The notes beneath the pieces are model-generated. The model did no database searches, was not told the origin of the DNA, and saw only the letters and a list, made by a program, of their open reading frames with translations. Shown piece after piece: positions 1 to 64,000 of a DNA stretch of 64,000 nucleotides (positions are counted from its first letter, which is position 1; each line of letters opens with the position of its first letter). The DNA is from Chloroflexota bacterium. GTDB taxonomy: Bacteria; Chloroflexota; Dehalococcoidia; Lucifugimonadales; Lucifugimonadaceae. The DNA lies in assembly GCA_018650845.1 (NCBI GenBank), contig JABIFF010000008.1, positions 248,001-312,000 on the forward strand, given 5' to 3'. Both the position numbers and the translations under genes were made by a program.

Positions 1-298
1 TGTCATAGCCCTCATTGCGGAGCAGGTACGGCCAAGTGAGCTTGTCGACAGCCATTGGCTTCGTGTTGTCCCAAACTTCGATGCTCGAAACGTACTGTCC
101 CGTCATGAAAGATGCCCGTGATGGGATGCACAACGGCGAATTGCAGTAGTTGGCGTCGAAGGTGGTGCCTTGAGCAGCAAGACGATCCATGTTCGGCGTT
201 TCGATAATCGGGTGACCGTATGTCGACGAAAATTGCGCACCGTGCTCGTCGGACATGATTACCAAGAAGTTGGGTTTTGATTGCGAAGTAATTTTTAT
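1..298 (-). CDS. Sulfatase, N-terminal part (gene runs off the window)
   Basis: The reverse strand encodes the first ~99 residues of a type I sulfatase (alkaline phosphatase superfamily). The opening strand KPNFLVIMSDEHG carries the metal-binding aspartate region, followed by ETPNMDRLAAQG and the signature C-I-P-S-R-A-S-F-M-T-G, whose Cys would be converted to formylglycine, the catalytic residue. The family hydrolyses sulfate esters, or phosphonates in some members; the substrate cannot be told. The rest lies beyond base 1. The start is unclear: the frame opens ata-aaa-att-act at 296-298 with no ATG or GTG before the conserved strand. The first standard start codons are TTG at 265 and ATG at 256, both inside the conserved strand. 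Downstream of the divergent-free gap lies the alcohol dehydrogenase on the same strand. Confidence 0.85.
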   Translation of the reverse strand, partial: MKITSQSKPNFLVIMSDEHGAQFSSTYGHPIIETPNMDRLAAQGTTFDANYCNSPLCIPSRASFMTGQYVSSIEVWDNTKPMAVDKLTWPYLLRNEGYD

Positions 299-343
299 TC
301 TCTCTAATCGATTTATATGGCTTGGATTGGTCCCGATCCGTGA

Positions 344-1465
344 CTACGGCGTGATCACGGCGCGAGTAACTTCACTGCCGGTCTGAGTGCCAAGCCATTC
401 TGCAGTTTCAAACGCCTTGCCGATCTGATCGAGCGGGAATTCGTGTGACACAACGGTTGTCAGTGGGTACTTGTCGGCAGTTCGTTCGAGGAAGTCGATA
501 GCGTTCGGGATGATCCATGGATCGTAGTGCTGAATTCCGTAGAAGCGCACCTGGTTCGAAACCATCGTGGAAACATCAATTGAAGCGAATGAGTTTGGTG
601 AAATATGGCCAACTTCGAGGTAAACCCCTCGCATGCGAACCATCTTGAGTCCTTCTTCGACAACAGCGGGGAAGCCAACGACTTCGATCACTTTGTCGGC
701 ACCGATTCCGTTAGTGAGTTCCATCACTCGGTCGATACGAGATTCAGGAGTGTCGTACTCGTTCATGTCGATAGTGTGAGTTGCTCCACACTGCAATGCG
801 AGTTCAAGTCGAGGCTTCTGGCTATCGATCACGATAACCTTCGATGCACCCAATTCACGAGCAACCGCAGTAGCGTTTACGCCTAAGCCACCTGCACCCT
901 GAACGACTACTGTGTCCCCGAGTCTGATCTCACCCAAATGCATCGCTTCGTAAACCTGTGCTAAAGCACAGTTGATAGGTGCTGCCGCGGCGTTGCTAAT
1001 GGAGTCGGGTAGTTTGAATACATAGTTTGGGCTTCGGAGGTAGTAGTACTGAGCGAAGCCACCGTTGCAAACTGGCCATTCATCGAGTGGCTTGCGACCC
1101 ATTCGGAATTTGCAGGCTCCGAACTCACCACGAAGGCAGTTGTAGCAGCGGGCGCAAGGGAAGAAATATGAGTAGGCAACTCGGTCGCCTTCTTTGAGTG
1201 GTCGACGGAGCGAGTCGGTGGTGACCTTGTTGCCCATCGCCGCAACTTCACCCATCATCTCGTGTCCGAATACGAACGGGTCTCGTGGTGGAGCACCTTC
1301 AGGAATTCCATCACCGCGCCACATGTGAAGATCGGAACCACAGACACTGGTTGCACGCACTCGCACTTGGATAGCATCGGATTCAAGTTCAGGTAGCGGT
1401 AAATCCCGCATCTTCCAGCTCTTGTCGGCGTCATGCCAAACTGCTGAAGTTCCCATTTGTGCCAT
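344..1465 (-). CDS. Zinc-dependent medium-chain alcohol dehydrogenase
   Basis: MDR-family NAD(P)-dependent dehydrogenase, 373 aa, the usual length. Catalytic zinc ligands are visible as Cys42 (in CGSD), His68-Glu69 (in FGHE) and Cys166. The four-cysteine structural zinc lobe is Cys104, 107, 110 and 118. The Rossmann fold has GAGGLG at 190-195. It oxidises an alcohol or polyol (threonine/sorbitol dehydrogenase-like subgroup) to a ketone or aldehyde; the substrate is not determinable. The reading frame extends 11 codons further, but I place the start at the ATG at 1465 because GAGGAG lies six bases upstream. It is on the same strand as the sulfatase, so sulfated sugar or polyol use is possible but unproven. 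Confidence 0.9.
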   Translation of the reverse strand: MAQMGTSAVWHDADKSWKMRDLPLPELESDAIQVRVRATSVCGSDLHMWRGDGIPEGAPPRDPFVFGHEMMGEVAAMGNKVTTDSLRRPLKEGDRVAYSYFFPCARCYNCLRGEFGACKFRMGRKPLDEWPVCNGGFAQYYYLRSPNYVFKLPDSISNAAAAPINCALAQVYEAMHLGEIRLGDTVVVQGAGGLGVNATAVARELGASKVIVIDSQKPRLELALQCGATHTIDMNEYDTPESRIDRVMELTNGIGADKVIEVVGFPAVVEEGLKMVRMRGVYLEVGHISPNSFASIDVSTMVSNQVRFYGIQHYDPWIIPNAIDFLERTADKYPLTTVVSHEFPLDQIGKAFETAEWLGTQTGSEVTRAVITP

Positions 1466-1695
1466 CGTAATCTCCTCGGCGAATTGAGGGTGCGACAACG
1501 TGCGTCATTGCCCCTAAATGTGATGGCAAATAATTTATTCCCGTTTGCGGGAAGTCACAATAAGCGGCAAGAGCAATTTTTCGGTCACCTGTGAGCAAAT
1601 TCAGAGAATAGAATTCCGCTGAACTTATTTTGTTTTGCGAAATCTGGCTACCTCCAAGCTCAGATTGACCATTTATCAGAAGCGAGCAGTAACGA

Positions 1696-3474
1696 ATGAC
1701 ATTGTCGAACTGGCGATCACGCGCAGGTACAACTTTTCAAACTGAAAAACGGCCGGCGTCAGGATCAAAAGGTGTCGTGGTCACAAACCACCCTCTTGGA
1801 ACCGCTGCCGGTTCAGAAATGCTGCTGGCTGGTGGTAACGCGATCGACGCGGCGATAGCTTCGTTGTTTGCGTTGACAGTGGTTGAGCCGATGATGATGG
1901 GTATTTTCGGGGCAGGGCATATGAATGTTCGGCTCGCCAATGGTGAACACCATGTGATCGACGGTTATGCCACGGCTCCGGCTGCCAGCACTGAAGATAT
2001 GTACACACCGGTCGCCGATTCGGGTCCCGACTATTTGAAGTCGGTTGGTGATGCCAGTGCGATCGGGTATTTGGCGATTGGTGTCCCCGGCAGTTTGAAG
2101 GCGTGGACAGAGGCACTCGATGAGTGGGGCACGATGTCACTCAAAGACGTGATGGAACCTGCGATCAGATTCGCCTCCCGTGGTTTCAAGGTCAGCGAGT
2201 ATATGCACGAGAAGATTGTTCGGATGGAAAACGAGATTCGTCGTTTCCCCGAAACAGCTGCTACGTACATGCCGAATGGCAAGCCGCTTAAGCCGGGTGA
2301 ATACGTGGATCGCTCAGACTACGCTCGTACGTTGCGAGCTATCTCGGAAAATGGGCCTGATCATCTGTACAACGGGCCGTTGGGTGAAATCGTCTGCGAC
2401 TACCTGAGTCGCAACGGCGGAATTATCACTAGAGAAGACCTTGCAAACTACAAAACTGTTCGACGGGCGCCGGTAAAGGGCGAATATCGTGGGTACGAAC
2501 TGTTTGGGCCGGCTCCTCCCTCAGCCGCAGGTGTTCACATCGTCGAAATGCTGAATATTCTCGAAAATTTCGATATTGCTGAGATGGGATATGGAACACC
2601 AGATTCCATACATCTGTTGTTGGAATCAATGAAGAAGGCATTCGCCGATAGGAATCGGTACACCGGTGATCCCGAATTTGTCGAAGTGCCTGTTGATCGA
2701 TTGATATCGAAGCATCACGTCGAAGATTTTGTCGACAGTATCGATATGGAAAAAGCCTCACCAGAGAACGGAACCGGAACGAACGAGTCTGATCACACAA
2801 CTCACATAACGGTCGCTGATTCAGATGGAAACGTGGTGTCGGCCACCGACACTATCAACGAACTTTTTGGGTCGAAGGTAACGGTTCCTGGAACTGGAAT
2901 GCTGCTCAATAACACTCAGACATTGTTCGACCCGCACCCAGGCAAGGCGTTATCGGTACAGGCGGGTAAGCGAGCCACCAGCAGTCAGGCTCCGATGATC
3001 GTGACGAAGGACGGCCATCCCGAATTCGCACTTGGTCTACCCGGAGGTGTCCGAATATTTACTACGGTGCTGCAGACCATAGTGAACTTGATAGACCACC
3101 GAATGAGCGCACAGGAAGCTGTTGAGGCACCACGTGTGTGGACGCAGGGGCAAGAAGTTGAAATCGAACTTGGCGTGCCAGAATCTGTAAGAGCTGCAGT
3201 GGAAGCGAAAGGGCATCGAGTTACTCCCGTCGCCACTATCGGCGGAGGAATGAACATTGTTCGTTTCGAACCGGGCGATACGCTCTCGGGTGCGGCATGT
3301 TGGCGCTCTGACGGCCACGTTGTCAGTATCGGAGGCGGATTCGCTCGATCTGGTGTGGGATTCCGTACGCTAGCCAATGAAGAAGAAGTAGAAGTAACTG
3401 AGTTAGCTTCTAATTTCGGCTCCACTACATCTACCGATGGCACGAGCACTCAGAACGACGGAGACCCGGCTTGA
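1696..3474 (+). CDS. ggt: Gamma-glutamyltransferase
   Basis: Ntn-hydrolase family gamma-glutamyltranspeptidase, 592 aa. It hydrolyses or transfers the gamma-glutamyl group of glutathione-like compounds. The N-terminal GVVVTNHPLGTAAGSEMLLAGGNAIDAA block, the central segment and the C-terminal LGLPGG..I...VLQ block all match. The autoprocessing nucleophile is predicted at Thr368 in H-T-T-H-I-T-V, followed by DSDGNVVSATDTIN and GSKV..PGTGMLLNN. No convincing signal peptide is visible, so it may be a cytoplasmic member as in many Chloroflexota and Actinobacteria. Its stop overlaps the TTG start of the next gene, implying translational coupling. Confidence 0.92.
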   Translation: MTLSNWRSRAGTTFQTEKRPASGSKGVVVTNHPLGTAAGSEMLLAGGNAIDAAIASLFALTVVEPMMMGIFGAGHMNVRLANGEHHVIDGYATAPAASTEDMYTPVADSGPDYLKSVGDASAIGYLAIGVPGSLKAWTEALDEWGTMSLKDVMEPAIRFASRGFKVSEYMHEKIVRMENEIRRFPETAATYMPNGKPLKPGEYVDRSDYARTLRAISENGPDHLYNGPLGEIVCDYLSRNGGIITREDLANYKTVRRAPVKGEYRGYELFGPAPPSAAGVHIVEMLNILENFDIAEMGYGTPDSIHLLLESMKKAFADRNRYTGDPEFVEVPVDRLISKHHVEDFVDSIDMEKASPENGTGTNESDHTTHITVADSDGNVVSATDTINELFGSKVTVPGTGMLLNNTQTLFDPHPGKALSVQAGKRATSSQAPMIVTKDGHPEFALGLPGGVRIFTTVLQTIVNLIDHRMSAQEAVEAPRVWTQGQEVEIELGVPESVRAAVEAKGHRVTPVATIGGGMNIVRFEPGDTLSGAACWRSDGHVVSIGGGFARSGVGFRTLANEEEVEVTELASNFGSTTSTDGTSTQNDGDPA

Positions 3475-4571
3475 GCGTTCCGAACCACAAACTTCGCTGC
3501 CTTGATTGTTCCTCAAAGCAGGAACCATCCGTAAACGATTTGTACTGTGCTGAGTGTGGCGGATTGTTTGCTGTTGAGTATCTCGACGCTCCAGACGGAT
3601 CCTCGCCTCGATTGCCAATGGACGATCCTTCTGCGGCGAACTCGCTAGGTGAAGGCGATACGCCTCTCGTTTTTCTTGAGAAGACTGGTGAAGCGTTGGG
3701 ATTGGGTTCGCTTTGGGCGAAGCTCGAGTTCATGGCTCCAACTGGCTCGTTCAAGGATCGTGGATCAGCGATTCTCACGACTATGGGGCGTGATTTAGGC
3801 GTTACCGAGTTCATCGAAGATTCATCGGGGAACGCGGGCGCATCACTATCCGCCTACGCTGCTGCCGCAGGACTGAAGGCGCACGTATTCGCACCGGCTA
3901 GTGCTGCGAGCGGGAAGCTTGACCAAATACAGATTTTCGGAGCGAGTCTGCACAAGGTTGAAGGTCCCAGACAGGCTGCAACCGATGCTGCCGAAGAGTT
4001 CGTGAAAGAACGCGGGCTTGTGTACATGTCTCACAACCTGAGTCCTTATTTTTCCGAAGGAATGAAGGCGGCCAGCTACGAGATTGCGGAAGTGCTGGAT
4101 GATGGGATCGATCACGTGGTGCTGCCAGTTGGGAATGGCTCACTGCTGATAGGCATGGTGCGCGGATTTGAAGAGTTATTGGAAGCCGGAATTATTGCCA
4201 GAATTCCAAAATTCCACGGCGTTCAGGCCGCAGCTGTCCGACCAGTTGTTGCCGCATTGAATGGTGAAGCTTGGTCGCACGATGACGTGCTGCCTACAAA
4301 CGCTTCTGGCATAGCCGTTTCGAAGCCGCCACGACTTGCCGAAATGGTTGAAGCGATAAATTCGACGAATGGCACCGGAGTTACCGTTTCTGAGGAATCA
4401 CTGATCGAGTGGCAGAAGCGATTGTCGTCGTCCGAGGGAATATTCGCGGAGATGACGTCAGCCGGAGCATTCGAAGGGTTACGAAAGCTGATCGAATCTG
4501 GCGTAATCGAAAAAGATTCGAATGTGTGCGTACCAATTACTGGATCAGGACTCAAAGAGCCCCTGAAATAG
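3471..4571 (+). CDS. Threonine synthase-like PLP-dependent enzyme
   Basis: Fold type II PLP enzyme, 366 aa. An N-terminal zinc-ribbon (Cys10, Cys13, Cys26, Cys29) precedes a domain with the PLP lysine Lys95 in GSFKDRGS, the SSGNAG phosphate/substrate loop near 118-123, and a C-terminal PITGSGLKEP. This matches threonine synthase, which forms threonine from phosphohomoserine, but the family also includes related beta-replacing or beta-eliminating enzymes. The start is TTG at 3471, overlapping the TGA of the ggt gene, with GGAG in the end of ggt as ribosome site. Pairing with a gamma-glutamyltransferase suggests amino-acid salvage rather than housekeeping threonine synthesis; that is inference. 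Confidence 0.85.
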   Translation: MSVPNHKLRCLDCSSKQEPSVNDLYCAECGGLFAVEYLDAPDGSSPRLPMDDPSAANSLGEGDTPLVFLEKTGEALGLGSLWAKLEFMAPTGSFKDRGSAILTTMGRDLGVTEFIEDSSGNAGASLSAYAAAAGLKAHVFAPASAASGKLDQIQIFGASLHKVEGPRQAATDAAEEFVKERGLVYMSHNLSPYFSEGMKAASYEIAEVLDDGIDHVVLPVGNGSLLIGMVRGFEELLEAGIIARIPKFHGVQAAAVRPVVAALNGEAWSHDDVLPTNASGIAVSKPPRLAEMVEAINSTNGTGVTVSEESLIEWQKRLSSSEGIFAEMTSAGAFEGLRKLIESGVIEKDSNVCVPITGSGLKEPLK

Positions 4572-4578
4572 AGATCGA

Positions 4579-5763
4579 CTAGCTGTTCGCTTGTTTGAAC
4601 ACTTCGTTGAACCCACCGACAGCACCTTCGATCACCCAATCATCGACGCAGTACGACGCTCGGAAGAATCCCGGTGTACCGAATCCAACTCCGGGAACGA
4701 CCAGTACGAGCTCTTTTTGTAGTTGGGCAACGAACTCGGTATCGTCAGGAATCGGCGATTTAGGGAACACGTAGAAGGCACCATCGGGCTGAACACATTC
4801 GTAACCGATTTGTGTGAGTGCACCGTAGAGCAGATCACGCTTCTTGCGGTAGATATCGACGTCAACCGTCGCTCGCTGAACTGCTGCGACGGCCCGCTGC
4901 ATAAGCGCAGGAGCGTTCACAAATCCGAGCGTGCGCAAAGAGAAGTTCAACGCATCCATCAGGTCTGTTTTACCTGGATCTGACGGATTCACAGCTACGT
5001 AGCCGATACGTTCTCCCGCTAAACCCAAGTCCTTCGAGTGCGAAGTAGCAACGATCGATCTAGGGTGGTGGTTGAAGATGAACGGGTAGGGGGCGTCGGT
5101 GTAGATCAACTTGCGATATGGCTCATCGGAGATTAAGTAAATCTCAGTGCCAAACTTTTCTTCCGCACGTTGAATAGCAGCAGAAATTGCAGCTACAGAG
5201 GATTCTGGATAGATAACGCCAGTGGGATTGTTTGGTGAGTTGATGATTACGGCGCGAGTACGTGAGGTGATAGTGGCTTCCAGCGATTCAACGTCAGGCA
5301 GCCAGTTTTCGTCACAGCTGGCAATTTTCGCTACGCCGGTTTGGTGTTCAACATAAAACGTGTACTCAGCGAAGTATGGTGCGATCAGTACGACTTCGTC
5401 GCCTTCATCCAAAATCGATCGCAGGATCGTGTTGATTCCTCCTGCGGCGCCTACTGTCATTAATATCTCGGCACCGGTGAACGGAACTCCGGATTCTTCA
5501 GATAGCACCTCAGCGACACTCGCTCGTACCTCAGGGAAGCCACCGTTGGGCATATACCGATGTGTGCCTGGTGATTCATCTGCGACCAAACGGGCGAGGG
5601 CTTCCTTGAACTCAGCAGGCGGCTCGAGGAGAGGGTTGCCCAGCGACAGATCGAATACGTTCTCTGCCCCATGAATGCTTCGTAGTTCGATGCCTTCTTC
5701 GAACATCTTGCGAATCCACGAACTGTTATTCATCTGTTCTCGAACTTTTCGAGAGATTGCCAT
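4579..5763 (-). CDS. Class I/II pyridoxal-phosphate aminotransferase
   Basis: Fold type I aminotransferase of the aspartate/aromatic family, 394 aa. Motifs are NSPNNPTG at 175-182, the cofactor Asp213 and Tyr216 in ISDEPYRK, the Schiff-base lysine Lys244 in SHSKDLGLAGERIGY with phosphate-binding Arg252, and a C-terminal FRASYC arginine that binds the substrate carboxylate. It moves an amino group between an amino acid and a 2-oxoacid; which one is not clear. It is convergent with the threonine-synthase-like gene (8-base gap) and no terminator hairpin is evident between them. Confidence 0.9.
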   Translation of the reverse strand: MAISRKVREQMNNSSWIRKMFEEGIELRSIHGAENVFDLSLGNPLLEPPAEFKEALARLVADESPGTHRYMPNGGFPEVRASVAEVLSEESGVPFTGAEILMTVGAAGGINTILRSILDEGDEVVLIAPYFAEYTFYVEHQTGVAKIASCDENWLPDVESLEATITSRTRAVIINSPNNPTGVIYPESSVAAISAAIQRAEEKFGTEIYLISDEPYRKLIYTDAPYPFIFNHHPRSIVATSHSKDLGLAGERIGYVAVNPSDPGKTDLMDALNFSLRTLGFVNAPALMQRAVAAVQRATVDVDIYRKKRDLLYGALTQIGYECVQPDGAFYVFPKSPIPDDTEFVAQLQKELVLVVPGVGFGTPGFFRASYCVDDWVIEGAVGGFNEVFKQANS

Positions 5764-5819
5764 TCGGGGGGTCTTTCTTATCTGGACTGAACTGGTGTTA
5801 TTGCGAACTGAAGACGAAT

Positions 5820-6494
5820 TTACTTCGATTTATCGTCTTCGTCACTAGATGAATCAGATTCTTCTTCGTCGATGTCATCCGTGTCGTCATCGTCAGAATC
5901 GGTCTCTTCTTCGTCCTTCTTACCGAACTTGAAGAAATCTTTCATGAACTGAGGACCGCCGGAATACGGGTTTTCGACTACGAATGTGCCAGCAATTTTG
6001 TCGTGCCAGCCTTGTCGTTTCGGATCGAAGATCAACCAGAAGATGCCAATTCCAGCTGCGAGGAACGACACTAATTTGCCGATCATTTCCCTTGGAATGG
6101 CAGCAGGGCCGGGTGTTCGGCCTTCTGCATCGACAACCACAATTCCAGCAACCCATTTTCCGGGAGTTCTGCCCCAAAGGATTGTCGGAAGAATGAAGTA
6201 ACCAAGCAAGAAAACTAGATTGGGGGCTACAGACTCGTTGCTGAATATCGCCCCTCCTGCTTGAGGAGCGATGGTGTAGATGATCATCATCAGCAAGCCC
6301 AGATCAACCGTGAATGCGTAGAGCCGTGAAAACGGTCGAGCATAATTCATCGGGTACTTGATCGGCCCGTCTGGCTTCTCAGGCGTCTTCTTTTTGTTCT
6401 CTTTTTTATCGGTTTTCGACTGCTTGTCAGCTTTGTATCGTGAAGCAGAAGTGCGTTGCCGCGGGTTACGTCGTTTTTTAGTTCCTGAAGGCAT
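5820..6494 (-). CDS. RDD-family membrane protein with charged ends
   Basis: 224 aa. The central RDD domain shows RPFSRLYAFTVDLG, then membrane segments around residues 60-75 and 90-105, and the conserved WGRTPGKWVAGIVVVDAEG block; a third segment near 135-155 follows. The N-terminal 40 residues are Lys/Arg rich and the C-terminal 35 are almost all Asp, Glu and Ser. RDD proteins are small integral membrane proteins, some implicated in ion transport; no function can be assigned here. It lies just upstream of the divergent SDR gene, with about 140 bases between them for both promoters. Confidence 0.8.
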   Translation of the reverse strand: MPSGTKKRRNPRQRTSASRYKADKQSKTDKKENKKKTPEKPDGPIKYPMNYARPFSRLYAFTVDLGLLMMIIYTIAPQAGGAIFSNESVAPNLVFLLGYFILPTILWGRTPGKWVAGIVVVDAEGRTPGPAAIPREMIGKLVSFLAAGIGIFWLIFDPKRQGWHDKIAGTFVVENPYSGGPQFMKDFFKFGKKDEEETDSDDDDTDDIDEEESDSSSDEDDKSK

Positions 6495-6635
6495 ATATGT
6501 TCAATATTACGGCTCAACGCCTTCCACGGCACTACAAACTCGCTTTAGAATCGCCGCCAGTTTCAATTTTTAGACGTGTTCTGTGTCGTTCGCTCTTGAA
6601 CAGCAACTTATTGAACGGCACATAGGAGTTCTTAT

Positions 6636-7409
6636 ATGGCAGGCAGGCTCGAAGGCAAAATTGCACACATCACAGGTGGCGGTTCGGGACTTGGTGATGC
6701 CATGGCTCACTTGTTCGCAGCCGAGGGCGCGAGAGTCGCCATTTCTGATCTGAAGTTAGATGTTGCTGAACGAGTGGCAAAATCTGTGGTCGAGAGTGGT
6801 GGCGATGCGATCGCTCTTGCTGGTGATGTTTCGAGCCGTGAGGATTGCGAGCGTCTGGTTGCTGAGACCGTTAGTCAGCTGGGTGGCATTGATGTTCTTG
6901 TGAACAGCGCAGGAGTTACTCCTCGATACGCACCCAAAGAGTGGGATTTTGAGCAGACTTGGGATTGGGTCGTGAGTATCAACCTCAAAGGTTCGATGAT
7001 GATGTCTCGATTCGCCGTCGATCACATGAAGAAGCAGAACTCTGGTTCGATCGTGAACCTAGCTTCGATTATTGGGCTGGTCGGTTACGCGCAGGGAATT
7101 AGCGACGGGTTCAATCCATACCCGCACACCAAGGGCGGAATTGTGCAGATGACTCGGGATATGAGCATAGCGCTGGCCAAGCAGGGCATTCGCGTGAACG
7201 CACTTTGCCCCGGCTTTACGTACACGCCGCTGGTGACGACTCTGGTCGAAGATGCCGATATGCATGAACGATTGAAGTCGTTGCACCCGATGGGGCGTCT
7301 TGGCGAGGCTAAAGAAATCGCCAATGCAGCTCTGTTCCTCGCTTCCGACGAGGCATCGTTTATCACCGGTGTGAACTTGCCAGTCGACGGCGGCTACACA
7401 GCCCAATAG
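6636..7409 (+). CDS. Short-chain dehydrogenase/reductase
   Basis: Classical SDR, 257 aa. It has the TGGGSGLG cofactor loop at 13-20, NSAG at 90-93, Ser144, and the catalytic Tyr162 and Lys166 in YPHTKGG, plus the usual C-terminal PVDGGYTAQ. It has a short insertion before the tyrosine (YAQGISDGFNP), as in several gluconate or polyol dehydrogenases. NAD(P)-linked oxidation of a hydroxy compound; substrate unknown. A rho-independent terminator follows directly. Confidence 0.9.
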   Translation: MAGRLEGKIAHITGGGSGLGDAMAHLFAAEGARVAISDLKLDVAERVAKSVVESGGDAIALAGDVSSREDCERLVAETVSQLGGIDVLVNSAGVTPRYAPKEWDFEQTWDWVVSINLKGSMMMSRFAVDHMKKQNSGSIVNLASIIGLVGYAQGISDGFNPYPHTKGGIVQMTRDMSIALAKQGIRVNALCPGFTYTPLVTTLVEDADMHERLKSLHPMGRLGEAKEIANAALFLASDEASFITGVNLPVDGGYTAQ

Positions 7410-7428
7410 CGTGCCAATGGCACGTTTT
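7410..7428 (+). terminator. Rho-independent terminator of the SDR gene
   Basis: A 6-bp stem, CGTGCC/GGCACG with a three-base loop, followed by TTTT, one base past the stop codon. Close by (7429-7470) a second inverted repeat, CTCCGGC...GCCGGAG, lies between the two convergent genes. Confidence 0.7.
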
Positions 7429-7490
7429 CTCCGGCAGGTGCGTGGTTGGCTGAATCTTCCGATCTAGCCGGAGAGAATATTGCTAGTCTG

Positions 7491-8480
7491 CTAAAAGATC
7501 GACGCTGGATCTACGACCGACAGCATCTTTCGACCTTCGACGGCTCGTTCGAGGTTTGACAGGGCGAATACGACTGCACGCTCGTTGCCTTCTCCGGTGC
7601 CGCCTGCCCAGTGTGGAGTGACGATTGCGGTCGGCATGCTGAGTAGCGGGTTATTGGGATCGGTTGGTTCTACTTCGAGAACATCGAGACCTGTGCCTGC
7701 TATTTCGCCGTCCTGAAGCGCCTTGATTAGATCGGCCTCGTTGTGGACTGGACCACGGCAGGTGTTGATGAAGATAGCCGTCTTCTTCATGAGCCCGAAC
7801 TCACGAGCACCCATCAGTCCTCGTGTTGAACTGTTCAAGGGGACGTGAACGGTGACGATGTCGCTTACTCGCAGCAAGTGGTCGAGCTCGACAGCTTGAG
7901 CGCCAAGTTCCTGATCACGTCCGGGCATTAGCTCGATTGCATCGTGGTACAGCACTTCGCAATCGAACCCTGAAAGTCGACGTGCGACCTGTCGGCCGAT
8001 ATTGCCGAATCCGATAATTCCAACCGTTTTACCGTTGATTTCTGTTCGGACAGGAAGCTGATCGACACCGTCTCGCCATTTGCCATCACGAGTGTTGTCC
8101 CAGGATTCCATCATTCGTCTGTACACGCTCAACATAAGCGTCACAGCATGCTCTGAAACTGATATGGCGTTTGAACCACCATTGTTGGCAACGGCGATTC
8201 CGAGCTTTCCGAGACCGATCACATCAACCGAGTCGTAGCCGGCTGTGAGCAGTTGGACGAGCTTGAGTTTAGGGAGTTGCTCAGCAATGTCGAGTGGAAT
8301 GGTCGCTAGCCAGGGAACTGCGGCATCAGCATCTTTCAACGCTTCGATCAACTCGCCTGGCGAACCTGTTGGGTCGGCAACGACCACGTTCACGCCGTTT
8401 GGAGCGTGTTCATTCAAAAGATCCCAGCGTCGTTTGTGTTCAGCAGTAGATAGATTTGCGAGAAAGGCGATAGTTGGCAT
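7491..8480 (-). CDS. D-isomer-specific 2-hydroxyacid dehydrogenase
   Basis: 329 aa from the ATG at 8480; the frame continues 37 codons upstream but overlaps the preceding gene and loses similarity there. The NAD-binding GFGNIG loop is at 157-162. The catalytic triad is intact: Arg242 in INTCRG, Glu271 in EVEP and His290 in VTPHWAGG. It reduces a 2-oxoacid to the D-hydroxyacid or the reverse (glyoxylate, hydroxypyruvate or phosphoglycerate type). It follows an amidohydrolase on the same strand with about 95 bases between, so they are probably co-transcribed. Confidence 0.9.
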   Translation of the reverse strand: MPTIAFLANLSTAEHKRRWDLLNEHAPNGVNVVVADPTGSPGELIEALKDADAAVPWLATIPLDIAEQLPKLKLVQLLTAGYDSVDVIGLGKLGIAVANNGGSNAISVSEHAVTLMLSVYRRMMESWDNTRDGKWRDGVDQLPVRTEINGKTVGIIGFGNIGRQVARRLSGFDCEVLYHDAIELMPGRDQELGAQAVELDHLLRVSDIVTVHVPLNSSTRGLMGAREFGLMKKTAIFINTCRGPVHNEADLIKALQDGEIAGTGLDVLEVEPTDPNNPLLSMPTAIVTPHWAGGTGEGNERAVVFALSNLERAVEGRKMLSVVDPASIF

Positions 8481-8574
8481 TTGTAGTTGAACTCGGTTGA
8501 TTCGATAAGAATGTGTCGATGAAGTCGTCGGGCAGTTTACCGGCGGTATGTGGAAGTTGGTTGAACGTAACCGC

Positions 8575-9852
8575 TTAAACGGGGCGTGCAACTCGGCTTC
8601 CAGCTTTGAAGACGTCTTTTACATCCCAGAGTGCGTTGAGATCGGCAATGGGATTGCCACCAACGACAAGAACGTCGCCGGGACGATTCACTGCAAGTGT
8701 TCCAGCCTGATCGCCAACGGCGATCGATTCAGCGGCGTGACTGAGGCCCGTCACGAGCGCTTCGGTGTTAGTGAGACCCGCTTGGGTTAGGGCGATCATT
8801 TCTTTTACGAACTCACCGGGTGGGTAGGCCCCCCACGGCGAGTCGCTTCCTGCGATCATACGAACGCCCATTTTTACTAATTTGTTCACCGATTCAACTC
8901 TGGTTTCGAGTGAACGCTTCGATGAATCAATGCTGGCTTGTTCCTCTTTGGTTAGCCAGCCACGGTCGTAGCCAATGCGTTCGGTCAGATCGATACCGGC
9001 CTGAACTACGTGAAGAGTGGGGTTCACCCATGCTTTAGCGGCTGCGAGCTGTTCGGCAAGCGGTTCGTTGAACTTGTACATGCCGGTTTCATCTTCAAAT
9101 ACGCAGTGAATGATCATGTCGACGCCGGCATCCAGTGCGTTCTTGATGCCTTGCATCGACGCACAGTGGGCTGCAGTGAGTTTTCCGAAGCGGTGTGCCT
9201 CATCGACTATGACGGTCATCTCTTCGATTGTGTACGAGGGGAGTAGAGCGTTGGACGACCATGTCGAACCGCCGGTTGCCATGATCTTGATGAAATCGGC
9301 GCCTTCTTTGACCAGTTTCCGTACTTCAGCACGAACGCCCTCAACACCGTCTGCTTCTGAACCGCAATACCAGAAGTGTCCACCGGTGATCGTGATTGGG
9401 CGTCCTGAAATGACCATTTCGGGTCCTTCAGACAAGCCCATGTTGATTCCGTCTTTGAGGGAGAAGCCAACTTTGTTCTTGGCACCGTTCTCTCTTGCAG
9501 TGGTCACACCAGCGTGTAAGAACGTTCTAGCGTTCTGAAGCGCTCGCATCAGGAGTACGTCGTCTTGTTCATTTCCGGTGATATCGCCGTGTGTGCCGTC
9601 GCCCGGCGCCATCATGTGGGTGTGACCATCGACTAGGCCGGGAAGAATTGTTGAATCGCCGTAGTCTTTGATCGTGAGATTGGAACCATCGGGAGCGGAA
9701 ATATCGCCAACCGGACCCATCGCTGCGATTTTGCCGTCGTTTAGGAGAATGGCTTGACCTGAAACTGGTGCAGCACCTGTTCCGTCAAAGATTCTCGAAG
9801 CCTTTATGAGGGTGTAATCGTTAGTTGAGGGCGATGATGATTCTGATGACAA
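8575..9852 (-). CDS. Imidazolonepropionase-like metal-dependent amidohydrolase
   Basis: Amidohydrolase-superfamily TIM barrel, 425 aa. The metal-binding HxH is in VDGHTHM, the bridging lysine in DFIKIMATGG, further histidines in AAHCAS and IIHCVFED, and the catalytic aspartate in AGSDSPWG. This subgroup contains prolidases and carboxypeptidases acting on Xaa-Pro-type or N-acyl bonds; the substrate is unknown. No signal peptide. I choose TTG at 9852 because GGAG lies seven bases upstream; the longer frame to 9906 has no ribosome site. Confidence 0.87.
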   Translation of the reverse strand: MSSESSSPSTNDYTLIKASRIFDGTGAAPVSGQAILLNDGKIAAMGPVGDISAPDGSNLTIKDYGDSTILPGLVDGHTHMMAPGDGTHGDITGNEQDDVLLMRALQNARTFLHAGVTTARENGAKNKVGFSLKDGINMGLSEGPEMVISGRPITITGGHFWYCGSEADGVEGVRAEVRKLVKEGADFIKIMATGGSTWSSNALLPSYTIEEMTVIVDEAHRFGKLTAAHCASMQGIKNALDAGVDMIIHCVFEDETGMYKFNEPLAEQLAAAKAWVNPTLHVVQAGIDLTERIGYDRGWLTKEEQASIDSSKRSLETRVESVNKLVKMGVRMIAGSDSPWGAYPPGEFVKEMIALTQAGLTNTEALVTGLSHAAESIAVGDQAGTLAVNRPGDVLVVGGNPIADLNALWDVKDVFKAGSRVARPV

Positions 9853-9947
9853 GAGTTTTCTCCGAGAAAACGTCGTGGGCGTGTTTGTACGCCAACGTTG
9901 TCTCACAACATACGAGTTGATGCAATTGGCGCGAAGGTGAGCGGTGG

Positions 9948-10562
9948 CTAGATTACGCCGAGTTCGGCAAGAATTTCTTCGAGTTTTTCCTGCGAAGTGA
10001 ACTGGTGGCCAATGATGCCTGCCGCAAATGCCGCCTCGATGTTTACGGCCAGATCATCGATGAACAGGATGTTCTCTGGAGCAACACCTGATTGATCGAG
10101 AAGTGCTTGATAGAAAGCAGGATCTGGCTTCATCGAATCAACTTCGTAAGAGACGATTGTTGGATCGAGTTTGTCGGCGAATGGCAGGACCCGTTTCGCC
10201 AAGTTCCAGTGTGGTTCACTGGTGTTTGATACGAGCGCAATCCTGTGAGTCTCAGCAATTCTGGAAACAAGTGGGAACATATTGTTGCTGGGGATGATGA
10301 CGCTGTCGTAGATCCGCGTGAACTCTTCGATCGAGATATTTATACCAAGTGCAGAGATAGATCGTTCAGCGTGTTCAGCAAAGCTCAATGTCGCTGTTTC
10401 AAACAGCGCTTTTCGAGCATTGCCGAATACGATGTTATGAACATCTGTAGACGTTCGCCCCGATAGTTCTGCGAGTTCGATCGCTGCTGTGTTTTCGTCG
10501 ACAGTGCAGAGTACATTTCCGAAATCGAACGCAACTAACTCGATTGTTGAAGTTGAGTTCAT
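9948..10562 (-). CDS. HAD-superfamily hydrolase
   Basis: 204 aa, haloacid dehalogenase-like. Motif I is VAFDFGNVLCTVD with nucleophile Asp, motif II LVSNTSEPHW, motif III lysine in MKPDPAFY and motif IV FIDDLAVNIEAA. A four-helix cap occupies about residues 20-85, as in the YihX/epoxide hydrolase N-domain group. It is probably a sugar-phosphate phosphatase. It begins one base after the stop of the small anchored protein upstream, so it belongs to the same operon. Confidence 0.87.
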   Translation of the reverse strand: MNSTSTIELVAFDFGNVLCTVDENTAAIELAELSGRTSTDVHNIVFGNARKALFETATLSFAEHAERSISALGINISIEEFTRIYDSVIIPSNNMFPLVSRIAETHRIALVSNTSEPHWNLAKRVLPFADKLDPTIVSYEVDSMKPDPAFYQALLDQSGVAPENILFIDDLAVNIEAAFAAGIIGHQFTSQEKLEEILAELGVI

Positions 10563-10564
10563 AT

Positions 10565-10960
10565 TTATTTGCTCGATTCCGCATAGTTCGCTTCGGCATT
10601 TGCCACTAATTCTTGAAGTTCCTCGGTGGTTGCGCCTTCAGGGACGGCGACGCCCATTTTCGTGAGGACTGCCTGTAGGTATTCAGGATCGGCTGACTTG
10701 TTGCCGCCGGATTTGATCTGATCGAACGCCTCAGGGTTCAAGATTGCTTCAGCTTTTTCAGGGAATATCTCGGCTAATTCCTCATCAGGGAGTGCTTTGA
10801 GAACTTCGATTGGCAGATCTTTTCTTGGATCGCCTGTTTGTTCATCGGTTTTCGCACTCGAGATCGAAGATTCTGAAGACGATTGAGAGCTTTGCAGAAC
10901 GGCGAATCCGATTCCGGCCGCTAAGCCGATCACGACAGCGACTGCTACGACGATCTTCAA
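10565..10960 (-). CDS. Small membrane-anchored protein of unknown function
   Basis: 131 aa. One N-terminal hydrophobic segment (residues about 3-22, MKIVVAVAVVIGLAAGIGFA) is followed by a Ser/Gln-rich linker and an acidic helical domain, probably outside the membrane. I do not recognise the family. It lies 21 bases after the ABC permease gene and just before the HAD hydrolase, so it may accompany the export system. Confidence 0.7.
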   Translation of the reverse strand: MKIVVAVAVVIGLAAGIGFAVLQSSQSSSESSISSAKTDEQTGDPRKDLPIEVLKALPDEELAEIFPEKAEAILNPEAFDQIKSGGNKSADPEYLQAVLTKMGVAVPEGATTEELQELVANAEANYAESSK

Positions 10961-10981
10961 TAGATATTTTCCTGAAGTGAA

Positions 10982-12232
10982 CTATTCGTGCCGGAGTGCT
11001 TCGATCGGATTCAGCGAGGCTGCGCGAACCGCCGGGTAAATTCCGAAGAACAATCCAACTGCAACCGATACTGCCAGGGCAATCGCGGCGATGTGGGTTT
11101 CAATTACGGTTTCAATAATGTCACCATCCACGGTCGCACCGTTGCCGAAGTAGGCGATAGCCCAGCCGACGAGCACTCCAAGCAGCCCACCTGCGAATGT
11201 CATCAAAATGGCTTCGGTCACGAACTGGAACAGAATGTCGCGACGTTTGGCTCCGACCGCTCGCCTGATGCCGATTTCGCGTGTTCGTTCAGTTACTGAA
11301 ACCAGCATGATGTTCATAACTCCGATTCCACCGACCAAGAGGGAAATACCTGCGATTGAGCCGAGGAGAATCACAAAAGTTCCCTGCGTGCCTTCGAGAG
11401 TTTCGATAGTGTCTTGTTGCGTTGTGATCAGGAAATCATCTTCATCTTCGGCCCCGAGTTCGTGGCGAAGTCGGAGCACTGTTGAGATATCGAGTCGTGC
11501 GTCGTCAACGGTGTTTTCTGAACTTGCCAGAACATTTATTGACGATACCGAGATCGAATCGAACAGTCCTTTGCCGTTGTTGATTCGGTAGTAGGCTGTG
11601 GTGATGGGGACTAGAACGGAATTGTCAGGGTTAAATATCGTTCCTTCCTGACTTTCCATCACTCCAACGATAGTGAATTCACGACCTGAAATTTTCATAG
11701 TTGCCCCAACCGGGTTCTGCTGAGCAAATAATGTTTCGCTTATTTCAGAACCGAGAACGGCCACTAACGAGACGTTTTCAACATCGACGTTTGAGATGTT
11801 GCGCCCGTATTCCATATTCAAGTTTCGGGCTTCTAAGTACTCGGCGGTTACACCAACACCGCTCACGAAGGTGTTTTCAGAGCCAACAACTGCTGAACCA
11901 GAGAACGAATTTTCTGGTGCTACGAGGTGTACATCGGGTGCAAATACTTCGTCCTTGAGCGAGAGAGCGTCACCAAGCGATAGAACGTCGGAGTTGCCTC
12001 CCCCGCCGAAGAACGCAAACCTAAGAGCCTGGGCACCGGGACGTACAGTGATGAGATCGGTTCCGAGATCGGAAATACGAGATGTGACAGATACTTGCGC
12101 ACCACGCCCGACCGCCATCATTGCGATTACGGAGGAGACACCGATCACGATTCCGAGGAGCGTGAGGCTTGCCCGGAGCTTGTTTGCGCTAACTGAGGCC
12201 AGCGCCGTGGACAATAAAAGTGCGGCGTTCAT
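10982..12232 (-). CDS. MacB-like ABC transporter permease (FtsX domain)
   Basis: 416 aa. The layout is N-terminal membrane helix (RASLTLLGIVIGVSSVIAMMAVGRGA), a large extracytoplasmic MacB-type periplasmic-core domain (about 45-270), then three helices of the FtsX fold including IMLVSVTERTREIGIRRAVGAKRRDIL and the final IYPAVRAASLNPIEALRHE. Such permeases use ATP to drive extracytoplasmic work, for example lipoprotein, peptide or macrolide export, without a classical translocation path. The start overlaps the end of the ATPase gene by four bases, so the two are translationally coupled. Confidence 0.92.
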   Translation of the reverse strand: MNAALLLSTALASVSANKLRASLTLLGIVIGVSSVIAMMAVGRGAQVSVTSRISDLGTDLITVRPGAQALRFAFFGGGGNSDVLSLGDALSLKDEVFAPDVHLVAPENSFSGSAVVGSENTFVSGVGVTAEYLEARNLNMEYGRNISNVDVENVSLVAVLGSEISETLFAQQNPVGATMKISGREFTIVGVMESQEGTIFNPDNSVLVPITTAYYRINNGKGLFDSISVSSINVLASSENTVDDARLDISTVLRLRHELGAEDEDDFLITTQQDTIETLEGTQGTFVILLGSIAGISLLVGGIGVMNIMLVSVTERTREIGIRRAVGAKRRDILFQFVTEAILMTFAGGLLGVLVGWAIAYFGNGATVDGDIIETVIETHIAAIALAVSVAVGLFFGIYPAVRAASLNPIEALRHE

Positions 12233-12978
12233 TGTTCGCTCTCGCCGGCACTGATTGGTATTGGATGGCTTACGGCTCGATCTTCAACGATTCGGCCATC
12301 TCGAAACGCGATGATGCGTTTCATTGCTTCAGCGACTTCGGGGTCGTGAGTTACAACGACGATCGTTTTGCCATCGTCTTCGTTGAGTGATCGAAGCATT
12401 TCGATTACTTCGGCACTCGATTTTGTGTCGAGGTTGCCAGTTGGCTCATCGGCAAGAATAAGCTCGGGGTTCTTCACTAGAGCGCGAGCGATTCCGACTC
12501 GTTGTTGCTCACCACCCGACATTTGCATTGGGCGGTGGTCGTAGCGTTCGGAGAGACCGACTCGGTCAAGTGCGGTTTGGGCCGCTGATCGGCGGTCTTT
12601 ACCGCTATAGCCCCCTGAATACTTCAATGGGAGTTCGACGTTGCTTATGGCCGTTTCTCTCGGAAGTAAGTTATAGCTTTGGAATACGAATCCCAATTGC
12701 TTGGATCGAGTCTCGGCCAGCTGATTGTCGGATAGATCGGAGACATCTTGACCGTTTAGGACGAACGAACCCGATGTCGGTTGATCTAGACAGCCGAGAG
12801 TATTCATCAAGGTCGATTTACCGGAACCAGATGGACCGATGATGGCGACCATTTCACCGTGATTGATCGTCAGATTTATTCCGTCGAGTGCTCGAACGAC
12901 GTGGGTTCCAATACGAAATTCACGAGACACACCTGTGAGTTCGATCACTGGGGTTGGGGCAGTTGGGGTTGAGGTCAT
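12229..12978 (-). CDS. MacB/LolD-like ABC transporter ATPase
   Basis: 249 aa. It has Walker A GPSGSGKST, Q-loop region GFVFQSYNLLPR, signature MSGGEQQR, Walker B LILADEPTGNLD and the H-loop VVTHDPEVAE. The family powers FtsX-type permeases at the inner membrane. Both ends overlap neighbours by four bases (adaptor upstream, permease downstream), a tight tripartite operon. Confidence 0.93.
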   Translation of the reverse strand: MTSTPTAPTPVIELTGVSREFRIGTHVVRALDGINLTINHGEMVAIIGPSGSGKSTLMNTLGCLDQPTSGSFVLNGQDVSDLSDNQLAETRSKQLGFVFQSYNLLPRETAISNVELPLKYSGGYSGKDRRSAAQTALDRVGLSERYDHRPMQMSGGEQQRVGIARALVKNPELILADEPTGNLDTKSSAEVIEMLRSLNEDDGKTIVVVTHDPEVAEAMKRIIAFRDGRIVEDRAVSHPIPISAGESEQ

Positions 12979-14960
12979 CGCCCGCCACCGCCGGGACCAC
13001 GACTGCCAGCACCGCCTGTAAATGCACCGCCAGGAATTCGGATCGCTCCGCCACCACCACCACCAAACAACTGCTGGAATGGATCGACCGATTCAGCAAC
13101 ACTCATGAGCACTTCTTGGCCTTCAGTGAGACCCGATTCAACGATAACCATGAAGTCATCGCTGGCTCCTAGAGTTACGTTGGTCGTGGTAAATCCGTCG
13201 GCGGTTACGACATCCACTGTGGCCTGTGTGAAGCTACCGCCCACGGATTGGAGCGGGATGAGTAGTGCGTTGTCGATCTGGTTCAGAACGATTGTGGCTG
13301 TGGCGCTCAGTCCCTCGATGAGATCGATTCCTTCAGGCGGAGTTAGCGCTATGGTCAACGGAAATTCGATCACACCTTGTTGGTTGATGCCATCGCCAAT
13401 TTCATCGATGACGCCGTTTAGGATCTGGTCAGGCAGAGCATCGAGAGTGACTGCTACGGTGTCGCCGATTCTGAGGGAGAGCACGTCGATCTCGTCGATT
13501 GTGCCGTCGAGAGTGACAACACTAGGGTCAAGAATGTCGATTGTGGGGGTGCTGCGGCTCACAGGCTCGCCGACCTCAACAGAAATTGATGAAATAAGTC
13601 CTGCAAATGGTGCCAACATGTTCGAAGCTGCTAATTCGCTTTTGGCGTTTTGCAGTAGGGCATTGGCTTCGTTCACAGCAGCCGTGGCTAGTTTGATTTG
13701 AAGCGTATCTAGATCACTGAGAGCGGAAACTGTCTCTTCGGCATCTTTCTCGAGCTCGATCTTCTCGGCGAGAGTAGCTGCGAGGGCGTTGATCTCAATA
13801 TCGTTGACAGTATCGACCACGTCTTCAGCGGCTGCTTCTACGACGTCCTGTGCGGCGTTTATGAGCACTTGTTGTCCTTTCGCCGCGGCAGCCGCGTCAT
13901 CTTGCGCTTCGATGAGTGTTTCTTCAGCGGCTACTTTCGCATCCCATGCATCGGAGATTTCCGCAGTAGGGCATCGAGCCTCGAACGACGTGTATTCACA
14001 GTTTGTGAGAATTGGGTACGGAGTCAGGTGTGTCCACACCCATGTCACTGATTCATTCCATGGTGTTGAAAGATCATCGATTGGGCTATCTACGGTAGCT
14101 GTTGATTCTTCGAATATTTCATCGACAGTCGTGCCCCATGATTCGAAAAGGACGGAGGATTCAGTAGCTCGGTCCTCTTCGGAGACAACGCTGCCGAACC
14201 AGCCTGAGATTTGGTCGGAGTAGTCGGATACGGCATCGTCGTAACTTTCTTGAGCTACATCTACCAGCTCTTGTTCCGCTTGTGCATCATCTTCGGAGAC
14301 AGCGATGGCGTCGGCAAGGGCTTCGTTAGCATCGTTGAGATCGTCTTTTGCGGTCGCGGTTGCCGGGCTGTCCGATCCGCCATTTGATGTGAACTCGGCT
14401 AGCGATTCGGCAGCATCCATTGACGCCACTCGGGCATCTGCAAGATTGGATTCGGCTATGGCACTCTCAAGGCTAGTTGCACCGCCGAGAAGTTCGGCGA
14501 GGTCTTCGCCGGCATTTTGGAGAGCGAGTTCAGCGTTTATTACGCCAGATTCGAGACTCGATATTGTTACGTCATCAAGAAGAATCAGTGGTTGCCCTTC
14601 AATGACAGATTCACCTTCTTCAACGAGGAGTTCACCCACTGTGCCGGAGATATCGAATCGCAGGCTTTCGAGTTCGGGAAACGTAACCGATCCTGAAGCT
14701 GTTACATCGTCGAGAAGGGTGCCTCGTTGCACGGCAATGGCACGTCGGTCGTCTGCTTCATCATCATCGTTTAGGAGGAACTGCTGCGCACCGAAGTAAG
14801 CGGCAATTGCAATCACGCTGGTGATTGCGACAAACACTCCGAATTTGACCGCGGATGTGCCGACGAATCCCATTTGCGATGCATTATGGGTGTCGTTGGC
14901 AGGCGAGCTGTGTGATTCAGATGGAGTAAGTTCCACCATGTTCTCCTTGAGTGTGTTCAT
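12975..14960 (-). CDS. Enlarged MacA/HlyD-like adaptor protein
   Basis: 661 aa, against about 370-420 for typical MacA. One N-terminal membrane helix (about 33-55) follows a 30-residue cytoplasmic start. The split lipoyl halves (LRFDISGTVGELLVEEGESV and NMLAPFAGLISSISVEVGEPV) flank a very long Ala/Glu/Asp-rich coiled-coil region of about 330 residues that contains a Trp-rich patch with two cysteines (NCEYTSFEARC). Beta-barrel and membrane-proximal domains follow, then a Gly-rich tail (GGGGGG, RGPGGGGR). It would link the ABC pair to the cell exterior. No TolC-type channel is encoded here, which fits a single-membrane cell. Confidence 0.87.
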   Translation of the reverse strand: MNTLKENMVELTPSESHSSPANDTHNASQMGFVGTSAVKFGVFVAITSVIAIAAYFGAQQFLLNDDDEADDRRAIAVQRGTLLDDVTASGSVTFPELESLRFDISGTVGELLVEEGESVIEGQPLILLDDVTISSLESGVINAELALQNAGEDLAELLGGATSLESAIAESNLADARVASMDAAESLAEFTSNGGSDSPATATAKDDLNDANEALADAIAVSEDDAQAEQELVDVAQESYDDAVSDYSDQISGWFGSVVSEEDRATESSVLFESWGTTVDEIFEESTATVDSPIDDLSTPWNESVTWVWTHLTPYPILTNCEYTSFEARCPTAEISDAWDAKVAAEETLIEAQDDAAAAAKGQQVLINAAQDVVEAAAEDVVDTVNDIEINALAATLAEKIELEKDAEETVSALSDLDTLQIKLATAAVNEANALLQNAKSELAASNMLAPFAGLISSISVEVGEPVSRSTPTIDILDPSVVTLDGTIDEIDVLSLRIGDTVAVTLDALPDQILNGVIDEIGDGINQQGVIEFPLTIALTPPEGIDLIEGLSATATIVLNQIDNALLIPLQSVGGSFTQATVDVVTADGFTTTNVTLGASDDFMVIVESGLTEGQEVLMSVAESVDPFQQLFGGGGGGAIRIPGGAFTGGAGSRGPGGGGR

Positions 14961-14993
14961 ATTCGGATTGTTTTTTGGGTAAAAGAAGTGGGA

Positions 14994-16520
14994 CTAGGTT
15001 CGACTCACCGGGAGGAAGACTTTGAAAGTCGTTCCGTTGCCCGATTCGCTGGTGACCGAAATATCGCCTTTGTGGGCTTCAACGAGTCGTTTGACGATAG
15101 TTAGGCCTAAGCCAGCTCCACCAGTTGCTCTCGTTCGGCTTTGATCGGTTCGATAGAACTGGTCGAAAATTCGTGGTAAATCTTCTGCGGTTATGCCAAC
15201 GCCTGAGTCGGAAACTTCGAAATTGAGCCCCTGGTTATGACCATTGACTAAGACCTGTATTCGTCCGTTATTTGGCGTGTGTGTTAGCGCGTTTTCAACT
15301 AGGTTGGAAACTATTTGCCTGATTCTGGTCTCATCGAAATCGATGACTGGATTGGAGCCTGACGATTCGATATTCAGCTCGATTTCACGCTCTCGTGCAC
15401 GTTGACTGAAGTGGGCCGCTGAATCTTCGATCACCGGCACGGGGGAGCCATGTGACATGTTCAAGGCGAGAGCCCCGGCATCGGCAACCGCAAGAATGCG
15501 GAGGTCTTCGATCAGATTTGCTAGGTGGATTGTCTGAGAGTGAAGAGTGTCGATAGTTTCATCGTCGGCTTTGACGACTCCGTCTTTGATCGCCTCTAAA
15601 TAGCCTTGAATATTTGTGAGTGGGGTACGCAGTTCATGAGCAACGTCGGCGGTTAATTGCCGACGTTGATCTACTGCAAGTTCAAGATCGCTGGCCATCG
15701 TGTTGAAGGTATTGGCAAGAATTCCGATCTCGTCTGTACCGCTTTCTGGAACACGCTGACTTAGATCACCAGCACCGAGGCTGCTGGCTGCAGTCGTGAG
15801 ATTTCGAATGGGGGCTAGTGCTTGCCGGGTTAGGAGCATGACGATTAGAAGTCCTGCAAAACCCGCTGCGATTCCGGCTACTAGCAGTGAACGCTGGAAT
15901 GAAGATTGGAGGTTGCTCAACGGTGGGTCGACGTACTGAAGCACTTCAGCTACCAGGTTTTCGGTAGTTGGCGAAGCGATTTGAGTTGGGCGTGGGGGAG
16001 GTGGTACACCCGCAGATCGGTCGCCGAGGAATTGCCGGAATACATTCTCAGAGAACTGCTGCATCGATAGAGGCCGCTCTTGCCTGCTTGGGCGTTCGTC
16101 GACCAACATGTAGCCGATTAGTTCGCCATTCACGATCACAGGGCGTTTGGTGAATCGTGCAGGTCGTGTAAATCGCTCGGTCGATGTCTCAAACGATCCC
16201 TGGGAATCGCGAACTAACTGGTGCGAGTCGGCAACAATCAATCCTGAATCAAGTTCAATGGCAACACGCCAGCCGAATAGGTTTCCTACTTGCTGGACGG
16301 CGTACTGAACTTCATCCCAATCTTGGTTTGCTTCGAATGTATCTCTTACCAGTTGCTCGGCACGTTCAGTGCGAGCTGACTCGATCTCGGCTGCGAATCG
16401 TTCTGTCTCCACACGAGTGGCGTAGGCGGAGTAGGCGCTTACCGAGGTGATCGACAGCGCTAGTACCAGTGCAAACCCTAGGGTGAGTCTTCCTTGAAGA
16501 CCAAAAAACCATTTAAGCAT
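14994..16520 (-). CDS. Membrane sensor histidine kinase
   Basis: 508 aa from the ATG at 16520, which overlaps the stop of the regulator gene (ATGCTTAA). The order is membrane helix 7-30, extracytoplasmic sensor domain of about 180 residues with a Pro-rich end, membrane helix about 212-231, HAMP (about 232-285), HisKA with phospho-acceptor His295 in DVAHELRTPLTN, and HATPase with N box NLVENALTHT, DSGVGI and GGAGLGL. It should autophosphorylate and pass phosphate to the adjacent OmpR-type regulator. The position before an ABC export operon suggests envelope-stress or toxic-compound sensing, as for BaeSR or BceSR-type systems; that is inference. Confidence 0.92.
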   Translation of the reverse strand: MLKWFFGLQGRLTLGFALVLALSITSVSAYSAYATRVETERFAAEIESARTERAEQLVRDTFEANQDWDEVQYAVQQVGNLFGWRVAIELDSGLIVADSHQLVRDSQGSFETSTERFTRPARFTKRPVIVNGELIGYMLVDERPSRQERPLSMQQFSENVFRQFLGDRSAGVPPPPRPTQIASPTTENLVAEVLQYVDPPLSNLQSSFQRSLLVAGIAAGFAGLLIVMLLTRQALAPIRNLTTAASSLGAGDLSQRVPESGTDEIGILANTFNTMASDLELAVDQRRQLTADVAHELRTPLTNIQGYLEAIKDGVVKADDETIDTLHSQTIHLANLIEDLRILAVADAGALALNMSHGSPVPVIEDSAAHFSQRAREREIELNIESSGSNPVIDFDETRIRQIVSNLVENALTHTPNNGRIQVLVNGHNQGLNFEVSDSGVGITAEDLPRIFDQFYRTDQSRTRATGGAGLGLTIVKRLVEAHKGDISVTSESGNGTTFKVFLPVSRT

Positions 16521-17259
16521 CGAACCGGTACCCAACTCCGTACATCGTTTTCAGGTGTTGCTTGTCGGGATTGGCAATTTCGAGCTTTTTCCTTAGATTC
16601 GACACATGAGTATCGACTGTGCGGTCGTAGCCAGAAAAGTCGTAGCCAAATACATTGTCAATTATCTGGTCACGTGAAACGGTTCGTCCCTGACCTTCGA
16701 TGAAGTATGCCAACAACCTGAATTCAGTTGGAGTTAGCTCGATTTCGCTGCCTAACACGGTGGCAGATCGCCGTTCGAGGTCGATCGTCACGTCGCCGGC
16801 AATTACTTCGTTGCCAAACTCTTCACGCTTTTCGACTGCCTTCGATGATCTACGGAGTACAGCGTTCACGCGTGCAACAAGTTCACGAGGGCTGAATGGC
16901 TTTGAGACATAGTCATCGGCACCTAAATCAAGCCCCGTGAGTCGATCATCTTCCTCAACCCGGGCGGTCACCATGATGATTGGGACTTCCGATTCCAATC
17001 TCACGTTCCTGCAAACCTCAATACCGTCCATTCCTGGCAGGTTGAGATCAAGCAAGATGATGTCCGGTGAATCATTCAGAGCCATCTGCAATCCCTGCAG
17101 GCCATCTTCGGCAGCCAGCACTTTGTACCCGGCTTGCGCCAGATACAGGCGAATGAGCTGTGAAACCGACTTGTCATCTTCGACGACGAGAGCGGTGAGT
17201 TCTTGAGTTTGTTCTGTGGAAACCATGGTTGAGAATGATATTCGCTGGTGGGCAATCAT
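16513..17259 (-). CDS. OmpR-family response regulator
   Basis: 248 aa. Receiver domain with acidic pocket VVEDDKS, phospho-acceptor Asp71 in IILLDLNLPGMDG, the Thr switch in IIMVTA and Lys in YVSKPFSPREL; the C-terminal winged helix ends DTHVSNLRKKLE...TMYGVGYRFDA. It starts directly after the stop of the secreted repeat protein (TAAATG) and overlaps the kinase gene, so all three are co-transcribed. A second ATG 11 codons in (MVSTEQ) is an alternative start; neither has a clear ribosome site. Confidence 0.92.
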   Translation of the reverse strand: MIAHQRISFSTMVSTEQTQELTALVVEDDKSVSQLIRLYLAQAGYKVLAAEDGLQGLQMALNDSPDIILLDLNLPGMDGIEVCRNVRLESEVPIIMVTARVEEDDRLTGLDLGADDYVSKPFSPRELVARVNAVLRRSSKAVEKREEFGNEVIAGDVTIDLERRSATVLGSEIELTPTEFRLLAYFIEGQGRTVSRDQIIDNVFGYDFSGYDRTVDTHVSNLRKKLEIANPDKQHLKTMYGVGYRFDA

Positions 17260-18261
17260 TTAGGCGGAAGTGGTTGAAGATTCAGGTTCTACGGTAGGTG
17301 GGATCAGTTCTTCGAACCGGGGTCCGAAGAAGTTGTGACCTCGGAACCCTTCGAACAGGCCTTCTAAATCTTCAAGATTTTCTAGCTCATGCAAGTGTTC
17401 GAGAGGATCAACCCCGAATCGTTCGAGTAGTCCTTCGAAGCCTTCACCTTCGAATGGGAAACTTTCGGCGTCGGGGCCGAATCGGAAAGTGCCTTCTGGG
17501 CTTCTAAACTCGAATCGGAATTCACGATCGCCCTCACTGAAATGATCACCTCTTCCGAACGGCAATCGCTTCATGAAGCCGGATCCGCCGAAGTGATTTT
17601 CGAAAAGTCCGTGTGATCCGAACAATCGAGTGGGGATATCGAGATCAAGGAGCCACTGAGGAATGTCGTCTACCCAGCTGTGTAGTTCCTCTGCCTGAGT
17701 TGCATCTATTGCGCCATCTGCGAGCATGCTGTCGATGGTTGCGTGGATTTTGTCGAGCCTGTCTAGCGACGCGAGTTCTGCTTTTCCGCCGTCCAAGGCC
17801 TCGGTGAGTTCCTGAGAGTCCAGACCCAAAATCTCAGCCATTCGGTCTGTGAGTCCCTCACTTTGCAAGTGCGGCAATTTCTGGATTTCGATTCTAGATG
17901 TGCCGATCAGAGGTGATCCATGGAGCGTCGAGGTAAGTTGCCTGAACAAAGTTTCGTCTGCAGATTCAGGCCGTGTTGAAATCCAAGCTGTGAAGCTATC
18001 AGCCTCGTCCTGGTCGATTATTTCCTGTGCCAGCAAGGCATCGACAGCTTTCGCCAATTGTTCATCTTGTATCTCTCGTTGCGCCTGGTCATGAGCGCTC
18101 TGAAGGTCGGAAGTTTCGATTCCTAATATTGCGGCGGCTCGCTCAAAAACATCTTCTTGGTGAGAATTGCCTGATCCACCGAAAGCGAGCACTGCGCCTC
18201 CAGCCAATGCCAGCGCCATTGCGGCGGCGATCATGCTTGCGGGTAGCCATCGTTTGAGCAT
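17260..18261 (-). CDS. Secreted or anchored protein with duplicated helical repeat
   Basis: 333 aa, family not recognised. A signal peptide or anchor occupies residues 8-30 (ASMIAAAMALALAGGAVLAFGG). Two related segments of about 60 residues follow, at roughly 42-100 and 137-197, each with the pattern A-x-ILG-x4-L-x2-A, then a VD/IDSMLA...ID...AEE...W motif. The C-terminal 110 residues are rich in Phe, Gly and acidic residues (RFGPDAESFPFEGEGFEG). It is the first gene of the operon containing the two-component system and MacAB-like transporter, so it may be an extracytoplasmic ligand-binding or signalling accessory. Confidence 0.75.
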   Translation of the reverse strand: MLKRWLPASMIAAAMALALAGGAVLAFGGSGNSHQEDVFERAAAILGIETSDLQSAHDQAQREIQDEQLAKAVDALLAQEIIDQDEADSFTAWISTRPESADETLFRQLTSTLHGSPLIGTSRIEIQKLPHLQSEGLTDRMAEILGLDSQELTEALDGGKAELASLDRLDKIHATIDSMLADGAIDATQAEELHSWVDDIPQWLLDLDIPTRLFGSHGLFENHFGGSGFMKRLPFGRGDHFSEGDREFRFEFRSPEGTFRFGPDAESFPFEGEGFEGLLERFGVDPLEHLHELENLEDLEGLFEGFRGHNFFGPRFEELIPPTVEPESSTTSA

Positions 18262-18550
18262 CGAATATCGTCCTTGTGATCCGTGCAGATCGGGTGGTGT
18301 TCTGTCGGGATTTATATTCCCTTACCTAAGTTGTACTTCAGTGATGTCAAGACTTTGTGGAGATTCGTATGGAATGTGGAAATGATCCAAAAGGGTTGCC
18401 CGTGCTAGGTAGTCGCCGCCAATAGACCTGAGGAAATCCCGTATCGATGATTGGGAGATCACGTGTTGTGGGTGTGATGGGGGTTGGGCTAGCGTTGAAT
18501 TAGAGCAAAAGTACAGATGATTCGAACGTACTTGAAAGGACAGTTTCCGT

Positions 18551-19267
18551 ATGGCCGGTGAGAGAATTCTCGTTGTAGATGACGCCCCAGATATTCTGGA
18601 GGCTCTAGAAACAACTCTCGACGACTCAGGTTTCCAGACTAAGGGAGCCGAGGACGGACGCGCTGCGCTTCGAACTTTCTACGAGTTCCAACCACAGCTT
18701 GTTGTTCTTGACCTCGTCATGCCAATGATGAGTGGTGTTGAGGTTTGTCGTCAGATTCGTTCGATGTCTGATGTCCCAATCGTATTTCTAAGTGGTGTTG
18801 AAGACATCGACCAGAAAGTCGAGGCTCTTCGAGCTGGTGGTGATGACTTCGTTGTAAAAGGCGGAAGCTTCACAGAGCTGTTGGCTAGGATCGAATCTAA
18901 CCTTCGTCGAGCAACTTCATCGGCACCGACTCCGATCAATGATCGATTTCAGGACGGGTTCCTTGATATCAACTTCGTAACTAGCGAAGTAACGGTGAAC
19001 GGATCAGCAGTAGATCTGACACCGATTGAATATCGATTGATTTCCGAGCTTGTGAACCACATTGGCTCACCTGTACCGCCTACAGATTTGCTTGAACGAG
19101 TTTGGGGGCCCGACTACCAGACCGAAAACCTTGTGAAATGGCACATGTCGCGACTTCGTAAGAAGATTGGCGATACTGATCCGCAGAACAAACTAATCGT
19201 GACACGACGTGGATTTGGATATGTGTACAACAGTCCATCTTCGAACCTGGGGCTACACGCTGCGTAG
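18551..19267 (+). CDS. Orphan OmpR-family response regulator
   Basis: 238 aa. The receiver has VVDDAPD, phospho-acceptor Asp54 in VVLDLVMPMMSG, VFLSG with Ser in place of the usual Thr, and Lys in FVVKGGSF where KPF is normal. The winged-helix domain ends WHMSRLRKKIGD...VTRRGFGYVYN. No kinase lies beside it; it pairs instead with a coiled-coil protein 20 bases downstream. An AAAGGA site precedes the ATG. Confidence 0.9.
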   Translation: MAGERILVVDDAPDILEALETTLDDSGFQTKGAEDGRAALRTFYEFQPQLVVLDLVMPMMSGVEVCRQIRSMSDVPIVFLSGVEDIDQKVEALRAGGDDFVVKGGSFTELLARIESNLRRATSSAPTPINDRFQDGFLDINFVTSEVTVNGSAVDLTPIEYRLISELVNHIGSPVPPTDLLERVWGPDYQTENLVKWHMSRLRKKIGDTDPQNKLIVTRRGFGYVYNSPSSNLGLHAA

Positions 19268-19287
19268 CCGCAGTTGAGGATGAAGAA

Positions 19288-19896
19288 ATGATTGATCCAC
19301 GATTTAAAGAAGTCCTAGAATTTATTGAAGAGCGTGATGAGAACGGCGAACCAAGCGTTCGTGCAAAAATCGCCATCAAAATTCAGGCTTATGCTCAGGA
19401 TGTCGACGATCTCCGCAAGGAATTGGTCGGTATCGAAGATGAAGTAAGTGATCTACAGGTTTCTGTTGATGCGCAGTCCATTGCGCTACATGAGCAGTCA
19501 GAACGTAAGACTGATTTGGTAACTGAAGCGCAGGATGCGGCAGTTCGGGCAGCGATGTCGGGAAGTGGTGCCGGTTCAGCACGATTGCGCAAGATGGCTC
19601 AGTCGACTCGGGATCGCATCACTGAGTTCACAAAAGATTTCGAAGAAGAAGCAAACCGAGTAGCTCAGCTACAGATAACGCTGGATGCGAAGAAGCAGGC
19701 AGTCAAAGATCAGCGAAGCATGATTGTTCGTCGTTTGAACACGATGAGTTCACTTGCTGATCGAGCTGGTGTTGAGTTCGGAATCGAACTTACCGCCCCG
19801 CAACCGCAAGCTCAATCTGGTCCGCGTGCAACGGCTCCGAGAGTTGTGCGACGTCGGCCACGACGTGTTCGTGTTCGCCGCCGTCGAGCTTCGTAA
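19288..19896 (+). CDS. Coiled-coil protein with arginine-rich tail
   Basis: 202 aa, no recognised family. Residues about 25-165 are heptad-like and highly charged, predicted as a long coiled coil with a short break (SGSGAGSARLRKMAQ). The last 20 residues are almost entirely Arg, Pro and Val (RRRPRRVRVRRRRAS), a nucleic-acid or membrane-surface binding type tail. It is the second gene after the orphan regulator and ends before a terminator. Confidence 0.7.
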   Translation: MIDPRFKEVLEFIEERDENGEPSVRAKIAIKIQAYAQDVDDLRKELVGIEDEVSDLQVSVDAQSIALHEQSERKTDLVTEAQDAAVRAAMSGSGAGSARLRKMAQSTRDRITEFTKDFEEEANRVAQLQITLDAKKQAVKDQRSMIVRRLNTMSSLADRAGVEFGIELTAPQPQAQSGPRATAPRVVRRRPRRVRVRRRRAS

Positions 19897-19916
19897 AGCA
19901 CAAGATGTGAAAAGAA

Positions 19917-19946
19917 AAATACCCTCAGCAGTGAGGGTATTTTTTA
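19917..19946 (+). terminator. Rho-independent terminator
   Basis: The 11-bp stem AAATACCCTCA/TGAGGGTATTT with a GCAG loop is followed by a T run; it ends the response regulator/coiled-coil operon. Confidence 0.88.
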
Positions 19947-19981
19947 TTAAGTCTGGTATTGAATTTCGATAGAGATTCAAT

Positions 19982-20058
19982 TGGTACCCCCGGAGGGACT
20001 CGAACCCGCAACCTACAGGGTAGAAACCTGTTGCTCTATCCAATTGAGCTACGGGGGC
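19982..20058 (-). tRNA. tRNA-Arg (anticodon TCT)
   Basis: On the reverse strand a full cloverleaf is seen: acceptor GCCCCCG/CGGGGGT, D arm GCTC...GAGC, anticodon stem ACAGG/CCTGT with loop TTTCTAC (anticodon TCT, reading AGA/AGG), T arm GCGGG-TTCGAGT-CCCTC with one mismatch-like pair, discriminator A, and an encoded CCA end at 19982-19984. Confidence 0.96.
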
Positions 20059-20096
20059 ACTGCGACCATTCTAAGGCCATCAAGGCATGAATTCGC

Positions 20097-20123
20097 TAGT
20101 TAGTTTCATACAAAAACTAACTA
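20097..20123. other. Hairpin between CoA-transferase gene and tRNA-Arg
   Basis: A perfect 10-bp inverted repeat, TAGTTAGTTT/AAACTAACTA with a seven-base loop, that includes the stop codon of the CoA-transferase gene. No T run follows on the minus strand, so it may be an imperfect terminator or processing hairpin. Confidence 0.5.
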
Positions 20124-21340
20124 ACTGCGCCTTGGTCACGAAGATGCTTTATCTCAACTTCATCCATCGATAACAGATCTGCCAATAGTTCGTCAGTGTG
20201 CTGCCCAAGCGTCGGTCCAGGTGAGAATGCTTGGTTTGAGCCTTCGGTAGCTATGGGAGATGCCACCTGTTTGATAGTTCCGTACGTTGGGTGTTCGACA
20301 TCGACGATCAATCCTCGTGCCTTGATTTGCTCGTCGTCGAAGGCTTCCGCTATTGAATTGACCGGTCCCGATGGCACTATCCCTCTGAACCGAGAAAGCC
20401 ACTCTTCGTTAGTTTTTTGGAGCAATCGATCGGAGAGGATCGAAATTAAGACGTCTCGATTGTCGAACCGGGCTGCAAACGAAGAAAAGCGTTCATCCGC
20501 AATTAGTTCAGGCATATCGATCAATTCGGCGAACTTCTTCCAAAAATGTTCTTTCGCGCAGAAAACACTGATCCAACCGTCGCTAGTTTGGAAATTTTGG
20601 GCAGGGACTATCGTTTGATGAGACGAATTGGGCATTCGAGCCGGCTGCCAATCGGTGTTGAGAGTCCACGAGCCGAAATAGGTGAGCATCGAAACGGCAG
20701 TATCGAGCAGGCTTACATCTACATCTCGACCCACGCCGGAAGTTTTGGCTTCGAGTAAAGCAGCGACAAGACCGAGAGCTGCTGCATACCCGCCAGCGAA
20801 GTCGATAATCGATACCCCAGCTTTTCCCGGAGGCCCGTCAGGCTCGCCTGTAATCGACATATAGCCCGCCATGCCTTGCATTATGGGGTCGTAACCCGGT
20901 TCTGATGCCCTGGGGCCTGTACGGCCGAATCCGGAAAGTGAGCACGTGACGATACTTTGATTGAATTTCTTCAATGATTCGTAGGTCAATCCCAGCTTTT
21001 CAGGTAGGTCGCCTCTCAGGTTGTTGAATACCGCATCTGATTTCTCGACCAAGCGATGAAAAACAGCGGTTCCTTCGGGTTTACGGAAATCGATTGAAAT
21101 CGACTTCTTTCCTCGGTTGAACGATTGGAAATACAACGAATCTGCATTGTTTGTAGCTGGAGGTACGTAGCGCGCTACGTCGCCGCCCGCGCTTGGATCC
21201 TCGATTTTGATCACCTCGGCACCGAGGTCGACTAGGTTCTGAGTGGCAAACGGTCCTGCGCCGAATTGTGAGACCGCGAGGATCCGAATTCCGGCGAGCG
21301 GACCTTTTCGGCTTGAGGATTTCGACTGTGAGTCGGTCAA
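20117..21340 (-). CDS. Class III CoA-transferase (CaiB/BaiF family)
   Basis: 407 aa. Opening GIRILAVSQFGAGPFATQNLVDLGAEVIKIEDP is typical, with the family block GDLPEKLGLTYESLKKFN and the catalytic aspartate in SIIDFAGGYAAALGL. Such enzymes exchange CoA between a CoA thioester and a carboxylic acid, or move it within one molecule. Start is TTG at 21340, one base after the stop of the MaoC-like gene. With the MaoC-like and CitE-like genes it forms a cassette resembling itaconate degradation (CoA-transferase, hydratase, citramalyl-CoA lyase) or the mesaconyl-CoA steps of the 3-hydroxypropionate bicycle. Confidence 0.9.
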   Translation of the reverse strand: MTDSQSKSSSRKGPLAGIRILAVSQFGAGPFATQNLVDLGAEVIKIEDPSAGGDVARYVPPATNNADSLYFQSFNRGKKSISIDFRKPEGTAVFHRLVEKSDAVFNNLRGDLPEKLGLTYESLKKFNQSIVTCSLSGFGRTGPRASEPGYDPIMQGMAGYMSITGEPDGPPGKAGVSIIDFAGGYAAALGLVAALLEAKTSGVGRDVDVSLLDTAVSMLTYFGSWTLNTDWQPARMPNSSHQTIVPAQNFQTSDGWISVFCAKEHFWKKFAELIDMPELIADERFSSFAARFDNRDVLISILSDRLLQKTNEEWLSRFRGIVPSGPVNSIAEAFDDEQIKARGLIVDVEHPTYGTIKQVASPIATEGSNQAFSPGPTLGQHTDELLADLLSMDEVEIKHLRDQGAVS

Positions 21341-21341
21341 A

Positions 21342-21833
21342 TTACGAGCCTGCCTCGTGAGGCATCTTGCCTTCGCCTAGGGTGGCGTGGTTCCGTTTTG
21401 GTATGAGTACGTGCCTTCGAACGGTCATGACTCGTTCTTCTCGCTGGTTTGTTACTTCAGTTTCGAGATACACGACACCTCGATCGCCTTTGGAGGTAAC
21501 TCGAAGTTCAAGAATCGTAGATTTTGTGTAAATCGTGTCGCCGTGGAACGTTGGTCCCTCGTGAGTTACCGATTCGTAGTCGAGGTTAGCTATTCCGCGA
21601 AGTGAGATGTCTGCCACGGTTTGTCCGATGGCGATGGCGAGGACTAGTAGTCCGTTCACAAGATTTTGGCCGTGCTGCGTACTTTTCGCGTAGTTCGCAT
21701 CGATGTGCACTGGGTGCTGGTTTTGCGTAAGTAGCGAGAACCACGAATTATCGGTTTCTGAGATCGTGCGGCCGGGCCAGTGTTTGATTACCTGACCTTC
21801 TTCAAAATCCTCGAAATATCGTCCGTTTTGCAT
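21342..21833 (-). CDS. MaoC-like hotdog-fold (enoyl-CoA) hydratase
   Basis: 163 aa single hotdog domain. The opening RYFEDFEEGQVIKHWPGRTISETDN and the active-site stretch NQHPVHIDANYAKST match the mesaconyl-CoA/itaconyl-CoA hydratase-like branch of the MaoC family, where the hydratase-2 His is retained and the preceding residue is Asn or Gln. It would add water across a double bond of an unsaturated dicarboxyl-CoA. It lies between the CoA-transferase and the lyase. Confidence 0.87.
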   Translation of the reverse strand: MQNGRYFEDFEEGQVIKHWPGRTISETDNSWFSLLTQNQHPVHIDANYAKSTQHGQNLVNGLLVLAIAIGQTVADISLRGIANLDYESVTHEGPTFHGDTIYTKSTILELRVTSKGDRGVVYLETEVTNQREERVMTVRRHVLIPKRNHATLGEGKMPHEAGS

Positions 21834-21867
21834 TTGAAATAGTTTCCTAACTGAATGTTCGTAGTTG

Positions 21868-22776
21868 TTATTCGGAGATACCGGCGTCTTGAAGCACGTT
21901 TCGCGCTCGAAGGATTACCGGCATGTCGATCATTTCGCCATCAAGTGAAATTGACCCACGTCCTTCTGCCTCTGCTTCGGCGGCGATGGTGAGTACGCGT
22001 CTAGCTCGCTCGATCTCAGCTTTGGTAGGCATGAATACAGATTCGATAATTTCGACTTGAGCTGGGTGTATCGCTAGTTTGCCTTTGTAGCCAATGGATT
22101 TTGCCAGTAGGGCTTCAGCACGAAGTCCTTCGAGATCGCTAAATTTGGTATATGGGGTGTCGAGAGCATGAACGCCGGCTGCTCTGGCTGCGATTGCTAC
22201 CGCAGATCGTGGGTAGGCTAATCCCGGTTCTGCAGCTGTGGACGATGTGGTTTCAGTGGCGTCGACAGTTCTGCTGATGCCCATGTCGGCTGAGAAATCT
22301 TCGGCACCGAACGCAGTCCACTTGATTCGCTCGCTTGATTTGCAGATCTGATAGGCGTTTATTACTGCTTCGGCAGTTTCTAGCCACGGAAGAATGGTCG
22401 TGTGGCCGATCGGCACACCAGCGCGTTCTTCAGCTTTTGAAACTATCTGCTCGAGTTGATCCAACTCTTCAACATTTCCGATTTTTCCGATAGATATGCC
22501 AACGATGTCGTTAGAAATTACGGCGTTAATATCGTCTTCTGCCAGACCCGACGACATGGAGTTCACTCGGGGAGCGAGCAATTTTCCTGCTTTAGCAAGG
22601 GCCGGAATGTTCTCAGCAACGATTTCGCGTGCTGCAACTTTTTCACCAGCAGGTACGGAATCTTCGAGGTCGGGTATTAGCCACTTAGTTTCGAAAGTTG
22701 CAGCTTTGAACAGCATTTTCGGCTGGTTGCCGGGAACGAATAGGAGTGTTCGGGGATTAGCGAGCATTTCGGGCAA
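21868..22776 (-). CDS. CitE-like malyl/citramalyl-CoA lyase
   Basis: 302 aa, HpcH/HpaI-CitE aldolase family. RTLLFVPGNQPKML, DLEDSVPAGEK and the metal ligands in FGAEDFSADMG are conserved, and AIHPAQVEII marks the C-terminal lid. It would cleave a hydroxy-dicarboxyl-CoA such as malyl-, methylmalyl- or citramalyl-CoA into acetyl-CoA plus a 2-oxoacid. Start is TTG at 22776 or ATG three codons later. It is the first gene of the three-gene cassette. Confidence 0.88.
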   Translation of the reverse strand: MPEMLANPRTLLFVPGNQPKMLFKAATFETKWLIPDLEDSVPAGEKVAAREIVAENIPALAKAGKLLAPRVNSMSSGLAEDDINAVISNDIVGISIGKIGNVEELDQLEQIVSKAEERAGVPIGHTTILPWLETAEAVINAYQICKSSERIKWTAFGAEDFSADMGISRTVDATETTSSTAAEPGLAYPRSAVAIAARAAGVHALDTPYTKFSDLEGLRAEALLAKSIGYKGKLAIHPAQVEIIESVFMPTKAEIERARRVLTIAAEAEAEGRGSISLDGEMIDMPVILRARNVLQDAGISE

Positions 22777-22951
22777 TAGTGATATCCGATGTACTGATTT
22801 GGTTATCGCACTAGCGAAATTGAGATTCGACGATTGTGAATCATAGTCGTTGAGCGGAGGCTCAGGTGGTCGTTTTTATATCGAAGCTTCTTATACGATT
22901 GAATTCTTCTTCGAGTGAACCGTTTTTCGCCCTGAATTTGATTGATCAAAG

Positions 22952-23893
22952 ATGACAACAGTTTATTTACTTGCAAACGAATCGGATCCGGTGGGCAACG
23001 CCACAGAATCTCTCCTGAACAAATCAGATGGCGTTCAACGAATATCGCTTGAAGATATTTCATCGGGCGAGTTCGATGAATCTGACGTTTTACTGGTCGA
23101 TGAAGATATGGCGAAGCGTCTCGATCTCGACGACATGCCTGCGTTTGGGTTGATTCAGTTCCTTGGATGTCGACCGCCTTTGGCGTTACTCGGTCACAGC
23201 GCTTCTTCGGATAGCGTGATCGCAGGAATTTCTCCAAACATAGCGCCACGCGTCGCAAATCGGGTTATTGGGTTTACCGGGCCACTATCAATTAAACCGC
23301 GACCTCAATGGGGAGTGGTTGGGCTTGGCGAAGTGGGTTACGAGGTTGTGAGGAAGATCACTGCAACAGGAAACACTGCGACAGTAGCCGAAATGCGCAC
23401 TCCTCGATCTGGAGTGCTGGCTGAACTAGACGTTCGCCGCAATACGCTGGATCTTCTTTTATCGGGTTCAGATGTCGTATCTCTTCACGTACATCAAGGG
23501 CCAACCGCCGCACCGCTGATATCTGATCGTGAACTGAACTTGATGAATCCGGATGCAGTGATGATTAACACGTCTGATTCTTCGGTAGTTGATGAGCAGG
23601 CTGTAATTACTGCTTTGGAAAACGGCGTAATTGCTGGCTATGCCACCGATTGCCCCGGGGAAGTGATCACCAACGCTGATGAAGCACTAGCTGCTACTGG
23701 GAAGTTGATCGTGACTACTAATCCTCTTACTAATCAGATAGGTGCTGCTCAGCAGATCGCAAAATTTATCGCTGAAAATATGGCGGCCCACGATGCTGGT
23801 TCGCCTGTTCAAGGAATCTTTGATCCGATCGACTTTCCAACTGCCGGAGACCCAAGTTTCTGGTCATCACGGATGAGCCCGCGACAAGACTGA
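22952..23893 (+). CDS. 2-hydroxyacid dehydrogenase-like protein lacking catalytic residues
   Basis: 313 aa with the D-2-hydroxyacid dehydrogenase fold. The NAD loop is GLGEVG at 124-129, and the MINTS...VVDEQAV.TALENGVIAGYATD block aligns well. However, the substrate arginine of INTSRG is Asp209 and the catalytic His of TPHIG is Asn257 (TTNPLTNQ); the glutamate is displaced by one. It probably binds NAD without normal catalysis, or uses another chemistry. The N-terminal domain is divergent. It is convergent with the formate dehydrogenase gene (two-base gap). Confidence 0.8.
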   Translation: MTTVYLLANESDPVGNATESLLNKSDGVQRISLEDISSGEFDESDVLLVDEDMAKRLDLDDMPAFGLIQFLGCRPPLALLGHSASSDSVIAGISPNIAPRVANRVIGFTGPLSIKPRPQWGVVGLGEVGYEVVRKITATGNTATVAEMRTPRSGVLAELDVRRNTLDLLLSGSDVVSLHVHQGPTAAPLISDRELNLMNPDAVMINTSDSSVVDEQAVITALENGVIAGYATDCPGEVITNADEALAATGKLIVTTNPLTNQIGAAQQIAKFIAENMAAHDAGSPVQGIFDPIDFPTAGDPSFWSSRMSPRQD

Positions 23894-23895
23894 TT

Positions 23896-26643
23896 CTAAT
23901 CGGCTACGTTCGTAGTCGTTTCAATCTTGTCGATGCGCACTGCGCACGCCTTGAATTCTGGCGTTTCGGTGATGAAATCGTAGGCATCGGACGTTAGCCG
24001 GTTCGTTTGGGTCAGCTCAGGGAACGCAAAGCTCATAAAGATCGTGCCATGCGGCGAGCGGTCTGTGACTTTGATCGGGACTTCAACTGATCCACGTCTT
24101 GAACTTACTGTGACGGTCTGGCCGTCTTTCAGCTCCATCTGCTCGGCATCGTAAGGATTGATTTCCGCGAGTTCAGAAGGAACCAGGAGGTCGAATCCTG
24201 ACGCACGGCCTGTTTGAGTGCCCGTGTGATAGGTCGAACGGCGTCTTCCGGTCGTTAGTACGAGCGGGTATTCAGAGTCTGTCGGCTCGGCAGGCGGAAT
24301 GTGGTCGACCGGAGCGAAATAGCCCGGGAGCCCTGAATCCATTTGGTCTTTGTGCAAATACTGGGTGCCGGGATGATCTTCAGTAGGGCAGGGCCATTGG
24401 ATTCCACCTTCGTTATCAAGGCGTTCGTAAGAGATTCCTCCGAAGAGCGGTGAAAGCCCTCGCATCTCGTCCCAAACATCGCTGGCCGAGTGCAAATTTT
24501 GGTCGATTCCGAAGCGGTTCATAAGGTCGAGAAGTATGTCGACATCTGTGCGTGATTCGCCTACCGGTTTTATGGCAGGTCGAACCCGCTGAACACGACG
24601 TTCTGAGTTGGCAAATGTACCGTCAGATTCGGCGAAAGAAGCAGCCGGTAAAACAACGTCTGCGAGCTTCGCCGTATCGGTCATGAAAATATCTTGAACC
24701 ACGATGAAGTCGGCTGCTTCGAGAGCTGCTTGAGCATGGTTAGTATTGGGGTCGGAAACGACAGTGTTTTCGCCCATTATGTAGACGCCCTTTACGCGCC
24801 CACGTAGCATCTGGTCCATCGCTGTTATTTTGGTGATTCCGCGCCGTTTTGGAAGCTCGGAATTCCATGCTTTTTCGAACTTTTCTCGGATGCCAGGGCG
24901 TTCAACTTTTTGGTAGCCCGGGAGGTCGGTTGGAAGTGCGCCTGAATCGGACGCTCCCTGCACGTTGTTTTGACCTCGAAGCGGGTTCACTCCAGCGTTC
25001 GGTTTACCGAAATTTCCGCCCAACATTCCTAGATTGGCGACCGATTGAACGTTGTGCGATCCGCAGGAGTGTTCGGTGATGCCGAGTGTGTAGCAAATAG
25101 CCGCTTTTCCTGAAGCCGCAGCATACTCGCGAGCAGTTGCGATGATGTCTTCGGCGGGAATGCCGCAAATTTCCGCTGCCAGCTCTGGCGTGTATAGCTC
25201 AACGTGCTTTGCTAATTCCTCAAAGCCTTCAGTTCGATTCTCGACGTAGTCACGATCGAACAGATCTTCTTTGATCATCACGTGCGCCAGCGCGTTGAAC
25301 AGCGGTATATCTGTTCCAATTTTGATCTGAAGATGCCGAGTTGCCCACTTCGTGAGTTCGGTCTTTCGAGGGTCGATTACGATCAACTTCGCCCCGTTTC
25401 GCACAGCGCGTTTCATTCTGAGCGAAATGACCGGGTGAGCTTCGGTCGTGTTCGACCCAGCGACGAGTAGAAGATCAGTGCCTGCTAACTCTTCAATTGA
25501 GTTAGTCATGGCACCTTTGCCAACCATGACCGCCATACCGGCGACCGTTGGAGCGTGTCAGGTGCGGGAACAGTTATCGATATTGTTGGTACCGATACCT
25601 ATTCGAGCGAACTTTTGCATTAGATAGTTCGCTTCGGTAACTGATCGAGCTGATGACCAACAAACAAGCGAATCTGGACCTGATTCATCTCGGAAACCGG
25701 TGAATCGCTCTGTGATTAGATCAAGAGCTTCGTCCCACGATGCTCGCTTGAATGCTCCGTTTTCTTTGATCAACGGGTACTTGAGTCGTTCTTCGCTTTT
25801 TACAAATTCCCAAGAGGCGAACTGGCCTTTCACACAAAGTGAACCTCTGCTTGGGGCTGAAAAATCTGGCTCAGTGCCTTTTAGCTTGCCGTCTTCGGTC
25901 AGAAGATGGATGCCGCAACCGACTCCGCAGTACGGACAAACGGTTTTGGTTCGTTCGAGATCTTCAGCCTTCGTCTTGCCGACAATTTTCTTGTCGGTCA
26001 GTGCTCCGGTAGGGCAGGTGTTGATGCACTGGCCACAGAACGTGCAGGGAGATTCAAGAAGTTTATTGTTGAAGAAAGAGGCGATCGAGTTGTCTTGTCC
26101 TCGACCCTCGACGGTAATAGCACCGGCTTGTTCCCAGTCGTTACAGACATTTGTGCAGCGGAAGCACGAGATGCAGTAATCGTAGTCACGCTGAATGAAC
26201 GGGTTGTCGTCTTCTGCCTTTTCTCGAACTACCAGAGAAGGGAAGGCATCCCATTTGGCTCCGTATTCTTCAGCAGCTGTGTGAAGTTCGCATTTCTTGA
26301 ACGAAAGACATTTTGGACAGTTCGCTGGAGAAGAAGTTTCAGATAGGAGTAGTTCGAGGATCGTCTTTCGATAGTCGGTGATTGAATCCGAGTGGGTTTC
26401 AACCTTCATGTCTTCGGAGGCGAACGCAGTGCAAGCTGCCACTTGCTGTTGCTGGCCGTCTACTTCTACATCTACCAGACACATGCGACAGGTGCCTTGC
26501 GGGCCTATTCGCTCGTCGTAGCAAAGAGTAGGAACGTCAAAACCGGCTGCCCGTATCGCATCGAGCACTCGAGATTCGGTTCCGCAACCGATCTCGATGC
26601 CGTTTACTTCGACATTCAGCTTATTTTTGACTTCAGTGGTCAT
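23896..26643 (-). CDS. fdhA: Selenocysteine-containing formate dehydrogenase, alpha subunit
   Basis: 915 aa molybdo- or tungsto-enzyme oxidising formate to CO2, read through an in-frame TGA at 25558-25560 (residue 362). The domain order is plant-type 2Fe-2S (Cys41, 52, 55, 71), NuoG-type Cys motif near 109-118, two 4Fe-4S clusters (Cys157-167 and Cys200-210), then the catalytic domain with its own 4Fe-4S (Cys236, 239, 243, 270). The TGA falls in NNIDNCSRT-U-HAPTVAG, where every relative has Cys or Sec. Reading continues in the same frame to the C-terminal molybdopterin-binding domain. A bacterial-type SECIS hairpin follows. No FdhB, NuoEF-like subunit, FdhD or selenium genes are adjacent. Confidence 0.93.
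25520..25551 (-). promoter_or_regulatory. SECIS-like hairpin after the in-frame TGA of the formate dehydrogenase gene
   Basis: Seven bases after the TGA the transcript can fold: lower stem CCAAC/GTTGG, an internal loop, upper stem CGCC/GGCG and apical loop GGUAU. The E. coli fdhF SECIS also has a short upper stem and a loop beginning GGU at a similar distance from UGA. It would recruit SelB-tRNA(Sec). Confidence 0.8.
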
Positions 26644-26744
26644 ATTGGCAGGCTGGACTCAGGCGACGTTTGAACTATGGCTACAGTGTGATCCACGTTC
26701 AAATATACCGTAGAAGGTATGCGAACTTGGTTGGTAGAACGGAA

Positions 26745-27422
26745 TTAGTCCGTAGATCCGTTTGCGGATCGTGACTCTGCACGAACCTCTTTGATCCGGT
26801 GCCAGATGAACCATGCCACTGCCAACATTCCTGCGCCGACGATAGGAATATCGAATGGCTTCGTTACATCTCGTATTGATTCGTAGTTCTCGCCGAGTAG
26901 ATATCCGCCCCATGCAAGGCCTAGCGTCCATGGAAACGCTCCTAGGAAAGTAAATAGAGAGAATCGAGCGACGTTCATTCGGGCAATTCCAGCAGGGATT
27001 GAGATGAATCCTCTGACTCCTGGAATCATTCTTGCTACGAATACGGTGAGTTCGCCTCTAGTTTGGAACCACTTGTCGGCCCGTTCGAGGTCCTTGTGGG
27101 TGATGAGAATGTATTTGCCGTACTTCTCAATGAAAGGGCGCCCTCCCGCACGTGAGATGTAGTACTCGGCTAGTGAACCGATAAGGCTACCGACTGCTCC
27201 CCAAAAACCTGCGAGGAAGACGTGTGGTACTCCGTGCCCTTCGTCGAGGACGAGTCGCCAGCCTGCAAGAGGCATGATGATCTCGCTCGGCAGGGGAATG
27301 GCCGTGCTTTCGATCGACATCAAGACGATCACACCGAACCAGCCCATGAAGTCGTACACGTCGGTCGAGAAGGTTAGGACGAAAGTCTCGATGACGTGGA
27401 TCAGATCGGTGAGGGGTTCTAT
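26745..27422 (-). CDS. DedA-family (SNARE-associated) membrane protein
   Basis: Core similarity is clear: IESTAIPLPSEIIMPLAGW, the GSLIGSLAEYYISRAGGRPFIEKYGKY block, FVARMIPGVRGFISIPAGIARM and a final helix. DedA/TVP38 proteins are probable proton-coupled lipid (undecaprenyl-phosphate or phospholipid) translocases. The first standard start, GTG at 27359, would remove the N-terminal re-entrant segment and has no ribosome site. The frame stays open upstream, and an ATA at 27422 sits eight bases after GGAG, giving PLTDLIHVIETFVLTF, which looks like a normal DedA N-terminus. I give the longer form with reservation about the start. Confidence 0.75.
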   Translation of the reverse strand: MEPLTDLIHVIETFVLTFSTDVYDFMGWFGVIVLMSIESTAIPLPSEIIMPLAGWRLVLDEGHGVPHVFLAGFWGAVGSLIGSLAEYYISRAGGRPFIEKYGKYILITHKDLERADKWFQTRGELTVFVARMIPGVRGFISIPAGIARMNVARFSLFTFLGAFPWTLGLAWGGYLLGENYESIRDVTKPFDIPIVGAGMLAVAWFIWHRIKEVRAESRSANGSTD

Positions 27423-28171
27423 TACTTCTACTCCAGGGCGGTTAGCGCCGTTATGAGCGTGGGTTCGGAAGGTGAGCGTTGTTCTAATTCGAGTTTAGAA
27501 ATTCTCAACGCACAAAGCGATCTAAATTCTAGCAGTGACCCAACTTGAGTCGAGCAGTGCTGTTAGAGATTCGATCGCAATGACTTCCTGACTACTTTGA
27601 ACTGCACGGTCGGCAGAGAGGGCATGCCTGCCGCACAGACGCATATTCCCACTTCAACTCCTCTCCGCCTGCCTCATTGGCCAGGCTATGTGGTGAGGTA
27701 GAGGAGTGATGAATACACCGCCGACACGATCCCGTGTACTGGGCGGTGTTGGCATTGCGCCGCACGGTCACGAAAGGCGCATTTGTGGTGCAGTTGGCGT
27801 GAAATACAGGTGAGGTTTTGCCGCGTGTATGCATCAGTATTCGCCACATGAATGCATGATTGGCACAACTTGTGCACATACTTACGTTCAGTACAAATTA
27901 TGTATGAAATATTATGTAAATATTTATAAAAGATAAAATTAGTTTCGAACAAATAAAAAATAAATCAAAAACAAAATCGGAACATGTTCTTGACTTATTC
28001 GGACTTAATTTCGTAGTCTTGTTAGGCGTCGTTTTCTAGGGTTTTGATGAGTCGAGACTGCGTGCTGGTGTCGAAAAGTCGTCGCAATCTGTTCTCAATA
28101 CAGACGGCTAATCTGTGACTGAATCACTACATTCTTCCTAGACAAGAAACGCACCTGGACAGGGGACTCGA
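27423..28171. other. Long intergenic stretch with hairpins and an AT-rich segment
   Basis: No convincing gene; short open frames here have no ribosome site and odd composition. Bases 27600-27790 are GC-rich with at least four consecutive inverted repeats (27611-27633, 27657-27707, 27715-27749, 27756-27781). Bases 27880-27990 are strongly AT-rich, then sequence returns to normal before the small HTH gene. A structured RNA transcribed leftward from the AT-rich segment is possible. Confidence 0.6.
27611..27781. ncRNA. Candidate structured RNA (four successive hairpins)
   Basis: Stems: CGGCAG/CTGCCG; ACTCCTCT/AGAGGAGT with inner GCCTG/CAGGC; ACACCGCC/GGCGGTGT with inner ACACG/CGTGT; TGCGCC/GGCGCA. 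It does not match tmRNA, RNase P, SRP or 6S landmarks that I can recognise. It may be an RNA gene or a degenerate mobile repeat. Confidence 0.4.
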
Positions 28172-28402
28172 ATGCAAGGCTCTAAAACGAAAAAGATGGT
28201 TCTCGCTGAACGCAAGCTGAGAAGGCCTCTTGAACGTGCATTACCTGAAATGGTCAACGAGGTAGGTCTGACTGGGGCAGCGAAGCGCATCGGCGTCAGC
28301 AAGGCCACATTGAGCTACTGGTTGCTGAAGCTGGGAATTGAAATTCGGCGTGTAGCCCTCGCACCGGGCGAAGAAATTGAGATCAGACGCATCTCAGGCT
28401 GA
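28172..28402 (+). CDS. Small helix-turn-helix protein
   Basis: 76 aa. The middle reads GLTGAAKRIGVSKATLSYWLLKLGI, a recognisable helix-turn-helix with AA..IGVSKATLSYW as turn and recognition helix, preceded by a basic segment and followed by a short beta-like tail. It probably binds DNA as a small transcription factor; there is no partner domain. It stands alone after the long non-coding stretch, with GGGGA seven bases before the ATG. Confidence 0.75.
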   Translation: MQGSKTKKMVLAERKLRRPLERALPEMVNEVGLTGAAKRIGVSKATLSYWLLKLGIEIRRVALAPGEEIEIRRISG

Positions 28403-28559
28403 TCTCGATCTAGCTAATGGAAATTAGTGGAATTCAATCCCGAATCACCCTCGTGATCTGATTGACCGTGTTTCCGGCTATTGCTAACGTGAACCTCAGT
28501 ACGAATTTTTCGATTGGCATTTCGCCAATGAAATGTCAGTTCATCCAAAGGACGAGATA

Positions 28560-29021
28560 GTGCCCGGTAAACGCGTATTTCTAATAATGGTGGCCTTGGT
28601 CGCAACAATGTTTGCGGTTGTCGCTTGCTCTGAAGAAGTGATTCCAACACAAGAGCCAGTCGAATTTCACCCAACTGCAGCCGCTGAAATTGATCGACCA
28701 GACAGTTCAGGTAACTCTGAACCCGATACGGAAGCTGCTGACACCACTGGTGGCGATGCAGATGCTGGTAAGAACGCTTTCGTAAGCTGCAGCAGCTGCC
28801 ACTCAACAGGCGACAATACCGTTGTAGGTCCTGGCTTACAGGGCGTATACGCTCGGGCAGCCACCCGAACATCGCTTGACGCTGAAGCGTACCTTGAGGA
28901 ATCGATGCGAGATCCTGGGGCATTCATCGTTGATTCGTTCCCAGCGGTTATGCCATCGTTCTCGTACTTCAGCGATGAAGACGTAGACAATCTCATCGCC
29001 TACTTGAAGACTCTCGAGTAA
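28560..29021 (+). CDS. Lipoprotein cytochrome c, single haem
   Basis: 153 aa. A hydrophobic signal with lipobox VVAC gives a membrane-anchored extracytoplasmic protein. After an acidic Thr/Ser/Pro linker, the class I cytochrome c domain has haem site CSSCH and methionine ligand in VMPSFSYFSDEDVDNLIAYLKTL. It should carry electrons on the outer face of the membrane to a terminal oxidase or reductase. I place the start at GTG 28560 (GGACGAG just upstream) rather than ATG 28533, since the longer form puts charged residues before the signal. Confidence 0.88.
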   Translation: MPGKRVFLIMVALVATMFAVVACSEEVIPTQEPVEFHPTAAAEIDRPDSSGNSEPDTEAADTTGGDADAGKNAFVSCSSCHSTGDNTVVGPGLQGVYARAATRTSLDAEAYLEESMRDPGAFIVDSFPAVMPSFSYFSDEDVDNLIAYLKTLE

Positions 29022-29047
29022 CCGACCGATTTGTATCGAATAAAAAA

Positions 29048-29076
29048 AACGCCTCGGCATTTGCCGGGGCGTTTTT
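29048..29076. terminator. Bidirectional rho-independent terminator
   Basis: Stem AACGCCTCGGC/GCCGGGGCGTT (one G-T pair) with an ATTT loop. T runs follow on both strands (five on plus, eight on minus), so it serves the cytochrome c gene and the convergent larB gene. Confidence 0.88.
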
Positions 29077-29118
29077 AGTTAATCCAGTTGAACTGAGTTC
29101 GAATATGAGGCTGACAGG

Positions 29119-29877
29119 CTAGCGCCACGTTGCCCCAACGATTGATGCGGCCTGATATCCGGCACCGAATCCGTTGTCGATGTTTACTACGGACACTCCA
29201 GGTGCACACGAGTTCATCATCGCAAGCAACGCTGCAACACCGCCGAGGCTGACTCCGTAGCCTACTGAGGTGGGTAGGGCGATGACTGGAGCCTTCACGA
29301 GTCCTCCGACTACGCTGGGAAGTGCTCCCTCCATACCAGCGACGACGATGATCACTCTGGCATCGTTGAGTTCGTCGGCTTTGCTGGAAAGGCGGTGTAG
29401 ACCGGCTACACCTACGTCAGTGATTAGATTTACGTCGCAGCCCATCAGGGTTGCAGTTAGAACTGCCTCGCGGGCAATCGGTAGATCGGAAGTACCGGCA
29501 GCCACGACGGCGACACCCGGGAGAAGATCTGAATTGTCACGTCGATCTGCCCAAATTGCACGTGGCCCTTCTTCCCACACTGCTTCAGGGACCTTTTGTT
29601 TGAAAAGCTCGAAAGCTTCTTCAGAAGATTTGGTCACTAGAACTACACCAGAGTGTGCGTAAATGCGGGCAGCTATTTCGGCAGTGTCTTTTGGTGTTTT
29701 GCTTAGTCCGTATACAACTTCGGGAAATCCGATTCTGTCGGATCGGCTATGGTCCAAAGTAGCGAAATCAAGATCGGGTGCGGGCGTGATAAGTGTTAGT
29801 TCTGAAGAGGCTTCTTCGGCCGACATTTTTCCATCGGCAACGAGATTGAGCACTTCGTTCATTCGAGAGTTATTCAT
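29119..29877 (-). CDS. larB: LarB-like pyridinium-3,5-biscarboxylate mononucleotide synthase
   Basis: 252 aa from the ATG at 29877 (MNNSRMNEVLNLVADG, the usual LarB start; the frame runs 35 codons further). Landmarks are LDHSRSDRIGFPEVVYG, GTSDLPIAREA, GMEGALPSVVGGLVKAPVIALPTSVGYG and MMNSCAPGVSVVNIDNGFGAG. LarB carboxylates and hydrolyses nicotinic acid adenine dinucleotide in the first step of the nickel-pincer nucleotide cofactor, used by lactate racemase and related enzymes. LarC, LarE and LarA-like genes are not in this window. Confidence 0.9.
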   Translation of the reverse strand: MNNSRMNEVLNLVADGKMSAEEASSELTLITPAPDLDFATLDHSRSDRIGFPEVVYGLSKTPKDTAEIAARIYAHSGVVLVTKSSEEAFELFKQKVPEAVWEEGPRAIWADRRDNSDLLPGVAVVAAGTSDLPIAREAVLTATLMGCDVNLITDVGVAGLHRLSSKADELNDARVIIVVAGMEGALPSVVGGLVKAPVIALPTSVGYGVSLGGVAALLAMMNSCAPGVSVVNIDNGFGAGYQAASIVGATWR

Positions 29878-29998
29878 GAATAGTGAGGGGTAATTTCCGG
29901 GCTTCGTTGAGTTCAGATAAGGCGATAACAGTATTGCGTGCATTCTATCTGTGAATTTGAGATTCGCTAAAACTTCACGCAAACAAGGTCAGGTCAAA

Positions 29999-30028
29999 TT
30001 GACCAATGGTTGTGGTCGTACCTATACT
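29999..30028 (+). promoter_or_regulatory. Sigma-70-type promoter of dnaN
   Basis: TTGACC at 29999-30004, an 18-base spacer and TATACT at 30023-30028, about 60 bases before the dnaN start. Confidence 0.65.
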
Positions 30029-30086
30029 GCGACCCCCTATATTGTGGAATTGTGTGTCCGTTGAAGTGAGCAACAAGAGGATCAGT

Positions 30087-31220
30087 ATGCAGGTAACTTG
30101 CCTTCGAGAAAATCTTAGCCGAGGTCTGGCGAATGTCAGCAGGGCTGTCGCGGCGCGTGCAACGCTGCCGGTGACCCAAAATGTGCTTCTTGAGGGTGAC
30201 AATGGGCGATTGAAGCTCACTGCAACCAATACTGAGATCTCGATCAGTACTTGGATTGGCGCTCAAATCGAGGGTGAAGGCAGTGTTACTGTTCCAGCAC
30301 GAATGCTGACAGATTTCGTAAACTCTCTGCCCGGTCAAACCGTAAATATTGAGTTCAAGAACGAACCAGTTGGCGTTGTAGTCACCTGCGATAAGTTCAA
30401 TGGCACGATCAACGGAATTGCTTCCGAAGAATTCCCACCTATACCAACGGTTGATGGCGGGGCATCGGTCACGATCCCAGCCGATACATTCCGTGGCGCT
30501 CTGGAACGCGTGGTGTTCGCCGCTGCTACCGACGACTCTCGCCCAGTTCTTACTGGCGTGAAGGTTGAACTGGCAGAGGACAAATTTACTCTGGCAGCCG
30601 CCGATGGTTTCCGGCTTGCTGTAGAAACCGGCAAATTGGGCGCTTCGGTCGATTCTGAGGTTGGAGTGATCGTTCCAGCTAAGACGCTTGCTGAAGTTGA
30701 ACGACTTCTTGGTGATGGATCGTCGAGCGTAGAGCTCTCGGTCGACGCCAACGGCCGTTCCGCTAAGTTCCGTCTAGATACATCCGAAGTGGTTACCGCT
30801 CTCGTTCAGGGAACATTCCCCGACTACGAGAAGCTAATTCCAACCAGCTACGGAACTAAAGCGACTATTGATCTGGCGAGCATGGTTCAGGCCACTAGGG
30901 CAGCATCGATCTTCGCACGAGATGGAAGTGGAATCATTCGTGTGGTCGTTAGCCCGGGTGAAGACGATGGTTCCGGTGCCGTGAAGGTTATTTCAAGGGC
31001 AGAAGAAGTTGGTTCTAACGAGAACGAACTCGATGCAGCCGTTGAGGGTGAAGAGACCAAAGTGGCGTTCAACAGCAAATTCCTTATGGACGTGTTGAAT
31101 GTGATGAATGGCGATGACGTTGATCTCGAAACCACAACACCTTCAAGTCCTGGAGTGTTCCGCTCTGAGAAGCACGAAGGCTACACGCACGTCGTGATGC
31201 CAATGTTCGTTCAGTGGTGA
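30087..31220 (+). CDS. dnaN: DNA polymerase III subunit beta (sliding clamp)
   Basis: 377 aa, the standard length, three clamp domains. MQVTCLRENLSRGLANVSRAV at the start, DGFRLAV.TGKLG in the middle and HVVMPMFVQW at the end are diagnostic. It forms the ring that tethers polymerase III to DNA. Start is the ATG at 30087 with AGAGGA five bases upstream; the longer frame to 30006 covers the promoter. It is not beside dnaA, recF or gyrB. No T-rich terminator follows its stop. Confidence 0.95.
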   Translation: MQVTCLRENLSRGLANVSRAVAARATLPVTQNVLLEGDNGRLKLTATNTEISISTWIGAQIEGEGSVTVPARMLTDFVNSLPGQTVNIEFKNEPVGVVVTCDKFNGTINGIASEEFPPIPTVDGGASVTIPADTFRGALERVVFAAATDDSRPVLTGVKVELAEDKFTLAAADGFRLAVETGKLGASVDSEVGVIVPAKTLAEVERLLGDGSSSVELSVDANGRSAKFRLDTSEVVTALVQGTFPDYEKLIPTSYGTKATIDLASMVQATRAASIFARDGSGIIRVVVSPGEDDGSGAVKVISRAEEVGSNENELDAAVEGEETKVAFNSKFLMDVLNVMNGDDVDLETTTPSSPGVFRSEKHEGYTHVVMPMFVQW

Positions 31221-31299
31221 TCTGAGTAACGGGAATCAGCAGGTTATGATCCATCGAATTTGGGGTCCACCAAACTCGATTCCTTGGGATCTAGCGCTC

Positions 31300-32664
31300 C
31301 TACATGCGACGTTTATTTCCGATCAATCCACCAGAAGCGATTTTGTACATCTCTTTTATACGCCTGTTGAGAACGGCTTCTAAATCGGGATAAGGCGTTC
31401 CGTGGCCATCCAAAAAGCCTGAGTGCTGACGCAACCGTTTGTGTGGAATCAGGTTTGGAGTGTCAATTAATCCGCAGTAATGCCATCCGACGAACTCTGG
31501 ACGAGCAAATGCATTGATGAACAATTCATCCGTCCACTCGGCTCTCTGAGCAAGATTGTCGGCAACGGGCCCATATGGTCTCGGCATGTTTTCCGTGATC
31601 ATCGTGTAAGAAGTGTCACCGTTGATAAATGGCTTATCGGTCACTTTAGTCCAGCGATCTAATCCTCTTCCTTGCACATCGTATCGGCCGTACATTTGGA
31701 TGAAAATTACGTCGGTATATTTACTGGTGATCGGTAGAAGAGTGTCTAGAGAGTCAGTGTTGGCGTTCAACTTGTCACCAATGAATAGATGGTTTGGATC
31801 GTGTCGAAGAATTGATTCTCTTGCAGTTTGGTAGTACTTAGATACGACCTGTTTCAGAAATTCGACGTTGTCTCGATTTTCATTACCATTCGAGAGGTCG
31901 ATCTCAGGCCTCCAACCTTCTGCGTCAAGTAGATGGTCAAATGACTCAAAGCTAGTATCGTAGCTTCCGTTGAAGTCTGTGATCCTATTCCTGTAGATCA
32001 CGCGCATGGTTTCGGTGTATGCCTGCTTTCCGGGTGCTGTTCGAGGCAAATTTCTCAACCTGCGCGGCCAGCCGATTCGAGACTCGCGAGGTGCCCCGCC
32101 AATCGTGTCAGTGCGTTCACGGCAGTCCTCAACAGTGAGCAAGGGACAATCGGTCATTGCGTAGGCGAAGAGGAAAGGATCATCTCGCAGTGGCGCTGCT
32201 ATTTCTCTTGCCATCTGGTCACAATGAGACCGAAAATCATCGGAGTACACGTCGACGAAATCCTCGTCTACAACGTCGTCTCGATAGTGGGGGATGTCAA
32301 CAAATTCAATTGGTTGCACGTAAGGCAACGAAGGTTGCTGGTGATTGGCGATCGATAGGTCTGAGTGAACGCCGACAGTGTTGATTCCATATCGCCGACA
32401 CGTTTCGACAAACCAGGCCTTCAATGCAGGTACGAACTCAGAACCACGAATGTCCTCCACTCCTAGTTTGGACTTCCATGTTTCCGCGTTATAGCTCTGC
32501 TGCCACAGATCAGGGTGAAGATGATTAATTCCAAAGCTAAGGAACGCATTGCCTTCCGGAGTTACTAGCCACCACCGTTCATCTTTTTCTACACGGAAAT
32601 AGCCGGTTGCCTGAAAATGCTTTCCCTTCCATCCACCGAACCGATCAAGTTCGTAACTCACCAT
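31300..32664 (-). CDS. Glycoside-hydrolase-like (agarase-type) TIM-barrel protein
   Basis: 454 aa. The N-terminal ATGYFRVEKDERWWLVTPEGNAF and LSFGINHLHPDLW blocks resemble the GH50/agarase-type barrel start (FR..DGRWWLV.P.G..F...G.NH). Further on are YAMTDCPLL, RHDPNHLFIGDKLNANT and FINGDTSYT, consistent with sugar-cleaving barrels. No signal peptide, so it would act inside the cell, perhaps on small oligosaccharides. Catalytic residues cannot be fixed from sequence alone. It lies reversed between dnaN and a dnaN-like 3' remnant and may be an insertion. Confidence 0.6.
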   Translation of the reverse strand: MVSYELDRFGGWKGKHFQATGYFRVEKDERWWLVTPEGNAFLSFGINHLHPDLWQQSYNAETWKSKLGVEDIRGSEFVPALKAWFVETCRRYGINTVGVHSDLSIANHQQPSLPYVQPIEFVDIPHYRDDVVDEDFVDVYSDDFRSHCDQMAREIAAPLRDDPFLFAYAMTDCPLLTVEDCRERTDTIGGAPRESRIGWPRRLRNLPRTAPGKQAYTETMRVIYRNRITDFNGSYDTSFESFDHLLDAEGWRPEIDLSNGNENRDNVEFLKQVVSKYYQTARESILRHDPNHLFIGDKLNANTDSLDTLLPITSKYTDVIFIQMYGRYDVQGRGLDRWTKVTDKPFINGDTSYTMITENMPRPYGPVADNLAQRAEWTDELFINAFARPEFVGWHYCGLIDTPNLIPHKRLRQHSGFLDGHGTPYPDLEAVLNRRIKEMYKIASGGLIGNKRRM

Positions 32665-32973
32665 ATTTTCAGGACTCCGATTTGGGTTCTTTTCGTCAAC
32701 AACTGCTGAAACCGACTGGTAAACAATAGCGCGACAGCACTGCTAAGTTTGCGCTTTGCTGACGTTAATTAACAGTTAGCTGCTGTTGGCTCCAGCGTCG
32801 ATCGTTGAATCGACGTACGAAACGGGGCCGCACATATAGGTGTATGGGGGACGTTCATCCCGATGTTTGTTCAGTGGTAAAAAGTTAAATATGCTTAGTT
32901 TGAGAGGCGGAATTGTCCGTCTCTTTTTCGTTAACTCGAGGTAGGCAGCGATTGGTCTGGAATTTGCAAATAG
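32665..32973. other. Intergenic stretch with a dnaN-like 3' remnant
   Basis: About 310 bases without a gene. At 32857-32880 the plus strand repeats the last 24 bases of dnaN with 20 matches, encoding I-P-M-F-V-Q-W-stop against M-P-M-F-V-Q-W-stop. A terminator follows at 32902. The first half shows nothing recognisable. Confidence 0.55.
32902..32928 (+). terminator. Rho-independent terminator downstream of the dnaN-like remnant
   Basis: Stem GAGAGGCGGA/TCCGTCTC with a bulge, loop ATTG, then five T. No gene on the plus strand ends here apart from the dnaN-like tail, so it is probably the original dnaN terminator. Confidence 0.65.
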
Positions 32974-34107
32974 CTACAGAACCGCTACTCGTTGCTTCTC
33001 AAACTGCTTCCAATCCCATTCCGCTCCCCATCCCGGCGCATCTGGATAAGTAACCCAACCGTTCACGGGGCGAATTGGGTTGAGCAGTCCGATTTGCTCA
33101 CCCATTTCGGCACCATTTGCAGGTGGTGCGTTCTCGAACCAAGCGATGTTCTCGATTCCGCAGTTGATGTGAGAGTGAACGAGACCGAATAGTGGACCAT
33201 ACGAGTTTGGTTCAACGTTGGCATTCAAATTACGAGCGAAGTTGGCGGAGCTAACGATCGGCGTTGTGCCGTGCCGAGCGTTGACTCGCAGAATGTCTAC
33301 CGCACCGGTTTTGAGCCAAAGTTCACCGATCTCAGGCTCATGCATCAACGTTTCGGCACCAGCGATAGGGATTTCGAGAAGATCGCATAGCTTTACATTG
33401 TTCTCGTGGTCACGATCGTCAATTGGCTCTTCAAACCAGATGAAATTCGTCTGCTCTAGAGTGCGTCCAACCGCCAGCGCTTCTTCGTAGTTGTAATTAG
33501 CGAGAGCAGCATCGTGCATCAGTCCTACTTGCGACCCTAGCTCGCTTCTAAACAGTTCAAATACTCGAATATTTTCCTCAAATGAGAACGCCAAGTGGTC
33601 TTTCAGCACAGTGAATCCAGCTTTGAGACCCACTTCGCAATCGTTCAGCAACTCGTCGGCAGTGCTACCGGACGTGTTGTAGTAGGCCTGAGTTCGCTCA
33701 CGAGCCCCTCCGAGCAATTTTGCGACTGGAAGACCCGCTGCCTTTCCTGCGATGTCCCAGAGGCAGTTGTCGAAACCTCCGAACCATCCCGATTCGAAGA
33801 ATCTACCCGCAGCTTTGAGTTTCGAGTGAAGTCGCTCTCGATCTAGCGGATCTTCTCCGATGGCTATCTCTCGAAGTTGGGCCAGTTCTCGCCAGCCCAT
33901 CTCCGTGTATCGCCAATCTCCGACCGTACAAACGCCGTCGATTCCTTCATCGGTGAACACTCTCATCACCTGAACTGGAACGTCGCCGCCTTCGAGAAAT
34001 GCAGGTTTCCAACGATTGTCGTCCAATGAGCTATTAGGAACGATCTGAGTTGTAGCTGGGTACATCGGTAGTTCGAAAACCGATATTTCAATGGAAGTGA
34101 TCTTCAT
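32974..34107 (-). CDS. Enolase-superfamily protein (mandelate racemase-like), paralog 1
   Basis: 377 aa. Capping domain MKITSIEISVFEL..., then barrel with the family WDIAGKAAGLPV block at 117-128, Lys169 (LKDHLAF), metal ligands Asp199, Glu226 (WFEEPID) and Glu252 (AETLM). The usual histidine of the sixth/seventh strand (APH) is replaced: NVEPNSYGP has Asn301. These enzymes abstract a proton alpha to a carboxylate, for example as sugar-acid dehydratases. Lack of the His-Asp dyad suggests different chemistry from dehydratases of the GalD type. It stands alone on the minus strand after the K+ transporter gene. Confidence 0.82.
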   Translation of the reverse strand: MKITSIEISVFELPMYPATTQIVPNSSLDDNRWKPAFLEGGDVPVQVMRVFTDEGIDGVCTVGDWRYTEMGWRELAQLREIAIGEDPLDRERLHSKLKAAGRFFESGWFGGFDNCLWDIAGKAAGLPVAKLLGGARERTQAYYNTSGSTADELLNDCEVGLKAGFTVLKDHLAFSFEENIRVFELFRSELGSQVGLMHDAALANYNYEEALAVGRTLEQTNFIWFEEPIDDRDHENNVKLCDLLEIPIAGAETLMHEPEIGELWLKTGAVDILRVNARHGTTPIVSSANFARNLNANVEPNSYGPLFGLVHSHINCGIENIAWFENAPPANGAEMGEQIGLLNPIRPVNGWVTYPDAPGWGAEWDWKQFEKQRVAVL

Positions 34108-34156
34108 ATGGCGAGCGACTCAGCATTTCTGGCGGCAGAAAGGTGTAGTGGAGCGA

Positions 34157-35806
34157 CTATCCGATTCGAATTCGCTCGCTTGCGTAGCGAATATGTTCTT
34201 GAGATTCACGGCCAGCCATGAATAGGGCGATGGTCAGTGGGCCGAATCTACCGGTGAACATAGTTATTGATAGAACGATTTGAGCTGCCTCGTTCAGTTG
34301 CGATGTAGCGCCTGCAGACCAGCCGGCAGTCCCGAACGCTGAAATGATCTCGAAAACGCCTGTGCGGAAGTCTAGGCCGGGCTGAACGACGAATAGGGCG
34401 GTGATTAAGACCAGCACCGCTGCTGATGCAGATGCGCCGACAGCCATAGCTCGCTGCACGTTGACTCTAGGGATTTCTCTTCCAAAGACGGTTGTCCGTT
34501 GTTTACCACTGAAAATCGCGATAGAGGCGATCACGATCACCATGAACGTGTTCACCTTGATGCCTGCTGCGGTTGAAGCCGAGGCTCCACCAACGAACAT
34601 TAACCCTTCTGTGACGCTCAAGTTAGCGGAGTGCATTTGACCGTAGTCGAATGTTGAGAACCCTGCGGTTCGGTTGACAGTGTGGAATACACCTTGGGTG
34701 ACTTTGCTACGGACTGATTCATTACCAATCGTGTTGGCGTTGTTCCATTCGAGGCTCATGAAAGAAACGAAGCCGATGAGCAGCATCACGCCGATACCGA
34801 CAAGTACGAGTTTCGTATCTAGGGTTAGGTTCCGCCATTTACGTATTCTGATCACATAGGCGAGGGCTGCATAACTTGCCGATAGTGTGAGGATGATTAG
34901 GCCGAATATACGGAGCGACTGAAGATCACGGTTTAGCCCGATGACGGTTATAAAAACTCCAAAACCAATGATCGAAACAACCCCAATTCCAACGAACACC
35001 CTTTTCGATCCAAGTGCACGGCGGTGCCAGCCACGAATCTCGATGACATTGTTGAGTGTCGCGTAGCTGGTTGAGCCGATCAGGATCATGGCTCCAATAA
35101 TTGCGAGAGTCGGGATATCGCGACTGAGTCCTATCAAAGCTCCGCCACCGACCAGTTCATCGGGGAGAATCTCGAATCCGGCGTTGTTAAATGCTGAAAT
35201 AGACGTGAATACGCTTTGCCACAATCCTTCAGAGAGAGTCATGCCTTCCCAGATCGGTGCCACGATGTACCAGCGAACGAATATAAACACCGCCCCGATG
35301 ATCTGAACGATGATCGCCATCAGAATGATGTTTCGGGCTAGTGAGGCGATGGTTCCGAGGCGATTGTCATCGAGTCCGGCTCCAACCACCATTCGGCCTT
35401 GCAAGCTTGAGCGCCTACCGGTGATGAACAGCAAGAACGCTGCACCAGTCATGAATCCCAATCCACCAATGAAAATTAGTACTGCGAGTACAGCCTCGCC
35501 GAACCCAGTCCAATGTTCTCTCGTATCGACAAGAATCAGTCCTGTGCCTGTCATCGCCGACACTGAAGTGAAGAACGTCGTGATCGGCGACATGAATTCG
35601 TTAGGTGTATTTGAGATCGGCAACGAAAGCAGAGCAGCGCCAATTGCTGCGACTGCGAAGAAGCTGTACACCAGCATCATGGGGGACGTCGGACCGCGCA
35701 CCGACACCTCGCGCCGTTCGACGTGAGCGTGTACAGGCGACATTTCTGACTGCCTGGGGCGACGAACTATACGGTCGCCTGGTTTTGGTGCGAAGGGATT
35801 CTGCAA
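34157..35806 (-). CDS. TrkH/KtrB-family potassium transporter
   Basis: 549 aa with about ten membrane segments. The four pore loops are visible: SAMTGTGLI, SAFNNAGFEI, TVNRTAGFSTFD and SAFGTAGWSAG, each with the selectivity-filter Gly. It imports K+ (or Na+) in complex with a cytoplasmic TrkA/KtrA ring, which is not encoded nearby. The N-terminal 30 residues are basic and cytoplasmic. Between KtrB and TrkH in length; the exact subtype is uncertain. Confidence 0.92.
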   Translation of the reverse strand: MQNPFAPKPGDRIVRRPRQSEMSPVHAHVERREVSVRGPTSPMMLVYSFFAVAAIGAALLSLPISNTPNEFMSPITTFFTSVSAMTGTGLILVDTREHWTGFGEAVLAVLIFIGGLGFMTGAAFLLFITGRRSSLQGRMVVGAGLDDNRLGTIASLARNIILMAIIVQIIGAVFIFVRWYIVAPIWEGMTLSEGLWQSVFTSISAFNNAGFEILPDELVGGGALIGLSRDIPTLAIIGAMILIGSTSYATLNNVIEIRGWHRRALGSKRVFVGIGVVSIIGFGVFITVIGLNRDLQSLRIFGLIILTLSASYAALAYVIRIRKWRNLTLDTKLVLVGIGVMLLIGFVSFMSLEWNNANTIGNESVRSKVTQGVFHTVNRTAGFSTFDYGQMHSANLSVTEGLMFVGGASASTAAGIKVNTFMVIVIASIAIFSGKQRTTVFGREIPRVNVQRAMAVGASASAAVLVLITALFVVQPGLDFRTGVFEIISAFGTAGWSAGATSQLNEAAQIVLSITMFTGRFGPLTIALFMAGRESQEHIRYASERIRIG

Positions 35807-35969
35807 CTTGTTAGTTCAGATGGCTCTGCGGCTACTCGCGCTGCTTTGTATTCGGAAAATTCGAGTTCGACATCTATTAGAGGCTTTCCCGACTGATACG
35901 TCGTTGAAGATACCACCAGACCGCTACGAAATTGAAGGTTGTAGGCGGCGATTCATTCTGTTGGACACA

Positions 35970-36003
35970 AAAAAAGCCCCGCCTACGAAAGACGGGACTT
36001 CTT
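35970..36003 (-). terminator. Terminator at the end of the nos operon
   Basis: On the minus strand the 9-bp stem AGTCCCGTC/GGCGGGGCT (two G-T pairs) is followed by seven T. It lies 30 bases after the cytochrome c stop codon. Confidence 0.85.
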
Positions 36004-36032
36004 TGAGCTCGGGTTGAACTGCGGACTGGAAT

Positions 36033-36485
36033 CTACTGAAGAGAACGTATGTAAGCGACGAGTCCGTCGATTTTGGCTTCATCTAAAGCAGGGTTGCCGC
36101 CTTTTGGTGGCATATCAATACCGGTGGTGTTCGCAGGATCGCTGCTGGAACGTCCGACCTTGATGAGTGTTGCCAAGTCGGAATCTGAGATATCGGTGAT
36201 GAACTCGCTTCCAACTAGATTCTTACCGAGACCAGTTACGCCAGTGCCATCGGCACCGTGACAACCAGCACATGTTCCAAAGGCTTTTTCACCAATCCCA
36301 ACAAGTTCATCGTTTGATGGTCCTGCAGGTTTAGCGGTGGCCGCAGGTGCAGTTGTCGCCGTTGGGGCGGGAGCTGCAGATGACGAGCCGCCAGAGCTTG
36401 AATCATCACCGCCTCCACCACCGCAGGCTGCTAGTGCGGCTACGAGCAACATTAGTGCTCCAACCGCCAAATATTTCTTTATCAA
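36033..36485 (-). CDS. Lipoprotein cytochrome c of the nos operon
   Basis: 150 aa. Start is TTG at 36485 with a perfect GGAGGA six bases upstream, giving a lipoprotein signal IKKYLAVGALMLLVAALAAC followed by Gly/Ser and Ala/Pro/Thr linkers. The haem site is CAGCH, the methionine ligand is in GIDMPPKGG, and the end LVAYIRSLQ is typical of class I cytochromes c. As last gene of the nos cluster it is the likely electron donor to nitrous oxide reductase. Confidence 0.9.
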   Translation of the reverse strand: MIKKYLAVGALMLLVAALAACGGGGGDDSSSGGSSSAAPAPTATTAPAATAKPAGPSNDELVGIGEKAFGTCAGCHGADGTGVTGLGKNLVGSEFITDISDSDLATLIKVGRSSSDPANTTGIDMPPKGGNPALDEAKIDGLVAYIRSLQ

Positions 36486-36532
36486 TTCATTTCCTCCATA
36501 GATCCGCAGATCCAACTCGTTCGCACTCAAAC

Positions 36533-37012
36533 TCAATCGATATGTCGAGGTAGATCAGCTAGAGAATCCTCTAGCAATTCATTCCACCGATAAATAGGTG
36601 CACCGTGCTCTTGAGCAAGATGCTCTGCTCCAGCCTTGTATGTGAAGGCCGCAATGCCGTGACCCATAGGCGTCACGAGATCGTCAGTAGCCACGAAGAA
36701 GGCATCGGGAGCGTGCATCCACTCTCCAGTTTGGAAATCGTGGACCCAGAAGATATGAACATCTTCGCCATTTAGACGGTGATAAAGCACCATGTCGCCT
36801 AGATCGTCGAAGATCCGTAAGCCGCCGTCAGCAAGTCGATATGCTGCCGCTTGCGCTTCCTCTGAAACGATCATGCCGCATTGTTCGCAGATCACCTCGC
36901 CGTAAGCGATTTCCGGGGTTGCCTCGATGTCGACTTCACCCTGGCAAGCGATCACAAGCAGCGAGCCGATAATCAGGAGAATAGATATTCCTGTTCGCTT
37001 CGAGATTCCCAC
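36533..37012 (-). CDS. nosL: NosL copper-binding lipoprotein
   Basis: 159 aa. Lipobox VIAC (Cys23) and the NosL copper site ICEQCGMIVSEEAQAAAYRLADG with Cys42, Cys45 and Met47; the rest (FDDLGDMVLYHR, YKAGAEHLAQEHGAPIYRWNELL) matches the NosL fold. NosL delivers Cu(I) for assembly of the CuZ site of NosZ on the outer side of the membrane. Its start shares a base with the end of nosY, so translation is coupled. Confidence 0.95.
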   Translation of the reverse strand: MGISKRTGISILLIIGSLLVIACQGEVDIEATPEIAYGEVICEQCGMIVSEEAQAAAYRLADGGLRIFDDLGDMVLYHRLNGEDVHIFWVHDFQTGEWMHAPDAFFVATDDLVTPMGHGIAAFTYKAGAEHLAQEHGAPIYRWNELLEDSLADLPRHID

Positions 37013-37845
37013 TAGAAGGCTCCTCGTCGCTTGAAGATCAGGAATCCAATCCCAAGGGGTGCGATAACCCAGGCAACAAAAAGTGCCATCAGGATTGGTA
37101 GCAGGGCATCGCCGTACGTACGCATGGCGTACACGCCTGCAGGTCCAAGGACCTCTAGATCGTTCTTGATTGAGAGGATTGTCGCTAACTTGTAGACCTG
37201 AAGCGGATTGGCGAGTGCCATAAGCAATAGCTCTCGAACGCCGATGTCGAGGGTGACGGCAGTTCCCATCAAGCCAAGATCACTGAAGAATGCGAGAGTT
37301 AGCCACAAGAACACTGCGAGTCCGATCGCAGTTGCACCACGTCGTAATCCTGCTGAAAGCAGGAAGCCTATGCTCAAAGACGACAGTGCTAGCAAAACGG
37401 TTAGTCCAACTAGCGCTAAGAAATCGCCAGCATTCGATGAACCACCTCTTAGAACTACGAGTAGCCCAGAGATACCGAACCCCACCAGTAACGCCGCAAC
37501 CAAAGCAGCAGCCACTCCGAGGTATTTACTAATCAGGATTTCGAATGCCGTGACTGGTTGCGACATGAGGTAGGCAAGTGCGCCGCGCTCTCGTTCAGAC
37601 GCTATGGCAAGCGCACCGAGCGTAAGTCCCATAAGCGGCACGATAAGCAAAACCATGTTGACCATGCTGGCGGTTGTGCGCCCAAAACCTGCCACGCCGA
37701 ACGAACCAAGGCCTGAGAGCGCCATCCACGATAGGGCAGAGGCAATCACTGCGAAGCCAATGCCAAACATCACGAGCCAGCGGCTCTTTGTAGCGTCTCG
37801 GACTTCTTTTCGAGAAAGAACAGCAATGGTTTGTAGATCAATCAT
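37012..37845 (-). CDS. nosY: NosY-type ABC transporter permease
   Basis: 277 aa, six membrane segments. EVRDATKSRWLVMFGIGFA at the start and SERERGALAYLMSQPVTAFEILISKYLG are typical of NosY/ABC-2 permeases. With NosF and NosD it forms the complex needed to mature the copper centres of NosZ. The ATG at 37845 overlaps the nosD-nosF stop by eight bases, with AAGGGTGAT upstream; the frame itself extends 11 codons further. Confidence 0.92.
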   Translation of the reverse strand: MIDLQTIAVLSRKEVRDATKSRWLVMFGIGFAVIASALSWMALSGLGSFGVAGFGRTTASMVNMVLLIVPLMGLTLGALAIASERERGALAYLMSQPVTAFEILISKYLGVAAALVAALLVGFGISGLLVVLRGGSSNAGDFLALVGLTVLLALSSLSIGFLLSAGLRRGATAIGLAVFLWLTLAFFSDLGLMGTAVTLDIGVRELLLMALANPLQVYKLATILSIKNDLEVLGPAGVYAMRTYGDALLPILMALFVAWVIAPLGIGFLIFKRRGAF

Positions 37846-40189
37846 CGATATCACCCTTCCCTGTGCCTTCCAGATCAAAATCGACTACTGGAATGCCTGC
37901 GTCGACAAGAACTTTTATCGGCATCGCTTTCGCGCCCGGCGCTACTGTTACGTACACGCCAGTTCGGTTTCGTGAAGTTTTGAAATCGTCGTGCGAAAGT
38001 GCGTCCATTGCTGATTCAACGTTGCTGAGCCCGACTTCAATGCGCATCTTGGGGAGCGCACCGATTCGAGTCATCAGCTCTTCAGGTTCTGATTCAGCCA
38101 CGAGCTTGCCTTGGTCGAGTAGGAGTACTCGATCAGCGAGTCTTAGAACTTCTCCTGGTCTGTGAGATGCGAATACAAGTGCTTTGCCTTCAGCCTTCAA
38201 ATCCTCGAGTAGCGCAAGGAAATCTTGTCGTGCTGCTGCGTCGAGATTCGCCGTGGGTTCATCGAGTAACAGAACCGGTGGATCGCCTAGTAGAGCGATC
38301 GCCAGTGCAAGCCGTTGCCTAAGACCGCCTGATAGTTGTCGTACCTGCTTTGAAAGATGTGGAGCCAGTGTGAGTCGTTCCAGTAGGGCGGAGCCTTCGT
38401 TGTGGTTCGCCTTACGGAGTTTTGTGTACAGGCGCATCGTGTCGATAACTGTTAGATCATCGTGGAACGAAATTTCTTGCGGGACTAAGCCGACTTTGGC
38501 GCGTGCTTGTTTGCCTTTGGTGGCGACATCGATGCCACAAATCGAAACAGAGCCCTCGTAAGACACCTGCCCGAGAATGCAGCGTATTGCTGTTGTCTTG
38601 CCGGCGCCGTTGTTGCCCCAAAGAGCGAGACCTTCACCGCCAGCCAGATTGAACGATAGGTTTTGAAGGGCTTTTACATCGCCGAATGATCTCGAGAGGT
38701 CTTTGACTTCGATTACGTTGCCGCCTGCTGGCTCGCTTGGTACCACGGGAATTGCAACCTCTTTCTGGTCAGTTGGATGATCGCCTTTGGTCGAACCGAT
38801 TCGAGCTACAAGCCCAGCAAGCCCGACAAAAGCTAGCGACGCAGCTAATGTCTTCCATGCAAATTGTTTTTCATCGAGTAGTAGCCCCGGAACTGTGCCG
38901 GGCTGTACCAGCGGGTACGGATCGGTCAATTTCGGTACAGGTCGGACGAATGGGAACGATTTGGCTGCGAAATCCACCGCCTGAGTAACTGGACTGAACG
39001 TAAGCAACCGCAAGTTTGGGTGTTTATCGGTCAGATTTTCGAACAGTTTCTCGGATTTATAAATCACGTCACCAACCCCATCGTTGTTCGCGTCGAACCC
39101 GGCGTAATCGCTCCAATAGTTACCGACGCCATCGACAGCCCAGTCGTTTTCCTTGAGCGTGCCTCTTCCGGCAACTTGAACTTGCTCTTGATTGTCGACA
39201 AAGCTATTTCCGGTGTATTGATTTCGTTTTACCGATGGCATGAGCCTCACGCCAAAGTCGTTCAGTACAAATACGTTGTCGATGAACTCAACGGTGCTAT
39301 CTCTCTCTCGTGGAGAATTGTCGACGTAAGCTCCGACACGGTTGTCGGCGAAGAGGTTTCCTTTTACATATGCGTCATCGAGGTCTTTCAGGCCTATTCC
39401 ATAGCCCGAAGGTCCACGGTTGTCGCCAACTACGTTTCCGATCATTTGCAATCGGCGTGAGTACATCAGGAAAGCACCAACCGAGTTGCTTGTGAGCCGG
39501 TTATTCTCGACCAGAGCATCGTCGTCGTACATGAAGTGCAGACCGTAGCGGCCTTGGTGGATGTTGTTATTGCGAACGGTCAGTCGCTCTGAGTACCAAA
39601 GAACTACGTCACGTACGAGTGATACGTCGTTATCTTCAATAACAGTGTCACTTGAGTACCAGACACGAATTCCATCACCCCTGCGTTGAACTTCGAGATC
39701 CATGCCAGTGATCACGTTGTTACGAATTACGCCGAATGGTGCTTGCTTTAGGTAAATACCGAACAACGTGTTCTGAATACGGTTGCCTTCGATGACCACG
39801 CCTAGGGCGTTGGCCTCGATGCCAGCATCTTCAGTGTTGAGTTTGTTCCCTGAGTTTTTGATCACAAGCCCAGTGATCGAAACATCAGGAGCTTCTACCG
39901 TGAATACGTTTCCAGACCCGCCACCATCGAATTCAGGCCATCCAACTCCTTGGATACTGATCGATTTGTCAATCACAAAATTTCCAGTGTGAATGCCAGA
40001 GGTGACAGTGATTACATCACCATTCAGAGAAGCATCAAGTGCTTCTTGGAACGAGGCATAGGTTCCTCGATCTGATTCGATCGTTCCCGATGATTGAGCA
40101 CGGATAGACGATATCGTTGAGCCAATGGCTAGTAGAACCACCAGCGTTCCGATAGTCGTTGCGAATTTTCCAGCCCTGGAGTTCAGCAC
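37838..40189 (-). CDS. nosDF: NosD-NosF fusion: periplasmic beta-helix plus ABC ATPase in one chain
   Basis: 783 aa where NosD (about 430 aa) and NosF (about 300 aa) are normally separate. Residues 1-31 are a signal peptide; 40-400 is the right-handed beta-helix with NosD/CASH repeats (GIRVWYSSD, NNNIHQGRYGLHFMYDDDALVENN, YSDYAGFDANNDGVGD). Residues 443-465 form a membrane helix with positive charges after it. Residues 492-783 are a complete ATPase: Walker A WGNNGAGKTT (524-533), signature LSGGLRQR (619-626), Walker B LLLDEPTANLD (640-650). NosD is thus tethered through the membrane to its own ATPase. There is no stop or frame change between the parts. Confidence 0.92.
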   Translation of the reverse strand: MLNSRAGKFATTIGTLVVLLAIGSTISSIRAQSSGTIESDRGTYASFQEALDASLNGDVITVTSGIHTGNFVIDKSISIQGVGWPEFDGGGSGNVFTVEAPDVSITGLVIKNSGNKLNTEDAGIEANALGVVIEGNRIQNTLFGIYLKQAPFGVIRNNVITGMDLEVQRRGDGIRVWYSSDTVIEDNDVSLVRDVVLWYSERLTVRNNNIHQGRYGLHFMYDDDALVENNRLTSNSVGAFLMYSRRLQMIGNVVGDNRGPSGYGIGLKDLDDAYVKGNLFADNRVGAYVDNSPRERDSTVEFIDNVFVLNDFGVRLMPSVKRNQYTGNSFVDNQEQVQVAGRGTLKENDWAVDGVGNYWSDYAGFDANNDGVGDVIYKSEKLFENLTDKHPNLRLLTFSPVTQAVDFAAKSFPFVRPVPKLTDPYPLVQPGTVPGLLLDEKQFAWKTLAASLAFVGLAGLVARIGSTKGDHPTDQKEVAIPVVPSEPAGGNVIEVKDLSRSFGDVKALQNLSFNLAGGEGLALWGNNGAGKTTAIRCILGQVSYEGSVSICGIDVATKGKQARAKVGLVPQEISFHDDLTVIDTMRLYTKLRKANHNEGSALLERLTLAPHLSKQVRQLSGGLRQRLALAIALLGDPPVLLLDEPTANLDAAARQDFLALLEDLKAEGKALVFASHRPGEVLRLADRVLLLDQGKLVAESEPEELMTRIGALPKMRIEVGLSNVESAMDALSHDDFKTSRNRTGVYVTVAPGAKAMPIKVLVDAGIPVVDFDLEGTGKGDIDD

Positions 40190-40197
40190 TAGATCAC

Positions 40198-40884
40198 CTA
40201 CTGATTCTCGTGCTGTTGGCGGTTGGCCTTGGCTTCATCGAGTAGAGGCTTGTAAGCCCTGCGGTGGAAGAATATTCCGAGGATGATCAACACCGAGGCT
40301 CCAGCCGACATCCAAAGTCCGCTCTCCCAGGACGCATAAGTTGTGAACTGGGCGATTTTTCCTTCACCGATAAGCGGTGGAACGAACGGTTCGATGATGC
40401 TTGAAAGCGGTGCGCTGTCATCGAGATTCATCCCGAAGTTTTGCATCCAGTACCAGAGATCGAGCAGGAATATTCCTGGATAAAGGATCACTGGCCACGT
40501 AAGCAAGAGGGCGCAAGGATTGTGAATAAATATCGCAGCAACGACTAGCATCACGAGAGCACCGATAGCGATTACTGCAAGCGAGCGTTCGAGCTCACCA
40601 GCTTCGCTAAGTGGCCTCATGCCGATGTAGTGGTTGAGCGTGTCGACTTCCTGCACGTCGCCTTCAACATGGTTGACGAATACCGTCATTTCTAGGCCAC
40701 GTGGGTACTGTGGCGCTTCCATGTCCATGTGCCAGTACGGGAAGAATGTTGAAACAAATAGGACCACCGCAGCGGTGAGCATCAGCAGAGTTGGCAGGAT
40801 GAACCTGAAGCGATCTCGAAACACGATTTCTCGAGGAATTCGTGGTCCGAAAGCCTTTTCTTTTATCTCGTTGATGCGTTGCAA
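40198..40884 (-). CDS. Membrane protein of the nos cluster, unknown function
   Basis: 228 aa with about four membrane segments (near 29-48, 103-120, 125-145 and 190-207) and a Tyr/Pro-rich outer loop (FFPYWHMDMEAPQYPRGLEMTVFVNHVEGDVQEVDTLNHYIGM). Several His and Met residues in that loop could bind copper, but this is speculative. It sits between nosZ and nosD, where other non-Tat nos clusters also encode a small membrane protein. It begins 138 bases after nosZ, behind two hairpins. Confidence 0.8.
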   Translation of the reverse strand: MQRINEIKEKAFGPRIPREIVFRDRFRFILPTLLMLTAAVVLFVSTFFPYWHMDMEAPQYPRGLEMTVFVNHVEGDVQEVDTLNHYIGMRPLSEAGELERSLAVIAIGALVMLVVAAIFIHNPCALLLTWPVILYPGIFLLDLWYWMQNFGMNLDDSAPLSSIIEPFVPPLIGEGKIAQFTTYASWESGLWMSAGASVLIILGIFFHRRAYKPLLDEAKANRQQHENQ

Positions 40885-40932
40885 TTTGCTTCAGCCCTTT
40901 TGTGCAAGAACATATTGAATTTGAAAATGAGC

Positions 40933-40966
40933 CCCTCCGAGTTGTAATGAGTTACAACCCGGAGGG
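40933..40966. other. Intercistronic hairpin A after nosZ
   Basis: CCCTCCG-A-GTTGTAA/TTACAAC-C-GGAGGG-type stem of about 14 bp with a four-base loop. There is only a weak T stretch on either strand. It is the second hairpin met by the nosZ transcript. Confidence 0.65.
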
Positions 40967-40971
40967 ATTTT

Positions 40972-41003
40972 GGCGATAGCAGGGAGGTCTATCTGCTATC
41001 GCC
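40972..41003. other. Intercistronic hairpin B after nosZ
   Basis: A perfect 11-bp stem, GGCGATAGCAG/CTGCTATCGCC with a ten-base loop, 18 bases after the nosZ stop. Together with hairpin A it probably stabilises the nosZ message or lowers downstream transcription; there is no T run directly after it. Confidence 0.7.
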
Positions 41004-41021
41004 GTTTCACGTACTGATTGG

Positions 41022-43096
41022 CTAGTTAGGCGCAACCATGAAGAAACCGGCCATTTCTAGGTGAAGTGCCGAACAGAACTCCGTGCAGTAGAAGGTGAAG
41101 ACACCTTCGTCTGTAACGTCGAACTCAATTGTTTGGTGCTCACCAGGTTCCAGACTCAAGTTAATGTTCTGGCCAGGCAGTGCGAAGCCGTGTGTGGCAT
41201 CGAACGCAGTTTCTAGGTTTGTCATGTGCCAAGTAACGTGGTCACCAACCTTCACGTTCACCCGTTCAGGAGTGAAGTGAGAGCGGATCAGTGTCGACTT
41301 GACCGTGACTTCGTTACCAGAGCGTGTGACGCCTTCATCACCAGGTGCTACTGCACGTGGGTCAACCGACATCGTCTCTGGGTTCCAGCCAACTTCTGGG
41401 TAAACTTCCCATGCTTTGAGCTTGTCGGCCTTGATGATCTGCGCATAGTGCGGCTCACCAACTCCGATTGGGCTGTCGTAGATCACCGGCATGGTCTCGC
41501 CACCCTCGGAGATGTCCAACAACTGGAAGTTCTGTGGAAGTAGCGGGCCGACTACGTTGAAGCGGTCGATCGACCACTTGTTCATAGCAACCAGGTACTT
41601 ACCGTCTGGACTTACCGTGTCACCTTCAGCAGTGGCCAAGTGACCAATGTTGTAGTGAACCGGAGTCTTCGTAATCAGCTCCCAGTCGGGCTCGCTGTGC
41701 AAGTCACTGAAGCTGCCACCGAGGGTCCAGCGTGCGACTGCAGAGTCGAGGAACAAGGATGTGTATGCGTAACCCTGGTTGTCGAACTGGGTGTGTAGTG
41801 GCCCAAGGCCAACTTCAACCTGTACTTCAACAACGGTGTCGAAATCGAGGATTCCAACGCCGAACACGTCACGCTCGTCTGTGCCAGCAGCGATAGCTGC
41901 CTTGATCTTCGGAACTGAGTAAACAGTTACGTGAGGATCGAGCTTGCCTGATACAACAACGAATTCACCATCTGGCGTTACGTCAGCACCATGCGGGCTC
42001 TTTGGCTCTGGAGCAAAGTGAAGGATGCCTTCAGAAGCGGCAGTTTCGAGTGAGATCACCGGGAATCCGTTGATCAAATCAGTTTTGCCAGCTGCAACTG
42101 CGTCCGTCATTTTCTTGATGTCGAAGATGTGCAGGTAATCCATGTCAGCCTGCGAGATACCAGCCTCTAGAGGCGGGTTACCGTCTTCGATACCACCGGT
42201 TGCCATCTCTGAGTTGAATGAACCACAGAAGATGAGTCCTGCACTTGCGAGCTTGCCTGCATCACACAGGTCCTGCCAGTTAAGGAGGTGTTTCTACAGC
42301 GAATGACTCATCGTAGTTAATTCGGCCGGTTGAACGGTCGAACTTCCACATGGTGAGCACACCACGCCATTTTTCTTCGTACTCGTCGATCGAAGCGTAT
42401 GAACCATCGAGCGGAGCAGGGAACTGACCACCTTCAATTACCCATTCAGTGTCTGGAGTAACCATGGTTGCACCGTGGTTAGACATAGAAAGCGGGTTCT
42501 TGATGATCTGCTTTGTCTCAAAGTCTCGAAGGTCGATAACTGCGATTCGACCGTTTGCCTTCTCATTTATGAAGGCCCAGTCACCATCGTAGTCACCAGC
42601 GGTCTCGGAAAGAGCCGGGTGGTGAGTGTCACCCCCACGTTAGGTCGGTGCCATCAGCGAGGTTACCGTCATCCAAGATGTGACCTGTAGCCCCAGAGTC
42701 TCCAACGGCCCAACCCTGCCATGGTTCAGGTGTGTAAACACCAACAACCTTGAGCAATCTCATCGAAGGAAGTCCGATGATTAGCATCTGACCCGAGTGG
42801 CCACCAGATGCGAATTGGATGTACTCGTCGTGAGTACCAGATGGAACGAAGGTTTTCACCGCAGCTTCGATATCTGCTTCAGTAAGACCACGTTCTGCGG
42901 CGATGGCGCTAACGCCACTTGCCACTTGGCTTCCGCCATCTGAAGAAGCCGGAGCCGCTGTTGCGGTTGGGGTTTCTTCTTCTTTAGAACAGCCCGCAAC
43001 TGCCATGAGCAGTACGAGAGCTAGTATGGACATTGCGACATATAGAGAGCGCTTGCTGCTCTTATGTTCTGGTCCAGCCATTTCATATCCGTTCAT
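41022..43096 (-). CDS. nosZ: Nitrous oxide reductase NosZ, split by two +1 frame shifts
   Basis: Reduces N2O to N2 with the CuZ and CuA centres. Three open pieces (43096-42629, 42486-42280 extended, 42206-41022 extended) join into about 690 aa when one base is skipped at 42629-42637 (GGG-TGA-C, restoring WGDTHHPALSET) and one near 42289-42292 (CCT-TAA-C, restoring the PP.WQDLCDAGKLASAGL stretch). Copper ligands all survive: DTHHP, SNHGATM, PHGAD, GPLHTQFD, GHLATAEGD, and CuA in CTEFCSALHLEM. The N-terminus is a lipoprotein signal (LLMAVAGC), not Tat, as in clade II enzymes. GGGGGAG precedes the ATG at 43096. The gene may be intact through recoding, damaged, or carry sequence errors. Confidence 0.9.
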
Positions 43097-43456
43097 TTAA
43101 CTCCCCCTGAGTTATTCGGAAATTGGTGCGGCGATGTCTCTGGAGGGATTACCAGCCAATTCCACCAAAATCGCCGCTTGATCCAATGCTCCTGCGACCC
43201 TGCGTGAAATAAATCACGGAGCCTGTGAGGAAATCGGGAAGATCGGGCTGGAAATCAAAGAAATGATGGCATTTGACATAGCGTCAACGCGGCACTCGCA
43301 CCATTTTGAGAACGAATGAAACCCGGAATAGGGATATTTATCGCCAAAAAAGCGAATCCTCATGCACGGCATAGAGCGATAGAAAATAGCGGATAAGTAA
43401 GGAATTGTTCGTAGAGGTTGAACTGTTCGATCCGGGATTATTGCTACGATCTAAGG
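43097..43456. promoter_or_regulatory. nosZ upstream region with CRP/FNR-type palindrome
   Basis: About 360 bases without a gene between nosZ and the divergent small membrane protein. At 43203-43218 the perfect palindrome CGTGA-AATAAA-TCACG matches the GTGA-N6-TCAC core bound by CRP/FNR-family regulators, 107 bases before the nosZ ATG. No clear TTGAT-N4-ATCAA box is seen. This may govern low-oxygen or nitrogen-oxide control of the nos operon. Confidence 0.55.
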
Positions 43457-43780
43457 ATGATTCGATCAGGAAAAATCTTTCCACTTGTACTTGTTGCCGC
43501 TGCCGTAGCGTTCATCGCGTTCGGGCTTTTATCAGTTCTGGGCGGTGGAAACACAGTCAGCGGAAAGGTCGTGAGCGTTGATTCAGCTTCCGTTACGACC
43601 ATATCTAGCCTGACAATCGAAGACGACACGGGTGAACAGTGGACGTTCAGAGGGGCAGGAACGTTCTCCGGATTTACTCCGTCACACCTCGAGGAACATC
43701 GTGCGTTACAGGAATCTGTGACAGTCGAGTATGAAGAACTGGATAGTGGAGAGCTATCTATCGTTGGGTTATCTGACTAG
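43457..43780 (+). CDS. Small membrane-anchored OB-fold-like protein
   Basis: 107 aa from the ATG at 43457. One membrane helix (residues about 6-26, FPLVLVAAAVAFIAFGLL) is followed by a small beta-rich domain (VSGKVVSVDSASVTTISSLTIEDDTGEQWTF...VTVEYEEL), similar in style to CcmE-like or other OB-fold domains but without the CcmE haem histidine motif. Function not known. It is convergent with the thioredoxin-like lipoprotein (six-base gap). Confidence 0.65.
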   Translation: MIRSGKIFPLVLVAAAVAFIAFGLLSVLGGGNTVSGKVVSVDSASVTTISSLTIEDDTGEQWTFRGAGTFSGFTPSHLEEHRALQESVTVEYEELDSGELSIVGLSD

Positions 43781-43786
43781 CTCGGT

Positions 43787-44695
43787 TCAGGAACTGGCGA
43801 GCACAGGGAGCAGATACTCTTCGACTTCATCGAAAGTTACGAACGCTTCAAAGCGGCCTGCAACGATTCCGTTACCGTCGACCACAAATGTCCAAGGCTC
43901 AGTATGGAATTCCCATTCGTGGATAACCGATGACTCAATTCCAAGCGAAGGGTCTCCCGCAGCAAGCATCTCTTCAGGATTGTCGAATATTTCAACATGG
44001 ATGAAGTTGACTAAGCCTTTGTGCTTATCGTCGAGCTGAGCTAGAACTTCCGTTTGCGGGCCACATGTGCCAGATTGGCAGTATGCAGGCGTGGAGAACG
44101 AAATAACTGTGGGCTTCCTTGTAGCCACAGCATCGTCAAAGCTGATGGCGTAGAGATCGGCATCTGGCGTTGGCGCACTTGTAATCGATCGAAGGTTGCC
44201 GTCTGCGGGTTCAGTCTTCGTGGCTGTGAGAGGGGCAGCATCGCCTATATCAGGCGCGTCGGTTGCAGATTTGACTAGTATTCCGGATCCTGCGGGGAGC
44301 ATTGAATCGTCTGTCTTTGACCGAACTTTGATGCTCCAGAAGCCAACTTCATCGAAAGTCATTGTCGCGGTATAAGTACCACTACGAACTGGCCACGCCC
44401 GCCACTTGAGGTCTTCTACTACCCGAGCAACATCTGAATCAGGTGCCGTGTAGGTAACTTCGAGCTCGTCCGCTTTGTCGTCGAAGCGGGTTCCGTCGAT
44501 CATTTGAATGTTGAGTGGGATTCTTGCCGTGCCCAAACCTATGTCTGAAGCGGCAGCAAATACAACTAGTGCGTCGGGCTGACTAGCGTTTTCGGTATCG
44601 GAAGCAGTTGAACAGCCAAATGCTGCAAACGCTAGTAAAAATAGCGAACCGATTAGAACTATTGATGACTTACTCAATGTGAATGAATTCCTCAA
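43787..44695 (-). CDS. Lipoprotein with C-terminal thioredoxin-like domain
   Basis: 302 aa. Signal with lipobox AFGC. The middle (about 40-150) is an Ig-like domain (MTFDEVGFWSIKVRSKTDD). The C-terminal 110 residues form a thioredoxin-like fold: VISFSTPAYCQSGTCGPQTEVL with C-x4-C instead of C-x2-C, then VNFIHVEIFDNPEEM and EPWTFVVDGNGIVAGRFEAFVTFDE. It may handle thiols or metal (Sco-like) outside the membrane. Its position near the nos operon could point to copper delivery, but this is inference. Confidence 0.75.
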   Translation of the reverse strand: MRNSFTLSKSSIVLIGSLFLLAFAAFGCSTASDTENASQPDALVVFAAASDIGLGTARIPLNIQMIDGTRFDDKADELEVTYTAPDSDVARVVEDLKWRAWPVRSGTYTATMTFDEVGFWSIKVRSKTDDSMLPAGSGILVKSATDAPDIGDAAPLTATKTEPADGNLRSITSAPTPDADLYAISFDDAVATRKPTVISFSTPAYCQSGTCGPQTEVLAQLDDKHKGLVNFIHVEIFDNPEEMLAAGDPSLGIESSVIHEWEFHTEPWTFVVDGNGIVAGRFEAFVTFDEVEEYLLPVLASS

Positions 44696-44917
44696 CGCAA
44701 CAACATCGCACGATGCTGGTGCGAATTTCAGTTCGGCTCTGACGTGTGTCCAGCGATAACGATAAACGTATATCGAAGAATTTTGGGTTTATTGAAAGTG
44801 AATCAGTTGTGATCTTTTTCCATATGATCAACCGCTTTGCGTGATTCGCGAGGTACTATTTTCTTCTTCGATCGCAACATTCGCGAATCCGATTAGTGAA
44901 GTTCTTCAGGAATAGAC

Positions 44918-45838
44918 ATGGCAATACCAACTACAGATCCGATTATTGTTGCACCAACAAATATGCCGTTTCGAGCAGACGAATCGCTCGATCTCGATGC
45001 ACTCGCGAGAAACGTGGACAAATTTTCGAGCACGGCGCTCTCAGGATTCGTTGTGGGTAGCTATGGTGGGGAAGAGTTTCACATGGGCGAACCTGAGAAG
45101 GTTTCAGCCATCAAAACTGTCGCCGAGGCACACGCTGGACGCCGGTTCGTAATTGCAGGTATCGACGCTCTATCTCCAACGGAAGCAGTTCGATTATCGA
45201 ATTTGTACGCTGAAGCAGGCGCCGATATGGTTCGCGTTCGCATTCCACCTGCAAATCGAGGCGTGAACTCTGCTCCTATTCAGGATTACTACGAACAGGT
45301 AACGCAAGGTAGTCCCGTTCCGGTCGTGATCATCCACCAACCAAAGACTCCGATGGGAGTGGACGTAACGAAGGAAGAGATCAAAGATCTGACCGCATTC
45401 GACAATGTGTTCGCCTACATCATGTCTCTGAACTACCGATACGAGTGCCGAATCGCTCAATTCGTGAACGAACAGGTGAAGCTCTGGACATGCAACGGCA
45501 CGCTTCTGATGCCGGGTGGAATGATCGGCGCTGTTGGAGCCTGCTTGCTGTTCGGTAACTGGGGACCCCACATCGCTCGCGACATCATCCAGGCTTGTCT
45601 TGATGGTCGCTACGCCGAGGCTCGTGAAATGCAAGAACGGATCAATAACGTCGATTCGATCGGTATGTCATGGGGCGTAGGGGTTCAGAAGACAGGTCTC
45701 AACCTGATGGGCTATGAAGGAACTGTTCCTCGTAAGCCGAATCTGCCGCTTTCCGAATCACAGACCGCCGCTATGAAAGAAGCTTTGATCGAAGCAGGCA
45801 TCATGAATGCTGATGGAACTCCTGCACCGCAAATCTAG
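44918..45838 (+). CDS. DapA-family protein without the Schiff-base lysine
   Basis: 306 aa, dihydrodipicolinate synthase/N-acetylneuraminate lyase fold. The opening APTNMPFRADESLDLDALARNVD, the SYGGEEFHM segment in place of GTTGE, and AGADMVRVRIPP align. In the strand where the family has GIK, this protein has FDNVFAYIMSLNYR, so the catalytic lysine is absent; the YN.P tyrosine region is IIHQPKTP. It may have a different reaction or bind substrate only. First gene of an operon with the RraA-like and enolase genes; AGGAA precedes the ATG. Confidence 0.82.
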   Translation: MAIPTTDPIIVAPTNMPFRADESLDLDALARNVDKFSSTALSGFVVGSYGGEEFHMGEPEKVSAIKTVAEAHAGRRFVIAGIDALSPTEAVRLSNLYAEAGADMVRVRIPPANRGVNSAPIQDYYEQVTQGSPVPVVIIHQPKTPMGVDVTKEEIKDLTAFDNVFAYIMSLNYRYECRIAQFVNEQVKLWTCNGTLLMPGGMIGAVGACLLFGNWGPHIARDIIQACLDGRYAEAREMQERINNVDSIGMSWGVGVQKTGLNLMGYEGTVPRKPNLPLSESQTAAMKEALIEAGIMNADGTPAPQI

Positions 45839-45897
45839 GTGTAGAATTTTCGGTCGTAAATTCGCTCTTTCGAAACAAATATTTCACTAAGGAAATT

Positions 45898-46707
45898 ATG
45901 AACGTAACTAATCCCGATATGATCAGAGCTGTTACCAGTAAATGGGACGGTGAACGAGATGCAAATGGTCGACCATTGGTGTCGGACGATATTCTCGAGC
46001 GGATGAAGCTGGTGACCACCGAAGAGGCGTGGGGAACTTGCAAGCGGAACGACTACCATTTCCAGTTTGCTGGTGACTGGATGAATCTACATCCTGGACG
46101 TGTGATCGTCGGTAGGGCAGTTACTTGTCGATGGGTTCCACGTCGACCAGATGTGCACGATTCAATCGATAAGCAGGGTGAAGAAGACGACCGTGTTGGA
46201 TTCCAGAACTCGTGGGTTATCGATGAACTTGAACAGGGCGACCTGATTGTTGTCGACCTATTCGGAAAAATTTACAACGGAACTTTCGCCGGCGATAACC
46301 TCGCAACGGCAATCAAGTCTCGTTCTGGAACTGGAATGGTGATCGATGGTGGGATTCGCGACACGCAGCGGATTCTCGAAATGGACGATTTCAATGCGTT
46401 CGTCCGTGGTGTTGACCCAAGTGCGATTCTCGATGTGAGCATGCCTGAAATAAACGGCATCACCCGCATTGGGGAAGCAACATGTGTACCTGGAGACGTG
46501 GTTCTTGGAACCAGCACCGGAGTTATCTTCATTCCGCCTCATTTGGCGCTTGAAGTTGTGGAACGGTCGGAAGCGATCCGGCTGAAAGACGAGTTTGGCC
46601 AGTTGCGAATTCGTGAAGGTGTGTACACGCCCGGTGAAGTAGACCGGAAATTCTCAGAAGCTATGGACAAAGATTTTGAAGACTGGAAAGCCGCTCGCCT
46701 GAAGTAG
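45898..46707 (+). CDS. RraA-like/HMG aldolase-family protein
   Basis: 269 aa. The RraA/4-hydroxy-4-methyl-2-oxoglutarate aldolase core is visible: GRVIVGRAVTCRW, GDLIVVDLFGKI, GDNLATAIKSRSGTGMVIDGGIRD with the conserved Arg-Asp, and PGDVVLGTSTGVIFIP. Family members cleave 4-hydroxy-2-oxoacids to pyruvate, using a divalent metal. It is longer than RraA (about 160 aa), with N- and C-terminal helical additions. AAGGA lies four bases before ATG. It sits 60 bases after the DapA-like gene and overlaps the extended frame of the enolase gene. Confidence 0.85.
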   Translation: MNVTNPDMIRAVTSKWDGERDANGRPLVSDDILERMKLVTTEEAWGTCKRNDYHFQFAGDWMNLHPGRVIVGRAVTCRWVPRRPDVHDSIDKQGEEDDRVGFQNSWVIDELEQGDLIVVDLFGKIYNGTFAGDNLATAIKSRSGTGMVIDGGIRDTQRILEMDDFNAFVRGVDPSAILDVSMPEINGITRIGEATCVPGDVVLGTSTGVIFIPPHLALEVVERSEAIRLKDEFGQLRIREGVYTPGEVDRKFSEAMDKDFEDWKAARLK

Positions 46708-46760
46708 TGGGTAGCCGGTTTTTCACTCAGCTAGATTCAAATACAAGGAAAATTAGTAAA

Positions 46761-48065
46761 TTGGCAGATCAGAACACAAGTGCAGTTGATCAGGTAAAGA
46801 CTTCTTCAAGTCCTTCTGACCTTCGAATTACCGACATGCGAATTGCAGTTGTCGGTGGTGGCGGATGGCGATGGCCGATCATCAAGCTTGAGACCAACCA
46901 GGGTCTTGTTGGTATTGGTGAAGTGCGTGATGGAGCATCAGCACGTTACGCTCTCATGCTCAAGAGTCGATTACTCGGTGAAAACCCGTGCGACATCGAC
47001 CGTCTATTCCAGAAGATCAAGCCATTTGGTGGCCATGGTCGACTCGGTGGTGGCGTATGTGGAATCGAAATGGCACTCTGTGACGTCGCAGGTAAGGCTT
47101 ACGGCGTACCGGCTTACATGTTTGCCGGCGGAAAGTACCGTGACAACGTGAAGGTTTACGCCGACACTCCTTCGAAGAAAGACCCTGAAGAGATGGGCAA
47201 GCTTCTGAAGGGTCGTATGGATCGTGGGTTCGAATTCCTGAAGATGGATATTGGAACTTGGATCGCTGAAGAATCTGAAGGCGGAGTCATCAACAAGAAG
47301 ATTTCACAAGAATCAAACACGTTGATGCACCCTTTCACAGGTATTCAGGTCACTGACTACGGTATTTCCAAGATGCAGGAGTACGTTTCAACCGTTCGAG
47401 ACATCATTGGATATGAGATTCCATTGGCGTCTGACCATTTCGGTCACATGGGTGTTGAGAACGCCATTCGAATTGGTAAGGCTCTCGACCAGTTCACACT
47501 TGCTTGGTACGAAGACATGATCCCGTGGCAGTTTGTTGACCAGTGGCAGGCATTGAAGGCCGGCGTCGACACTCCTGTTTGCACAGGTGAAGACATCTAC
47601 TGTCTCGATGGCTTCAAGCCTCTCGTAGACGGTCGAGCGATTTCAGTTGCTCACCCTGACCTTGCGACATCTGGTGGAATTATCGAAACAAAGCGAATTG
47701 CTGACTACTGCCGAGATGCAGGAATCGGTGTAGCGCTTCACCAGGCCGGTTCACCGGTTGTGGCAATGGCAAATGCACACTCAGCAATGGCAATGGAGAA
47801 CTTCATTGCGCTCGAGATGCACTCGGTCGACAACCCATGGTGGAATGACATCGTCGACCTTGTCGGTCAAGAGGGCGACGTAATCCAGAACGGTTACGTC
47901 AACGTCACTGACGCACCGGGACTTGGTCTTGAGATCAACGAAGAGGCAGTTGCTGAGAACCTTGCCAAGGCAAGCGAAACTCGTGCAGGTGTCTACCCGG
48001 CCGGCGTGTTTGAGGACTCCTCAGAGTGGGACGAACTCGATGCACACGACCGAGTGTGGAGCTAA
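46761..48065 (+). CDS. Enolase-superfamily protein (mandelate racemase-like), paralog 2
   Basis: 434 aa from TTG at 46761 (AAGGA 11 bases upstream); the frame extends to GTG 46707. Motifs: CDVAGKAYGVPAYMFAGGKYRD, Lys in FLKMDIGT, metal ligands in LASDHFGHMG (Asp-x-His), WYEDMIP and CTGEDIY, and the catalytic His in VALHQAGSPV. The Asp-His pattern is that of acid-sugar dehydratases. It ends the DapA-like/RraA-like operon, so the three probably degrade one sugar acid or related 2-hydroxyacid to pyruvate-level products. A strong terminator follows. Confidence 0.9.
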   Translation: MADQNTSAVDQVKTSSSPSDLRITDMRIAVVGGGGWRWPIIKLETNQGLVGIGEVRDGASARYALMLKSRLLGENPCDIDRLFQKIKPFGGHGRLGGGVCGIEMALCDVAGKAYGVPAYMFAGGKYRDNVKVYADTPSKKDPEEMGKLLKGRMDRGFEFLKMDIGTWIAEESEGGVINKKISQESNTLMHPFTGIQVTDYGISKMQEYVSTVRDIIGYEIPLASDHFGHMGVENAIRIGKALDQFTLAWYEDMIPWQFVDQWQALKAGVDTPVCTGEDIYCLDGFKPLVDGRAISVAHPDLATSGGIIETKRIADYCRDAGIGVALHQAGSPVVAMANAHSAMAMENFIALEMHSVDNPWWNDIVDLVGQEGDVIQNGYVNVTDAPGLGLEINEEAVAENLAKASETRAGVYPAGVFEDSSEWDELDAHDRVWS

Positions 48066-48090
48066 CGTTTTAGTTCAAAATTGAATAATG

Positions 48091-48127
48091 AAAGGCCGCC
48101 GGAGATTTATTCGGCGGCCTTTTTTTG
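48091..48127 (+). terminator. Rho-independent terminator
   Basis: An 11-bp stem AAAGGCCGCCG/CGGCGGCCTTT with a ten-base loop, followed by T7; it ends the DapA-like/RraA-like/enolase operon. Confidence 0.93.
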
Positions 48128-48221
48128 TTTCGAACAGATTCAACTCTCTTGAATTCGGTATTGGCATTGCTATGCGTTAGGTAGGGCAGAACGCAGACAC
48201 TTACCGGATAAGAGGTAAAAA

Positions 48222-49916
48222 ATGTTCATTTCACATCCGTTTTCATTAATTCGTTCGAGACAAGTCTTCAAGTACGCAGCTGTATCAATGTTCGCGATTC
48301 TGAGCATTGCACTATTTGCTGCTTGTGATGGAGCAACTGGCGCAGACGGTCCGCAAGGTCCGACGGGATCAACCGGCCCACAGGGTGAACCTGGTGCCGA
48401 TGGTGCGTTAGGGCCACAAGGACTTCCTGGAGAACCCGGAGAATCTGGGCCAGAAGGTGAATCGGGTGAAACAGGTGCTACAGGTCCCGCTGGACCGGCA
48501 GGTAGCTCTTCGGGGATTGAAGCTGGTGATGGTCTGACATTGGCGAGCGACGTGCTTTCTGCCGATTTGTCAGGTAGTGGCAGTGCGACGAGCTTGTCAC
48601 GCTCCGACCACGATCATGACACTGAGTACTACGGCACATCAGTTGTAGACGCAGCCATTGCTGCCGCGAGTAGCTGGCCGAATCTCACCGACGTGCCTAC
48701 GAGCCTTGCTGATGGTGTCGATGCCGATACGCTTGCCGCGCTCGCTTGCTCAGATGGACAAACCGCAAGCTTCATGTCTGGTGCTTGGGCATGTAACTCT
48801 GCAGCTGGTGCAGGCTCTGGCTCAAACTTGCTGACGAACCTGAACACCGTGCTATTTTCAAATGTCGCTACCGGCCAGGAATTGACGATGGAAATGGGTG
48901 TGGACGGGCTTGCTTTGATTGCCTACTACGACCGCAGTACTCGAAAATTGAACACTGTTCATTGCTCTGACGCCGACTGCGCTACCTTCACTTCAACCAC
49001 TCACACATCTAGTGGGAGCGCAGGCGAATTCCTCGATCTCGCAATCGGGCTAGACGGTCGTGCAGTTGTGAGCATGTATGACAACTCAACAAATTCTGAC
49101 TCGACCGTGGAGTTTAATCTCAAAGTCATGAGGTGTGCAGATATCGCTTGCACATCAGGTGCAACGGTTACGGTTGATGAGGCAGGTGATGTTGGCCAAT
49201 ACAACTCGATCGCCATTCGACCGAACGGTCTCCCAGTAATTAGTTATCGTGATGTGACAAATGGCGAACTGAAATTTGCGTTCTGTGAAGACGCTGGTTG
49301 CGCCACTTCGGAGATAAACGTAATTGACACCATCGCCGATGGCACTCACTCGGAAATTATCATCGGATTCGATGATCTTCCGATTGTTGCGTATCGGGTT
49401 GAAGGAGCAAAATCGCTTCATGTTGCTCATTGCTCCAATGAAAAGTGCACAAGCTCAACTCAGACGATTGTCGATGCTGCGGTAAACACTGGCGAATATG
49501 TTTCGATGATAGTAGGTTCGGACGGACTGGCAGTAATGTCCTACTTCGATCGAACCTCGGACTCACTGAAAGTGGTGCACTGCAATACTCTTGATTGTTC
49601 TGATTCAACGAGCACTGTAGTCGATAACTCTGGCTCGTCGGGACAGTGGCCAGCGATCACATTGGGTAGCGACGGCAATCCCATAGTGTTCTTCGAAGAC
49701 AAATTCAAAACTGCCCTCCGATTGGCAAAGTGTCTGGACGTTTCATGCACAACATCGATCAAGAAGGTGCTGGTCACCGATGGCGTTGTTGGCCGGAAGA
49801 ACGTTGCGCTGACTCGAACAAACGGAAATCCGCTTGTTTTGTATGAAAACCTCGACAACGAGGAAATCAACATATTGAGTTGCGCTAACCCCTTATGCTT
49901 GCCATATGGCGATTAG
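48222..49916 (+). CDS. Lipoprotein with collagen-like stalk and seven C-x4-C repeats
   Basis: 564 aa, secreted and probably lipid-anchored (lipobox LFAAC). Residues about 37-95 are Gly-x-y collagen-like repeats ([19 protein letters not shown] and so on), then a linker. From about residue 215 to the end are seven repeats of about 50 residues, each ending in C-x4-C: at 248, 305, 355, 404, 454, 504 and 554. A typical unit reads GxDGLxLIxYxDxxxxxLxxxHCxxxxC. Seven such units suggest a seven-bladed beta-propeller with one disulfide per blade. A surface binding or adhesion role is likely; no catalytic motif is seen. Confidence 0.8.
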
Positions 49917-49945
49917 CGGCAGCGTCGGAAAATAAGAGTGTCTAT

Positions 49946-49977
49946 AAAACCCTGGTCGTTATTCGGCCAGGGTTTTT
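49946..49977. terminator. Bidirectional terminator between convergent genes
   Basis: Stem AAAACCCTGG/CCAGGGTTTT with an eleven-base loop and T runs on both strands. It overlaps the last codons and stop (49959-49961) of the minus-strand methyltransferase gene. Confidence 0.85.
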
Positions 49978-51872
49978 AGTACCTGTTTGGCTGCCCCAAG
50001 TGACGCCGGTGACATCAAATAGATTCCAGCCCAACCTTCTGAACGATAGGAATGCGCTTGTTCTACTGCTAAGTCGAGCCCGACTTTGGCTTGATCGTCT
50101 TTACTGTTGTACTTGCTGAAACTCTCGATAACAGAACGCGGCAGATTCACGCCCGGAACGTGTGCAATTCGTTCAGCGTGCGCTTTTGATCTGAGAACCA
50201 TTACACCCGGAAGAACCGCAATAGAGTCCCTGAAGCGTTCGATAGCGGACATTGCCGAGGTATCGAACACTGGTTGGGTCATTACGTAATCTGCGCCAGC
50301 ATCGATCTTGGCTTCTAGTCGTTCTATTTCAAGAACCATGTTGATCGCTTCTGGTTCAAAGCCGGTCCCGATAGTGAACTTCGTCCCTGATTCCAATTCT
50401 CCCCCGAGAGGGTTTCCACCAAAGTCTCGACCCGAGTTCAATTGGCCAGCCGTAGAGCGGATCATTTGAATTGAGTTCATATCGAATACAGCAGTAGATC
50501 TCGGATAAGTAGGGGACATCTTTGGCGGATCGCCAGTGATGAACAGCACGTTGCGAATGCCTCTCAGTTGATAGCCCATGAGCCTCGACTGAACTGCCAA
50601 CGTGTTTAGATCTCGACCGGCAAAATGGGCGATGAACTCTAGTTCGTCTGAGTCATGCCAGCCCAACCGCGATCTGATCAGTTCAACTAAGTCGCCAGGC
50701 GGAACAAGTGGTAAACCCCTGGAGCCATCGGTGATATCAACTGCATCAGCTAGTTTTTCGTCTACTAGCTCTCGAACCATTCTGGCTCGTAAGTCGAGTG
50801 CTTTCGAATCTGCGCCTGTCGGAGCGACCATTTCCACACTGATAGCGAAATCGCCATCCAGAATTTTTCGGGAGAACTCGCCGTTGGCACGTCGATTGTC
50901 GATGGCACCGAACGTACCAGTTTTCTTTGCTGTTGATCGATCATGTCCAACTGAGCCGATAGAAGAGGTGCGTGATTTTAGGTACGCAGACATCTCGCGA
51001 ATGTGCTCGGGATGTACTTCGCAGCAACCGCCGACCAACGCCGCACCGGAATCGCCTAGCTGTCGTGCAAGAATTCCCATGTACTCGGGATTCGCTCTCG
51101 CAAGGAATCGATGTCCTATGCGTTCAAATCCTCCCGCATTTGGCATCGCGGAAAGTAGTACATCGCCAGATTCAACAACTGGTGAGTGTTTAGCACTGTC
51201 GACAAAGGCCACAGCAGCCCACGGAGCAACACAATTGATGCCGACTACCGCAGCCCCGGCTCTGGATGCCTGTTCTACGAACTCTGCGGGTTCTACGGGC
51301 CATGATTGATGTTCGCCTACGCCGGGATCAAGCGCTCCATGGGCAATTACAGGCGGCGCATCTGGCATCGAAGATATTTTCTCAGTGAGTGATAGAAGTA
51401 TTTCTATGTCGGAGAACGTTTCGAGAAGGATTGCGTCAATACCACTCGAAATCAGAGATTCGAGTTGAGATGTGTAGTCCTCTATGCTCGGGGCGCCAGG
51501 GCCTATCGATCCGACTACGTAGAAGTCTGTTTCTTGGGCTGTGTACTCGGAAACATACTCATTTATCGCTTCACGTGCGATTTTTACGGCAGACGAGTTG
51601 ATGCTGTGGACTCGACTGGAGAATCCTGCCGCTGCCAGCTCTGATTCATTTGCAGCAAACGTGTTCGTGGTCAGAATCGTCGCACCAGCAGCCAAGCTCG
51701 ACGAGTAAATTCCCTTGATCAACTCAGGATTACTTAGATTCAGAGCTTCATACCCAAACTCAGGAGATGCAAGTCGACCTGTTAGTTGGAATATGAGCGA
51801 TCCTATTCCGCCGTCAGCCAGATTTGTTCCAGTGCGAAGCGATTCCAGAAATGATTGTTTGGCTGCGGTCAT
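49959..51872 (-). CDS. Bifunctional homocysteine S-methyltransferase / methylenetetrahydrofolate reductase
   Basis: 637 aa. Residues 1-300 are the homocysteine methyltransferase barrel (zinc Cys in GINCVAPWA and the Cys pair in GGCCEVHPEHI). Residues about 335-637 are MTHFR (AISVEMVAPTGADS, VDITDGSRGLPLVPP, VLFITGDPP, DYVMTQPVFDTSAM, GVMVLRSKAHAERI). This YitJ-type fusion supplies methionine from homocysteine and reduces methylene-THF to methyl-THF. The N-terminal domain likely uses a methyl donor other than cobalamin-bound folate. No T-box, SAM riboswitch or other leader was recognised upstream. Confidence 0.93.
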   Translation of the reverse strand: MTAAKQSFLESLRTGTNLADGGIGSLIFQLTGRLASPEFGYEALNLSNPELIKGIYSSSLAAGATILTTNTFAANESELAAAGFSSRVHSINSSAVKIAREAINEYVSEYTAQETDFYVVGSIGPGAPSIEDYTSQLESLISSGIDAILLETFSDIEILLSLTEKISSMPDAPPVIAHGALDPGVGEHQSWPVEPAEFVEQASRAGAAVVGINCVAPWAAVAFVDSAKHSPVVESGDVLLSAMPNAGGFERIGHRFLARANPEYMGILARQLGDSGAALVGGCCEVHPEHIREMSAYLKSRTSSIGSVGHDRSTAKKTGTFGAIDNRRANGEFSRKILDGDFAISVEMVAPTGADSKALDLRARMVRELVDEKLADAVDITDGSRGLPLVPPGDLVELIRSRLGWHDSDELEFIAHFAGRDLNTLAVQSRLMGYQLRGIRNVLFITGDPPKMSPTYPRSTAVFDMNSIQMIRSTAGQLNSGRDFGGNPLGGELESGTKFTIGTGFEPEAINMVLEIERLEAKIDAGADYVMTQPVFDTSAMSAIERFRDSIAVLPGVMVLRSKAHAERIAHVPGVNLPRSVIESFSKYNSKDDQAKVGLDLAVEQAHSYRSEGWAGIYLMSPASLGAAKQVLKTLAE

Positions 51873-51966
51873 TGGTTCCCACTACGATGCGATTGCGTTC
51901 TGATGGACTCAATTATCGCTTGTCCCCATCGGAGTTGGCGCGAATGGCGGCAAATCGGTGCCAAAG

Positions 51967-52770
51967 CTAGATCGTGAGTTCGCCGTGCATGATTTCAGCG
52001 ATGTTGCCTGCAATCTTCACTCGATCGCCTGCTAATCGGCAGTGCATCGTTCCGCCACGCTTAGATATTTGGCGTCCTACGAGTTCTGATTTACCCAGTC
52101 GCTCGCCCCAATAGGGAGTCAAGATAGTGTGAGTCGATCCAGTCGCTGGATCTTCGTTTATCCCCGCAGTAGGTACGAAGAATCTACTCACGAAGTCGTA
52201 TTCATCTGAATCTGCAGGAGCAGTGGCTAGTAACCACGGCTCGTTCAACTTGGTTACAGCGAGAAAGTCAGGTTGGAGAGCAGCCACTTCTCTCTGACTG
52301 TCGAAGACTGCGACCGTTGTGTTCGCGTGGTGAATCTCTGACGGAGTAGCTCCAAGAGCTTGTCTTGTTGCTTCTAGCTCGTTGGGATCGGTCATGATTT
52401 CAGGAGAGTTGATCGGGAAATCTAGTTCAAGCATTTCGTTTCGACGCTCGACACCCAGTAGTCCGCTTCGGGTATGGAATCGAACTTGGTCTAACTCGGG
52501 ATCGATCTGAGAGAGAACTACATGCCCAGATGCAAGCGTCGCGTGTCCGCACAATTCTACTTCGATGGTTGGCGTGAACCATCTGAGATCGTAGTCGCTA
52601 TCTGAGCGTTCGCTGGGAACAAAGAATGCCGTCTCAGAAAGGTTCATCTCGGCTGCAATCGCTTGCATTACGTCATCCGGCAACCAGTTATCTAGCGGGC
52701 ACACTGCAGCTGGATTCCCTGAAAATGGCTCATCGGTGAACGCATCGATCTGAAATACAGGAATTTTCAT
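51967..52770 (-). CDS. PhzF-family isomerase-like protein
   Basis: 267 aa from the ATG at 52770; a TTG six codons earlier is possible. VFQIDAFTDEPFSGNPAAVC, the catalytic glutamate in AAEMNLSETAFF, CGHATLASGHV and EDPATGSTHTILTPYW are diagnostic of PhzF/diaminopimelate-epimerase-fold proteins. Family members catalyse isomerisation by proton transfer; outside phenazine clusters the substrate is not known. It follows an enolase paralog directly (gene ends 19 bases before), so both may process the same acid. Confidence 0.9.
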   Translation of the reverse strand: MKIPVFQIDAFTDEPFSGNPAAVCPLDNWLPDDVMQAIAAEMNLSETAFFVPSERSDSDYDLRWFTPTIEVELCGHATLASGHVVLSQIDPELDQVRFHTRSGLLGVERRNEMLELDFPINSPEIMTDPNELEATRQALGATPSEIHHANTTVAVFDSQREVAALQPDFLAVTKLNEPWLLATAPADSDEYDFVSRFFVPTAGINEDPATGSTHTILTPYWGERLGKSELVGRQISKRGGTMHCRLAGDRVKIAGNIAEIMHGELTI

Positions 52771-52788
52771 CTCGTCAGTACGCTCCAA

Positions 52789-53964
52789 CTACAAGTTATT
52801 GCCACCGGTCCACGGGTGCTTCTCGAGTTCGGATTCGATCAAGTCTGATCCCAAGCCCGGACGGTCGTGTACTTTCAAATGTCCGTTTTCGATCTCGAGA
52901 GGATGCGTCATGATGTCATCTCGCCACGGAGCGTCATCATTGATGAACTCAAGGTTCATGAAGTTCGGGATTACGGCACAAATATTTGCCGAAACCAACG
53001 TGTTCATCGGGGAATGACAATTGTGTGGTGCAATCGCCGTGTCGTACAAATGCGCAAGATCGCAGATCTTCTTACCCATCGTAATGCCGTTCCATGCAAA
53101 GTCGGGCATGATCACATCTTGAGCATGAGATTCGAAGAACGGGCGATACTCCTCAGGCCCCATCAGGCTTTCACCGTGACAGATTGTTGTAGTGGTTGAC
53201 TCTCGAACGGTTCGTAGTGAACCCGGATCCCAAGTTTCAGTCTCTAACCACATCATGTCGAACGGCTCGAGAGCCCGAGCCAGTTTGATGGCGCCGCCGA
53301 GTCGGAAACTCAGTGCAGTGTCGATCGCAATGCCGATCTCTGGACCAAGAGCCTCTCTGAACGTGCCAATCACGCTTACGGCGTTCTGAATCTGCTGGTA
53401 AGAAATCTGACCACTGTTGCCAACCCCATTTTTCTTCTTCGGTAGTCCAGGTAGGTCATCAAGCGCCAAGATATTCGTCTTGATTCCTTTGAACCCCTGA
53501 TCTAGCACTTCCTGACTTAGCTCTCGAACACCATCGAGTGTTGAAAGCTTCGGAACCTGCAATTCTTCTGAATATCGTCCTCGATCAGATCCGCAGTGCG
53601 ACCAGTACAGTTCTAGCTCGTCGCGCATCTTGCCGCCGAGAAGCTGCCAAACTGGGGCGTTTAGCGCTTTGCCTCGAATGTCCCAGAGTGCTGAATCGAT
53701 GCCCGACATCGCCTTGTATGCGATTCCACCACGCTGGCGAACCATGAACGAGGCGTTATCCCACCAGGCAGCTTCCGATGCCATTGGGTCTTTGCCGATC
53801 ATGTTTTCACCGAGTTGATCTACCGTTGCCGCAACTGAGAATGCTGCTTGCCATTCGGTGCAATCACCCCAGCCGACAATTCCGGAGTCAGTTTCGATCT
53901 TCACAAAGGTCCATGGACGAAATACGCCATCGACTATGAACGTTTTGACTCCAGTGATTTTCAC
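52789..53964 (-). CDS. Enolase-superfamily protein (mandelate racemase-like), paralog 3
   Basis: 391 aa. WDIRGKALNAPVWQLLGGKMRD block, Lys in FKGIKTNI, Asp in IAIDTALSF (no His two after), Glu in WLETETWD, Glu in HGESLMG, and His in APHNCHSPM. The LETET and ThrAla pattern resembles the GlucD/TalrD-like or D-mannonate-like groups less than the GalD group; the substrate is undetermined. It has a 20-residue Lys-rich insertion (LPGLPKKKNGVGNSG). Its start overlaps the MFS transporter stop by four bases, so transporter, enolase and PhzF form one operon. Confidence 0.88.
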   Translation of the reverse strand: MKITGVKTFIVDGVFRPWTFVKIETDSGIVGWGDCTEWQAAFSVAATVDQLGENMIGKDPMASEAAWWDNASFMVRQRGGIAYKAMSGIDSALWDIRGKALNAPVWQLLGGKMRDELELYWSHCGSDRGRYSEELQVPKLSTLDGVRELSQEVLDQGFKGIKTNILALDDLPGLPKKKNGVGNSGQISYQQIQNAVSVIGTFREALGPEIGIAIDTALSFRLGGAIKLARALEPFDMMWLETETWDPGSLRTVRESTTTTICHGESLMGPEEYRPFFESHAQDVIMPDFAWNGITMGKKICDLAHLYDTAIAPHNCHSPMNTLVSANICAVIPNFMNLEFINDDAPWRDDIMTHPLEIENGHLKVHDRPGLGSDLIESELEKHPWTGGNNL

Positions 53965-55334
53965 TTCAAGCTCCTCAGATCGATTTCAACTTGTTCGTCT
54001 TGATCGTACCCAATCGGGTAGTAGTCGTATTCGTCGTCTACGGCAGCTCCGGATGGGACCTCGATGTAACGGTATTGTCGGACGCCCTTCACAAGCCACC
54101 AGATGAGGAAGACGACCACGATGGAGACAACTCCACCGATGTACATGGTTTGATCGGCTCCGACCATCTCTGACATGAAGCCGACCTCGGCCTGACCGAG
54201 GCCGTTTGCGCTCATGGCTGCGAGAGAGTGAGCCGCTGATGCACGACCACGCATGTTGTCGGGAGTGGTCAGCTGAACAATTGCCTGTCGACTCGTCATT
54301 CCGACGGCGTCAGTAGCACCTAGGAAGATCACTACAACCATTCCAGTCCACAAAACAGTCGTGGCACCGAACACAATCAACAGGATGCCGTAGAAGAGGG
54401 TGGCCCACAGAACCAGCATGCCCTTAGCTTTGTAGTCACGAGTGAACATCACTATGAGGCTTCCGACTAGGCCACCGGCAGAGTTCGCCCAAGTTAGGAG
54501 CGATGTCGTTCCTCTGCCGCCTTTATACAGTTGGTCGGAGAATATCGGGAAGAGTTGACGGTAGAAGCTGACGATAGTCACTCCGACATCGAGCAGGTAC
54601 AGACCGGGCAAGATCGGATGGGATTTCACGTAGATCAAACCATCGAGGATATTTCTGAGACGTGACTTGCCAGTACTTGCACTTTCAGCGCGCCCGTCAA
54701 TGCTTATCAGCAAGGGGAGAACCGCACTCGTGAACGCGAAAACTGTGATTACGGTGAACGAAAGTGTTAGGTCGGTGGTCAAGCTTGTAAGAAAGAAAAT
54801 AAGCGGGGTGACCATCGTTCCAACCTGCATCGTAGCCGTATTGGTGGCAACGGCATGCATCAAGTGGGAGCGGGGTACTACTCGAGCGGTGAGCGCCGAT
54901 CTCGCGGGGCCGCCCAGTACACTCGTCGATGCGAGGATGGCGGTGATGACATAAATGTGCCACACCTGGAGGGCGTTGAATCCTTCAAGAAACGCCATCG
55001 TTCCGATCAATACAAAACTTGCCACTTGAGTGACGGCCATTAGCTTCTTGCGGTCAACTTCGTCAGCTAAGGCTCCGCCATAAAGGTTGGCTGGGATCCT
55101 CATTCCAAGTTCAACTAGACCCAAGCCGGCTAGAACTACGCCTGAACCTGTTTCTTCGTAGAGCCAAATGCCTGTTGCAAGCACTCGAAGGTTCATTGTC
55201 GCCATCGCTGCGATGCTGCTGAACCACAACATTCGATAATCTCTAAATTTCAGAGCAGACCAAGGTCGAATGGTTTGGCGACGGGGAACTTGATTTGCGG
55301 GATCAGATGAGGGTTCGGGTGCGTTCGTTTTCAA
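53961..55334 (-). CDS. Major facilitator superfamily transporter
   Basis: 457 aa with about twelve membrane segments, MFS_3/enterobactin-exporter-like: FRDYRMLWFSSIAAMATMNLRVLATGIWLYEETGSG, ALADEVDRKKLMAV between helices 2 and 3, and RQAIVQLTTPDNMRGRASAAHSLA. It ends in an acidic, Tyr-rich cytoplasmic tail (DDEYDYYPIGYDQDEQVEIDL). It is likely a drug or metabolite exporter, although operon position with an enolase paralog also allows substrate uptake or product release. Confidence 0.88.
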   Translation of the reverse strand: MKTNAPEPSSDPANQVPRRQTIRPWSALKFRDYRMLWFSSIAAMATMNLRVLATGIWLYEETGSGVVLAGLGLVELGMRIPANLYGGALADEVDRKKLMAVTQVASFVLIGTMAFLEGFNALQVWHIYVITAILASTSVLGGPARSALTARVVPRSHLMHAVATNTATMQVGTMVTPLIFFLTSLTTDLTLSFTVITVFAFTSAVLPLLISIDGRAESASTGKSRLRNILDGLIYVKSHPILPGLYLLDVGVTIVSFYRQLFPIFSDQLYKGGRGTTSLLTWANSAGGLVGSLIVMFTRDYKAKGMLVLWATLFYGILLIVFGATTVLWTGMVVVIFLGATDAVGMTSRQAIVQLTTPDNMRGRASAAHSLAAMSANGLGQAEVGFMSEMVGADQTMYIGGVVSIVVVFLIWWLVKGVRQYRYIEVPSGAAVDDEYDYYPIGYDQDEQVEIDLRSLK

Positions 55335-55422
55335 AGTGGGTTTCTACTGGTTATGGCGTGAACAGCGGCATCTTAGCACCGCCCCAGCCACTCAAACCAA
55401 ACGAAAACTATTTGCCGATGGT

Positions 55423-55974
55423 TTAGCTGGCGTTTGCAGCGATTAGCTGTTTAACTTTTTGAGAAAGTCGAGAGCTTGAGATCGCTCCGATCACAATGTC
55501 GTGAGATCTTCCATCTGGGTTCAACAGGAACGTAGATGGCATGTTCGTCACCTGCCAGTCGGTAACGACACTTCGATTCAAAGTGTTGCCAGTTACGTAG
55601 GAGATTCCAAATTCTTCAACTAGATCTCTGCCGCCGTTATACGTGCCGAGCCCTACGTATGGACCAATATCGACGCCGACGAACAAAACCTGGTCGCCAT
55701 ATTCTTCCCAAGCTGCTTGTAATGCAGGCATTTCGGCTCTACAAGGCGGGCAGTTACTTGCCCAGAAATTCAAAAGAATCGGTCGTTCTTCGTTGGCGAT
55801 CAACTCATCGAACGACACTGAGTTAGCTCCGACTATTTCCTCGCCGGTGTAGATACTGATAACGAAATCGCCGTCTGCAGCTGGTACTTCTGCAGCAGTA
55901 CACGCCGAAAACACGAATGCGGCAGACACGATTACCAGCAAATACACGACTGATTTAGTTCGAAGCAAGTTCAT
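55423..55974 (-). CDS. TlpA/ResA-like thioredoxin lipoprotein
   Basis: 183 aa. Lipobox FSAC; thioredoxin fold with redox site in LLNFWASNCPPCRAEMPAL (C-P-P-C), then VLFVGVDIG, and the cis-Pro region in NMPSTFLLNPDGR. Such proteins reduce disulfides outside the membrane, for example apocytochrome c before haem attachment. This suits a cell with several lipoprotein cytochromes c. It is monocistronic by spacing. Confidence 0.9.
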   Translation of the reverse strand: MNLLRTKSVVYLLVIVSAAFVFSACTAAEVPAADGDFVISIYTGEEIVGANSVSFDELIANEERPILLNFWASNCPPCRAEMPALQAAWEEYGDQVLFVGVDIGPYVGLGTYNGGRDLVEEFGISYVTGNTLNRSVVTDWQVTNMPSTFLLNPDGRSHDIVIGAISSSRLSQKVKQLIAANAS

Positions 55975-56171
55975 ATTGTTCCTAGAGTGATTGCTGGTCG
56001 GAGTGAAACGGTTCAGCTCAATGGTGAAAGATTATTCGATGCACTGGAACAACATTCGATGCCCAAACGGGGTATTTTCACTGAATTGCGGTGATAGATT
56101 GGCTCGGCGGCGGGTATTTCACTTGATCGCAACTAATTAATTGTATTTCGGCTAGTTCGTGGAGATTTGAA

Positions 56172-56987
56172 ATGGGTCAATTCGACGGTAAATCTGTGAT
56201 CGTCACCGGCGGAGCGCTTGGTATTGGTGGAGCGGCATCTGACGCATTCGCTCGCGAAGGCGCAAACGTGACAATTCTCGATTGGAACGTCGATGCGGGT
56301 GATCAGGCGGTGGATCGCATCACTTCAGCCGGCGGAACCGCTCAGTTTGTGCACGGCGACGCCGGAACTACCGAAGGATGCCGCTCGACAGTCGATGCCG
56401 CGGTTGAAGCTTTTGGTGGTGTCGATATTTTGTTCAACAACGTCGGAATCCAGCCACCTGATTCCTATGTTGATGCTGTTGATCTGCCTGAAGAGACTTG
56501 GGACAAGATCATTGCAGTGAACTTGAAAAGCCGATTCCTGATGGCTAAATATTCGATTCCTCACATGCGAAAAGCTGGTGGGGGAGCGATTATCTCTTCA
56601 GCAAGCGTTCAGGGGCTGCAATCAATGGGCGGTGTGTCCGCTTATGCGGCTTCAAAGGGCGGCGATCTATCGCTGATGCGTCAGATGTCACTCGATTTCG
56701 CACCCGACAACATCCGAATTATGTGTGTGAACCCAGGAGCGATCGATACCCCGATGGTTCGCAATGCTATCTCTGGCACCGGTGGGGATCTCGAAGACGA
56801 ACTGATCTCAACTGGTCAGGCACATCCACTGGGGCGCATCGGTCAGGCTGAAGATGTCGCTAACATGGTGCTGTTCCTAGCAAGCGACAAAGCTTCGTTC
56901 GTAACTGGTTCCTACTTCAATGTCGATGGCGGCCTGATGGCTATGGGCGCTTGGGCTGACACCGTTGGAGCAGACGGCTCGAACTAG
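56172..56987 (+). CDS. Short-chain dehydrogenase/reductase
   Basis: 271 aa classical SDR. TGGALGIGG cofactor loop, Asp in ILDWNVDAG suggesting NAD preference, NNVG at about 88-91, Ser in ISSASVQG, Tyr-x3-Lys in YAASKGG and C-terminal FNVDGG. It probably oxidises a sugar or polyol alcohol. It starts 12 bases after GGAG. It is convergent with the TfoX-like gene. Confidence 0.9.
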   Translation: MGQFDGKSVIVTGGALGIGGAASDAFAREGANVTILDWNVDAGDQAVDRITSAGGTAQFVHGDAGTTEGCRSTVDAAVEAFGGVDILFNNVGIQPPDSYVDAVDLPEETWDKIIAVNLKSRFLMAKYSIPHMRKAGGGAIISSASVQGLQSMGGVSAYAASKGGDLSLMRQMSLDFAPDNIRIMCVNPGAIDTPMVRNAISGTGGDLEDELISTGQAHPLGRIGQAEDVANMVLFLASDKASFVTGSYFNVDGGLMAMGAWADTVGADGSN

Positions 56988-57001
56988 CGCCGATGAGAGC
57001 G

Positions 57002-57370
57002 TTATCTCTTGCGGGGCTTCTTCTTTTTCGGTGGAAGCCCCGCTGCAAACTGACTCGATTCTTCCAGCCAGACGAGTAAAACATCGTCCTCGGCAATACG
57101 ATCTGCGTTTAGAAGGACGTATTCGCGCATTGGCTTGCCCCCCATCGGATCAAAGGACTCAGCATCACCAGCTTCGATCAGTGCAGATGTTCGTTCGGCT
57201 CCCACCCGGACCATGATTGCCTCGCCCCACGCCCCAGCAAACATCATGTCGTTAGCTTCCAGGAACCAGGCTGAGCTACCGAACATGTTTTTTCTACGAA
57301 CGGGCGCGGCAGCGAGCAAGCCATCGATTCGCTCGATCAAAGCTTCGTCTTTGGTTGCCCAATCTGCCAT
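57002..57370 (-). CDS. TfoX N-terminal-domain-like protein
   Basis: 122 aa. RRKNMFGSSAWFLEANDMMFAGAWGEAIMVRVG and GGKPMREYVLLN match the TfoX/Sxy N-terminal domain; the C-terminus is basic (PPKKKKPRKR). Stand-alone copies are widespread and their function is not established; the competence role of full TfoX needs the second domain, which is missing here. The gene lies between the SDR and the enolase paralog, on the latter's strand. Confidence 0.88.
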   Translation of the reverse strand: MADWATKDEALIERIDGLLAAAPVRRKNMFGSSAWFLEANDMMFAGAWGEAIMVRVGAERTSALIEAGDAESFDPMGGKPMREYVLLNADRIAEDDVLLVWLEESSQFAAGLPPKKKKPRKR

Positions 57371-57410
57371 TTTGATGTTTTTCTTAGCTAGTGCCGAACT
57401 TGGAATCTGG

Positions 57411-58553
57411 CTAAATGTACGCTATTGAATTGTCAGGATTAACCCTGTCACCACGGTGCCAAGGCTTGCCGTAAGGCTTGTTGGTGAACTCTGATTCAAC
57501 GACATCGATTCCCAATCCCGGTCCTTCTGGAATCGGGTAGTAGCCATCAACTGGTTGAACGATGTTCGTAACTGACGCAATTTCGAACGGCTTGAGCGTT
57601 CGTGATTCCTGAACTAAAAAGTTCGAAGTAGCTGCGTCGAAGTGAAGATTCGCAACACTTGCTAGAGGTCCCATTGGGTTATGGGGAGCAACAACGAGAT
57701 CGTGAGCCTCTGCCATGAAAGCGATCTTTCGCATCTCAGTTAGGCCACCAACGATGCAGACTTCGGGTTGAATGATGTCGACTCCGCCTTCACGAATCAG
57801 GTCCCACATCTCGAATTTGGTGTAGAGACACTCACCGGTTGCCAAAGCGCACGTCATTTTTTCTCGAAGCTTGCCCATTTCGTAGCGATTTTCCATACGA
57901 ATAGGTTCTTCCATGAACCACGGGTTGTACTCCATGAGAACATCGGTGACTTCGAGTACACGAATTGGCTCATAAATAGCTGCATGGGCGTCGAAACCAA
58001 CGTCGATATCATCACCAACCGCATCTCGAACGGCTTTGAACCGAGCCTTTGAGTCGCTTAGAACGTCGTTCCAGCGCATATCGCGCCAGTTTGGTGAAAG
58101 AGGGCTAGCTTTGAGCGCTGTGTAACCCTGATCGACGAACTTACGGGCATCTTCCCCTAGTTCTTCCGGCGTGCTGCCATGAATGTCCCAGTACGCACGA
58201 ATTTTGTCTCGTACTTTTCCACCCATGAGTTCGTATACGGGTTTATCGAGCGCTTTGCCTGTGATGTCCCAAAGCGATACGTCGATCGCTGAGAGTGCCG
58301 CAAGTCCTGAAGACCCAATAGGGAATCGTGCTCCCTGATAGCAAAGTGCCCAGTTGCGTTCGATCTCAGTTGGGTCTTGCCCAACTAGCTGCTCAGCGAA
58401 GTACTCAACCCAGTAGGTCGATGCCATATCCGGGCCAACGTGGTAAACCTCGCCAACTCCGTGAATTCCGGCATCTGTATGCGTTCGTACGTAAACAAGA
58501 TTGCCAGCAGCGGGATCGGTTCCGATTAGAGTTTCAATTTTTGTGATTTTCAT
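57411..58553 (-). CDS. Enolase-superfamily protein (GalD-like), paralog 4
   Basis: 380 aa. WDITGKALDKPVYELMGGKVRD block, Lys in TALKASPLS, Asp-x-His in VGFDAHAAI, Glu in WFMEEPIRM, Glu in LATGECLY, His in APHNPMGPLA. The Asp-x-His and the C-terminal His are the acid-base groups of D-galactonate-dehydratase-type enzymes, so a sugar-acid dehydratase is likely. It is next to paralog 5 (42 bases apart, same strand), which has about the same active site, suggesting a gene duplication with separate substrates. Confidence 0.9.
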   Translation of the reverse strand: MKITKIETLIGTDPAAGNLVYVRTHTDAGIHGVGEVYHVGPDMASTYWVEYFAEQLVGQDPTEIERNWALCYQGARFPIGSSGLAALSAIDVSLWDITGKALDKPVYELMGGKVRDKIRAYWDIHGSTPEELGEDARKFVDQGYTALKASPLSPNWRDMRWNDVLSDSKARFKAVRDAVGDDIDVGFDAHAAIYEPIRVLEVTDVLMEYNPWFMEEPIRMENRYEMGKLREKMTCALATGECLYTKFEMWDLIREGGVDIIQPEVCIVGGLTEMRKIAFMAEAHDLVVAPHNPMGPLASVANLHFDAATSNFLVQESRTLKPFEIASVTNIVQPVDGYYPIPEGPGLGIDVVESEFTNKPYGKPWHRGDRVNPDNSIAYI

Positions 58554-58595
58554 ATTCGTTCTCAGTAGGGAGTGGAAATTGGAATTCAGATGGGC

Positions 58596-59735
58596 TTAGA
58601 GGAATCCTGGCGATCCGTCATCGTAGGTAGCGAATCCTCTATCCCAGTGAGCAGGCGGATTTGCGGCGATAGCCTCGTGATTCAGTGTCATTCCAAGTCC
58701 GGGTTGTGTCGGAAGTTCGAAGTATCCGTTTACCGGAACCCATGATTCGTTCACAAATTCAGATTTTTTCTTCTTGTGATCGCCGTGCCACTCGAGAATG
58801 GCAAAGTTGTTGATTGAAGCTGCGTGATGAACTCCAGCTGCAGTTGAAATCAGTCCAAGCGGATTATGTGGAGCAACTGTCACATAGTGTGCTTCAGCGA
58901 CAGCGGCGATTTTCTTGGCTTCGAGTAACCCTCCGCAGCAGAGCAGATCGGGCTGAATAATGTCGACAGCGTCTGCGTTTAGTAGTTCCGTGTACCGATG
59001 GAGTCCATACAAATTCTCGCCAGTTGCTAGCGCGACTCTGAACTCGCGGCGCAACTCGGCGCTCGATTCGATGAACTCAGCACGGGCTGGCTCTTCGATG
59101 AACATCAGGCGATATGGCGTGATAACTCTGGCGAGTTCGAGTGAGAGTGCGGTTTCTCGTATAGCGACGTGGACATCGACCGCGAGATCGGGACTTTCAC
59201 CGATTGCATCTCGAATGGCTGACATTCGTTCATCTGCTTCACGAAGTGCCTGTCGCCACGGCATTTCGCGCCAATTCGAAGGCAATGGGCTGGTTTTGAA
59301 GGCTGAATATCCTTCTTCCATGAGTTGAACTGCATGTTCACCGACAGCCTTTGGTGAATCGCCGTAAATGCCGTGATAAACCCGAACTCGGTCACGGGTC
59401 TTTCCACCTAGAAGGCTATAAACGGGAAGCCCTGCAGCTTTACCTGCAATATCCCACAGTGCGAGATCGATTCCAGATATGGCCGACCACGCAACCTGAC
59501 CCAACGGGAATCTCATAGTGTTCTTGGCTCGTCGTATCAGCCACTCAATACGGCCGGGATCTTGACCAACGAACCACGGCTTCATCTCATCGATCATCGA
59601 GATGACGCTTCGATCGGGACCAATCGAGTAAGCCTCACCGACACCGGTGATTCCTTCATCGGTTTCTATCTCAAGAAATATGCTGTTTCGTTGCCCGTCG
59701 TTCGCATGAAACGTGTTGATTTCGGTGATTTTCAT
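58596..59735 (-). CDS. Enolase-superfamily protein (GalD-like), paralog 5
   Basis: 379 aa from the ATG at 59735 (GGAT upstream; the frame continues 18 codons). WDIAGKAAGLPVYSLLGGKTRD block, Lys in SAFKTSPLPSNWREM, Asp-x-His in LAVDVHVAI, Glu in FIEEPAR, Glu in LATGENLYG, His in APHNPLGLIS. It shares SPL.PNWR.M with paralog 4, so the two are close relatives. Probable acid-sugar dehydratase. First gene of a two-gene unit; the divergent NfeD gene lies 145 bases away. Confidence 0.9.
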   Translation of the reverse strand: MKITEINTFHANDGQRNSIFLEIETDEGITGVGEAYSIGPDRSVISMIDEMKPWFVGQDPGRIEWLIRRAKNTMRFPLGQVAWSAISGIDLALWDIAGKAAGLPVYSLLGGKTRDRVRVYHGIYGDSPKAVGEHAVQLMEEGYSAFKTSPLPSNWREMPWRQALREADERMSAIRDAIGESPDLAVDVHVAIRETALSLELARVITPYRLMFIEEPARAEFIESSAELRREFRVALATGENLYGLHRYTELLNADAVDIIQPDLLCCGGLLEAKKIAAVAEAHYVTVAPHNPLGLISTAAGVHHAASINNFAILEWHGDHKKKKSEFVNESWVPVNGYFELPTQPGLGMTLNHEAIAANPPAHWDRGFATYDDGSPGFL

Positions 59736-59879
59736 CTGGAATCCGTGACTAAGTAAGAATTTTGTGAGGCTGTCAGGTCGATGCCGCACATTAATCGCGG
59801 CAGTATTTTGGCAGGTTTACGAGTTTGGTCAACTTTTCTCTACTTCCATTCGATAAGATGCCCCCAACGGAGTTCAACT

Positions 59880-61316
59880 GTGCCCACTGTTTCGATCTAT
59901 ATGGTTTTGAGGGCTGGTCGAGTGCTGATCCCAGTGCTGCTGGTTCTGATCGGCATGTTGGGAATTTTCAATTCCCCCCAAACTCCTGTCGCACATGCTC
60001 AATCCCCAGAAGCCAGCGACCCAATGGCAAACGTTCTGCAGATCCGCCTTGATGGTCCGATTGATGGTGTATCCGCTCGATTCATCGAGAGGGGGATCGA
60101 GAGGGCTGAGAGCAGTGAATCTGAACTTGTCGTGTTGATGCTCGATACTCCCGGAGGTCTTCTAGATGCCACGAGAGACATCGTGGAGTCGATTTTGGGA
60201 TCGCAGGTACCTGTAGTCGTCTACGTGGCTCCTGAGGGTGCACAGGCGGCTAGCGCTGGAACATTTGTTGGCGCGGCGGCCGACATTTTGGCCATGGCTC
60301 CCACCACAAACATTGGCGCTGCGTCAGTTGTGAACTCAGACGGCAGTGATCTCCCTGACACTCTGAGTCGAAAAGCGAGCCAAGATGCGGCAGCCTTTAT
60401 TCGAAGCATCGCTGAACGGCGCGGTCGCAACTTGGAGGCCCTCGAAGCGACGGTGCTAACGGCTGCGGCGTATTCGGCAACCGAGGCAGTTGAACTACGA
60501 ATCGCTGACTTTATCGCTGAAGATTATGAATCCCTGTTGGAATTACTCAATCAAGAAGTTACTGGATTAAATGGCGTAACTCACACGTTCGATCTTGGTG
60601 AGACAAACACGATCACTTTGGAATTGAGTTTGCTGGAAAGGCTACTTGGGTTCATTTCGAACCCCGATATCGCCTTCCTATTGATCTCGCTGGGTGGGCT
60701 CGGCGTGATCGTGGAGCTTTGGAATCCTGGTCTTTGGATACCCGGAACATTGGGCGTTTTATTCCTGATTCTGGGCTGGGCGGGTGTTGGGCAACTGCCA
60801 TTCTCTTGGGCAGGAGTTGCGCTGATTCTGCTTTCTTCAGCGCTGTTTTATCTCGAATCGACGGCGACTGGCATTGGGTATTTCGGAGTTGCTGGCACTA
60901 TCAGCTTGATACTCGGCGGGGTATTTCTTGTCGGATTTTTTGGGTCTCCGGAGATTCCAGGCGACTCTCTGGCAGTGAGCCGTTGGCTATTGGGAGTAGT
61001 TGCGGTATCTGTCGGCGGATTAGTGTTGTGGTTTGCTTCTGAGCTTCGTAAAGCAAAGTATATTTCGCTCTATCAAAGTCCTACCGTAGCCGGAAGTTTG
61101 ATTGGAAGTACGGGCGTGGTATCGTCCGGTTTGTCGCCTGCTGGCGAAGTGATCGTCAATGGCGAGCATTGGACCGGTGAGCTAGATATTGAAACCGCCG
61201 AACATGTAGCGGTTGGAACGGATGTTGAAGTGGTATCGGTTGACGGCAATCACTTAAGAGTGAAGCTGGTGCGATCCGATTCAAGTGCGAATGACGTATC
61301 GAATAAAGACAAGTAA
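59880..61316 (+). CDS. NfeD-family membrane serine protease
   Basis: 478 aa. Start at GTG 59880 with GGAG seven bases upstream. A signal helix (VLIPVLLVLIGMLGIF) leads to a ClpP-class protease domain: LDTPGGLLDATRDIV, nucleophile Ser in AQAASAGTF and Lys in SRKASQDAAAFIRSIAERRGRN. Four or five membrane helices follow (about 255-385), then the NfeD OB-fold (GSTGVVSSGLSPAGEVIVNGEHW). NfeD proteases cleave hydrophobic stretches, including the C-terminus of partner stomatin-like proteins. The slipin gene follows after 38 bases. Confidence 0.92.
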   Translation: MPTVSIYMVLRAGRVLIPVLLVLIGMLGIFNSPQTPVAHAQSPEASDPMANVLQIRLDGPIDGVSARFIERGIERAESSESELVVLMLDTPGGLLDATRDIVESILGSQVPVVVYVAPEGAQAASAGTFVGAAADILAMAPTTNIGAASVVNSDGSDLPDTLSRKASQDAAAFIRSIAERRGRNLEALEATVLTAAAYSATEAVELRIADFIAEDYESLLELLNQEVTGLNGVTHTFDLGETNTITLELSLLERLLGFISNPDIAFLLISLGGLGVIVELWNPGLWIPGTLGVLFLILGWAGVGQLPFSWAGVALILLSSALFYLESTATGIGYFGVAGTISLILGGVFLVGFFGSPEIPGDSLAVSRWLLGVVAVSVGGLVLWFASELRKAKYISLYQSPTVAGSLIGSTGVVSSGLSPAGEVIVNGEHWTGELDIETAEHVAVGTDVEVVSVDGNHLRVKLVRSDSSANDVSNKDK

Positions 61317-61354
61317 AACAGGGACGATAATCACGTCCTAGCTAGGAGGGTTCG

Positions 61355-62197
61355 ATGGCTTTTATCAATTTCGTTCGAGATTACGAGCGAATTGCGCGAT
61401 TCAGACTTGGAACGTTTGAAGGGATGATGGGGCCGGGAATTGTTTTCTCGCTGCCGATCATTCACCAGATCCAGAAGATCGATACACGTGTGACGGTTTT
61501 GGATATTCCTCGTCAGACGAATATCACGAAAGACAACGCACCGATTGAGATCGATTTCCTTGTGTACCTGCGAGTATCGATCGAATCCGCGCAGAAGGCT
61601 GTTCTAGAGGTCGAGGATTACACCACTGCTGTTGTAGGTCTGGCGACCACGACATTACGAGCTGTGATCGGTGAAATGGATCTTGATGATGTTTTCTCGC
61701 AGCGAGACAAGATCAACGAAGCTCTGCGCTCTCGATTGGATTCCGAGACTGAGAGATGGGGCATCAAGGTTACTAACGTTGAAATTCGTGAGATTGACCC
61801 ACCGAGGGACATTCAGGAAGCGATGAACCGTCAGATGTCAGCAGAACGTGTTCGGCGTGCTGTCGTTCTAGAAGCCGACGGAACCAAAGAGGCAGCAGTC
61901 ACAGTTGCCGAAGGTGAGAAGCAATCTGCAATCCTGAAGGCTGAAGGTGATCGCCAGGCAGAAATTCTGTCTGCTGAGGGTGATCAGCAGGCGGCAGTGC
62001 TTCGTGCTAAAGGTTATGCAGACGCACTAAAGGCGATTCACGGCGTAGCTCAGGGTGTCGATGCGAACACAATGACTCTCCAGTACGTCGAGGCTCTGAA
62101 AGAACTTGGGGCAGGGGATTCGACGAAGTTCGTCTTGCCGCTAGAGCTGACAAAAATGCTTGGAAGTCTTGGTAGTTTGACGTCGCAAGGCGACTAA
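61355..62197 (+). CDS. Slipin (SPFH/band 7 protein), NfeD partner
   Basis: 280 aa. DYERIARFRLGTFEGMMGPGIVF, KIDTRVTVLDIPRQTNITKDNAPIEIDFLVYLRV and IREIDPPRDIQEAMNRQMSAERVRRAVVLEADGTKEAAV are the slipin core, followed by an Ala/Glu-rich coiled coil (EGEKQSAILKAEGDRQAEI repeats). SPFH proteins assemble as ring- or cage-like membrane scaffolds. Unusually, the normal N-terminal membrane hairpin is absent: AGGAGG precedes the ATG and an in-frame stop lies just before it, so no longer form is possible. It may attach only through NfeD. Confidence 0.92.
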   Translation: MAFINFVRDYERIARFRLGTFEGMMGPGIVFSLPIIHQIQKIDTRVTVLDIPRQTNITKDNAPIEIDFLVYLRVSIESAQKAVLEVEDYTTAVVGLATTTLRAVIGEMDLDDVFSQRDKINEALRSRLDSETERWGIKVTNVEIREIDPPRDIQEAMNRQMSAERVRRAVVLEADGTKEAAVTVAEGEKQSAILKAEGDRQAEILSAEGDQQAAVLRAKGYADALKAIHGVAQGVDANTMTLQYVEALKELGAGDSTKFVLPLELTKMLGSLGSLTSQGD

Positions 62198-62268
62198 TTA
62201 TTGGGCGGTGAAATCAATCCGTTTTAGGGTCCGAAATTAGCTGAACCAGACGTCATAAATTGAGCCGA

Positions 62269-62310
62269 ATAGGCACGGGATGGTTGCTTCCATTCCGTGC
62301 CTATTTTTTT
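62269..62310 (+). terminator. Rho-independent terminator of the nfeD-slipin operon
   Basis: A 12-13-bp stem AGGCACGGGATGG/CCATTCCGTGCCT (one G-T) with a six-base loop, followed by seven or eight T. Confidence 0.93.
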
Positions 62311-62570
62311 GCCTGTCGCGGGAATCGTTGAAGATTTTCGTTGCAATTATTGCAAAAATGCCGACCCTGAAGAATTGAGTTCAAAAGCCTGTTTCTTACA
62401 CACGGATTACATGCAAAACACAACAGTAAATACTCTGGTAAATATGTGACGCTTGCGCCGGTAACTATCATGCCAAATACGCCGCTGAGAACGACTGATA
62501 ATGCGTTTGTATTGCCAGCCGAGTACCAGCGCAAATATTGAGAGTTAAATATTTGCGCTGGTGACAACAT
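62301..62570 (-). CDS. Possible small membrane protein with paired CxxC motifs
   Basis: 89 aa, uncertain. One or two hydrophobic stretches (NALSVVLSGVFGMIVTGASV and LPEYLLLCFAC) precede CFACNPC and HFCNNCNENL, which could make a zinc ribbon (C-x2-C ... C-x2-C). No relative is recognised. No ribosome site is seen, and the first codons lie inside a perfect 15-bp palindrome, so the true start may be further in or the frame may not be coding. The stop falls in the T run of the slipin terminator. Confidence 0.35.
   Translation of the reverse strand: MLSPAQIFNSQYLRWYSAGNTNALSVVLSGVFGMIVTGASVTYLPEYLLLCFACNPCVRNRLLNSILQGRHFCNNCNENLQRFPRQAKK
62525..62562. repeat. Perfect 15-bp inverted repeat
   Basis: ACCAGCGCAAATATT and its exact complement flank an 8-base loop. 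No T run follows on either strand. It could be a mobile-element end, a recombination site, or an RNA hairpin just inside the small ORF's start. Confidence 0.75.
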
Positions 62571-63195
62571 AACTTGGTCGAAAGTTGATGCAAAAGAGTG
62601 GTTGCGCTATCTGGCCATTGCCTGAGGTGCTCGGCATCGCTTTAACGGTTTCAAGATGGATTACATCTGGAGGACACATATGTGTTTTGTATTCTTCGGC
62701 GTCCTATCCTGGTCCTGACGGATATTCCTTGGGTTCGATGCACAGCCGGTCGTAGAACATAAATGCGCTCCTAACTACCCCAGAGAAGGCTGTAAAAGCT
62801 GTGCGACGAGTTGTGGGCATCAAAATTGCGCTGCAGATGGAATTCGAAACACGCCGCAGCGTTATCTTTGACGATTCTTCCCGTCTTTCCTCCTCTATAG
62901 AGCTCCAGATGCGGACTCAACCCTCGAACACCTCACACTGAAGCAGGTATCATGCCGTAATTCGACACTGTGCCGCCGGGGTTACGCTTGCGCTGCGGCT
63001 GAAGGGCGGCGCATAATGAGGCGTGTTGCGAAAATAGTCGGCGCTTTTTGTGGCGTTGCGCTGGTGTGGCAATTGGGTGTGTGTGGATTAGGCGGCTTTG
63101 AAAAGGTCGGTACTAGCTGAAATGCCCTCAGGTAACTCATCGGCTCTCTACGGCGAGTGTTAGTAGAGATAGGTACTCGATCAAGGAACTGTTAG
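62571..63195. other. Long intergenic stretch, nothing recognised
   Basis: About 620 bases without a supported gene. Composition is patchy, with GC-rich segments near 62830-62870 and 62960-63060 that hold short inverted repeats (CGCTGC/GCAGCG; GCCGCC/GGCGGC). No tRNA, rRNA, tmRNA or RNase P landmark is visible. It may hold decayed coding sequence, or a structured RNA. Confidence 0.5.
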
Positions 63196-64000
63196 ATGGC
63201 AAAACTAGGTGATTTCGAATTCCCAGAAATCGGATTAGTCGAAAGTATCGAACTCGGCAAAAAAATTGCGCGGGAATTCGCTGGTGAGGTTTCACGTCAA
63301 GGACTGGCAAGATCTCTCGGAATGTCAGAGCGTGGTGGAGCGTTTTCAGCTCGCCTTGGCGCACTACGCATGTGGGGCGTCGCAGGAGGTCGAAGTAGGG
63401 TTAGGGTCACTCGAGACGGTCTGAGGGCCGTTACGCCGCTCTCTGCTAAAGAGAGTGAAGACGCTCGTGTGAATCTAGCGCGTAATGTCGCTTTATTCAC
63501 TGAAATGTCAAAACGACTCGGCGACGAGCCATATGCTCAGGATAGGTTTGCAGTTTTGCTCGAAGAGCTTTCTGGAGCCGATCGAACGGAAGTTGCCCGT
63601 CGTCTAGCCCTAATTGATCGTGTATTCAGTGAAGCACGGCCATATTTACCTAATGATGGAAGTGTTGTTCCGCAAGATCCGATCCAGCAACCTTCGTATG
63701 AAGCTGCGTCTGAGCAATCTTCGCAGTTTGACCTGAATCCAAGAGAGTCTGCGCCGCTAAGCGGGTCTCAGCCCGTCGAAACTATCGTTCAGCCGGTTGA
63801 TCAAACACATAATGCACCAGTTGGAGATCGTATCGAGCTTGGACTGCCTGACGGAAAGCTTTCGCTGCCGGAGACACTCTCAAACCTCGATGCGGCTCTC
63901 ACGGTATTGTGGGCGCGAAGACAGTTGATAGCAGCTATCGATGCTGCTGACGGCAAAGCGACACCGCAACCACCGCGCGACTTCTCGAGGCAGTCGCCTC
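63196..64000 (+). CDS. Protein of unknown function, 5' part (runs off the window)
   Basis: At least 268 codons are open from the ATG at 63196 (MAKLGDFEFPEIGLVESIELGKKIAREF); GGAACTG lies a few bases before it. The first 75 residues look like a winged-helix or AT-rich-interaction-like fold with GLARSLGMSERGGAFSARLGALRMWGVA, similar to helix-turn-helix proteins that read as partner regulators. The middle 60 residues are Gln/Ser/Pro-rich and probably disordered, and a helical segment begins near 225. The rest lies beyond the window. Function unknown. Confidence 0.75.
   Translation, partial: MAKLGDFEFPEIGLVESIELGKKIAREFAGEVSRQGLARSLGMSERGGAFSARLGALRMWGVAGGRSRVRVTRDGLRAVTPLSAKESEDARVNLARNVALFTEMSKRLGDEPYAQDRFAVLLEELSGADRTEVARRLALIDRVFSEARPYLPNDGSVVPQDPIQQPSYEAASEQSSQFDLNPRESAPLSGSQPVETIVQPVDQTHNAPVGDRIELGLPDGKLSLPETLSNLDAALTVLWARRQLIAAIDAADGKATPQPPRDFSRQSP

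Follow-up and report, generated by a model that had tools for sequence, protein, structure and literature searches.

Formate dehydrogenases of the FdhF type, including E. coli FDH-H (1aa6), FdhF of the hydrogen-dependent CO2 reductase (HDCR; 7qv7), and the FDH alpha subunit 6tg9, share a set of catalytic domains, a metal site in which Sec or Cys is followed by His, and the motif PLRGQNNVQGA. In E. coli, FdhD sulfurates the FDH cofactor and the FDHs need it, according to excerpts of PMC10609526. Among marine Chloroflexi, the excerpted text of PMC5736913 describes Sec-containing FDHs in the sediment single-cell genomes An-B22 and DscP3/Dsc4; these are organized as FdhAB or Hdr-linked complexes. 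A passage in PMC5649159 reports that SelA and SelB co-occur in the majority of sponge-symbiont bins from various phyla; the bins of that study include SAR202, and the passage itself names no bins. The idea in the earlier note that selenoproteins are little documented in marine Chloroflexota therefore has to be narrowed in light of these two papers, as excerpted. What holds is that the literature searched, which was mostly without subscription papers, yielded no paper that names a selenoprotein from SAR202. Word searches of the main text of PMC5395668, PMC5864207, PMC11245477, PMC6306507, and PMC11411561 find FDH mentioned in SAR202 and selenium not mentioned; the matches to 'selen' in these papers are an author name in the reference lists. 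Likewise, the main text of the paper reporting the culture of Candidatus Lucifugimonas strains (PMC10444878) yields no match to formate or selen. Sec read-through of UGA is a known device, and the SAR202 papers searched in this way do not mention it for FDH.

Here we describe a putative Sec-containing FDH of SAR202, encoded on the minus strand of a 64,000-nucleotide stretch of genomic DNA (the window). The gene, fdhA, is a single frame of 916 codons including the terminal stop, broken only by a TGA at codon 362 within the motif NCSRT-TGA-HAPTVAG (Table 1). The earlier note had reported this frame with one break at the catalytic Cys/Sec codon, and its coordinates are exact; as it also anticipated, a mechanical ORF list splits the gene in two, at 25558-26643 and 23896-25536. 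Each of the other five frames contains 27-42 stops across the same interval. Given that the only stop in the fdhA frame falls on the catalytic codon, this arrangement is therefore not due to chance.

Table 1. Features of the fdhA locus, in window coordinates.
Feature	Position	Strand	Basis
fdhA, predicted Sec-containing formate dehydrogenase catalytic subunit	23896..26643	-	915 aa, predicted Sec at residue 362; one frame, single TGA; Fdh-alpha 785 bits; full-length orthologs
TGA, predicted selenocysteine codon at catalytic metal-ligand position	25558..25560	-	aligned to Cys of 7qv7; TGA in 57/57 loci of >=60% identity
Putative SECIS apical hairpin, 7-bp stem GGUCGCC/GGCGGUC, loop GGUAU	25528..25546	-	frozen synonymous sites; pairing; decay in Cys homologs
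Match region of SECIS covariance model built here	25510..25560	-	70.5 bits; sequence is in the training set, so the score is not independent
Rfam SECIS_3 (RF01989) match	25505-25563	-	32.2 bits, E 2.3e-4; below gathering score 63
N-terminal 2Fe-2S domain Fer2_4, residues 7-85	26389..26625	-	Pfam
4Fe-4S ferredoxin-like domain Fer4_Nqo3, residues 148-216	25996..26202	-	Pfam
Molybdop_Fe4S4 domain, residues 231-276	25816..25953	-	Pfam
Molybdopterin oxidoreductase domain, residues 286-709, holds Sec362	24517..25788	-	Pfam
Molydop_binding C-terminal domain, residues 794-901	23941..24264	-	Pfam

Read through the TGA, the protein matches the Fdh-alpha equivalog family of NCBIfam (TIGR01591) with a whole-protein score of 785 bits against a cut-off of 666.25; the next-best family reaches 509 bits. 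By sequence, the solved proteins closest to it are HDCR FdhF (7qv7), an F420 FDH (9t1s), and several FDH alpha subunits, among them 6tg9. Codon 362 aligns with a Cys in 7qv7 and with a residue printed as X in 9t1s, and the stretches on either side are conserved relative to the solved FDHs. Alignment to these two chains also recovers the remainder of the metal site, with His following the Sec/Cys position (NCSRTU at residue 357) and the conserved Arg motif PLRGQNNVQG (GQNNVQG at residue 557); the motifs NPLRGQNNVQGA and SRT-U-HAPTVAG are kept as well. The SAR202 protein differs from FdhF-type enzymes in its N-terminal 2Fe-2S/4Fe-4S extension (6tg9 aligns from residue 10), in the lack of a NuoF/E-like neighbor, and in belonging to a genome family without detectable FdhD.

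No FdhB-, NuoF-, or NuoE-type gene was seen beside fdhA. It is flanked upstream by a DedA/UptA-like gene and downstream by a convergent 2-hydroxyacid dehydrogenase gene, and this order is kept in the compared related loci of the genus. Sec is predicted at the FdhA active site just as in the sediment Chloroflexi, but the SAR202 subunit stands alone where the excerpts of PMC5736913 describe complexes.

Several other genes were noted around the locus and elsewhere in the genome. LarB, for nickel-pincer cofactor biosynthesis, lies a few genes from fdhA (window 29119-29982, minus strand; 277 bits, cut-off 175), and LarB relatives are found upstream of FDH in several related loci. A 783-aa ORF on the minus strand (window 37838-40189) matches NosD over residues 157-364 and an ABC transporter ATPase over residues 508-647; from these matches it looks like a NosD-NosF type fusion. 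The window also contains a cytochrome c-like ORF (36033-36536) and, on the minus strand, a 454-aa ORF (31300-32664) that matches nothing in Pfam at E 0.001. On another contig (C17), tRNA-Sec adjoins a NuoE-NuoF-NuoG/FdhA-like cluster (L019:1-5792) whose big subunit, of 893 aa, is FDH-like at 392 bits, below the cut-off; by coordinates, the tRNA and a gene of this kind appear to be near each other in many relatives. We considered this cluster as a diaphorase for FdhA and set it aside: in the big subunit, the catalytic position as aligned by BLASTP holds neither Cys nor Sec, and long frames with 31-33% identity occur in the four genomes of genus g5 that have neither FDH nor the Sec genes.

FdhD is the usual companion of FDHs, although it does not define membership in TIGR01591. 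A TIGR00129 search at E 1e-10, with controls positive in 8 of 14 cases, detected it in none of the 76 family genomes. A PF02634 search at E 0.001 covered 34 family genomes, all of them among the 52 carriers of the TGA-containing FDH described below, and 3 further genomes whose Sec-FDHs are 61-66% identical, and detected FdhD in none; five distant FDH carriers gave FdhD with PF02634 in three cases and not in two. Given that FdhD was not found in the family, the catalytic competence of FdhA is not assured. One reading of this, which we offer tentatively and rate at somewhat below an even chance, is that the family keeps the Sec-FDH under strong selection without FdhD; sulfuration and delivery of the Mo/W cofactor would then take a route independent of FdhD, or the Sec enzyme would do without that step, with electrons leaving through an unlinked partner.

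The same absences could also mean that FdhA has become a Sec-containing molybdopterin oxidoreductase that, despite its FDH ancestry, does not oxidize formate any more. Such an enzyme would explain both why FdhD was not found and why no linked partner subunit was seen. We regard this as unlikely: the score for the Fdh-alpha equivalog is far above that of the next family, the solved proteins most similar to it are FDHs or the CO2-reducing FdhF of HDCR, and both sets of active-site motifs are retained. That formate is the substrate of FdhA is inferred, as are the direction of the reaction, the electron acceptor, and sulfuration of the cofactor without FdhD.

To compare the codon among orthologs, we fetched 109 loci (L030-L138), including the best 80 of 183 matches; the codon is covered in 108 of them and missing from one (L082). 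All 57 loci with at least 60% identity that cover the codon have TGA; because the two collections overlap, these represent 37 distinct genes. The closest named ortholog among the best 80 of 183 matches, at 95% identity, is from Candidatus Lucifugimonas marina JH1073 (SAR202; CP046147.1, L084); the named orthologs place the window in SAR202. The other 51 loci are all less than 49% identical and have TGA in 24 cases, TGC in 15, and TGT in 12, giving 27 with Cys; Cys appears only below 48% identity, the most similar Cys gene among the fetched loci being 47.8% identical. Close relatives therefore carry TGA at exactly this codon and not random stops elsewhere in the gene, so one of the two refuting patterns named in the earlier note is absent, and an in-frame UGA is conserved at a known Sec/Cys redox position. 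In seven relatives of genus g7 (G026-G032), the FDH match is divided into an N-terminal piece, extending to about residue 222, and a piece covering residues 228-910 in one frame. The two lie about 100-160 bases apart, with identities of 55-61% in the N-terminal part vs 71-73%, suggesting a lineage-specific insertion.

We asked whether the RNA downstream of the UGA carries a recognizable SECIS element. Seven base pairs (25546-25540 with 25534-25528) close a loop that reads GGUAU in this sequence and in 12 of the 31 distinct clade sequences, the other 19 having GGUCU. This loop resembles that of E. coli fdhF. The stem CGCC/GGCG with loop GGUAU proposed in the earlier note is upheld and extends to these seven pairs. 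Its second stem, CCAAC/GTTGG, is present in this sequence; we rejected it as part of the element, as its middle pair (12-39) fails in 39 of 53 relatives and pair 14-37 fails in 23 of 53.

Selection on the RNA was evaluated at synonymous sites in the 37 clade genes. At fourfold third positions of codons +4, +5, +6, +7, +9, and +10 after the TGA, diversity is 0.062, 0, 0.054, 0, 0, and 0, compared with a gene mean of 0.672 over 335 columns; codons +2, +3, +12, +13, +15, and +16 vary, with diversities of 0.45-0.74. The frozen block, codons +4 to +10, coincides with the apical hairpin. In a test on the 577 columns left after dropping those with less than 80% of sequences or with less than 70% sharing a codon box, the stretch from +2 to +10 is the lowest of 570 stretches with an equal number of columns. 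Other choices of boundaries give 5 of 571 stretches as low (+1 to +8), 2 of 568 (+1 to +12), and 8 of 565 (+1 to +16). The flanking stretches are less extreme, with 55 of 566 as low for -12 to -1 and 34 of 570 for +13 to +24.

Base pairing was then examined in 53 distinct sequences with the Sec codon, drawn from SAR202 and other phyla. In the apical helix, 95.4% of cells are paired and three of the seven pairs show changes on both sides (e.g., CG 35, UA 9, GC 8, AU 1). The two helices taken jointly give a covariation score of 0.272, compared with 0.149 in shuffled alignments, none of the 500 reaching the observed score, and 0.023-0.093 when slid. Two of the five covariation measures are no higher than in shuffles, which leave relatedness in place: pairs changed on both sides number 4 vs 3.6 (equaled or exceeded in 331 of 500 shuffles), and there are 15 vs 15.5 further pair types (397 of 500). 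In 26 distinct Cys homologs, 62.6% of apical helix cells are paired and covariation is slight (0.133 vs 0.097 shuffled; 12 of 500 as high). Of the 26 Cys homologs, 9 retain the loop codon GGT, vs all 31 clade sequences and 21 of the 22 distant Sec sequences; at least four contiguous stem pairs are found in 3 of the 26, vs all 31 and all 22. These computed patterns indicate that the hairpin downstream of the UGA is under selection as RNA.

Folding energy was set aside as evidence for the hairpin, since the minimum free energy lies within the range of shuffles (z of -0.86 to -1.62 for four stretches) and is unconvincing alone; the synonymous-site and covariation tests were used instead. Folding of bases 25500-25560 on the minus strand, a check proposed in the earlier note, mostly yields a structure other than the proposed hairpin; the other three of the four stretches pair the apical stem in another register, with the 3' partner displaced by three bases. 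In the second proposed check, with bacterial SECIS models, neither SECIS_3 (32.2 of 63 bits) nor SECIS_2 (21.3 of 70 bits) reaches its Rfam gathering threshold, and the SECIS_3 match is suggestive. Like SECIS_3, the fdhA element is a hairpin directly 3' of the UGA within the coding sequence, here with loop GGU(C/A)U; it differs in scoring below the curated threshold and in having a lower stem that is unconserved in the SAR202 clade.

Together these comparisons bear on the objection that the TGA is an ordinary stop and fdhA a pseudogene or a sequencing error. A mechanical ORF finder does give two ORFs, and a missing FdhD could suit a dying enzyme; this explanation is nonetheless extremely improbable, as the identical TGA is found in all 37 distinct clade genes from many assemblies, including the complete chromosome record CP046147.1 (L084), the frame is otherwise open across proteins of 61-95% identity with both sides of the codon conserved, and synonymous sites 3' of the TGA are frozen.

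Decoding of UGA as Sec calls for dedicated machinery, and the earlier note predicted that the organism has SelA, SelB, SelC, and SelD. Indeed, all four are present in the host genome (G000; 2.48 Mb, 24 contigs, 87% complete), giving it the full gene set of the Sec-decoding trait. SelA is on contig C6 (516.5 bits, cut-off 267.9), SelB on C13 (350 bits, cut-off 242) with the winged-helix domains PF09106 and PF09107, and SelD on C21 (368-374 bits, cut-off 125). A tRNA-Sec with anticodon UCA, likewise above its curated cut-off, is found at the end of contig C3 and again at the end of C17; the two matches are identical in sequence and we rejected the idea that they are two genes. The single-contig relative G041, whose FDH coordinates agree with those in CP046147.1 and which is therefore probably the same record, also has all four: tRNA-Sec at 1570745, SelA at 1721509, SelB at 1941864, and SelD, with one TGA, at 287363. 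The other refuting pattern of the earlier note, a lack of selB or tRNA-Sec, is not seen in either genome.

SelD is a widespread selenoprotein, as stated in PMC1794560. In the host genome, it has its own in-frame TGA in the motif LATCAG-U-AGK (G000:C21:78185-79111; L025:1483-2538, plus strand, TGA 1531-1533), sharing CAG-U-AGK with Sec-containing SelDs, and the TGA is present in all 30 family genes read; by these sequence features, SelD is the second predicted selenoprotein of this genome. Its hairpin lies farther from the UGA than that of fdhA, at bases 28-48 from the U of UGA vs 15-33. Across the 30 genes, 92.6% of its cells are paired and covariation is 0.349 vs 0.192 in shuffles (0 of 500 as high), with no excess of pairs changed on both sides (2 vs 1.8) or of further pair types (8 vs 8.3). 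The synonymous freeze is weaker than in fdhA: depending on the choice of stretch, between 4 and 15 stretches out of 183 to 186 are as low. The FDH SECIS model was also run on 19 genomes belonging to the genus. It finds the FDH site at 68-70.5 bits in 15 genomes and nothing in four; one of the 15 has an additional 45-bit match in a contig fragment of the FDH site, and all other matches are at or below 18.5 bits. The model misses the SelD hairpin in seven loci; the scan is therefore not a survey of the selenoproteome, and further selenoproteins are possible.

A general reassignment or suppression of TGA (e.g., as Trp or Cys), not specific to Sec, draws weakly on the observation that 3 of the 13 window genes looked at end in TGA, two of these being followed by TAA or TAG after one or two more codons, and we give it practically no credence: among the genes read, in-frame TGA occurs only at the Sec positions of FdhA and SelD, with none in the SelA and SelB frames, a dedicated tRNA-Sec is present together with SelA, SelB, and SelD, and the hairpin decays where the codon is Cys.

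The FDH and the Sec genes were also compared across the 76 family genomes. TGA-containing FDH orthologs, full or partial, with at least 60% identity and reaching the codon, are found in 52. Among these carriers, tRNA-Sec is found in 43, SelA in 47, SelB in 48, SelD in 50, and all four in 37. Among the 24 genomes without the TGA-FDH, 16 have none of the four Sec genes over the thresholds used. This includes genera g4 (10 genomes, two with SelB-like matches below the cut-off) and g5 (4 genomes), which lack FDH and all four Sec genes. Within genus g10, where six of nine genomes have FDH, G067 (97% complete) and G061 lack all five genes. The association between FDH and the Sec genes has Fisher p values of 1.7e-10 to 3.3e-8, uncorrected for relatedness. 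There are counter-cases on both sides: G047, G057, and G063 have all four Sec genes with FDH undetected, and in 15 of the 52 FDH carriers the search did not detect one or more of the Sec genes, tRNA-Sec in nine of them, which is probably due to genome incompleteness. In these counts, tRNA-Sec matches of 48-56 bits were treated as tRNA-Ser, based on one checked case (52.3 bits) and a gap in scores between 55.8 and 65.1 bits; SelB matches below the cut-off in G016 and G018 (205-206 bits), FDH matches under 60% identity, and FDH pieces short of the codon (G046) were left out. With these exceptions, the predicted Sec-FDH and the Sec genes largely appear and vanish together.

Taken with the conserved codon and hairpin, these data make it highly probable, judging from the sequences compared, that the TGA at codon 362 is read as selenocysteine and that fdhA encodes a selenoprotein FDH. 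In the mechanism we propose, SelA would make Sec-tRNA-Sec(UCA) from selenophosphate supplied by SelD, and SelB loaded with this tRNA would bind the apical hairpin just 3' of the UGA, so that the ribosome, with SelB bound, would insert Sec instead of terminating. The product would be an Fe-S-extended Mo/W formate dehydrogenase with Sec as the catalytic metal ligand. Formate arising from C1 or demethylation metabolism would be oxidized by FdhA to CO2, and the electrons would pass along the N-terminal Fe-S chain to an unlinked partner.

One practical consequence is that ORF finders without Sec handling will split fdhA. What is unusual here is a family of genomes in which no FdhD was found although most carry the predicted Sec-FDH, and an FDH without a linked NADH-oxidizing subunit. 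If our reading is true, formate oxidation in SAR202 bacteria depends on selenium supply; the interest of the finding lies in the missing FdhD and in the prospect that a widespread ocean lineage needs selenium to oxidize C1 compounds.
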